Source: a virus
Length of the DNA: 29,083 bases
Reading direction: 5' to 3' (one strand)
IMG/VR virus record: IMGVR_UViG_3300035698_035448
Span: 1-29,083 of that record
The first letter of the stretch is position 1, and each line of letters begins with the position of its first letter. Of the stretch, positions 1 through 29,083 are shown one piece after another. A program made the translations under genes and the position numbers. The notes beneath the pieces are model-generated. The model was not told the origin of the DNA. It saw only the letters and a list, made by a program, of their open reading frames with translations, and did no database searches.

Positions 1-735
1 CTGGCCCAGTTCCTTTATGTCGGCCCGCAACGCGCGCACGCGATTGGCAAAGCCATCAGCAGTCCGCGCAACATCGCCATTGGCATCGGCCAGGCCCTGC
101 TGGATCAGCACTGCCCGCACCATGATCTTGCCCTGTTCGGTCAGCTCCTCGCCGACCTTGATCATTCCAAGTTCGAGCGCCTTGGACTTCACCGCGGTTT
201 CACTCAGATAAACGCCGAAATCGCGCAGTGGTTCGCTTTCACCAGACAGACCCGATCGGATCTTGGCCAGGGCCTCATCAAAGCTGGTATTGTAAAAGCT
301 GGCGGCGTCCTGTGCGAGCACGGTAAACTTCTGCGACAGGCGGGCAGCCGCCGCTTCGGTCGGTGCGGCCTGCTTGAACAACTGGCCCATCGCCAGCGCA
401 CCAGCCTTCATTTCACTGGTGGCGCGGCCCATGGCATTGCCCGTCTGGTCAGCCCAGCGATTCATGGCGGCAGCGCTGGTGCCAAACGTATAGTCGAACG
501 CGCTCTGCAGCTCCTCCAGGTTGCTGGCAGCGTTGACTGTGAACCCCGCCAGCGCGACCATCGGCGCGGTGATCCCTACCGTCATACGCTGGCCAAAGCG
601 GTTGAACGCTTCTGCCATATCCCGGCCCAGCGTCAGGATCTTCCCGAACGACATCTCGATATGGCGCGTGCCACGGTCGAAATCCTGCAGGTCCCACTCC
701 AGGGCCGCGTTCAGCGATGCAATCGGTCCCGGCAT
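1..735 (-). CDS. Tail tape measure protein, N-terminal part (runs off the left edge)
   Basis: This gene encodes the protein that sets tail length and is threaded through the tail tube. 245 residues are visible, open to the window edge. The start is the ATG at 735 (MPGPIASLNAAL). Residues 75-215 match the N-terminal pattern of phage tape measure proteins: an NLEELQSAFDYTFG segment, a long Ala-rich helical stretch, then FGVYLSETAVKSKALELG and the ELTEQGKIMVRAVLIQQG region. It follows the tail tube and chaperone genes, as in lambda-type tails, but here a 1.7-kb accessory island comes first. A strong terminator hairpin lies 16 bases upstream of the start codon, which is odd for a late tail gene. 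The C-terminal part is not in the window. The family assignment is by pattern recognition and is fairly secure. Confidence 0.85.
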   Translation of the reverse strand, partial: MPGPIASLNAALEWDLQDFDRGTRHIEMSFGKILTLGRDMAEAFNRFGQRMTVGITAPMVALAGFTVNAASNLEELQSAFDYTFGTSAAAMNRWADQTGNAMGRATSEMKAGALAMGQLFKQAAPTEAAAARLSQKFTVLAQDAASFYNTSFDEALAKIRSGLSGESEPLRDFGVYLSETAVKSKALELGMIKVGEELTEQGKIMVRAVLIQQGLADANGDVARTADGFANRVRALRADIKELGQ

Positions 736-750
736 ATGGTTTTCCCAAAC

Positions 751-781
751 AAAAAGGCCCGCCGGTTGCCCGGCAGGCCTT
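751..781 (-). terminator. Rho-independent terminator after the Rha-family gene
   Basis: Read on the minus strand, a 12-bp stem (AAGGCCTGCCGG with CCGGCGGGCCTT, one G-T wobble) closes a GCAA tetraloop. It is followed by a run of T residues (five, counting the last two stem bases) and then GTTTG. It lies 22 bases after the Rha stop codon and 16 bases before the tape measure start, so it should end the accessory transcript. The tape measure gene would then need antitermination, read-through or its own promoter. On the plus strand there is no T run after the stem. Confidence 0.85.
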
Positions 782-803
782 GAATTGAAACTTCGTCTTC
801 GTG

Positions 804-1532
804 TCAGTCGAGCAGCTTCAGCCCGATGCGATGGACCCGCCCGGAGTGGCGGCCATAGATTCCGGCATACGTCAGCTGCCGCCCGAACGCACTCTGCGAA
901 ACATGGCGGCGGTCGGTGCTGGTGCACCACCAGACATAATGCCTGTAAAGAGCGGTCGCTTCCACCTTGTGACCGGTGACGAAAGTAGTGCAGGCAGACA
1001 TCCAGTCACCCACAGTCTCTTCAATCGCGTACCCGGTGATCGTCAGCGGCGCAGCCTTTGGCGAAACATCCGGCAGACCCAGATCAACCCACAGTCGTTT
1101 CGCCGCGCTCCTGCCGTACAGCAGCCGTGCTTCGCGAACCATCCGCATCCGCTCGGCCATCGCGTCAAAGTCCAGCGCCGGGATATCCCGGACCGGCTCT
1201 TCTTCTGCCGCCTCAAGAACATGATGCTCCAGCGCGTTGAACGCCTCGATGAACGCCAGCTTCCATTCCAGCGCCTTCTCGCCGGTGAAGCCCATGGCGA
1301 CCAGACAGAACCCGTCACGGTCCATTTCGAAAACCCTGACTGGTCTCGGCGCCGCCGAGGCATCGTGCATTTCCTCCGACAGCGTAAAATTGCGCTGTCG
1401 CAGTTCGGGCTTGCGGTCGAGGATCACATCGATCGCGCGCAGCACATCCTTGTGCTGCTTTTCGAATGCGTCGGCGACAAGGCGGCTGTTCGTCCGCGCA
1501 CCTGCTGGCGTGATGGCAACCAGCGCGTTCAT
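804..1532 (-). CDS. Rha-family phage regulatory protein with C-terminal winged-helix-like domain
   Basis: The 242-residue product has two parts. Residues 1-115 match the Rha regulatory domain: the opening MNALVAITPAGARTNSRLVA, the H-K-D-V-L-R-A-I helix, L-R-Q-R-N-F-x-L-S-E, and the D-G-F-x-L-V-A-M-G-F-T-G-x-K-A-L segment. Residues 165-242 (ITGYAIEETVGDWMSACTTF, later ALYRHYVWWC and FGRQLTYAGI) resemble the small DNA-binding domain found at the end of D5/P4 primases, which often partners Rha or antirepressor domains. Rha proteins are temperate-phage regulators; in P22-like phages Rha interferes with infection of some hosts. The start overlaps the stop of the preceding gene by four bases (ATGA), so the two are translationally coupled. 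Its place inside the tail operon, ahead of a terminator, is unusual. Confidence 0.8.
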   Translation of the reverse strand: MNALVAITPAGARTNSRLVADAFEKQHKDVLRAIDVILDRKPELRQRNFTLSEEMHDASAAPRPVRVFEMDRDGFCLVAMGFTGEKALEWKLAFIEAFNALEHHVLEAAEEEPVRDIPALDFDAMAERMRMVREARLLYGRSAAKRLWVDLGLPDVSPKAAPLTITGYAIEETVGDWMSACTTFVTGHKVEATALYRHYVWWCTSTDRRHVSQSAFGRQLTYAGIYGRHSGRVHRIGLKLLD

Positions 1533-1816
1533 GCCAACATCTCCCGTTCAAACGGGCGGTCCGCAAAATACTCTGCCGCTGGCCCATTGCACAGCATCAT
1601 GCAGGCATCGATGCCATCATGCAGTAGACCAATCAGGTCACCGACCTCGGTATTGACGTCGCGCCGGTTCATCAAAACCCCGGCAAGGGTGCGCAACTTG
1701 TCGAGCCGGGTTTCCATATCATCCAGCCTGTCGGCAGGCGAATGGGATACACTACGCAAAATTCCCGCTGACATTCCGTGCAGCGGAATGATAACGGTCG
1801 AAACAGCCTGAGGCAT
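1529..1816 (-). CDS. Hypothetical protein, 95 aa, coupled to the Rha-family gene
   Basis: I do not recognise this 95-residue product. The start ATG at 1816 has a GGAG ribosome site seven bases upstream. The middle of the protein (residues 28-75) looks helical and charged (DRLDDMETRLDKLRTLAGVL), with no membrane segment, signal peptide or cysteine motif. It is the first gene after the divergent promoter region and overlaps the Rha start by four bases, so the two form a short operon that ends at the terminator before the tape measure gene. A helper of Rha or a small regulator is possible, but that rests only on position. Confidence 0.65.
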   Translation of the reverse strand: MPQAVSTVIIPLHGMSAGILRSVSHSPADRLDDMETRLDKLRTLAGVLMNRRDVNTEVGDLIGLLHDGIDACMMLCNGPAAEYFADRPFEREMLA

Positions 1817-1840
1817 GGGTCAACTCCATGTTGATGGTTA

Positions 1841-1875
1841 GAGGCGGCAGCGGTGTTTCAGCACCTTGCCGCCTC
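1841..1875 (-). promoter_or_regulatory. Leader hairpin upstream of the 95-aa gene
   Basis: A 9-bp perfect stem (GAGGCGGCA with TGCCGCCTC) encloses an inner GGTG/CACC stem with a six-base loop. It lies between the proposed leftward promoter and the start codon at 1816, so it would be in the 5' leader of the 95-aa/Rha transcript. It is not followed by a T run on the minus strand, so it looks like a stability or translation element rather than a terminator. Confidence 0.5.
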
Positions 1876-1891
1876 GTTTGTAATTACAAAC
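1876..1891. promoter_or_regulatory. Perfect 16-bp palindrome, putative operator
   Basis: GTTTGTAATTACAAAC is a perfect palindrome in the gap between the leftward 95-aa/Rha operon and the rightward RHH gene. It overlaps the -10 area of the proposed leftward promoter, so a protein bound here would block it. Ribbon-helix-helix proteins bind symmetric AT-rich sites of this kind, and the adjacent RHH gene is the obvious candidate; that link is inference. Confidence 0.6.
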
Positions 1892-1909
1892 ACTATTGCC
1901 CGCCGTCAA
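1877..1909 (-). promoter_or_regulatory. Putative leftward promoter of the 95-aa/Rha operon
   Basis: On the minus strand a -35 box TTGACG (1909-1904) is followed by TGTAAT after 15 bases or TAATTA after 17 bases, inside the palindrome at 1876-1891. The -35 matches the sigma-70 consensus well, while the -10 is a compromise between match and spacing. It would let this accessory operon be expressed independently of late tail transcription. Confidence 0.5.
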
Positions 1910-1912
1910 CCT

Positions 1913-1928
1913 GCAATGTAGACATTGC
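1913..1928. promoter_or_regulatory. Inverted repeat just upstream of the RHH start codon
   Basis: GCAATGT-AG-ACATTGC forms a 7-bp inverted repeat around a 2-base centre and ends two bases before the RHH start codon at 1931. It takes the place where a ribosome site would be expected, which suggests autoregulation of the RHH gene at this site, or a short leader. Its sequence differs from the palindrome at 1876-1891, so the two may bind different proteins. Confidence 0.5.
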
Positions 1929-1930
1929 GG

Positions 1931-2086
1931 ATGCAGCATATCCGAACCTTCCAGATGCGTGTCGACGATGAATTCCTGCGTCAGCTTGACAACTGGCGTA
2001 GGCTGCAGCCCGAGATACCGTCGCGCGCCGAGGCGATCCGGCGGCTTGTAAGGGAAGCCGCAGAGGCAACAGAAACTAAAACTTAA
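1931..2086 (+). CDS. Small ribbon-helix-helix DNA-binding protein (Arc/CopG-like), 51 aa
   Basis: The 51-residue product reads MQHIRTFQMRVDDEFLRQLD and ends in a helix, SRAEAIRRLVREAAEA. This is the standard Arc/MetJ/CopG layout: a short beta strand (TFQMRVDD), helix A (EFLRQLDNWRRLQ), a turn (EIPSRAE) and helix B (AIRRLVREA). Such proteins dimerise and bind palindromic operators. It stands alone on the plus strand, divergent from the 95-aa/Rha operon, with two palindromes in the gap. Its 3' end overlaps the end of the convergent secreted-protein gene by 11 bases. It is probably the local repressor of the accessory operon and of itself. No Shine-Dalgarno is evident before the ATG. Confidence 0.75.
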   Translation: MQHIRTFQMRVDDEFLRQLDNWRRLQPEIPSRAEAIRRLVREAAEATETKT

Positions 2087-2486
2087 CTGATGGAAAGCCG
2101 GTGAACGGCTTTATAGAACACATGCCAGCAGTAGTCTTATTCCTGCGCGTCGGCAGAAGTGTATCAGCAATATAGGTGTATTGACCAGTTTTCCGATCAA
2201 TTTTCGCCAAAAAGTCGATACGGACACCGGGTTCCGATGCTGAATACGCCCGCAACACTATCCTATCAGCGAACACTTCTTTTATCGGTAGAACCTTTTC
2301 GCATGGCTTGTAGCAGTATTGGCCTGATTTTATGTCTATGATCAAGTCGACTATTGCACTTACTTTTGATCTTTGCTCGTTTTCGATGGTTTCTGTGGTT
2401 GTCCCAACACATTCAAGATCGAACTGATCCGCCGCCATCGCAGGCGAGGCCGCCAAAGCCAAAACCAATCCCAGACCGATTCTCAT
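2076..2486 (-). CDS. Hypothetical secreted protein with signal peptide (moron-like)
   Basis: The product is about 136 residues and begins with a classic signal peptide: MRIGLGLVLALAASPAMAAD, with likely cleavage after A-M-A. The mature part has three or four cysteines (LEC, QYCYKPC, GMC) that could form disulphides in the periplasm. Two adjacent ATGs exist (2489 and 2486); the second is better spaced from the AGGGAG ribosome site. I do not recognise the family. It sits between the tail assembly chaperone and the RHH/Rha cassette, where virion genes are not expected, so it is probably a moron that alters the lysogen's envelope, but no activity can be read from the sequence. Confidence 0.7.
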   Translation of the reverse strand: MRIGLGLVLALAASPAMAADQFDLECVGTTTETIENEQRSKVSAIVDLIIDIKSGQYCYKPCEKVLPIKEVFADRIVLRAYSASEPGVRIDFLAKIDRKTGQYTYIADTLLPTRRNKTTAGMCSIKPFTGFPSVKF

Positions 2487-2496
2487 CATCCACTCC

Positions 2497-2528
2497 CTGG
2501 CTGAAAGCCGATAATGTGCCTCAGCCAG
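2497..2528. repeat. 8-bp inverted repeat between chaperone gene and secreted-protein gene
   Basis: CTGGCTGA (2497-2504) and TCAGCCAG (2521-2528) form an 8-bp stem with a 16-base loop, in the short gap between the frameshifted chaperone gene and the secreted-protein gene. There is no T run, so it is not a standard terminator. It marks the junction between tail genes and the accessory island. Confidence 0.45.
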
Positions 2529-2537
2529 CTCAGACCG

Positions 2538-3256
2538 TCACCCGCCTTTCTGTTTCGATGCTCGCTTTTCTCCAGCGCGCAACCAGGCACCCCATGCCCG
2601 CGCGTTCGCCGCGCTTTCATCGGGTGTGAACGTTTCGGCAGGCTTGGGCTGCTCGCCTTCGCCGCCGATCATGTTTTCAAGTTTTGGGTAATGAGCAGGC
2701 GGGCATTGGCTGAGCATCCCGGCGAGCCATGCCGACATGACATGGTTTCGGAACTCCGCTTCGAAACGCGCCTTTGCGCCCCATAGCGACAGGATCGTGC
2801 TACGCGGTGTCTGGTGCCAGAATGCCGACGGGTCGTAACCCGCCTGACACCAGGTCTGGAATATTACTTCCCAGTCCCATCCGGCTTTGCCAGGCGACCC
2901 TTTCCCGCCTGTCCCGCCGAAGCGCCGATGGGTGCGCTGTCGGGCATCTGGCCGCCACGCAGAGCCTTCATCACCGCTTCGCGCACTGCCGGGTTTTCCG
3001 ACATGAACATCTCTACCACCAGGTCTTCGGTGATCAGCGGGTGATTATCCTTCAACCCGCCATAGACCAGTGCGACGATCGTCTGCAGCCGCGGATTTCT
3101 TCCGGTGTCGAGTGCCGCCTTCATCTCGTCGACAGCATCGAGCACCGAGAAACCCAAAACATCTTCAGCATGATAGAAGGCGCGATTGCCGAGTTTCAGG
3201 TGATATTCGTGGCCTTCGAACGTGAAGGTCGCGCTACCCTCAAGGGGACTTGCCAT
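2538..3256 (-). CDS. Tail assembly chaperone, -1 frameshift fusion product (lambda GT-like)
   Basis: The upstream frame (from 3256) and a second frame ending at 2538 are joined by -1 slippage at 2906-2900. The second frame has no good start of its own near the junction, yet it continues open through W-D-W-E-V-I-F-Q-T-W, A-G-Y-D-P-S-A-F-W and T-P-R-S. That is the signature of the second domain in tail assembly chaperones of GTA- and HK97-type phages (aromatic W/F followed by a 'TPRE'-like motif). The fusion would be about 239 residues, 119 from the first frame and 120 from the second. In lambda, G and GT coat the tape measure protein and recruit tail tube subunits at a fixed ratio set by slippage. 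The gene lies after the tail tube gene, as expected. Confidence 0.85.
2864..3256 (-). CDS. Tail assembly chaperone, unshifted product (lambda G-like)
   Basis: The 130-residue product of the zero frame starts at the ATG at 3256, eight bases after an AAGGA ribosome site. It opens with a small beta domain (SATFTFEGHEYHLKLGNRAFY), then a helical domain (DAVDEMKAALDT, LQTIVALVYGGLK) and an E-D-L-V-V-E-M-F segment. This order is typical of phage tail assembly chaperones. The protein helps build the tail and is not part of the virion. The last residues form a Gly/Ala-rich linker encoded over the slippery site, and termination occurs 34 bases beyond the slip point. Confidence 0.85.
   Translation of the reverse strand: MASPLEGSATFTFEGHEYHLKLGNRAFYHAEDVLGFSVLDAVDEMKAALDTGRNPRLQTIVALVYGGLKDNHPLITEDLVVEMFMSENPAVREAVMKALRGGQMPDSAPIGASAGQAGKGRLAKPDGTGK
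2900..2906 (-). promoter_or_regulatory. Programmed -1 ribosomal frameshift site GGGAAAG
   Basis: On the minus strand the heptamer G-GGA-AAG is in phase with the zero frame (codons 118 GGA and 119 AAG). It has the X-XXY-YYZ form needed for simultaneous -1 slippage. It is identical to the lambda G/GT heptamer. Slippage puts the ribosome into the frame that stays open to 2538. Confidence 0.88.
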
Positions 3257-3268
3257 TGCCTGAGTCCT

Positions 3269-3706
3269 TTAAACGGTGGTCGCGGCCTGCGCGATGACTC
3301 CGGGCTGACCCGTCAGCGTCGCTGTCCGAATGGCGCCCAGAGGCGCATCATCGGGCACATAGCTCATCAGGAACATGGTGCCCGTGTTGTCCTGCGTGGT
3401 GCCATCTTCTTCGACGGTCACGATCTTGAACGGACGCTTTTCACGGCTTGCCAGATGCTCGAGCAACAGCAGGTCAGTCGCGCTGCCGGGCTCATACTTG
3501 ATCGTCGCGGTCAGTTCTCCGACATCGCCATGGCCAGGGATGTAGCTCTTCACCTTGCCGCTGCTGTGGTCCGTGTTCTCGACCTTGCCGATCGAGAGCG
3601 TCGGCCGATTGACGCTCATCAGGCCGACGATCTTGGTCAGCGTATCCGATGCGTTCGTCAGGTGCAGTTCAGTGCCGTCCGAAAGGACGCCGTCACCAGT
3701 TGCCAT
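3269..3706 (-). CDS. Major tail tube protein
   Basis: The 145-residue product starts MATGDGVLSDGTELHLTNAS, with a clear AAGGAAAG ribosome site. It is beta-rich, with repeated short strands: GELTATIKYEPGSATDLLLLEHLASREKRPFKIVTVEEDGTT and a C-terminal TATLTGQPGVI strand. This matches phage tail tube proteins of the lambda V/HK97 type, where a small beta-sandwich subunit stacks in hexameric rings. Its position between the tail terminator (3719-4135) and the tail assembly chaperone is the canonical one for this module. I saw no extra Ig-like C-terminal domain. Confidence 0.82.
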   Translation of the reverse strand: MATGDGVLSDGTELHLTNASDTLTKIVGLMSVNRPTLSIGKVENTDHSSGKVKSYIPGHGDVGELTATIKYEPGSATDLLLLEHLASREKRPFKIVTVEEDGTTQDNTGTMFLMSYVPDDAPLGAIRTATLTGQPGVIAQAATTV

Positions 3707-3718
3707 ATCAACTTTCCT

Positions 3719-4135
3719 TTATGCAGAGGTGTAGGGGATCATCATGTCGCGGACTGTCCAGAAGACCCTGATCCCACCGTCCAGGTCTTCAGCATTCATG
3801 TCCCGTTCGAACACCAGCTTGGCACGGTGGAAGCGGATGCCACCAACCGTCGCCGGAATTTCAAGCTCTTGCGTTATCGCCCGCGCGACCTGCTTGGCGG
3901 CCAGCCAGGTCAGGCCGAAACACTCGAAGCGAACACGTGGATCGTGCAGCCCCTGCGGACCGTCCTGATCGTACATCCGCCCGGGCGACACCGTCTGGAT
4001 ATGCACCGCCGGAAAAGCCGTGGCCTGGTCCGATCGACGCTCCCCGACATCAATGGTCGGCCGCCCGTTAAACACGCCGGCCAGAGCCGCCACCGTACTG
4101 GCAGCGCGCAGCCGTTCAACCAGCGCCTCTTCCAT
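3719..4135 (-). CDS. Tail terminator / tail completion protein (DUF3168 type)
   Basis: The 138-residue product begins MEEALVERLRAASTVAALAG and then F-N-G-R-P-T-I-D-V-G-E-R. DUF3168 proteins start with such a helix (L-x-x-L..V) followed by the 'V-x-x-R-I-x-P/D' strand. A middle V-R-F-E-C-F-G segment and a C-terminal G-G-I-R-V-F-W-T-V-R-D strand also fit. The family includes the HK97 and lambda gpU-like tail terminators that cap the tail tube and stop its growth. It starts one base after the gp10-like gene and precedes the tail tube gene. Confidence 0.75.
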   Translation of the reverse strand: MEEALVERLRAASTVAALAGVFNGRPTIDVGERRSDQATAFPAVHIQTVSPGRMYDQDGPQGLHDPRVRFECFGLTWLAAKQVARAITQELEIPATVGGIRFHRAKLVFERDMNAEDLDGGIRVFWTVRDMMIPYTSA

Positions 4136-4136
4136 A

Positions 4137-4538
4137 TCAGTTGGCCTGAAGGATCAGGCGACCAGCGCCCTTGCCCAGAATGTCCACAATCTCATCGCGG
4201 TGTTGTTCAAACGCCGGGGCAAGAAACGGCTGCGCAGCCATCTTCACAGTTCCCGCTTCGACAAACCAGCCGTGAAAGGCCTGCCCCGCCAGGACTCCGA
4301 CATAAACCCCGGCGCTGCGCCGACCGCCGCGGGCAGGCGCAGCTTGCAGATGGTCGCCGACCACGATTGACTCGCGGAGGTCGCCCGACAGGACTGGAAC
4401 CAGCATGCGAGCCGTTTCAGCCACCGGCTCAAGCGCCTTCATCGCCTCGGGCTTGATTGTGTCGTCAGTCACCGCCGCACCGATATTCCGGACCGCAGAG
4501 ATAGCATGCTCAACACCGCTGAGCGCAAATTCAATCAT
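4137..4538 (-). CDS. HK97 gp10-family head-tail/tail connector protein
   Basis: I place the start at the ATG at 4538 (MIEFALSGVEHAISAVRNIG), giving 133 residues, because HK97 gp10-family members typically open with a strand and then such a helix. An in-frame ATG at 4595 would run back through the end of the preceding small gene. Family features are the D-L-R-E-S-I segment near residue 55 and the C-terminal G-x-V-K-M-A-A-Q-P-F-L-A-P-A-F-E region, matching the usual 'G-T-S-K-M-P-A-R-P-F-L-R-P-A' motif. The protein acts at the head-tail joint or tail tip ring. The start overlaps the small upstream gene's stop by eight bases. Confidence 0.8.
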   Translation of the reverse strand: MIEFALSGVEHAISAVRNIGAAVTDDTIKPEAMKALEPVAETARMLVPVLSGDLRESIVVGDHLQAAPARGGRRSAGVYVGVLAGQAFHGWFVEAGTVKMAAQPFLAPAFEQHRDEIVDILGKGAGRLILQAN

Positions 4539-4707
4539 CCGCCTGATCCACCACGGGCTTGCGCCGGCGCCGTACCGCACTGGCCGTTTCGACATGGCCG
4601 GTGGCGATCAATGTCGCTGGCGAAGGGTGGCTGTATATATCGCCGACAGCCTTGAACCGCTTGTCACCATGGTCATTCGCATGTTCGATCTTGGTCTTTA
4701 CCAGCAT
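4531..4707 (-). CDS. Small hypothetical protein, 58 aa, in the connector operon
   Basis: This 58-residue reading frame starts MLVKTKIEHANDHGDKRFKA one base after the stop of the head-closure gene. It ends with a basic patch (AVRRRRKPVVDQADD) eight bases inside the gp10-like gene. No family is recognised and no membrane segment is present. The seamless spacing on both sides argues that it is translated. Small unassigned genes at this position between head-closure and gp10 genes are common in alphaproteobacterial HK97-like prophages, and some may be minor connector components. Confidence 0.65.
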   Translation of the reverse strand: MLVKTKIEHANDHGDKRFKAVGDIYSHPSPATLIATGHVETASAVRRRRKPVVDQADD

Positions 4708-4708
4708 G

Positions 4709-5059
4709 TCAGGTCCCCGCGATCAGGCTGGTGCGGCGCACCGCCGTGAATTCAATGGCACTGCGATCGACGGGGTTGATGCTGGCGATGTCCCAGTCCG
4801 AACCGCCGAACTGGATGAAATCGCCGACCGTCACGCCGCGAAGCGCAGCATTGGTGTCGACATTGAACGTGGCCGACTGGCTGGCGCCCTCGATCGCAGC
4901 CTCTCGGCGCTCAGCCCCCTTGCCGTAGAAGATTGCAGCCCAGGCTGGCGCGATCAGCGTGGACGAACCCGCAACGGGCTCACCCGCGGCATTCTCCGTC
5001 GCCGCGCCCTTGCGCCGAAACTCCACCTTGTTGAACCGGCGCGACCGTGGCGTTTTCAT
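4709..5059 (-). CDS. Head closure / head-tail adaptor protein
   Basis: The 116-residue product has the short beta-barrel pattern of phage head closure proteins (SPP1 gp16 / HK97 gp7-like 'head-tail joining' family): an N-terminal F-N-K-V-E-F-R-R-K strand, central A-W-A-A-I-F-Y-G-K-G-A-E-R-R-E-A, and the C-terminal G-D-F-I-Q-F-G-G-S-D-W-D-I-A-S-I strand followed by I-E-F-T-A-V-R-R. Such proteins plug the portal after DNA packaging and attach the tail. The start overlaps the previous gene by four bases (ATGA), so translation is coupled to the connector. Confidence 0.78.
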   Translation of the reverse strand: MKTPRSRRFNKVEFRRKGAATENAAGEPVAGSSTLIAPAWAAIFYGKGAERREAAIEGASQSATFNVDTNAALRGVTVGDFIQFGGSDWDIASINPVDRSAIEFTAVRRTSLIAGT

Positions 5060-5628
5060 ATCACCGGCATCCGCACCTGGTCACAGTAGAACTTGAAGCC
5101 GGGCTGCGCGACGATGGTCACCTCGCCGGAAAGCATATCTTCCCAGTTCTCGAACATCTGGACCAGCATCATCCGCACCGCCATCACCAGAACGGGAGGG
5201 CGGTTCGCATTCGTGTATCCAGCGGTGAAGGTCACGGTGACAGGGCCGTATGTCGTCGGCCAGGCGGCGTTGAGCGCGGGCAAAAGCCCCCCCAGCACAT
5301 CAAGCCGCCAACTGCCTGCATCCATGTCCACGGGGCTGCCATCGCTGCCAACGTAGCTGATGCCCGTGACCTCCACCGTCGCCGCAGGACCAACACCCAT
5401 GCGCATTCCCGGGCCGAAACCCTCGAACTTGGCGACCATGCCCGTCGTGCGACCAAGCCGCACATTGGTGTATTGCTCAACCGCCTGGATGGCGGCATCG
5501 CGGCAGAACGAAATCTTGTCGTCTTCGTCATCGTGCAGGATCCGAAGATGCGCCTTCGCATCCGCCAGCGACAGGATGCCCTCACCATAACCCTCGACGA
5601 TGTCGACAGGAGTCAGGGTGAAAAGCAT
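5056..5628 (-). CDS. gp6-like head-tail connector (adaptor) protein
   Basis: The 190-residue product has the alpha-helical adaptor signature of HK97 gp6-like proteins: a first helix with L-S-L-A-D-A-K-A-H-L-R-I, then D-D-E-D-D-K-I-S-F-C-R-D-A-A-I-Q-A-V-E-Q-Y-T, a beta insertion with T-V-T-F-T-A-G-Y, and a C-terminal helix V-L-V-M-A-V-R-M-M-L-V-Q-M-F-E-N-W. It is longer than HK97 gp6 (about 110 residues) because of the inserted beta region at residues 65-150, a common variant in proteobacterial prophages. It binds below the portal and is the platform for the head closure ring. Confidence 0.82.
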   Translation of the reverse strand: MLFTLTPVDIVEGYGEGILSLADAKAHLRILHDDEDDKISFCRDAAIQAVEQYTNVRLGRTTGMVAKFEGFGPGMRMGVGPAATVEVTGISYVGSDGSPVDMDAGSWRLDVLGGLLPALNAAWPTTYGPVTVTFTAGYTNANRPPVLVMAVRMMLVQMFENWEDMLSGEVTIVAQPGFKFYCDQVRMPVI

Positions 5629-5659
5629 GATGCCACCAGCGAATGTGAGGAAAGCAGGA

Positions 5660-6049
5660 TCAGGCGACGGGCGCAGCGATGGCAGGGTTGCCCTTCACCA
5701 CCATGATACCGGCGATGATGCTGGTGCCGCTGTTCTTGGTGGCAACCGTGCGGATGTACCGCTTCGGCCCCTTGTAGCCCACCTTGTAGACACTGTCCGC
5801 CGCCAGACTGGCAGGGAAGGTGCCCAGCAGATCGGCAGCCGCCACATCGGTGAAATCGCCCGAGGTGGTCGTGTTCGATTCCTGCAGTTTCACGGTGAAG
5901 TCACCAGCGCTGGCAATGGCGCCGGTATTGATCAGCACCTCTGCGGCATTGAAACCCTGCAGGTCGATCGCCGCAGAAGTCGCGGTGGCGGACTGGACCG
6001 CCGGGATGAGAGCGGCGACCAGCGCCATGTTGTTGTGAAGGTCCTTCAT
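5660..6049 (-). CDS. Hypothetical virion protein following the capsid gene (possible decoration protein)
   Basis: The 129-residue product (start MKDLHNNMALVAALIPAVQS) is chosen over the ATG at 6067 because an AAAAGGA ribosome site lies seven bases before the ATG at 6049 and is inside the longer reading frame. The sequence is small, Ala/Thr/Val-rich and beta-like: INTGAIASAGDFTVKLQESN, then ADSVYKVGYKGPKRYIRTVAT. The motif 'F-T-V-K-L-Q-E-S' followed by a strand with 'K-R-Y-I-R-T' is common to small proteins encoded just after HK97-type capsid genes. A capsid-binding or head-completion role is inferred from position and composition. A strong hairpin separates it from the capsid gene. Confidence 0.7.
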   Translation of the reverse strand: MKDLHNNMALVAALIPAVQSATATSAAIDLQGFNAAEVLINTGAIASAGDFTVKLQESNTTTSGDFTDVAAADLLGTFPASLAADSVYKVGYKGPKRYIRTVATKNSGTSIIAGIMVVKGNPAIAAPVA

Positions 6050-6071
6050 GTCGATGTCCTTTTGCATGAAG

Positions 6072-6101
6072 CCACCGGGCCAGCTCGCGCGGGCCCGGTG
6101 G
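6072..6101 (-). promoter_or_regulatory. 10-bp perfect hairpin between capsid gene and the next gene
   Basis: CCACCGGGCC and GGCCCGGTGG form a perfect 10-bp stem with a 10-base loop, 36 bases after the capsid stop codon. On the minus strand it is followed by CTTCATGC, not a T run, so it is not a full terminator. It could protect the abundant capsid mRNA from 3' exonucleases or partly block transcription, lowering expression of downstream connector genes. Confidence 0.55.
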
Positions 6102-6137
6102 GGAAGGGAATGTGATCCTTGGCCTGTCAGGTCAGGA

Positions 6138-7403
6138 TCAGGTCGAGCACTTCAGCAGCTTGATCGCCTCGAAGTTGACGACGCCGCCACCAACACGCTT
6201 GGTGGTGTAGAACTTGACGTTACCCTTGGAGGTGATGTCATCACGGATGACCGTGATTCCCTTGCGATCGGTGATCAGATACCCGCGCTGAAAGTTGCCG
6301 AAGGCAACCGGGAACGCGTTGGCCCCCAAAGCGGACATGTTGTCATCGGTCTCGACAGGCTTGCCGAGGATGGTGGCAGGCATGTCAACAGTCGGCGGAG
6401 ACCACAGATAGTTGTCATCGCTGCCCTTGAACTTGCGGATCGTGCCGAGCACGGCATCCGACGTCAGGAAGCTGGCACCGTTGCGGTAGCCGGCCTTCAG
6501 CGAATAGAACAGATCGATGATGGCATCGGCGGGCTTCGAGGTGGCGAAAGCTGCCGCAGCACCCGTGACCGTGAAGCCGAGCTTGCCCCAGGCATAACTG
6601 GCATTGGCGACGGTGTCGTATGCCAAGATACCGCGTGGCTTGTTCACGCCATTGCCGCTGATGAAGGCCAGGCCCTCCTCTTCGGCAAATTCGACCGAGA
6701 CCTCGTCCGCCAGCCAGGCCGCGACATCGACGATGCCATCGTCCAGCATGCGCTGGGTGGTCACCGGCTCGGCATAGATTTCACCGGCAGCGATCGTGAT
6801 CTTCGACAGAGTCGGGGTCGAGGTAGATGCGCGAGCTTCTTCCTCGCCAACCCATCCCGACGTGGTTCCGCCCAGGTTGACCAGCTTCGAATACTCGTCG
6901 GAGCTGACCTGAACGACGCGGGCGAGACCACGCATTGCCGAGACGGTCGCGAGCACGCGATCGACGGTGCCTTCCATCTCGGTCGGCACCAGGAAGCCGC
7001 CATCGGGGTCCGACTGGGTGGTCAGCTTGGCTTTCATCTGCAACTGCTTCAGGGCCTCGGGATCTCCCCCGCGGCGGAACCAGCGGTTGAAGGCATCCGA
7101 GTGAGCACGCACGTCGGCATCGATCGGCTGGCTGCCACCACCGCCCACGCGCAGCGCATCAAGCGCAGCCTTTGCATCGTTGATCGCCGTGGTCAGAGTC
7201 CCGATTTCGGCGTTGATGCGCTCGACCTTTTCGGTCTGCACACAGTCCGCCAGGCCCTTCTTGATGTCGGCCAGTTCCTTGTCACGCTCATCCTTGAACG
7301 CCTGGAAGGTCTGCTGCATTTCAGCGATGATGGTGGGCAGGTTGCCCGCATCGGCGCGCACGCCGAGGATCCCGCGCGCACGCGAGTTCAATGCAATCGT
7401 CAT
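6138..7403 (-). CDS. Major capsid protein, HK97 family
   Basis: The 421-residue product has the complete HK97 precursor layout. Residues 1-105 form the helical, charged delta/scaffold domain (FQAFKDERDKELADIKKGLA), to be removed by the protease encoded next door. The mature shell domain follows: GGFLVPTEMEGTVDRVLATV, the W-V-G-E-E-E-A segment, the G-E-I-Y-A-E-P-V-T-T-Q-R-M-L-D-D spine helix region, E-F-A-E-E-E-G-L-A-F-I-S-G-N-G-V-N-K-P-R-G-I-L, and the late T-S-D-A-V-L-G-T-I-R-K strand. The ATG at 7403 follows a GGAG site eight bases upstream. Gene order protease-capsid is standard. Confidence 0.95.
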   Translation of the reverse strand: MTIALNSRARGILGVRADAGNLPTIIAEMQQTFQAFKDERDKELADIKKGLADCVQTEKVERINAEIGTLTTAINDAKAALDALRVGGGGSQPIDADVRAHSDAFNRWFRRGGDPEALKQLQMKAKLTTQSDPDGGFLVPTEMEGTVDRVLATVSAMRGLARVVQVSSDEYSKLVNLGGTTSGWVGEEEARASTSTPTLSKITIAAGEIYAEPVTTQRMLDDGIVDVAAWLADEVSVEFAEEEGLAFISGNGVNKPRGILAYDTVANASYAWGKLGFTVTGAAAAFATSKPADAIIDLFYSLKAGYRNGASFLTSDAVLGTIRKFKGSDDNYLWSPPTVDMPATILGKPVETDDNMSALGANAFPVAFGNFQRGYLITDRKGITVIRDDITSKGNVKFYTTKRVGGGVVNFEAIKLLKCST

Positions 7404-7417
7404 GTTGATATCTCCGT

Positions 7418-8260
7418 TTAGGACTTCATGGCTTCGATCAGCTGCTTGAGAGCAGCTTCGGTGACACCTGCATCGCGCGCGGTGGATGGGGCTGCATCAC
7501 GCTGGCCCCCGAGAGCCGAGATCATCGATTGACGATCGCGACGAGAAAATCCTGCCCGTGCCAGGGCAGCTTCGGTCTGCCGCTTGGCCATAAGGGCGCT
7601 GTCCTTTTTTGCGGCAGCGGGCTTGCCTGCAGGCACCGCTGACGCGACTTCGTCAGCCAGCCCCATCTGCACGGCCTCACTTGGTCCGATGTACGATTCG
7701 CCGTCCATCATGGTGACGATCTCGGCGCGGGACATACCACTGCGCGCTTCGTAAATGTCGGCAAGGCCTGCATCGAAACCTTCGAACACATCGGCCGCAG
7801 ACCGCAGATCATGGCGATTGCCGATCACGACGCTCCAGCAATTGTGGATCATCAGCGAAGAACCTAGCGACATGCTGATATGGTCGCCGGCCATCGCAAT
7901 GGTGGACGCTGCGGATGCGGCAATCCCGACGACGTTGACCGTCACCTTGGCCGGATGGGCGCGCAGCAGGTTATAAATGGCGATGCCTTCGAACATGTCG
8001 CCGCCGGGGCTGTTGATGTTGACCTGCACATCACCTTGACCAATTTCCTTTAGCCGGGCAGCAACGCGCTGGGCGGTGACCCCGCCACCAGTCCACCAGT
8101 CCTCGCCGATCACATCCAGCATATCGATGGTGTTGGCATCGCTTCCAGCAAGTGCCAGCGGCTGTTCAGCCCACTTTGCCAGCAGATCGCTGGGCACGTC
8201 CCAGTCAAGGCTCTGCGGGCGTTCAAAGATGCGCGCTTCAGGCAGGTTACGCAGGCTCAT
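7418..8260 (-). CDS. Head maturation protease, ClpP-like serine peptidase
   Basis: The 280-residue product is a ClpP-fold prohead protease. It shows the N-I-N-S-P-G-G-D-M-F-E-G-I-A-I-Y segment (residues 82-97), the nucleophile region V-G-I-A-A-S-A-A-S-T-I-A-M-A-G-D, with the active-site Ser in the A-S-A-A-S stretch, and the catalytic His in S-L-M-I-H-N-C. A D-x-D-stretch in the E-G-F-D-A-G-L-A-D-I-Y region completes the fold. It cuts the capsid delta domain after prohead assembly. The C-terminal 70 residues are basic and probably serve as a scaffold-contact tail. It overlaps the portal gene by 14 bases, so translation is coupled. Confidence 0.9.
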   Translation of the reverse strand: MSLRNLPEARIFERPQSLDWDVPSDLLAKWAEQPLALAGSDANTIDMLDVIGEDWWTGGGVTAQRVAARLKEIGQGDVQVNINSPGGDMFEGIAIYNLLRAHPAKVTVNVVGIAASAASTIAMAGDHISMSLGSSLMIHNCWSVVIGNRHDLRSAADVFEGFDAGLADIYEARSGMSRAEIVTMMDGESYIGPSEAVQMGLADEVASAVPAGKPAAAKKDSALMAKRQTEAALARAGFSRRDRQSMISALGGQRDAAPSTARDAGVTEAALKQLIEAMKS

Positions 8261-9530
8261 TTAGACTGTTCCCTTGGCTGCCGCCTGCCATGTTTGGCGG
8301 ATCATAATAGACATCGCCGCCGGGGCGGGGGTTCTCATCTTCCAGTTCGAGGACCTTGTTCGGGCTGAAAACACCCCACTGCATGGCCTTCACATATGCT
8401 TCCCAGCGGCTCTTCAGATCGCCCTTGACCAAGGCATTACGATTGAACTTGGCGTACACGCCAGGGTTGCGGGTAGGGTCGAGACAATCCAGATTGATCG
8501 TCTCTTCCCACATCGTCAGGTGGTCTTCGAGCGTGTACGTCACAAACCCTTGCGACTGCTGCTCGATACCACTGCCCCAGCTGGTCGCCTTCTCGGTGTC
8601 GCCGATCATGTGCGGCGGAACACCGAAGAACATGGCGATGTCGCTCCGCGAGAATTTGCGCCCCTCGATCCACTGCGCATCCTCGGCCGTCAGCGCCATC
8701 CGCTCCAGGCTCATCCCCTCTTCCAGGATGATTGTCTCGCCTTCACGGGCGCCGCCATTGCGGAATTCGCTCATGCCTTCCCGCAGGCTCGCGTGAGCCT
8801 CTTGGCTCAACTTCCCCGGATGTTTCAGCGCAGTCGAGACATTGGCACCATTGCGGAACACAGCACCCCCATGCCGCTCCATCGCCAGCGCCAGGCCAAT
8901 GGTCTCGCGCGCATAGGTTATCGGCGAGACGCCATTGATCCCGTCAAGCGTCAATCCGATGAGGTGTAGCACTTCGGGCTGGGTGAAAGTCAGCAGCCGA
9001 CCGTCCTTCCGGGTGTACCGATACTCCAGCTCCAGTGTGTCGAGCTGCTTCACCGTCACTCTGTCCGGGTGTAGCGGGATCAGGGCGACCACACTTCCAG
9101 ACGCATCCCGGCTAATCAGCGCGAATGCTTGCCCGCGCAACAGAACATGCGCCTGCATCATCCTTTTGAACTGGGCAGGCTTTTGCCAGATGTTGGGCTT
9201 CCGGTTCAGAACCAGAGAAATCGCCAGGTCGCTCGCATCCTCGCGGACACCATCATTCACGCGCCGCTTTATCTGCAGCGGCAACGTCGCGACAGCTCCG
9301 GCAATGATCCGCACACAGGCATAAACCGCCGCAACGCGCATCGCGGTTTGTGCGTTGACAGCTTCTCCAGCGCCGCTCACCGCGCCGCCGCGTAGCGCCT
9401 CTTCCAGTTCGCTCGAGCTGGTAATGACCAGACCACCACCCGCCGACGTGATCGCCGCACGCGGCTGCATGGCGCCAGAATCCTGCGGCGTTTCCATAAG
9501 CCATCGCGTGAAGCGATTGATAATACTCAC
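8247..9530 (-). CDS. Portal protein, HK97 type
   Basis: The 427-residue product forms the dodecameric ring at the capsid vertex through which DNA enters and leaves. Diagnostic segments are A-M-R-V-A-A-V-Y-A-C-V-R-I-I-A-G-A-V-A-T-L-P-L (residues 62-84), N-I-W-Q-K-P-A-Q-F, V-L-R-G-Q-A-F-A-L-I-S-R-D, and I-A-M-F-F-G-V-P-P-H-M-I-G near residue 295. The C-terminal tail is Pro/Gly-rich. Start ATG at 9530 follows a GGAGG-like site. The gene lies ten bases after the large terminase. Confidence 0.93.
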   Translation of the reverse strand: MSIINRFTRWLMETPQDSGAMQPRAAITSAGGGLVITSSSELEEALRGGAVSGAGEAVNAQTAMRVAAVYACVRIIAGAVATLPLQIKRRVNDGVREDASDLAISLVLNRKPNIWQKPAQFKRMMQAHVLLRGQAFALISRDASGSVVALIPLHPDRVTVKQLDTLELEYRYTRKDGRLLTFTQPEVLHLIGLTLDGINGVSPITYARETIGLALAMERHGGAVFRNGANVSTALKHPGKLSQEAHASLREGMSEFRNGGAREGETIILEEGMSLERMALTAEDAQWIEGRKFSRSDIAMFFGVPPHMIGDTEKATSWGSGIEQQSQGFVTYTLEDHLTMWEETINLDCLDPTRNPGVYAKFNRNALVKGDLKSRWEAYVKAMQWGVFSPNKVLELEDENPRPGGDVYYDPPNMAGGSQGNSLNEPA

Positions 9531-9540
9531 ACCGCCTCCC

Positions 9541-11283
9541 TTAGACCTTCAACAGCCCGCGCTCTTCGTAGACCGACCGACCCGACCCCGCCGCTTCCGG
9601 GTTCCGCTCGAGCAGCTTCACCGCGTTGAAACCCGCTATCAGTGGGTCAATCTTGCACTTGCCGGCAGCTTCCTTGGTGATCAGCACGGCGTTGCCGCGC
9701 TGTTCTGCCTTGGCATTGCCGACACAGAACGCCATCAGCCGCCCACCAAGGTGAGCCGCTGTCCTGTTCTGCAGCTTGCGTTCCATGCTCCACACCGCCG
9801 ACGAGAGCCTGAAACCCTGGCCGATCGCGGTCATTTGCTCCTCGGTGATCTCCCGATCACTCAGTTCGTCGAGCAGCACGCCCACCCCTTGCGGGTCCAG
9901 TCCGATCGCGGACTTTTCCGGCAGCAGACCGGTGGCCGCGACCTTCTCGACGATATCGGCTACGCCCTTGATATCTTCATCGCCATCATCCCAGAATGTC
10001 AGGTCGCCATCGTCGGAAAAGCCCTGAAGCTCGGCAGCGATCACCTTGCGGAGTTCCAGGACCGAGCGGTGCGCCCAGGCATGAAACCAGAAAAGCCAGC
10101 GTTGCGTGTCACGTTCACGCCCTGCAACGCACAGACCGAGCAGATCGTCCAGACCACCGCCGTCGATACCGACCACGGCGACCTCGCACCGCTCGAGCAG
10201 TTCATCCAGCGACTGGATACTGTTGTCCACCGCCTGTTCCCAATGGTCAGCCCCGCGCCATCGTTCGCTGTGCAGGCCCAGCCCGATCTCGATGTTCAGA
10301 TGCTGGGAGGCCCAGCGCCTTATTTCCTCTTCGCCCTTTTCCTTCGCGCTGGCGTAGTCCGCCTCGAGCAGCGACAGGTGGCAGGACCGCCCAAGATTGG
10401 GCAGCACCATGTGCCAGGTCTTGCTGTTCTCCCATGGCCGTTTGCGGTCAGTCTGGACCTCTTCCGGAAACTCGTACAGCACCGGCAACATGTTGGCCGC
10501 CACGCCGGTTACTCGGCCATCGCGGATCGCCCGGGCAATCTGCAGCTCGTTGCGGAACACGCCCGCCGGTGGCTGGTCGGACTGGGTGGTGATCATCACC
10601 ATGAACCCGTCCAGCTTCGCCACCAGACCGCCGCGCAGCTGACCCAGCACCCGCGCCGCGTAGGGCATCTTGCCCAGAATGTGCACCTCGTCGATCAGCA
10701 GCCCCTTGGGGATGCCGCCCGTCGCGACCTTCTCGTCGAAGGTCTGGATCTTCAGGAACGATTGCGTCCGCAGATCGACGATGGTCTTCAGGTGAGCCCT
10801 GATCTGGAACCGCTTGCGCAGCACCGGATCGGCATCAATCATCCCCGCGGCCTGGTCGAAACCGCGCTGCGCGATCTCCTGTGTCGGCCCGAGCATGTAG
10901 TATGGCTGCCGAGGGACCGGGTCCATCAGCAGCGCCGTGACCATGATGGCACCGCCACCGGTGGTCTTCGAATTCTTCTTCGGCACCAGCACCAGCGCTT
11001 CACGCACCCGCCTGATGCCTTCTGCGTCGACCGAGCCGAACAGCGCGGCGACAACATCGCGCTGCCAGTCGCCTGCCGCATCCCGCAAGCGGGGCTGGTC
11101 GGCGACATCCGGCAGGCGCAGATTGTTGAAAATCCCCACCGCACGCCGGACCAGGTCCGGATCAAGCGGCAGGTCCGGCACCAGGCTGCGGCCGTCGATC
11201 AGCCGCTGCTTCCAGTCCGGGCATGAGAAGTCCCAGGGATCCACAGCCGCTGCAGCGGTCAGCTGTTCAGCAGGCCGTCCCAT
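9541..11283 (-). CDS. Terminase large subunit
   Basis: The 580-residue product is the packaging motor ATPase and nuclease. The ATPase domain shows a Walker A-like P-K-K-N-S-K-T at residues 101-107, a typical terminase variant, then Walker B L-L-I-D-E-V at 195-200 and the coupling motif M-I-T-T-Q-S at 230-235. The nuclease domain begins near residue 370 with V-V-G-I-D-G-G-G-L-D-D, whose Asp374 and Asp379/380 fit the metal-binding RNase H fold. N-terminal W-D-F-S-C-P-D-W and D-W-Q-R-D-V-V-A-A-L-F-G fit the HK97 large-subunit family. The start overlaps the small subunit by 25 bases. Confidence 0.94.
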   Translation of the reverse strand: MGRPAEQLTAAAAVDPWDFSCPDWKQRLIDGRSLVPDLPLDPDLVRRAVGIFNNLRLPDVADQPRLRDAAGDWQRDVVAALFGSVDAEGIRRVREALVLVPKKNSKTTGGGAIMVTALLMDPVPRQPYYMLGPTQEIAQRGFDQAAGMIDADPVLRKRFQIRAHLKTIVDLRTQSFLKIQTFDEKVATGGIPKGLLIDEVHILGKMPYAARVLGQLRGGLVAKLDGFMVMITTQSDQPPAGVFRNELQIARAIRDGRVTGVAANMLPVLYEFPEEVQTDRKRPWENSKTWHMVLPNLGRSCHLSLLEADYASAKEKGEEEIRRWASQHLNIEIGLGLHSERWRGADHWEQAVDNSIQSLDELLERCEVAVVGIDGGGLDDLLGLCVAGRERDTQRWLFWFHAWAHRSVLELRKVIAAELQGFSDDGDLTFWDDGDEDIKGVADIVEKVAATGLLPEKSAIGLDPQGVGVLLDELSDREITEEQMTAIGQGFRLSSAVWSMERKLQNRTAAHLGGRLMAFCVGNAKAEQRGNAVLITKEAAGKCKIDPLIAGFNAVKLLERNPEAAGSGRSVYEERGLLKV

Positions 11284-11717
11284 TCACTGCCTTCCCCGGC
11301 TGTGCGGGCATCCAGCAACCGCTGATCCTTCTTGCCGATCGGCGCAGGCTTGGCCGGACGCGCCGGCAACCGCATACGGTCCAGGTCGCCCTTGTCGATC
11401 CGCGCAAACAGTTCCTTGACCGCAGCGGGCTTGCCCGCCTCGGCCAGCGTCCACAGCATCTGCAGCAGCTTGGCCTTGGCGGCAGCGGCAGCGGCAGCCC
11501 GCTTGTCGCACTCCGGAAAGTAATGCTTCCGCAGCGTCTTGGTGCAGATGTTCAGCGCGGCAGCCGCCGCATCCTCATCTTCACCGGTTGCGAATAACAG
11601 ATTGATTTTGTTGGCATTTTCAGTGGTGCGCACATGCGCCGGGCGCCCGCGCATCGTCCGACGCACAGGTATCGGGTGCCCGAACAGGTCGAACTCCCCC
11701 GAAAAATTGCCAGCCAC
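11259..11717 (-). CDS. Terminase small subunit
   Basis: I choose the GTG at 11717 (protein M-A-G-N-F-S-G-E-F-D-L-F-G-H-P), nine bases after a GGAGG site, giving 152 residues. An upstream ATG at 11744 would place that site inside the gene. The N-terminal D-L-F-G-H-P-I-P-V-R-R-T-M-R-G-R-P segment is typical of HK97-like small terminases; it is followed by an HTH region (T-E-N-A-N-K-I-N-L-L-F-A-T-G-E-D-E-D-A-A-A-A-A-L-N-I-C-T-K-T-L-R-K-H-Y) that should recognise the packaging site, and a helical oligomerisation part. It precedes the large subunit with overlap, the usual arrangement. Confidence 0.85.
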   Translation of the reverse strand: MAGNFSGEFDLFGHPIPVRRTMRGRPAHVRTTENANKINLLFATGEDEDAAAAALNICTKTLRKHYFPECDKRAAAAAAAKAKLLQMLWTLAEAGKPAAVKELFARIDKGDLDRMRLPARPAKPAPIGKKDQRLLDARTAGEGSEWDGLLNS

Positions 11718-11744
11718 TGAAAAAAACCTCCAAATGAGAGACAC

Positions 11745-11785
11745 GGTGGTCGGCGCGCGGTGAACCCTGCAGACTTTCGACCACC
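11745..11785. repeat. 8-bp inverted repeat between HNH and small terminase genes
   Basis: GGTGGTCG (11745-11752) and CGACCACC (11778-11785) are perfect inverted arms separated by 25 bases, in the gap between the HNH gene and the small terminase gene. The packaging (cos) site of HK97-like phages usually lies in this neighbourhood, so this could be a terminase-binding element; there is no further evidence. Confidence 0.35.
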
Positions 11786-11791
11786 CCCCGG

Positions 11792-12103
11792 TCAGCCAGC
11801 TTGCCCGACCGCCCGTTTGGCACGCTCCCGTGCCGTCTTGCGTTGATGACAGACGTGGCAGAGCAGCTGGACGTTGTTCTGGTCCAGCTTGGCACCGCCA
11901 TCCTTGAGCTCGACGATATGATCGCCGACAATTCGTTTGCCCGATCCGCAGGTGACACAGAACGCACCACGCTCACGCTTGATGTCGCGCACCAGGTCAC
12001 GCCACTCGGGCGAATGATAGAAGCTGTCCGCCACCTTAGGCAGCGGCTTCACCTTGGGCGGCACCGGCTTCAACCGTGAAGGTATCTGCCTCAGCCTGCC
12101 CAT
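11792..12103 (-). CDS. HNH endonuclease of the packaging module
   Basis: With the start at the ATG at 12103 (MGRLRQIPSRLKPVPPKVKP, preceded by GGAGG) the product is 103 residues. A longer reading from 12277 lacks this support. The HNH fold is complete: an S-P-E-W-R-D-L-V-R-D-I-K helix, F-C-V-T-C (zinc knuckle), the catalytic I-V-G-D-H-I-V-E-L-K-D-G-G-A-K-L-D-Q-N-N-V-Q-L-L-C, and the closing H-V-C-H-Q-R-K-T-A. HNH proteins next to terminase genes cooperate with terminase in cos cleavage (HK97 gp74 is the best-studied case), which suggests a cos-type phage. Confidence 0.88.
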   Translation of the reverse strand: MGRLRQIPSRLKPVPPKVKPLPKVADSFYHSPEWRDLVRDIKRERGAFCVTCGSGKRIVGDHIVELKDGGAKLDQNNVQLLCHVCHQRKTARERAKRAVGQAG

Positions 12104-12132
12104 CGATCCTCCGAACGTCACCGACCAAAGCA

Positions 12133-12166
12133 GAACGGGCGCCCCGATTGCTCGAGCCGCCCGTTC
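12133..12166. repeat. 9-bp inverted repeat upstream of the HNH gene
   Basis: GAACGGGCG (12133-12141) and CGCCCGTTC (12158-12166) form a 9-bp stem with a 16-base loop, in the 226-base gap between the HNH start and the DUF6362-like gene. On the minus strand the stem is followed by TGCTTTGG, a weak T-rich stretch, so a weak terminator after the early genes or a packaging-site element are both possible. The rest of this gap holds no gene I can support. Confidence 0.45.
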
Positions 12167-12329
12167 AAGTTTGCAAGAGAGGAAGCGTACCAAAGGAAGG
12201 ACATCCAGTGCGACCCGTGCGCACTTCCCCAGCACATCAACAGGAATACCCCAAACGCTGCGGAAACGGACAAACATTATTCATCTGCGGGAAGCGAGAA
12301 CCGCTTGACACGTTCCGCAGGCAGAAATC

Positions 12330-12809
12330 CTAGGCTTGCGCCAATACGCCAGCAGATGCCGCCATCGCCACCTTCCTGATCGCCCGCTCATAACGCTTGC
12401 GAAGGCTGTCACTGGTCACCGCACGATCACCGAACACGCGCCACACATCGGCCCAGGCGAACCCACCACCCTCATGCTCGCGCTTCTGCCGCAGCACGAT
12501 GCCGACCAGCCTGCGATGCGCAGGAGGCACCACCAGCACCAGCGCGCCCTCTCCGGTGACCCAGCGCTCCACATGGCCCACCTGCGCCCGCGTCAGGCCC
12601 GGACCGCGCGGGACGGCATCACCGTCGCCATAGTCGCCCAGCCATGTCGCCCGGATGATCTCGGGCCAGCCAGAGCGCGACCCGGCAGACAGGAAGCCCC
12701 GCTCCCGGTCGGGCATCCGGCCCAGATACTCCATCGCATCCATCAGCGCCGCCTCGACCTCATCGAAGCCAAGAAGATCAGCCCCATCTATTTCTTTATG
12801 AAACACCAC
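12330..12809 (-). CDS. DUF6362-like protein with C-terminal HTH, possible late regulator
   Basis: The 159-residue product starts at a GTG at 12809, four bases after AAGGGG. The middle holds L-T-R-A-Q-V-G-H-V-E-R-W-V and a strand L-V-L-V-V-P-P-A-H-R-R-L-V-G-I-V-L, and the end has F-A-W-A-D-V-W-R-V-F-G-D-R-A-V-T-S-D-S-L-R-K-R-Y-E-R-A-I-R, a helix-turn-helix-like unit. This resembles DUF6362 proteins, which in alphaproteobacterial prophages lie between replication and terminase genes. The position, just before the packaging genes and just after the CTGTCTG repeat array, fits a DNA-binding regulator of late genes, but that role is inference. The family match is tentative. Confidence 0.65.
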   Translation of the reverse strand: MVFHKEIDGADLLGFDEVEAALMDAMEYLGRMPDRERGFLSAGSRSGWPEIIRATWLGDYGDGDAVPRGPGLTRAQVGHVERWVTGEGALVLVVPPAHRRLVGIVLRQKREHEGGGFAWADVWRVFGDRAVTSDSLRKRYERAIRKVAMAASAGVLAQA

Positions 12810-12822
12810 ATATCCCCTTGGA

Positions 12823-13095
12823 AGACAGATCAGACAGTAAGATAGTTCACCAACCTACGCACATGCGGGCGCGCACACATGACTGGAACCCGCAAAAACT
12901 GTCTGACAATCCGCCAACTGTCTGACGCTGGCTCTAGCAGCGGCTTTCAGCAGGGTGACAGTTGCAGACAGTCAGACGGATCAGCCATCGCCAACAGGGT
13001 CCGTCACCCCCTCAGACACCGCCCGACCACCCCGATCAGGCCCCGCCGCGCGGCCAAATACCAGACAGTCAGGCAAACTGTCTGAAACTGTCTGA
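12823..13095. repeat. Array of CTGTCTG(A) iteron-like repeats (candidate origin or operator array)
   Basis: This is most of the 315-base gene-free stretch between the helicase stop and the DUF6362-like start. The 7-mer CTGTCTG occurs exactly seven times: forward at 12899, 12918, 13078 and 13088, and reverse (CAGACAG) at 12831, 12965 and 13062. The fuller consensus is ACTGTCTGA. Copies at 13078 and 13088 are exactly 10 bp apart (one helical turn), and those at 12899 and 12918 are 19 bp apart. Degenerate partner copies (AGACAG at 12823, TGACAGT at 12956) sit about 10 bp from two reverse copies. Chance would give about 0.03 copies in this length. It follows the helicase and primase genes, as replication origins often do. 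Confidence 0.7.
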
Positions 13096-13124
13096 CACAA
13101 GATGTTGTGGTCGGCCTTCATGGC

Positions 13125-14699
13125 TCAATCATCCCACCCAGGCATCGGCCCAGCATCGCGCGGATCGGGCACGCCGAGGCCATCATCGGCCACCACCGGC
13201 CTTGCCGCCTGGAACAGCTCGTCACCGCCCCGCAGGCGGCATCCACGGCGATGCACGCGCCCACCATGGGACTTGAACTTGATCAGCTGCTTGTCGCCCA
13301 GCGCGCGCCCAAAGGACGTGCTGTTCATGATCCCGCGATCATCCACCCCGTTGTCGGCGCAGAATGCCTTGTAGCTGTCGAACAGCTCCTGCGCCGGCGT
13401 CACACACTTGGGGTCGCTGGTATCGACATGGTCGGCAAACCACTCACCAAAAGGGTTCGATGCCCGCCGGTAATCGTCGGTCGCCTCCCGCACGCTCGGC
13501 GGCGGCTTCAACTCGCCGGTGTTCAGCCAGGTCAACACACCATCGACCAGCCACCGCAGAACCCCGGCCTTCTCCGCCAGCAGGTCCTCCATGATGCGCT
13601 TGTTGATCGCCTCATCCTTGAACTGGTGCGGAAACATGATGACGATGATGCGCCGCCAGATGCCGTCGTCATCGCCGCTCACACGCGGCTTGCGATTGCA
13701 CTGGAAGAAGATCTTGCACCGCGGGTCGAAGGTGAACGGCGCGCCGTGCAGCTCGCGCGCCTGAATCGGCTCGCCGCCGGTGATGTCCTTGATCCGGCTT
13801 TCGTCCAGCATCCCGCCCACCTTGGGCTCTGCCGTGGTCACCAGGCGGGTGTCACCGGCCAACCGCGCCAGATCGGGCGTGGCATCGGCGCCAGAGCGCA
13901 GCGCGCCCGCCATGAAGGTCTGCACGTCGCTCTTGGTGGCATAGCCGCCCAATGTCTCGCGCAGCACGTTCATGCAGGTCGACTTGCCGTCACCGCCCTT
14001 GCCCTGCAGGATGAAGATCACCTGCTCGCGGATGCTGCCCGTGGCTCCATAGCCCGCACAGGCCTGAAAGAACGCCCGCACTGCCGGGTCAGGCAGCACG
14101 GTCGCCATGTGCGCGTCCCAGGTCGGGCAACCGGCATCCGGGTGCATCGCATCCAGCCACTCGGCATCGGCAACCCGGCTGATCATGTCCGCGGGGTCAT
14201 GCGGATCCCGGCGCACCTTCCATTGGCCATCGCTCTCGAAGAACCGCAAGGTCCCATTGGCCACGTTGATCGCCAGCGGATCACGGTCAAAGTCGTCGCG
14301 CGTGGCAAACATCAGGTTCTGCGCCTGCATCAGCATCGCCGCCGTCTTGTTGGCGTTGCCGCTCATCACGGCATGCTTGAACAGCGCCGTCGCGCGCTCT
14401 TCCCACCGGCCCACCTGGTCCTTCTGCACCCGCCCATCCTCGATTTCGGCCAGTATCGCACCAGCCTCGGCGCTGATATGCAACGCGACCTCGTGCGCGG
14501 TCAGGTGGGCGAGCCGCTTGCCGTCTTCACGGCTCCAACGGCGGCCGTCATAGCCCTGCCAGTGATCATCCACCCACAACAGCTTGCCGCCCGCCAGATC
14601 GCGCAGACGCCGGGCATTGCCCAGGTCAGAAAGCTCGTACCACGCCATTTTCAGCGGGTCGGCCACCGGAACCGCGATAGGACCCTGCACATCATTCAT
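13125..14699 (-). CDS. P4/D5-type phage primase-helicase, ATPase part
   Basis: The 524-residue product is a superfamily 3 helicase of the phage/plasmid (P4 alpha / poxvirus D5) type. Residues 1-200 hold the D5 N-terminal region (including D-D-F-D-R-D-P-L-A-I-N-V-A-N-G-T-L). The ATPase follows: Walker A G-K-G-G-D-G-K-S-T at 233-241, the A-E-P-K segment near 290, S-R-I-K-D-I-T-G-G-E-P-I (SF3 motif, 301-312), sensor-1 Asn in F-Q-C-N-R-K-P near 335 and the arginine finger in I-W-R-R near 349. The C-terminal region (430-480) is winged-helix-like. It has no primase domain of its own; that is supplied by the separate gene at 15142-16353. The start overlaps the GapR-like gene by four bases. Confidence 0.92.
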   Translation of the reverse strand: MNDVQGPIAVPVADPLKMAWYELSDLGNARRLRDLAGGKLLWVDDHWQGYDGRRWSREDGKRLAHLTAHEVALHISAEAGAILAEIEDGRVQKDQVGRWEERATALFKHAVMSGNANKTAAMLMQAQNLMFATRDDFDRDPLAINVANGTLRFFESDGQWKVRRDPHDPADMISRVADAEWLDAMHPDAGCPTWDAHMATVLPDPAVRAFFQACAGYGATGSIREQVIFILQGKGGDGKSTCMNVLRETLGGYATKSDVQTFMAGALRSGADATPDLARLAGDTRLVTTAEPKVGGMLDESRIKDITGGEPIQARELHGAPFTFDPRCKIFFQCNRKPRVSGDDDGIWRRIIVIMFPHQFKDEAINKRIMEDLLAEKAGVLRWLVDGVLTWLNTGELKPPPSVREATDDYRRASNPFGEWFADHVDTSDPKCVTPAQELFDSYKAFCADNGVDDRGIMNSTSFGRALGDKQLIKFKSHGGRVHRRGCRLRGGDELFQAARPVVADDGLGVPDPRDAGPMPGWDD

Positions 14700-15145
14700 C
14701 GTGTTACGCTCCGGTTTTCGTTATCATTTCCGCCATCGATCGCACGGCGGGCGGCAGCGGCCTGGTCGGCCAGCGCGCGCACGGTCTGGGTGCGCTTGGT
14801 CAGCTTCTTCGCCGCCTGCGGATCGCCGACAAACTGCGCCATCAGCGCCTTATCGCGGGCCTGCGCCATCAGCGCGTCCAGCCCGATTCCCCCCATGCCC
14901 ACCGCTTCGGAATACAGCTCGATCAGGCTCAACCGCTCGAGCAGCGCATCCTGCCCATGCTTGTCGGCAAAAGCGCGCTGCTTGATCACGTCCATCACCG
15001 CACCGGGGCTGAACCCGAACGCCTTCGCCTCGGACTTCACATCGGCGATATCGGCGTTGATCGACTTGCGATCCTCGATCAGCCGCTCGATTCGCTCCAC
15101 AAAGGCGCGCAGCTGCGCCTCGGCATGGTCTGCCCCACTGCTCAC
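14696..15145 (-). CDS. GapR-like (DUF2312) DNA-binding protein
   Basis: Starting at a GTG at 15145 (after a GAGGTG site, overlapping the primase stop by four bases), the product is 149 residues. Residues 7-48 carry the GapR signature: Q-L-R-A-F-V-E-R-I-E-R-L-I-E-D-R-K-S-I-N-A-D-I-A-D-V-K-S-E-A-K-A-F-G-F. Caulobacter GapR is a small nucleoid protein that clamps overtwisted DNA ahead of replication forks and stimulates topoisomerases. The 65-residue C-terminal extension (ending R-R-A-I-D-G-G-N-D-N-E) is longer than cellular GapR (about 90 residues). It lies between phage primase and helicase, so a role at the phage fork is likely. Longer upstream reading in this frame lacks a supported start. 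Confidence 0.85.
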   Translation of the reverse strand: MSSGADHAEAQLRAFVERIERLIEDRKSINADIADVKSEAKAFGFSPGAVMDVIKQRAFADKHGQDALLERLSLIELYSEAVGMGGIGLDALMAQARDKALMAQFVGDPQAAKKLTKRTQTVRALADQAAAARRAIDGGNDNENRSVTR

Positions 15146-16353
15146 GCCGCACCTCGAAGAACATCGTTGAAATCCGCACCCATCCGGGGCCGGATCGCTT
15201 CCACCGGCCACGCCCCGGCACGCCGCCAGTGCTGCACCGCCAGTGTCGCGCAGATGCGCGCGCGCTCTGCCCCGCTGACATCGCCGACGCCGCTCTTCTC
15301 GCCACGCGCCCGCTGGATTCGCCGGTGCAGCAACGGCTTCATGTCGGCATCGATCGCCACGATCACATGGCCCGGCTGCGCCACCACCATCGGTGGCCGC
15401 TCCGCATCGGCCTGCAAGTTCCACAGCGGAAGCGCCCCGTCGCGCGCCCGCACCGCGCCGCCTTCCAGATTGCCCAGCGACAGCGCCGCCGCCATGCGCC
15501 CTGCCCTGCCATCCATGCAGGCAGCAGAAATCGTGCTTTCGATGCCCTCACCCACCAGCAATGGCCTGCGATCCCCTTCCGGCGCATCCACCGGCCCCAG
15601 CCACACGCCGCCGCCGGCAACGTCGCCAAACATCTTGCGCGTCGGCACCGCGCGCCCGTCGCGGGTCTTGCCCAGAGCAGCCTTGGCGCGCCCGTGCGGT
15701 GCCAGATAGGTCACATGAACCCCCATCGGCACCCGCACACGGGCACCGGATGGCCCCTCGATCCGTTCGATCAGCGCCAGCATCGCCGGATGCGTCCCCA
15801 TCAGCGCCTCGGGCCGTTCATGCACAGCCCAGGACCACACCGGGCAGCGCGGGTGATAGCGCAGCGCGCAAAGCGCCTGCCGCACAAGCGGGTGGGCAAG
15901 GTCCAGCCCGCGCGCCGCCAGCCAGTTCTCTACGATCTCACCCTCGGCAGGAAAAGACGTGCACCACATCCACTGCGCACATTCGATCGTCGGCACACGC
16001 AACGCATCGCGCTCCGGCGCAGCCCGCTCCAGCTCGGCACGCGGCGTCGCGCTCTCGCGCGCAAGAGTGACCCCCGCCTCATCGGAAAGCCGCCGCACCG
16101 CCTCGACAAAATCGACGCCCTGGTGCTGCATCACGAAGTCAATTACCCCGCCATGCGCCGAGCAGCCAAAACAGTGATACATCGCCTTGTCGTCGTTCAC
16201 GGTGAAGCTGGGCGTGCGCTCCTGATGGAACGGGCAAAGCCCCACAAACTCCCGCCCCCGCCGCGCCAACTTGACCACCTGGCCGACCACGCGCGACACC
16301 GGCACCCGCGCCTTGATATCGGCAATCGCCGAAGGATCGATGCGCCCACTCAT
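15142..16353 (-). CDS. DNA primase, CHC2 zinc finger plus Toprim
   Basis: With the ATG at 16353 (MSGRIDPSAIADIKARVPVS), which overlaps the previous stop by four bases, the product is 403 residues. The zinc finger is of the DnaG CHC2 type: C40-P-F-H43 and C61-F-G-C64. A later region holds a Toprim fold: L-L-V-G-E-G-I-E-S-T (the Glu) and V-I-V-A-I-D-A-D (the D-x-D). It is shorter than host DnaG (about 600 residues) and lacks the DnaB-binding C-terminus, as is usual for phage primases that pair with a P4/D5-type helicase, encoded two genes downstream. Confidence 0.9.
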   Translation of the reverse strand: MSGRIDPSAIADIKARVPVSRVVGQVVKLARRGREFVGLCPFHQERTPSFTVNDDKAMYHCFGCSAHGGVIDFVMQHQGVDFVEAVRRLSDEAGVTLARESATPRAELERAAPERDALRVPTIECAQWMWCTSFPAEGEIVENWLAARGLDLAHPLVRQALCALRYHPRCPVWSWAVHERPEALMGTHPAMLALIERIEGPSGARVRVPMGVHVTYLAPHGRAKAALGKTRDGRAVPTRKMFGDVAGGGVWLGPVDAPEGDRRPLLVGEGIESTISAACMDGRAGRMAAALSLGNLEGGAVRARDGALPLWNLQADAERPPMVVAQPGHVIVAIDADMKPLLHRRIQRARGEKSGVGDVSGAERARICATLAVQHWRRAGAWPVEAIRPRMGADFNDVLRGAA

Positions 16354-17015
16354 GCTGCCATCTCCCGCTCGCCCGCGCCGATCAGCGGGGCCCATTGCGC
16401 GGCCATGGCCGCTGCGATTCCGTGATAGGTCTGGCTGCGCCGGCGTGCCCGGTCAGGCCCCGGCCGTTCGCGGTGGCACCGAGACCACGCCTTGTGCTCT
16501 GCCGTTCCCGGCGCAGGCGGCGTCAGCATGTCGGTGGGCACCAGACGCGGCAGTTCGATCAGCTCGAGGCCGGTGTTCTTGAAGAACGGCTCGCCGAAGA
16601 AATAGGGGTGCACGAACTGGACAGGCCCACGCTCGACCAGCGCGATCGCATGGCCATGCATCACCGGGTTCTCGATCGCGCGGCGCGGGATCTGCGCTGC
16701 ATCGCGCAGCCGCCGATAGAACGCCGCCGCCGCTTCCAGCTCGGCCCAGCGCGCCGGGTTGCGCCCATTCGCCTTGCGCCCGCCGAGGTAAAGATGCTTC
16801 GCCCCGCTGTTGCACAGGATCGTGCACGGCGGGTGCGCCACCATCAGCAGGTCCCAGCCATCATCCAAATGATCGAGCACATCGCCGGTGATGTGCCTGT
16901 TGCTGCCGTCATCGGCAGGCATGGTGTCGCATGACCATGCATCGCACCCCTGCGCCTCGAAAGCGCGCCGAACGACGCCGCTGCGCTCGCACGCGACCAG
17001 AACACGCCCCGCCAT
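16350..17015 (-). CDS. C5-cytosine methyltransferase-like protein
   Basis: With ATG at 17015 (M-A-G-R-V-L-V-A-C-E-R-S-G) the product is 221 residues. The first strand V-L-V-A-C-E-x-S-G-V-V-R-x-A-F is the AdoMet-site motif of a compact C5-methyltransferase-like family. The catalytic-type P-P-C is present in M-V-A-H-P-P-C-T-I-L near residue 62, and an E-N-P motif (A-I-E-N-P, near 116) fits motif VI. The later G-E-P-F-F-K-N-T-G-L-E-L-I-E-L-P-R-L-V-P-T is a conserved family segment. Half the size of HhaI-type enzymes, it lacks a clear target-recognition domain, so activity and target are uncertain. Protection of phage DNA is a reasonable role. Confidence 0.72.
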   Translation of the reverse strand: MAGRVLVACERSGVVRRAFEAQGCDAWSCDTMPADDGSNRHITGDVLDHLDDGWDLLMVAHPPCTILCNSGAKHLYLGGRKANGRNPARWAELEAAAAFYRRLRDAAQIPRRAIENPVMHGHAIALVERGPVQFVHPYFFGEPFFKNTGLELIELPRLVPTDMLTPPAPGTAEHKAWSRCHRERPGPDRARRRSQTYHGIAAAMAAQWAPLIGAGEREMAA

Positions 17016-17302
17016 CACTCTTCCTCGTCCAGCAGATTGGCGATCATCACCGGCTCTTCGCTGATGATGTCGAGCAGGCGGCACGCCAGCACGGCCACCG
17101 GCATGTTGCGCTGCGCCGCGATCGGCAGCAGCCGGTCAAACAGCGTGCGATCCAGATCGAAGGTGCGGGTCACCGGCGACATCGGCGTGTCGAGCTTGTC
17201 CAGGCACGACGGGCACACGAAAAGCTGGTGCCACTTGGTCAGCGTCTGCACCGCGCGGGTGCCGCAGCGACCGCAGGTGCTGCGAAAGGCCATCGCCGTC
17301 AT
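17015..17302 (-). CDS. Small zinc-ribbon protein
   Basis: The 95-residue product has two C-x2-C pairs (C10/C13 and C30/C33), a classic zinc ribbon: T-C-G-R-C-G and F-V-C-P-S-C. Its C-terminal half (residues 45-85: T-F-D-L-D-R-T-L-F-D-R-L-L-P-I-A-A-Q-R-N-M-P-V-A-V-L-A-C-R-L-L-D) is strand-helix-helix, similar in shape to an RHH unit. It overlaps the methyltransferase stop by four bases and abuts the next gene, so it belongs to the replication/modification operon. No family name is certain; a nucleic-acid-binding helper is the likely class. Confidence 0.65.
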   Translation of the reverse strand: MTAMAFRSTCGRCGTRAVQTLTKWHQLFVCPSCLDKLDTPMSPVTRTFDLDRTLFDRLLPIAAQRNMPVAVLACRLLDIISEEPVMIANLLDEEE

Positions 17303-18696
17303 GCCACTGCCCCGAACAGGTCTATCTGGCGCGCAGAAGCCGCCAACCGCCGCCCCGATGGCCGCAACGCGCCAATCTTCAGGCGCTTCTCTGCCATGGC
17401 CGCATATTCAGGATTGAGCTCGATCAGGATGGCATCACGGCCCAGCGCCTGGGCGACCAGGCCGGTGGTGCCGCTGCCGCCAAACGGATCGATCACCGTG
17501 CCGCCGCGCGGGCATCCACCCAGAATGCATGGCACCACCAGGTCCGGCGGAAAGGTGGCAAAATGGGCATCGTGATACGCCGCCGTCGCGATGTCCCACA
17601 CATCCGGGCCAATGTGCTGCAGGAAGTCCGACAGGTCACCCTCGGCATTGCGCAGCAACCGGCCATTGGCCATCTGCTCGGCGCGGTCCATGCCGTCCCA
17701 GCGATCGTTGGATCCTTGATGAGGTCGAGCATGGCCGCGCTGCTTGTCCATGCGCTTGCCTTTCTGTCGGCCTTCACGATGGATAGTGCCGTGACCACCC
17801 TCGCCGGTGTCCCAGCCATCAGGCTGCTTGCCATCTGCAATGGTAGAGCGTTGCACCCGCACCGCCTCGGCATCCCAGTACGCGCCGATCTTCACCCAGC
17901 GCGCAGCCTGCACATCTGGCCGCGTCACCAGCGGACAGCGCTCGGTCAGGTCAGGATCAAACCGGATTTCGCCGGTGTCGCGCGCGCGATAGACCGGAGC
18001 ATCCGCGCTCTTGGTCAGCATGAAAATCTTCTCGTGCGCGCTACTGGGGCGATAGGCGCCGCTGCTGTCGGGCATCGGGTTGGTCTTGCGCCAGATGATC
18101 TCGCTGCGCACCCACCAGCCCGCATCCTGCAGCGCGATCGCGAGACGGTTCGGGATCATGCACAGGTCCTTGGGCTTCAGATACCCGCCAGACGGAGCAT
18201 TCCCGCCACCGCGTCGACCCGATCCATTTGCCGGTGGCCCCGGAACATCCCGCCCACCGCTCGCTCCGAAAACCGGCCCAGCAGCAGCGCGCGGCGCGTC
18301 GCCCATACGTCGCTTCTGCTCCGCCGCTGGATAACCACCCTCGGGCGTCCGCTCGATCGGCCCCACGGTGCTGAACGGCTTATCGCGGAAAGTCCGGTCA
18401 TCGTTCCCCGCCGCCTTGGTATCGGCAGCGCTGCGGCCGTTGGGTGAGGTCGCATAGCAGTCGCCGTAATTCAGGAAGAACGTGCCATGCGGCTTCAGGA
18501 TGCGCCGGACTTCTTCGAAAAGCTCGACCTGCGCGGCGATGTGCTCGGCCAGAGTCGGTTCCAGCCCCATCTGGCCAGCGACGCCATAATCGCGCAGCCC
18601 CCAGTAAGGTGGCGAGGTGACGCAACAGTCGGCGCTCTCGTCGGGCAAGCCGCGCAGCACCTCGAGCGCATCGCCGATGATGATCTGAACACTCAT
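17299..18696 (-). CDS. Site-specific DNA methyltransferase (N4/N6, beta class), orphan
   Basis: From the ATG at 18696 (MSVQIIIGDALEVLRGLPDE) the product is 465 residues. The catalytic motif T-S-P-P-Y-W-G-L (residues 27-34) comes first and the AdoMet motif D-P-F-G-G-S-G-T-T-G (403-412) near the end, which is the beta-class order. T-S-P-P-Y fits N4-cytosine or N6-adenine methylation of the exocyclic amine. The 370-residue middle contains the target recognition region and Gly-rich linkers (residues 140-170). No restriction enzyme is nearby, so it is an orphan, most plausibly protecting phage DNA. The start overlaps the small HTH gene by four bases. Confidence 0.92.
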   Translation of the reverse strand: MSVQIIIGDALEVLRGLPDESADCCVTSPPYWGLRDYGVAGQMGLEPTLAEHIAAQVELFEEVRRILKPHGTFFLNYGDCYATSPNGRSAADTKAAGNDDRTFRDKPFSTVGPIERTPEGGYPAAEQKRRMGDAPRAAAGPVFGASGGRDVPGPPANGSGRRGGGNAPSGGYLKPKDLCMIPNRLAIALQDAGWWVRSEIIWRKTNPMPDSSGAYRPSSAHEKIFMLTKSADAPVYRARDTGEIRFDPDLTERCPLVTRPDVQAARWVKIGAYWDAEAVRVQRSTIADGKQPDGWDTGEGGHGTIHREGRQKGKRMDKQRGHARPHQGSNDRWDGMDRAEQMANGRLLRNAEGDLSDFLQHIGPDVWDIATAAYHDAHFATFPPDLVVPCILGGCPRGGTVIDPFGGSGTTGLVAQALGRDAILIELNPEYAAMAEKRLKIGALRPSGRRLAASARQIDLFGAVA

Positions 18697-18851
18697 GATG
18701 CCTGCCATCCCAATCCTGCGCAGATTTGCGCCCACAGCGATTCCGCCCGGTAAATGCTCATGCCCAGCTGTCTGGCCGCGCGCGCGATGCTGCCGTGGCG
18801 CTCGACCTTCTCGGCCAGCGCATCCATGTCGCGCTCATCCTTGCTGGCCAC
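18693..18851 (-). CDS. Small HTH protein, 52 aa
   Basis: This 52-residue product starts at a GTG at 18851, seven bases after GGGGGAG. It reads MASKDERDMDALAEKVERHG, and then S-I-A-R-A-A-R-Q-L-G-M-S-I-Y-R-A-E-S-L-W, a helix-turn-helix typical of small phage regulators. It overlaps the methyltransferase start by four bases (ATGA) and follows the clamp gene by 22 bases. It is small enough to be missed by automated annotation. Function unknown; a DNA-binding helper or regulator of the methyltransferase is plausible. Confidence 0.72.
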   Translation of the reverse strand: MASKDERDMDALAEKVERHGSIARAARQLGMSIYRAESLWAQICAGLGWQAS

Positions 18852-18873
18852 GGCGCGACTCCCCCGTCACCGA

Positions 18874-20001
18874 TCAAACCCGCATCGGCATGAGCACGCA
18901 GAAGCGGTCGCTGCCGATCGCCTTGCTCCACTTCGTCGGGCTGGCTGAATCGCCGAACGCCACCATCGCCGCGTCACCGGGCAGCTGCGCCAGCACATCG
19001 GCCAGGTAGCGCGCATTGAACCCGATGGTGACGGGGTCGCCCGCGTAATTCGCCTCGACCGTCTCTGTCGCCATGCCGGTCTCGGCACAGGTCACGGTCA
19101 GCACGATATCATCCCCGCCGAACTCAACCTTCACCGCGCGTTCCTTGCCGGTGTCGATCGTCGCGACACGCGCCAGCGCCGCCTCCAGCACGCGCGGGTC
19201 GAACTCGCAGACCTTGTCGGCGTTGCTCGGCACCACGCGGCGCCAGTCGGGGAAGTTGCCGTCGATCAGCTTGCTGACCAGCACGGTCTCGCCGCTCTCC
19301 ATCCGCAATTTGCCATGCGCAAAGGCGAGCTCAACCCGAGCCTCACCGCAAAGCGAAACCATCGCCGCCACAGCCTTGCGCGGCACGATCGAATGCTGCA
19401 GCGGCTCGCTGCCATCGGGCGCGTGCAGGCACACGGTGTGAAGCCGGTGGCCATCGGTCGCCACCGCCAGCAGCTCGGCCGCATCCCGCTCGAAGAACAC
19501 CCCGTTCAGATAATACCGCGTCTCTTCGGTGCTCACCGCGGGGCGGCAGTGCGCCAGCATCTCGGCCAGCGTGCTGCCCGTCATCTCGAACTGCGCCTGC
19601 CAGTCCTGCGTCGCGATGCGCGGAAAGTCGCCAACCGGCAGCGTCGGGAAGTCGAACCGCGCCCGCCCGCAGGCCATCTTCAACCGGCCATCTGCGGCAG
19701 TCAGCGTCACCTCGGCATCGCCCGCACCCAATTTGTCCACCGCCTTGCCCAGCACATGCGCCAGCACGGTAATGCCCCAGCTGCCGGATGCGCTCGTCAC
19801 CGGCACCTGGCGGGTGATCTCCATGTCCAGGTCGGTGCCGCACACGGTCAGGTGTTCAGCGTTCACCTCGATCAGCACGTTGGAAAGGATCGGGATGGTG
19901 TTGCGCGCCTCGACAGCCGCCACGACCGACTTCAACGCCGCCTTCAGCGACCCCGCCGGCAGAGACACCACATCGGCCTTGGTATCGGATCCACGTGCCA
20001 T
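18874..20001 (-). CDS. dnaN: DNA polymerase III beta sliding clamp (phage-encoded)
   Basis: The 375-residue product matches bacterial DnaN over its full length: L-K-S-V-V-A-A-V-E-A-R-N-T-I-P-I-L-S-N-V-L near residue 22, G-T-D-L-D-M-E-I near 55, the domain-2 segment A-V-A-T-D-G-H-R-L, F-P-D-W-R-R-V-V-P near 249, and the C-terminal C-V-L-M-P-M-R-V. It forms a dimeric ring around DNA and tethers polymerases. The phage copy has no accompanying polymerase in the window, so it presumably loads host PolIII or binds phage replication proteins, or acts by taking host clamp loader. It starts one base after the previous gene and precedes the small HTH gene. Confidence 0.93.
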   Translation of the reverse strand: MARGSDTKADVVSLPAGSLKAALKSVVAAVEARNTIPILSNVLIEVNAEHLTVCGTDLDMEITRQVPVTSASGSWGITVLAHVLGKAVDKLGAGDAEVTLTAADGRLKMACGRARFDFPTLPVGDFPRIATQDWQAQFEMTGSTLAEMLAHCRPAVSTEETRYYLNGVFFERDAAELLAVATDGHRLHTVCLHAPDGSEPLQHSIVPRKAVAAMVSLCGEARVELAFAHGKLRMESGETVLVSKLIDGNFPDWRRVVPSNADKVCEFDPRVLEAALARVATIDTGKERAVKVEFGGDDIVLTVTCAETGMATETVEANYAGDPVTIGFNARYLADVLAQLPGDAAMVAFGDSASPTKWSKAIGSDRFCVLMPMRV

Positions 20002-20002
20002 G

Positions 20003-20329
20003 TCAGTTCCCCTTTTCGATGATCAGGCCGACGATATCGGCGATGGATTCGGAGTACCGGCGCACGAAAAGGTCGGCCCCGTCGCGATCGATGCGCCCGC
20101 AATCGGCCAGCGACTGCACCTCGGTGCACTTCGCGGCGGCATGGCAGATGATGCCCAGGGCGATCGTGTGAGCGGCGCAATCCACAGCCACCTCGAGAAG
20201 ATCGCCAACGCTCGGCGGCTTGGCCCTCAGCGTGGCCTTGATGCAGCCTGACGGCTGATCTTCAAACTCGACGCTGACCTGCACTGCTAGCCCTTCCGGA
20301 ATCGCCGCGATCATCCCGCTGCCACTCAT
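20003..20329 (-). CDS. Hypothetical protein, 108 aa, ahead of the clamp
   Basis: With ATG at 20329 (MSGSGMIAAIPEGLAVQVSV) the product has 108 residues and overlaps the previous gene by four bases. The frame also reads open far upstream without a supported start, so that extension is ignored. The sequence has a beta part (VQVSVEFEDQPSGCIKATLR), then a helical part rich in Ala and Cys (DCAAHTIALGIICHAAAKC). No family is recognised. The end lies two bases from the clamp start, so it is co-translated; a replication accessory role is only positional. Confidence 0.55.
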   Translation of the reverse strand: MSGSGMIAAIPEGLAVQVSVEFEDQPSGCIKATLRAKPPSVGDLLEVAVDCAAHTIALGIICHAAAKCTEVQSLADCGRIDRDGADLFVRRYSESIADIVGLIIEKGN

Positions 20330-21006
20330 GCCGCCATCTCTTCGATCGGCCGACCCAGCGGGCGACCATATTTGCGCTGATGCTCTGCCGCCTGCTGCGC
20401 GACCCATTCTTTGCGCATGCGCGCGGCCTCGCCCCGGCGCTCGGCCAGCGGGTCGAATGTCGGCGGCGGTGGCGCGGTGTCGGGCTGGGGCAGCGTGTTC
20501 GTCTTGCGCTCGCGCGTCGCGCCCATGCCATCGGGGTTTTCCGCCATCAGCTGGCGATAGCGCGCGGCCACGCTCTTGCTGGCGCGCAGCGCGCTGCGGT
20601 CCAGCAACCGGGCAAGGCCTTCCTTGTCGCGCCCCGCGGCAACGGCAATGCTCCACAGCGGCGTTCCGGTCCGCTCCAGCCAGGCGCGCACCTCGCACGC
20701 TAGCGCGTCTGTCTCGGCAAGCATCAGATACTCGGTCGCCTGCCTGGACCCGACCGCCTTCTCCAGACCGCGCGGGTTGCGCACGATCTCGCCCGCGATC
20801 GCCGCCTGCGTCACCCGCAGCATCCCATGGCCCTTTTGGCGCACCGCGTTGCGGATGTTGACCGAGACCCCGGCCTTGCGTGCCAGATGCGTCCACACCG
20901 ATCCGGTGGTAAGCAGCCAGTGGTCGACGTCGCTCAGGAACGCCATTGCCTCTTCATGGGTCAGCACGTTCTCGGACGATGTCTTGTTCTGTCCCCGCAA
21001 CGTCAT
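20326..21006 (-). CDS. Hypothetical protein with two tandem HTH-like repeats
   Basis: The 226-residue product has an internal duplication. Unit A (about residues 23-81) runs F-L-S-D-V-D-H-W-L-L-T-T-G-S-V-W-T-H-L-A-R-K-A-G-V then R-V-T-Q-A-A-I-A-G-E-I. Unit B (102-160) runs L-A-C-E-V-R-A-W-L-E-R-T-G-T-P-L-W-S-I-A-V-A-A-G-R then A-S-K-S-V-A-A-R-Y-R-Q-L. Both have the same length and a Cro-type HTH layout. The C-terminal 60 residues are a Pro-rich linker and a charged helix (RRGEAARMRKEWVAQQAAEH). Likely DNA-binding; position in the early operon suggests a regulator or replication factor. Confidence 0.65.
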   Translation of the reverse strand: MTLRGQNKTSSENVLTHEEAMAFLSDVDHWLLTTGSVWTHLARKAGVSVNIRNAVRQKGHGMLRVTQAAIAGEIVRNPRGLEKAVGSRQATEYLMLAETDALACEVRAWLERTGTPLWSIAVAAGRDKEGLARLLDRSALRASKSVAARYRQLMAENPDGMGATRERKTNTLPQPDTAPPPPTFDPLAERRGEAARMRKEWVAQQAAEHQRKYGRPLGRPIEEMAA

Positions 21007-21007
21007 G

Positions 21008-21637
21008 TCACTTCCCCTTCGCTGCTGCCGGCACGCGCGACGGATCCGCCGTGCGCGCGCCGGTGTTCACAATCGTGATGATGCGCGGGTCGAACGTGCT
21101 GGCCGCGTCGACGCGGATCATCCCCGCCCGCACCAGCCTGGTGATCGCGTATCGCGCCTGCTCGGCGGTGTTCAGGTCGACTTCCGCTGCAATCGCCCGG
21201 TTGTTCGGGCAGGGCAGACCACGCGCCGCCAGATCGACCAGCAGCGCGAACACCCGCCCCGCTTGGGTCTCGGCAAAGTCGGCAGGCGCGCCCAGCGCAG
21301 GGCGGGACTGCCGCCGCGCCGCATTTCCGAACAGCCGCGGCCCACCCTTTGAACGACTCTCGACGGGAGGCTCGCGCCGACGCGCAACATACTGCAGCGG
21401 TTTGCCCGGGCCGGGCCTGCGCTGAAACAGCACCGCCTCGCCCTCGTCGGCCCAGCGCCGCGCCAGCAACCCGGCAGGCGCCTCGCGGCCCAGCGCGGGC
21501 CCGGTGGCATACACCAGCTCGGCGCCCGGCGCGGCATTCTCCAGCCACGCCTCCATCACGGTGACATCGGCATACAGCGTCAGCGGACCCAGCACGAAGC
21601 GCGGCGCGGAAGGTGCGGCGGCATCAGGCATCGTCAT
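21008..21637 (-). CDS. Hypothetical winged-helix DNA-binding protein, 209 aa
   Basis: The 209-residue product ends with a winged-helix region (about residues 125-195): A-G-R-V-F-A-L-L-V-D-L-A-A-R-G-L-P-C-P-N-N-R-A-I-A-A-E-V then A-R-Y-A-I-T-R-L-V-R-A-G-M-I-R-V, followed by a strand R-I-I-T-I-V. The N-terminal 100 residues are not recognised and include a Gly/Arg-rich basic stretch. It starts inside the end of the preceding 61-aa gene (14-base overlap) and ends one base before the HTH-repeat gene. A DNA-binding early protein; possible origin or regulatory function is not established. Confidence 0.65.
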   Translation of the reverse strand: MTMPDAAAPSAPRFVLGPLTLYADVTVMEAWLENAAPGAELVYATGPALGREAPAGLLARRWADEGEAVLFQRRPGPGKPLQYVARRREPPVESRSKGGPRLFGNAARRQSRPALGAPADFAETQAGRVFALLVDLAARGLPCPNNRAIAAEVDLNTAEQARYAITRLVRAGMIRVDAASTFDPRIITIVNTGARTADPSRVPAAAKGK

Positions 21638-21809
21638 CGTCCCGACCCAGAATGAACGGCCAGACCAGCACGCCGATCAGGATCGGCAAGGCATCGTCGG
21701 CAAGCGTAAAACCGCGCCAGTCGACGCCATCAGGCAGCGCCAGGCGCATCACGATCACGCCCGCAAACAGCCAGCAGGCCACGAAGCCGAAGAGAAACCC
21801 AACCATCAT
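21624..21809 (-). CDS. Small membrane protein, 61 aa, two predicted membrane helices
   Basis: The 61-residue product starts MMVGFLFGFVACWLFAGVIV and has a second hydrophobic segment L-P-I-L-I-G-V-L-V-W-P-F-I-L-G near the end, with an acidic tail (RDDDDA). It is flanked by overlapping genes on both sides, so it is a real member of the early operon. No family recognised. A small early membrane protein could affect host envelope functions, but nothing in the sequence proves it. Confidence 0.6.
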   Translation of the reverse strand: MMVGFLFGFVACWLFAGVIVMRLALPDGVDWRGFTLADDALPILIGVLVWPFILGRDDDDA

Positions 21810-22102
21810 GCTACCGGCTCCCGCACCGGCGTACCGTTCAAAAGGCTGATGGTCTCCGCATCTTCTGCGTCAGGTTCATGTGGTCGGATTTTGCGGAACG
21901 CCGACGATTCAAACTTGCACCGTGCCGGATAGGCATCAAAGGACAAGCCCAGACCCCCGTATTTCAGTGATGTTACTGCACTCACACGATTCACGCTGCC
22001 CGGCAGTGGCGGGCCATGATCATGCTCAGGGCCATCCCGGTACCACTTCCCGCTGTAAACGCACATTGCCGGGTCGCCCGGCTGCCAATCTTCGGCCATC
22101 AC
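21806..22102 (-). CDS. Hypothetical protein, 98 aa
   Basis: The 98-residue product begins M-M-A-E-D-W-Q-P-G-D-P-A-M-C-V-Y-S-G-K-W-Y, a small SH3-like opening often seen in uncharacterised phage early proteins, and continues with a S-V-N-R-V-S-A-V-T-S-L-K-Y-G-G-L-G-L-S-F strand and a F-R-K-I-R-P-H-E-P-D-A-E-D-A-E tail. It overlaps the CII-like gene and the next gene by four bases on each side. Function unknown. Confidence 0.65.
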   Translation of the reverse strand: MMAEDWQPGDPAMCVYSGKWYRDGPEHDHGPPLPGSVNRVSAVTSLKYGGLGLSFDAYPARCKFESSAFRKIRPHEPDAEDAETISLLNGTPVREPVA

Positions 22103-22602
22103 CGCCCACCCTTCTGTTTGGCAGCGCCATCACGCGCAGCAGCCATCGTGACCGCCTGCTTCAGTTCGATTCCGCGCGCGAACAGGTCTTCGATCTCGCG
22201 GTTGATCGCTTCTGCCTCTTTGGCGCTGATGCGACCGTCACCGGCCAGCGATCGGTCGATCTCGCGGCTGACGTCTCCCATCTCTGAGAACAGCTGCATC
22301 ACCGCGGCGCGCAGATCGTCGCTGCCCAGGTCCGCCTGTGGCAACGGTACGAACACCCCGCCCGCCAGACGGCACAGCTCGCGCGTCACCTGCGGATGCC
22401 CCGGTGTGCCGTGCGTCACCCGCTCCAGCGCGGCGATGACGTCGATTGGCATCCAGTAATCTTCATCGTTGATGTTGCTATACCGCCCGATCGTGCTCTT
22501 GCCCTTGCCGACCAGGTCGGCCGCAGCCTCCACACCGTGCACCGCCCCCACCAGATCGGATGAAGCAGCCTTCAGCCGCTGCTGGCGCACGGTCAGCGTC
22601 AT
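22099..22602 (-). CDS. CII-like phage regulatory protein (CP76 type)
   Basis: The 167-residue product matches the phage CII/CP76 regulatory family: the N-terminal helix with R-Q-Q-R-L-K-A-A-S-S-D-L-V-G-A-V-H-G-V-E-A-A-A-D-L-V-G-K-G-K-S-T-I-G-R-Y-S-N, then D-Y-W-M-P-I-D-V-I-A-A-L-E and the family-typical L-A-G-G-V-F-V-P-L-P. It is the first gene of the leftward early operon, downstream of the Cro-like gene, which is the CII position in lambda-type phages. It probably activates early or lysogeny genes, or acts in the lysis-lysogeny choice. The ATG at 22602 has a GGAGG site, and the leader contains the hairpin at 22615-22640. Confidence 0.85.
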   Translation of the reverse strand: MTLTVRQQRLKAASSDLVGAVHGVEAAADLVGKGKSTIGRYSNINDEDYWMPIDVIAALERVTHGTPGHPQVTRELCRLAGGVFVPLPQADLGSDDLRAAVMQLFSEMGDVSREIDRSLAGDGRISAKEAEAINREIEDLFARGIELKQAVTMAAARDGAAKQKGGR

Positions 22603-22614
22603 GTCGACGCCTCC

Positions 22615-22640
22615 GGGGTGGCACTTGCCGGGGCCACCCC
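22615..22640 (-). promoter_or_regulatory. Hairpin in the CII-like leader
   Basis: GGGGTGGC and GCCACCCC form an 8-bp stem with a 10-base loop, directly before the CII-like ribosome site (CGGAGG at 22610-22614). In the leftward transcript it could reduce translation or serve as an attenuator of the replication operon. It also lies 46 bases upstream of the rightward ORF at 22686. Confidence 0.5.
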
Positions 22641-22685
22641 TTCGGCTACAGTCCGGCTAGCAACACCGACCGAAAGGAGAATACG

Positions 22686-23057
22686 ATGGCCATGGCGCGC
22701 ATGTCCGAGGGAGTACCGATAGTGCAGGACCACAATCGGGAAGTCGCTCTCTGGGCGGATGACGAAGGTGATGCGCACGGGTTCGTCCTGTCGCCCGCTG
22801 CCGCCGTCACCCTCGCCAATCGCCTGCTCGCCGTCGCAGAGGAAATCGATGCGCAGGCCACGCTGTCCATTCCCGTCGATTCGGTAGATCTGCAGGTAGG
22901 CCATGATGAGGCTGGCGAAGAACGCGTGTGCCTCGTGTTCAAAAACATCGTCGGGGCAACGACACGTTGCGATATGGACGTGACCCGCTTTGCGGAGATG
23001 ACCGCCGCCTGCCGCGCGGCCATGGTCGACATCGATCGGCCAAAACCGCCGCGCTAG
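22686..23057 (+). CDS. Hypothetical protein, 123 aa, antisense to the early leftward transcript
   Basis: The 123-residue product starts MAMARMSEGVPIVQDHNREV, with a strong AAAGGAGA ribosome site. It reads like a folded protein: G-F-V-L-S-P-A-A-A-V-T-L-A-N-R-L-L-A-V-A-E-E-I, a beta strand with V-C-L-V-F-K-N-I-V-G-A, and helix M-D-V-T-R-F-A-E-M-T-A-A-C-R-A-A. No family recognised. It lies between the Cro-like and CII-like genes but on the opposite strand, so the leftward early transcript would run antisense through it. This resembles the lambda OOP position. I prefer it over the overlapping minus-strand ORF because of its ribosome site and more protein-like composition. Confidence 0.6.
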   Translation: MAMARMSEGVPIVQDHNREVALWADDEGDAHGFVLSPAAAVTLANRLLAVAEEIDAQATLSIPVDSVDLQVGHDEAGEERVCLVFKNIVGATTRCDMDVTRFAEMTAACRAAMVDIDRPKPPR

Positions 23058-23155
23058 GATGGGCGTGCCGCCTGCAATTTGCCGGATGTTCCAGCAGTCG
23101 GCCACTGCACCAGCGCGTGGTGGGCGAGCTTCGATGATGCGTGCATGATCGAGGC

Positions 23156-23473
23156 TCATTCCGCCGCCTCCGCCTGGGGGGAAACGTCGGCAGAGCTTCC
23201 CGGTGACAGCGGCGCGGTCGGCCCAGTAAGACCCAATACATGCAGAAACTCGCATGCCTCTTCAGGAACATTCTCGCCGGGCCAATGTGCAGGCGTGGCA
23301 AAGAACTGCGCGAACTTCTCCAATGTTCCATCCGTGACACCTGCCTTCGGCTGACGCAGGCGCTCAAAAAATCCGCCGTCGTTCATCACCACGGTGGCAA
23401 GCCGCGCCAAGGATCTATCGTTGGCATGACACCACCGATCCGCGAGCCGACGAAGTCTGGTTTTGAGTTTCAA
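23156..23473 (-). CDS. Cro-like HTH regulator
   Basis: I take the TTG at 23473 as start, seven bases after a GGAG site, giving 105 residues (M-K-L-K-T-R-L-R-R-L-A-D-R-W-C). The HTH-like part is R-S-L-A-R-L-A-T-V-V-M-N-D-G-G-F-F-E-R-L-R, followed by T-L-E-K-F-A-Q-F-F-A-T-P-A-H-W-P-G. This is a recurring alphaproteobacterial phage type that lies divergent to S24 repressors. Reading further upstream would run through operator O1 and the -35 box. The divergent position across three operators makes it the analogue of lambda Cro. Confidence 0.72.
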   Translation of the reverse strand: MKLKTRLRRLADRWCHANDRSLARLATVVMNDGGFFERLRQPKAGVTDGTLEKFAQFFATPAHWPGENVPEEACEFLHVLGLTGPTAPLSPGSSADVSPQAEAAE

Positions 23474-23504
23474 TGGATCGCTCCGCAGTGATGAACGCGG
23501 CAAC

Positions 23505-23533
23505 TGATGCGGGAATTTACCCGCCTGTGTCAA
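23505..23533 (-). promoter_or_regulatory. Putative leftward early promoter (Cro-like/CII operon)
   Basis: A perfect -35 box TTGACA lies on the minus strand at 23533-23528, followed by a 17-base spacer and GCATCA (23510-23505), a poor -10 match. Operator O1 covers the spacer and O2 touches the -35 box, so repressor bound at these sites would block it. This is the analogue of lambda PR for this phage. Confidence 0.6.
23509..23524. promoter_or_regulatory. Repressor operator O1
   Basis: GCGGGAATTTACCCGC fits the consensus GCGGG-N6-CCCGC shared by five sites in the immunity region. It lies in the spacer of the leftward promoter, nearest the Cro-like gene. Confidence 0.75.
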
Positions 23534-23548
23534 CGGGTTTTTTCCCGC
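23533..23548. promoter_or_regulatory. Repressor operator O2
   Basis: ACGGGTTTTTTCCCGC, read on the minus strand GCGGGAAAAAACCCGT, fits the shared operator consensus with the same A-tract centre as O4 and O5. It touches the -35 box of the leftward promoter. Its centre is 24 bp from O1 and 35 bp from O3. Confidence 0.75.
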
Positions 23549-23567
23549 ATGACTTGGCAGTAATTGC

Positions 23568-23583
23568 GCGGGATAATCCCCGC
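23568..23583. promoter_or_regulatory. Repressor operator O3, abutting the repressor start codon
   Basis: GCGGGATAATCCCCGC fits the operator consensus and ends at the base before the repressor ATG at 23584. It contains GATAAT (23572-23577), a 5/6 match to a -10 box that would place the transcript start at or next to the ATG. Binding here would repress the repressor's own promoter. Confidence 0.75.
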
Positions 23584-24312
23584 ATGTCCCAAGTCATTGA
23601 TTTTTATCAGCGCCTCGATCAGCGACGCGACGAAAAAGGCTTTACGGACCGCTCTCTTTCGATGGCGGTGACAGGGAAGCCCGATCTGATCCGTGACGGC
23701 AAAAAGCGCCAACGGCTGCCGTCAGGAAACAATCTGGTCAAGGTCGCCGAAGTGCTCGAAGTCTCGGTCGACTGGCTTACAGGCAAGGATGCACTGGCGA
23801 TCCCCTCCGACGTCCGGATCGCCGACCCAACCATCCCGTTTCAGGCATTCCCCTCGGGCCGGCGCAATGAAACGCTTCCCGTACTGGGCACCGCGCATGG
23901 CGGCACGGTCATCTATCAGGATACAGCTGGCGATGACGCCGATGTCGAACAGACCCTTTTCGAACCCACCCAGGTGGTCCGCTATGTCACACGCCCGCCC
24001 GCATTGAACGGCGCCGACGAGGCCTACGCGGTCTATGTCGAGGGCGAATCGATGGACCCCCGATATCGGCCTGGTGACATGGCCGTAGTAGATCCACGCA
24101 AGCCGCCCCAGATCGGCGACGACGTGATCGTCCAGCTCAGCGAGAACGGCCACGACGAAATCTGCGCGATCCTGATCAAGACGCTGGCACGCCGATCACC
24201 CGATTTTATCGAGCTTTTACAGTATAATCCGCCGCTAAGGTTCAGGGTGGATTCGCGCCGGGTTCGCCGCATGCATCGCATCATGTCTCAAGGCGACCTG
24301 CTCGGCGGATAG
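23584..24312 (+). CDS. Phage repressor, HTH plus S24 LexA-like peptidase
   Basis: From the ATG at 23584 the product is 242 residues. Residues 15-66 form an HTH domain (L-V-K-V-A-E-V-L-E-V-S-V-D-W-L-T-G). The C-terminal S24 domain has the nucleophile in E-G-E-S156-M-D-P-R-Y-R-P-G-D and the Lys in I-L-I-K199. The usual cleavage position reads T-A-H-G-G near residue 103 instead of the common Ala-Gly, so RecA-stimulated self-cleavage may be altered. Longer reading from 23473 would cross all three operators, and O3 abuts the ATG, so the mRNA is probably leaderless, as is lambda cI from PRM. It maintains lysogeny by binding the five operators. Confidence 0.9.
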   Translation: MSQVIDFYQRLDQRRDEKGFTDRSLSMAVTGKPDLIRDGKKRQRLPSGNNLVKVAEVLEVSVDWLTGKDALAIPSDVRIADPTIPFQAFPSGRRNETLPVLGTAHGGTVIYQDTAGDDADVEQTLFEPTQVVRYVTRPPALNGADEAYAVYVEGESMDPRYRPGDMAVVDPRKPPQIGDDVIVQLSENGHDEICAILIKTLARRSPDFIELLQYNPPLRFRVDSRRVRRMHRIMSQGDLLGG

Positions 24313-24825
24313 CTATCGATCGTTCACGGAAATTAGCGTGGCTTCGCAGGTATCGTTGTCAACGCTCGCCACTGCCGTCCCGATATTCATTCCGCCAAAG
24401 CCATTCTGCGCGCGAAACTTCATGATCGCTGCGTTCTCCAGCCTACCGGTCTTTTCATTGGTCACGGCAGGCATGATCCTCGTCTCGATATGCTCGAAGC
24501 TGTCCGGGTTGCGCGCGCCATTCATGACCTGAGACTTCAGGCTTCGGTTTGAGCCATCCCATGTTGCGACACAATGCTGCCCGCTCACCTGCTTGGCCGC
24601 ATCGGCCTGTTCCTCAAGGTCTTCTGCCTTGTCGGATGCCGCCTTTGCAGCAAGCACCTTCTGCTCCCGCTCAGCTTGCACCTCAGCGTATCGCTCTGGC
24701 GCGAACGTCCGAGCAGAAAGATCAGCCAACAGGGCAAACGCCAAGAGCCCGCCGATCCAGTAGAGCGCCAGGCGCTTGCCCGAAGTCCGTTTTGCCGCCG
24801 TCTCACTCGCGTCATCTCTTGCCAT
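24313..24825 (-). CDS. Membrane-anchored hypothetical protein, moron-like
   Basis: From ATG at 24825 (after GAGGTG) the product has 170 residues. After a short charged N-terminus there is one membrane segment (L-Y-W-I-G-G-L-L-A-F-A-L-L-A-D), then a helical, charged linker (RYAEVQAEREQKVLAAKAAS) and a C-terminal domain with C-V-A-T-W-D-G, N-P-D-S-F-E-H-I-E-T-R and F-R-A-Q-N-G-F-G-G-M. The last motif is shared by many uncharacterised phage and bacterial proteins ('DPDSFEHVET...FRGKNAFGG'). Its stop abuts the repressor stop with no gap, and its start lies near operators O4/O5. It is the best candidate for a gene expressed in the lysogen, for example superinfection exclusion; that is inference. 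Confidence 0.72.
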   Translation of the reverse strand: MARDDASETAAKRTSGKRLALYWIGGLLAFALLADLSARTFAPERYAEVQAEREQKVLAAKAASDKAEDLEEQADAAKQVSGQHCVATWDGSNRSLKSQVMNGARNPDSFEHIETRIMPAVTNEKTGRLENAAIMKFRAQNGFGGMNIGTAVASVDNDTCEATLISVNDR

Positions 24826-24854
24826 TTGCCACCTCAAAGGTCTGTCGCATTTCA

Positions 24855-24860
24855 ATCATA
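24855..24860 (-). promoter_or_regulatory. Possible -10 box for the membrane-anchored gene
   Basis: TATGAT on the minus strand (5/6 match to TATAAT) lies 30 bases before the start codon at 24825. No good -35 box is at the usual distance, but operator O4 ends just upstream of where it would be, so this promoter may be controlled by the repressor. Confidence 0.35.
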
Positions 24861-24883
24861 GCCCGATAGCCAGAAAATCAGGC

Positions 24884-24899
24884 GTGGGAAAAAACCCGC
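24884..24899. promoter_or_regulatory. Repressor operator O4
   Basis: GTGGGAAAAAACCCGC fits the shared operator consensus with one outer mismatch. It sits between the leftward membrane-protein gene and the rightward early promoter, with its centre 30 bp (about three helical turns) from O5. Confidence 0.75.
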
Positions 24900-24908
24900 A
24901 CTACTGTA

Positions 24909-24936
24909 TTGACACGGGAAAAAACCCGCATATTAT
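24909..24936 (+). promoter_or_regulatory. Strong rightward early promoter (PL-like)
   Basis: TTGACA (24909-24914) and TATTAT (24931-24936, 5/6 match) are separated by 16 bases, with operator O5 filling the spacer. It would drive the early genes from 24963 through excisionase and integrase, and is the analogue of lambda PL. It is the best sigma-70-like promoter I see in the window. Confidence 0.8.
24914..24929. promoter_or_regulatory. Repressor operator O5
   Basis: ACGGGAAAAAACCCGC lies between the -35 and -10 boxes of the rightward early promoter, so bound repressor would exclude RNA polymerase. It shares the core GGGAAAAAACCC with O4 and (inverted) O2. Confidence 0.78.
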
Positions 24937-24962
24937 CCGCCCCGTCAACAACGGAGGCACAC

Positions 24963-25187
24963 ATGCTCAAGGCTCCCGCTCAGTTCCCCCACCCTGGTTG
25001 CACCGCGTTCGATCGCAGCACCGGTGTACAGGTCCGCATCATCCGCACCAACCCGGGCGGCAGCGTCACCGTCGTGGGCGACAGCAAGCGCCACGGCGCC
25101 GCCAGCGGCATCCGCACCGTTGCGCTCAAGAGCCTCTGCGAAAGCTGGCCCCCCAAGCGCGCCTACAACCGGAGGGCAGCGGCATGA
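24963..25187 (+). CDS. Early hypothetical protein, 74 aa
   Basis: The first gene of the rightward early operon starts with an ATG six bases after CGGAGG. The 74-residue product begins MLKAPAQFPHPGCTAFDRST and continues as a small beta protein: V-Q-V-R-I-I-R-T-N-P-G-G-S-V-T-V-V-G-D, ending in a basic helix (KRAYNRRAAA). No family recognised. The first gene after a strong early promoter is often a host-interaction or antidefence protein; here that is only positional. Confidence 0.7.
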   Translation: MLKAPAQFPHPGCTAFDRSTGVQVRIIRTNPGGSVTVVGDSKRHGAASGIRTVALKSLCESWPPKRAYNRRAAA

Positions 25188-25483
25188 GCTTTATCGATCG
25201 CGCCGCTGTGGCCGAAGTCGCTGCCAGTCTGACAGACATTCACAAGCGCGCCCTGGCAGAGCTTTGCTCAGATTACGGACGCGGCCCTCGGCATCTTTCC
25301 TCCAACCTCGGCATCAGCTTATCCGATGCGCGCGAAATCCTCTCGTTTTTCAAAAGCGAGGGCATCTGCGCTTTCGGATCACTCTGGAATGAAGACGATG
25401 GCCTATGCAGCGGGCGCGGCTATTGGCTGGACCGCTTCGGCTTAGCTGTTCGCGAGGAAGTTCTACCGGAGTTCGCGGCATGA
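25184..25483 (+). CDS. Early hypothetical protein, 99 aa, HTH-like
   Basis: The 99-residue product starts MSFIDRAAVAEVAASLTDIH and has helical content with an HTH-like middle: R-H-L-S-S-N-L-G-I-S-L-S-D-A-R-E-I-L-S-F-F-K-S-E-G-I-C-A-F. The end is aromatic (RGYWLDRFGL) and acidic. It overlaps the preceding gene by four bases. A small DNA-binding early protein is plausible; no family recognised. Confidence 0.62.
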   Translation: MSFIDRAAVAEVAASLTDIHKRALAELCSDYGRGPRHLSSNLGISLSDAREILSFFKSEGICAFGSLWNEDDGLCSGRGYWLDRFGLAVREEVLPEFAA

Positions 25484-25629
25484 CCTACGCCCAGCTTCTC
25501 GAGATCCGCGCCGCGCTCAAGGACGTGAGGGGCTGGCTGCGCGAGATGCTCGACGCCCTCATCGTTCTGCTTGTGCTGCTCGTGACCGGCCTCGCTTTGG
25601 TCGCCGCGCTTCGCCCCGCGGTGATGTGA
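25480..25629 (+). CDS. Small membrane protein, 49 aa
   Basis: The 49-residue product has an N-terminal amphipathic helix (AQLLEIRAALKDVRGWLREM) and one membrane segment (L-I-V-L-L-V-L-L-V-T-G-L-A-L-V-A-A-L). It overlaps the genes before and after by ATGA-type junctions (four bases upstream, one downstream). Function unknown. Confidence 0.6.
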   Translation: MTYAQLLEIRAALKDVRGWLREMLDALIVLLVLLVTGLALVAALRPAVM

Positions 25630-25766
25630 TGGATCAGGATCGCGCCCCGCCGAACGGCTCGACAACGGCCGATCCTCCCGCACCCATCGCGGCGGCCTTG
25701 CTGCTCGGGCTCATCTTCTTCTGGCTGCCCCTGGGCATCGCCGCAACTATCCGGTGCTTCAAATGA
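25629..25766 (+). CDS. Small membrane protein, 45 aa
   Basis: The 45-residue product has a Pro-rich, charged N-terminus (MDQDRAPPNGSTTADPPAP) and one membrane helix (I-A-A-A-L-L-L-G-L-I-F-F-W-L-P-L-G-I-A-A). Its start codon shares a base with the stop of the previous gene, and its end overlaps the next start by four bases. Two consecutive tiny single-pass membrane proteins in an early operon are notable. Function unknown. Confidence 0.55.
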   Translation: MDQDRAPPNGSTTADPPAPIAAALLLGLIFFWLPLGIAATIRCFK

Positions 25767-25918
25767 CAACACCATCCCCCCGTTACCGCCCGCCGCATCA
25801 ACCGCCGCGGGAAGGCAAGCTCTTCGTCCTCAACACCGGGCTCACCCGCAAGCGCGAAGGCGACGTATCGCAGATCCTGCCGGACGGCACTCGCCAGCCA
25901 TGGAAAGGCCGGGCGTGA
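25763..25918 (+). CDS. Small hypothetical protein, 51 aa
   Basis: The 51-residue product is basic and Pro-rich (MTTPSPRYRPPHQPPREGKL), then F-V-L-N-T-G-L-T-R-K-R-E and D-G-T-R-Q-P-W-K-G-R-A. It overlaps both neighbours by four bases. No family recognised. Confidence 0.5.
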   Translation: MTTPSPRYRPPHQPPREGKLFVLNTGLTRKREGDVSQILPDGTRQPWKGRA

Positions 25919-26682
25919 GCGATCGCCCCATCCTGTTCAGCGCGCCCATGGTACGCGCTCTGCTCGCTGGCACCAAGACGCAGACGCGGCGCACGCTTCG
26001 GCGCGCGCGTGTGTTCGGTACACCAGAGACCAAAGCGTTCACTCTTAGCGGAGACAATCTCGCACGTGCGTTGCAAGGCGCTGATCGCTTCCGGCATCTT
26101 TGCGGTGATGGCTGGTTTTGGGAAGCCGACGCCTTTGAATGGCAGGCACCCGCCACCCGTACGGGATGGATGGCGCATATCGGCTACGCCCCCGGGGAAC
26201 GTCTTTGGGTCAAGGAAACGCACGCCTTCCATTGGGCAACTGATGATCAGAAATCCCGCGATATGGATCCTGAACTTTGGTCGGTACGTTACATCGCCGA
26301 CGATTTCATTCGCCCGGCTAGTCGCGATGGATCGGCTGCCCTGATCGATCAGTGCAAAAAGTTGCGCCCGTCGATCTTCATGCCGCGCTGGGCGAGCCGC
26401 ATCACGCTCACCGTCACCGACGTTCGAGTCGAGCGGCTGCAGGACATCAGCGAGGCCGATGTTCTGGCAGAAGGCGCGCCGCTCGATCCTAATCACCGCG
26501 ACGGCACACAGGATGGGTCCAACCCCTATATGTGTGTCGGTGAAACTCCACACACCACGCAATCGCCGCGAGCCTGGTATCATCACGTCTGGGACAGCAT
26601 CAACGGCGCTGGCGCATGGGATGCGAACCCGTGGGTGGTCGCTGTCAGCTTCGACGTCAGGAAGGGCAACATCGATGCCTGA
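25915..26682 (+). CDS. Phage protein with KTQTRR motif (ASCH-like N-terminus)
   Basis: I use the GTG at 25915 (M-S-D-R-P-I-L-F-S-A-P-M-V-R-A-L-L-A-G-T-K-T-Q-T-R-R), overlapping the previous stop, for 255 residues; an in-frame ATG at 25900 is the alternative. The P-I-L-F-S-x-x-M-V-x-A-L-L-x-G-x-K-T-Q-T-R-R opening, the P-G-E-R-L-W-V-K-E-T-H-A-F segment, R-P-S-I-F-M-P-R-W-A-S-R-I-T-L and N-P-W-V-V-A-V-S-F mark a common phage family related to ASCH/PUA-like RNA-binding folds, sometimes annotated as morphogenesis protein. Its true role is unknown; nucleotide or nucleic-acid binding is the best guess. It is the largest gene of the early rightward group. Confidence 0.78.
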   Translation: MSDRPILFSAPMVRALLAGTKTQTRRTLRRARVFGTPETKAFTLSGDNLARALQGADRFRHLCGDGWFWEADAFEWQAPATRTGWMAHIGYAPGERLWVKETHAFHWATDDQKSRDMDPELWSVRYIADDFIRPASRDGSAALIDQCKKLRPSIFMPRWASRITLTVTDVRVERLQDISEADVLAEGAPLDPNHRDGTQDGSNPYMCVGETPHTTQSPRAWYHHVWDSINGAGAWDANPWVVAVSFDVRKGNIDA

Positions 26683-27157
26683 CCGCGCCTTCATCTCCAC
26701 CGAACTGGACCGCCGCATCGCGGTGGCGCAGCGCGCGCGGGATGCGGGGCAGATGGATGCCCGCGCCGCCAACCGCGCGCTGATGCCTTGGGCAGCTGCA
26801 GAGGCGTGGCTGGTGGGGCACAGGGGCGATGCGATCAGCCCGCGCGATGGCCAGACCCCGGCGGGCGAACTCTGCCCGCTGGACGCCACCATCGGCGAGC
26901 TCACCCGCGCCCGCGACACCCTCGCCCGCCAGATCGACGAGGAAGGCAAGCACGACCGCATGCCCCGCTATATCGGCCTGCGCGATGCCGTGCGCCGCCT
27001 GGCGCTGATGCAGCTGCTGCGCGAGGGCTACCGGCAGAAGCCAGCAGCACCCGTCCCCATGCCCCGCAACGCCCTGCCATCCTCACAGCCCAGCCTGCTC
27101 GCCGACATGTTCGGCCCCGATGGCAAGCCGTTGCCGATCGAGAGGAATGCGGCATGA
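26675..27157 (+). CDS. Hypothetical helical protein, 160 aa
   Basis: The 160-residue product starts MPDRAFISTELDRRIAVAQR and is mostly helical, with A-T-I-G-E-L-T-R-A-R-D-T-L-A-R-Q-I-D-E-E-G-K-H and a second helix D-A-V-R-R-L-A-L-M-Q-L-L-R-E-G-Y, then a Pro-rich tail. It overlaps the KTQTRR gene by eight bases. No family recognised. Confidence 0.65.
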   Translation: MPDRAFISTELDRRIAVAQRARDAGQMDARAANRALMPWAAAEAWLVGHRGDAISPRDGQTPAGELCPLDATIGELTRARDTLARQIDEEGKHDRMPRYIGLRDAVRRLALMQLLREGYRQKPAAPVPMPRNALPSSQPSLLADMFGPDGKPLPIERNAA

Positions 27158-27822
27158 TGCAAGTTCTCGGAAGCGGACTGGAAATCGGGCAACGCGTGGT
27201 GCTCACCAAGCATGGCCGCGATTATGCGACGGTCGCCGGTGACGGCTCCAAACCCGAAAGCATCATGCTCAACGTCGATGGCAGGGTCTATAACCCGCAA
27301 GAGCACTGGCGGGCAGATGTCGTCCCTGCCATCGCGGCGCGCGACATGGTGATAGGTGACTTGCTCAATCTGCAAATGCTCAAAGACGTGATTGAGCAGC
27401 CGTTCCTCGGGACGCTTTGGACCGATGGCGATAGCGGGATGCTCACGCCCTATGTCTGCCAACGCTCATTCGGTGATGGAATGCGCCTACTCAAAATCGC
27501 CACGATCAACCAGCGCCCGAATTATCATGTCGTTCGGGTCCATAGCGGGTGGGCAGAATCCGATTGGTCAGCCGACGACAATATTGGTGAACACATTGAG
27601 GAAATTCTCACCGCCATCGAGGAGGAGTGCGGCAGCGCGCGCTGCGGATACTCGGGCAGCAGCTTGCGCTGGCCGCGCGAGGATCGGATTGAGAATTGCC
27701 AATGCGAAGAATGCGACGATGACTATGTTTCTGTCTGGCCTGAGATTGACGCGGATATAGGCTACTCATGGTCGGTCAACGGGCTCGACTGGATTGCACA
27801 TAAAATCGGGTGGCAGTTATGA
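27154..27822 (+). CDS. Hypothetical protein, 222 aa, cysteine-rich C-terminal region
   Basis: The 222-residue product starts M-M-Q-V-L-G-S-G-L-E-I-G-Q-R-V-V-L-T-K-H-G-R-D-Y-A-T-V-A-G-D-G (a small beta-barrel-like opening), continues with an A-R-D-M-V-I-G-D-L-L-N-L helix and ends with C-G-S-A-R-C-G-Y and C-Q-C-E-E-C-D-D-D, two Cys clusters that could bind zinc. It overlaps the previous gene by four bases and the excisionase-like gene by four. The codon choice looks less GC-biased than its neighbours (more AT at third positions), suggesting later acquisition. Function unknown. Confidence 0.62.
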   Translation: MMQVLGSGLEIGQRVVLTKHGRDYATVAGDGSKPESIMLNVDGRVYNPQEHWRADVVPAIAARDMVIGDLLNLQMLKDVIEQPFLGTLWTDGDSGMLTPYVCQRSFGDGMRLLKIATINQRPNYHVVRVHSGWAESDWSADDNIGEHIEEILTAIEEECGSARCGYSGSSLRWPREDRIENCQCEECDDDYVSVWPEIDADIGYSWSVNGLDWIAHKIGWQL

Positions 27823-28106
27823 ATCCCGACCCTATCCTGATCGAAGAAGCAGACGCCGCCGCCGCGATCGCGCTGTCGGCGCGCACGCTACGCAAGCTGC
27901 GCAATGAAGGCGCGGTTGACTTCGTCAAGATCGGCAGGCGTATTCTGTACCTTCGCGAAGACCTGATCGATTTCGCAAAGAGGCACCGCACATGCAGCTC
28001 CACAGACGCTCCGGCTCGCCCTACTGGTGGTACGCGTTCACCTTCCGGGGTCGCCGATATCGCGGCAGCACGAAAGCAGAGAGAAAAGCGGACGCGCAGG
28101 CGATAG
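27819..28106 (+). CDS. Excisionase-like HTH protein (Xis), overlapping the integrase
   Basis: From ATG at 27819 the product is 95 residues. Residues 1-58 match the MerR-like winged HTH of excisionases: I-L-I-E-E-A-D-A-A-A-A-I-A-L-S-A-R-T-L-R-K-L-R-N-E-G-A-V-D-F-V-K-I-G-R-R-I-L-Y-L-R-E-D-L-I-D-F. It directs the integrase to excision instead of integration by bending the attachment DNA. The last 38 codons (27992-28106) overlap the integrase gene in another frame; these residues look like a readout of integrase DNA, not a fold of their own. The overlap may couple Xis and integrase translation. Confidence 0.8.
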   Translation: MNPDPILIEEADAAAAIALSARTLRKLRNEGAVDFVKIGRRILYLREDLIDFAKRHRTCSSTDAPARPTGGTRSPSGVADIAAARKQREKRTRRR

Positions 28107-29083
28107 CCGCCGCGCTGCTGGCCGATCTGCAGGCCGCACCGCAACGCCTGGAAAGCTGGAAGCTCACCCATGTGCTGGGCACATACTACACCGATCACGC
28201 CCAGCACCTGCGCAGCCACGCCTTTGTCTGGCAAAAGATCACGCTGTTCGATGCGATGCTCGATACCAACCAGGCGCTGGCCAGCCTGACCACCCGCCAG
28301 CTGATGGACTTCCGCGCAAAGCGGCGCGGCCTCGGCATCGATCGCCCGACCATCAACCGCGACATTGCCGTGCTGAAAGCGGCGATCAACCACGCGGTGA
28401 ACGCGCACGGCCTGGCCGCGCCGGCAGTCGACTGGAAGCGCCTGCGATACCCGGAGAACGAACACCGCGTGCGATTCCTCAGCCACGAGGAATTCGACGG
28501 GCTGATCGCCGCAGCGGATCCGGGAATGCAGCTGGCCATCACCGCGGCGGTGACCACGGGCCTGCGCAAGACGGCGATGCTGGGGATCGAGTGGCACCAG
28601 GTCGACCTGCGCGGCCGCACTATCACGATTCCGAAGGGCAAGGGCAGGAAGCCGCAGGTGGTCGGCATCGCCACCCCGCTGCTGAAGCTGCTGAAGGAAC
28701 ACCGCGCCAGCCAGACCGCTGCCAGCAAGCCAGCCACCGGCGCGGCCAAGCCAGCCTCCGGCACGGGCACAGCAAAGGTAGTGCAGCTGCGCGGCCCGGT
28801 CTTCGACCTGACGAACTTCCGCAAGCGCTGGGAAAAGACCCGCACCGACGCAGGCCTGGTCGACTTCCACTGGCACGACCTGCGCCACACCTTCGCCACA
28901 TGGGCACGCCAGGGCGGCGCCGATCTGCTCGAGCTGCAAAAGGCCATGGCCCACAGCTCCGTCGCCGTCACCGCCCGTTACATGCACATCGGCGCAGAAG
29001 AAACCGTGACCGCATTCGACCGCGCAGCAGCCGCGATCGGCAAGGCAGCACCCGAAACCGACAATGAGGAGCAAACCGCATGA
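27992..29083 (+). CDS. int: Tyrosine recombinase integrase
   Basis: The 363-residue product is complete and ends exactly at the window edge. The N-terminal part (M-Q-L-H-R-R-S-G-S-P-Y-W-W-Y-A-F-T-F-R-G-R-R-Y-R-G-S-T-K) is an arm-binding domain. Residues 60-150 form the core-binding domain. Catalytic residues are visible: Arg192 in T-T-G-L-R-K, Lys in P-K-G-K-G-R-K (215-220), His295 and Arg298 in H-D-L-R-H-T, His321 in M-A-H-S-S and Tyr330 in T-A-R-Y-M-H. An Ala/Lys/Gly-rich insertion at about 240-265 separates the Lys strand from the later boxes. The attachment site is expected just beyond. Confidence 0.95.
   Translation: MQLHRRSGSPYWWYAFTFRGRRYRGSTKAERKADAQAIAAALLADLQAAPQRLESWKLTHVLGTYYTDHAQHLRSHAFVWQKITLFDAMLDTNQALASLTTRQLMDFRAKRRGLGIDRPTINRDIAVLKAAINHAVNAHGLAAPAVDWKRLRYPENEHRVRFLSHEEFDGLIAAADPGMQLAITAAVTTGLRKTAMLGIEWHQVDLRGRTITIPKGKGRKPQVVGIATPLLKLLKEHRASQTAASKPATGAAKPASGTGTAKVVQLRGPVFDLTNFRKRWEKTRTDAGLVDFHWHDLRHTFATWARQGGADLLELQKAMAHSSVAVTARYMHIGAEETVTAFDRAAAAIGKAAPETDNEEQTA

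Follow-up and report, generated by a model that had tools for sequence, protein, structure and literature searches.

The window, by which we mean the whole 29,083-base stretch of viral DNA that was analyzed, carries genes for a portal protein, a major capsid protein, a ClpP-like protease, a head-tail connector, and a terminase, together with a replication block. Because portal, capsid, protease, connector, and terminase genes are present, we regard the element as a phage rather than a phage-inducible island (PICI). The replication block lies on the minus strand and comprises, in gene direction, genes for a DNA methylase, phrog_757, a DnaG-type primase, a GapR-like protein, and a D5-type helicase. 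The helicase gene is followed by a gap of approximately 315 bp that contains an array of short repeats, and then by phrog_6836, an HNH gene, and the small (TerS) and large (TerL) terminase genes, with HNH, TerS, and TerL all falling within 1-2 kb after the array. The array begins 31 bp past the helicase stop codon and is intergenic, on the 3' side of the helicase gene, and the gap between helicase and phrog_6836 (13125 down to 12809) contains no credible gene. As called, the frames of the GapR-like protein and the primase overlap by 283 bases, and the GapR start probably lies further downstream than the longest open reading frame indicates. The coordinates of the features are given in Table 1.

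Table 1. Features of the helicase-array region (window coordinates; L016 and L008 are the two closely related loci compared with the window)
Feature	Position	Strand	Basis or remark
phrog_6836 gene downstream of array, 159 aa	12330..12809	-	called DUF6362-like in the initial annotation
Iteron array, proposed replication origin (ori)	12822..13094	.	top repeat cluster; conserved with helicase in relatives
Degenerate eighth iteron CTGTCTT (AAGACAG on plus strand), 9 bp from iteron 7	12822..12828	-	read from sequence
Iteron 7, ACTGTCTG, inverted, across core from the others	12831..12838	-	kept in L016, L008
Central core, about 26 bp, between converging iterons	12856..12881	.	nearly invariant among window, L016, L008
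Iteron 6, ACTGTCTG, inner pair, 19 bp from iteron 5	12898..12905	+	kept in L016, L008
Iteron 5, ACTGTCTG, inner pair	12917..12924	+	kept in L016, L008
Iteron 4, ACTGTCTG	12965..12972	-	sole copy broken in relatives (ACCGTCTG / ACCATCTG)
Iteron 3, ACTGTCTG, inverted	13062..13069	-	kept in L016, L008
Iteron 2, ACTGTCTG, 10 bp from iteron 1	13077..13084	+	kept in L016, L008
Iteron 1, ACTGTCTG; CAGACAGT in gene direction	13087..13094	+	kept in L016, L008
D5-type SF3 helicase, 524 aa, proposed self-loading initiator	13125..14699	-	Pfam
Predicted C-terminal winged helix, residues 436-490, proposed iteron reader	13230..13394	-	model and covariation
GapR-like gene	14696..15424	-	not needed for array
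DnaG-type primase (CHC2 zinc ribbon), probable partner	15142..16395	-	

The repeat array, its core, and the adjacent helicase

Within the array, from 12831 to 13094, ACTGTCTG occurs as an exact match seven times, and it has no exact match in the rest of the window. This 8-mer is the true repeat unit and is longer than the 7-mer CTGTCTG with which the array was originally described. A recount confirmed seven copies of the 7-mer, four forward and three reverse, in a gene-free stretch of 265 bp, with starts at 12831(-), 12899(+), 12918(+), 12965(-), 13062(-), 13078(+), and 13088(+). Dinucleotide shuffles place the chance level of CTGTCTG at 3.17 copies per 29 kb, or approximately 0.03 per 265 bp, which is the value that the initial annotation had given. 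When all 6-8-mers were scanned across the window, the array came out as the top cluster (log10 p of -19.1, with the runner-up at -6.8), a margin of twelve orders of magnitude. The copies at 13078 and 13088 are spaced by 10 bp and those at 12899 and 12918 by 19 bp, as had been reported; 19 bp is slightly under two helical turns.

Read in gene direction, the outer part of the array is a pair of iterons 10 bp apart followed by an inverted iteron, a spacer, and the inverted iteron 4, and the inner part is a pair 19 bp apart followed by the core and by an inverted iteron with the degenerate copy. The core is flanked by iterons, with six copies to one side of it and a single copy plus the degenerate one to the other, and the core-adjacent iterons on both sides converge on it. 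When the window is compared with L016 and L008, 54 of 56 iteron columns are identical, as against 147 of 236 of the remaining columns (Fisher p 4e-8). From the inner pair through the last iteron, the sequence is nearly invariant in this comparison, and ATCTGTCTT at the degenerate iteron is identical in both relatives. Immediately beside the outer iteron, at 13096-13109, lies the near-perfect palindrome CACAAGATGTTGTG, which L016 and L008 keep as ACAACATSTTGT; no second copy occurs in the window at two or fewer mismatches.

The core is made up of two alternating purine-pyrimidine runs, GCGCGCACACATG at 12869-12881 and TACGCACATGCG at 12856-12867. The 13-nt run of the window is modestly unusual (p 0.03-0.04) and ranks fifth in the window. 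Among 33 non-redundant arrays, the longest alternating run of the locus falls inside the array in 16, compared with 1.1 expected, and 19 arrays exceed their dinucleotide shuffles for such a run at p<0.05. Runs in arrays reach 29 nt, they occur at the matching place in approximately 60% of related arrays, and they vary in sequence from array to array (e.g., CACACATGCGTGCGCGCGCATGCGCA and CATGTGTGCGTATACATATA). The CGGACA and TGCTCCA clades lack a run, which leads us to reject the alternating core as a universal feature and to regard it as a frequent, non-universal element that may help strand opening. The array of the window has no AT-rich tract, the lowest GC content of any 30-bp segment being 43% and the center being GC-rich and alternating; several related arrays do contain AT-rich stretches. 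We also considered an element resembling GCGGATTTCTGCGGGTT, found between the iterons of L025, L026, L029, L032, L039, L041, L048, and L054 (the CCTTCC/TGCTCCA group), as a conserved core-side element and rejected it, as it is confined to this one group of relatives and is absent from the window.

Other sequence-level signals were sought at the array. A GC-skew check, which had been proposed in the initial annotation, found no turning point there; the skew is negative almost throughout the window and is uninformative as an origin signal. The array has no structured-RNA match in Rfam, and a search for a plasmid relative found none.

The helicase matches the Pfam families D5_N (1.4e-17) and DUF5906 (3.1e-10). 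An AlphaFold model of the protein, built from 40 relatives, has a mean pLDDT of 85.6, and its whole fold matches D5/SF3 primase-helicases. The C-terminus of the model has a helix-helix-wing arrangement, with helices at residues 436-449 and 460-469 and strands at 473-476 and 482-485. In this model, helix 460-469 (13293-13322) is likely to be the recognition helix. A profile search matched PDB entry 7ola, titled 'DNA primase' (E 1.3e-15, profile positions 208-497), which we take to be SaPI5 Rep. The P4 alpha origin-binding domain gave no direct sequence match among the PDB matches.

Arrays after related helicases

Using the helicase and its alignment as queries, we collected 42 viral and 9 genome loci; a first scan of genome contigs with the single helicase protein had returned no matches. 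The repeat scan of 49 loci was blind to the expected position of the array. In all but three of the 49, the strongest cluster starts between -82 bp and +135 bp of the helicase stop codon, and in the exceptions (L018, L051, and L066) the array lies 0.9-1.1 kb further on. A lack of conservation in related phages, which the initial annotation had named as a refuting outcome, was therefore not what the scan showed. With the later loci L084, L085, and L086 included, six loci have an array 0.86-1.1 kb past the helicase, and the sequences of L018 and L051 suggest that a gene has been inserted between helicase and array.

The same script was then applied to a second set of 60 loci, retrieved by a helicase-profile search of 699 genomes from two bacterial families and containing a few duplicates of the earlier loci (e.g., L081 and L082). 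The best cluster lies right after the helicase in 43 of the 60, compared with 6.5 expected. Of 38 strong clusters, 33 are right after the helicase and the remaining five lie further downstream, and many of the weakest helicase homologs in this set are without a clear array. The same placement, with other repeats, is seen in the records of Listeria PSA, Lactobacillus CL2, Staphylococcus DSP2, and Microcystis Mae-JY28. No clear array follows the helicase in the actinophages L073, L078, and L079, in streptococcal Javan269 (L080), or in the sampled Bordetella phage.

Two further groups of repeats were noted. In Rhizobium phage RR1-A (L069), CTGTCC occurs 11 times at 6988-7316, which is 1.9 kb past the helicase and beyond an antirepressor gene; this could be an array displaced from its usual place, with a repeat that resembles that of the window. 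In L111, L112, L124, L127, L129, L136, and L139, distant helicases are followed by four repeats within approximately 100 bp (e.g., ATCCGTCA and AAGCGTCA), which could be the same type of origin in compact form.

The helicase alone is present in every locus, as expected of loci that were found via the helicase; the informative cases are those in which an array occurs and the other proteins do not. The GapR-like protein and the window-type primase have no detectable homolog in most of these loci, arrays also occur in loci without a detectable terminase homolog, and unrelated genes follow the array in other loci. As a side observation, phrog_6836 is often the first gene past the proposed origin, irrespective of the iteron sequence (L026, L030, L039, L040, L043, L045, L046, and L048, with proteins 28-93% identical to that of the window), a placement that suggests a tie to the origin or to packaging.

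Joint change of helicase and repeat

The repeat differs from one group of helicases to another. ACTGTCTG is the repeat of the window and of relatives whose helicases are 86-87% identical to its own; GTCTGT is found in L018 and L019 (44-46%), and CGGACA (TGTCCG on the other strand) in L020-L023 and L055 (38%). A large group at 28-34% identity has CCTTCCA, CCTTCCG, CTCTCCA, TGCTCCA, ACCCTCGC, or ACCCTCCC.

Comparison of whole loci reveals exchanges of the helicase together with its array. L006 and L013 share phrog_6836-HNH-TerS-TerL at 93% nucleotide identity over 3.3 kb, and their helicases and arrays are unrelated; the primase and GapR-like genes are swapped along with the helicase. L006 and L011 share the same four genes as 92% identical DNA and are also 92% identical upstream, with unrelated DNA, array included, in between. 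The aligned packaging-gene DNA amounts to 2.8-3.3 kb in these comparisons, and the helicase of L006 is approximately 31-35% identical to those of L013 and L011. The converse holds for the window and L006, which align at 82% across primase, GapR, helicase, and array, with TerS and TerL only 36-43% identical. These swaps and their converse indicate that the array is inherited together with the helicase rather than with the packaging genes.

The distance between repeat weight matrices was compared with protein distance, measured separately for each domain, in a set of 66 non-redundant helicases whose arrays were usable. The rank correlation with iteron distance is 0.45 for the N-terminal domain, 0.52 for the ATPase domain, and 0.60 for the C-terminal domain (Mantel, n=66), values that are measured on a phylogeny, with shared ancestry left in by the permutation, and that do not amount to proof of contact. 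In partial Mantel tests, the C-terminal domain retains 0.36 given the ATPase domain (p=0.001), and the ATPase domain retains 0.07 given the C-terminal domain (p=0.13). When the winged-helix stretch 441-490 alone is used as the control, the ATPase domain retains 0.29, indicating that the whole C-terminal region, not just the wing, carries the signal. The contrast between domains within one protein is informative despite shared ancestry. Predicted recognition helices that have K/R at the two positions after F/L/M go with AAGG or GGAAG repeats in 23 of 24 cases, compared with 2 of 8 for helices without them, in a test restricted to alignable helices, uncorrected for phylogeny, and with a split chosen after seeing the table; we regard this apparent association as a lead only.

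A candidate replication origin and its relatives

We consider it probable, at roughly 87%, that the array is the replication origin of the phage and that it is read by the adjacent helicase. This reading draws on the position of the array, its conservation, the module swaps, and the C-domain covariation, all of which were computed here, and it is in line with the initial annotation, whose suggestion of an origin with iterons is now strongly supported by the family-wide occurrence of arrays after the helicase, their joint exchange, and the covariation. Binding of the iterons, ring assembly, melting, and firing we infer from relatives of the helicase family. By that analogy, the D5-type helicase would bind the ACTGTCTG iterons via its C-terminal winged-helix domain. 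The iteron sets face the core from its two flanks, which would allow a pair of helicase rings to assemble head to head; these rings would open the core and launch bidirectional forks, and the DnaG-type primase of the phage would make the primers. Helicase and iterons would then constitute a single module, passed between phages as a whole, whose two parts change specificity together.

The initial annotation had also proposed an operator array for late control or a packaging site, given the position ahead of the DUF6362-like and packaging genes. In favor of operators, the array has the replication genes on one side and the packaging operon on the other, with a gene start immediately downstream. 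Short repeats in both orientations would suit a regulator of the phrog_6836-led operon, one that was itself inherited with the replication module by chance, and an origin may also overlap a promoter. However, no sigma-70-type promoter was found at the array, phrog_6836 remains 78-93% identical in relatives whose iterons differ completely, and no exact copy of the repeat lies elsewhere in the window, such as near the S24 repressor gene (23473-24312). The variety of genes that follow the array in other loci, where the helicase is the sole common gene, and the specific tracking of the helicase C-domain by the iterons also argue against operators, and we consider this explanation quite unlikely. 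A cos or pac site bound by the small terminase would account for the proximity of HNH, TerS, and TerL, and cosB-type sites can hold repeats. Such a site should not combine near-identical arrays with terminases as divergent as those of the window and its same-iteron relatives, nor near-identical packaging genes with unrelated repeats as in L006 and L013, and arrays are present where no terminase homolog is detectable in the locus. We therefore rejected the packaging site, which is not co-inherited with the terminase genes, and assign it a negligible probability.

It is also conceivable that the array is an origin whose reader is the primase, the GapR-like protein, or an unrecognized small protein, with the helicase recruited second. 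The exchange of the primase and GapR-like genes along with the helicase between L006 and L013 is consistent with this arrangement. As a universal reader, however, the GapR-like protein, the window-type primase, and phrog_6836 were each rejected, as they are undetectable in many array loci; the GapR-like and DUF6362-like proteins, both named as candidate binders in the initial annotation, are accordingly not the common factor. Iteron divergence is better explained by the C-domain of the helicase than by its ATPase domain, and published relatives bind via the helicase C-terminus (PMC7581432). We regard a reader other than the helicase as improbable.

Several consequences follow from a helicase-read origin. 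Looking just after a D5-type helicase gene would be a rule by which probable origins of many uncultured viruses and prophages are located from sequence, and the many natural pairs of helix and repeat make a change of initiator origin specificity testable. Such origins can act as decoys against infecting phages, as reported for Sfi21 (PMC6356513). A PICI-like origin layout, which has been called unique to phage-inducible islands (PMC6092414), would extend to capsid-encoding phages, and the origins of capsid phages bear on the source of the islands' replication modules. We can offer a wider proposal only tentatively and regard it as somewhat doubtful: alphaproteobacterial temperate phages may have PICI-like origins in which winged helix and iteron evolve as a readable code (more than ten distinct iteron sequences among the 66 non-redundant helicases), with opening often by a Z-DNA-prone alternating core that is conserved in pattern rather than sequence and replaces the AT-rich element.

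Among known origins, the lambda type differs in having its iterons inside the initiator (O) gene, whereas the array described here is intergenic. P4 alpha and archaeal pRN1 have a helicase with a C-terminal winged helix that acts at the origin (PMC4234260). In P4, however, primase and helicase are fused, and the essential region 3' of the pRN1 gene (PMC4234260) differs in being a 100-nt stem-loop with no iterons. In the PLE of Vibrio cholerae, origin and DNA-binding domain are exchanged and work only in matching pairs, as tested by swaps (PMC8263062). The covariation and modular exchange of DNA-binding domain and origin are thus shared with PLE RepA, although RepA is a RepA_N initiator unrelated to D5 helicases and its iterons are semi-palindromes of approximately 30 bp.

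Closer parallels come from D5-family helicases. The C-terminal domain (400-538) of SCCmec Cch2 binds a putative origin directly downstream of its own gene, and binding by the full protein depends on direct repeats (PMC7581432). Cch2 differs in having only three iterons, AAGTG, and its origin is known in that work from binding, not from in vivo replication. In Streptococcus thermophilus phage Sfi21, a 302-bp non-coding origin lies directly after a homologous 'putative primase' gene; it is annotated in record NC_000872 at 34487-34784, starting at the end of that gene, and the same repeat scan finds AGTAAC nine times in it. This origin is activated by infection and confers phage resistance (PMC6356513), and it differs from that of the window in its repeat, its AT-rich center, and its Firmicutes host.

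The closest resemblance is to the SaPI/PICI origins. SaPI Rep recognizes a downstream iteron origin via its C-terminal domain (PMC7581432), and in PICIs the origin follows rep immediately on its 3' side and has an AT-rich center flanked by two sets of iterons, an organization that no other known bacterial replicon was said to share in 2018 (PMC6092414). The loci collected here speak against that exclusivity. The window resembles the islands in several respects: its proposed origin directly follows, on the 3' side, the gene of the putative initiator helicase; its short iterons form two sets with a center between them; and its helicase is a sequence-related D5-family SF3 protein with a C-terminal recognition domain, which in the helicase of the window is predicted. 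In contrast to the islands, the system of the window occurs in phages that encode capsid, portal, and terminase, its phage has a separate DnaG-type primase gene, and its center is GC-rich with alternating purines and pyrimidines rather than AT-rich. Since the element is a phage and its center is not AT-rich, we regard the proposed origin of the window as a variant, not a member, of the PICI type.
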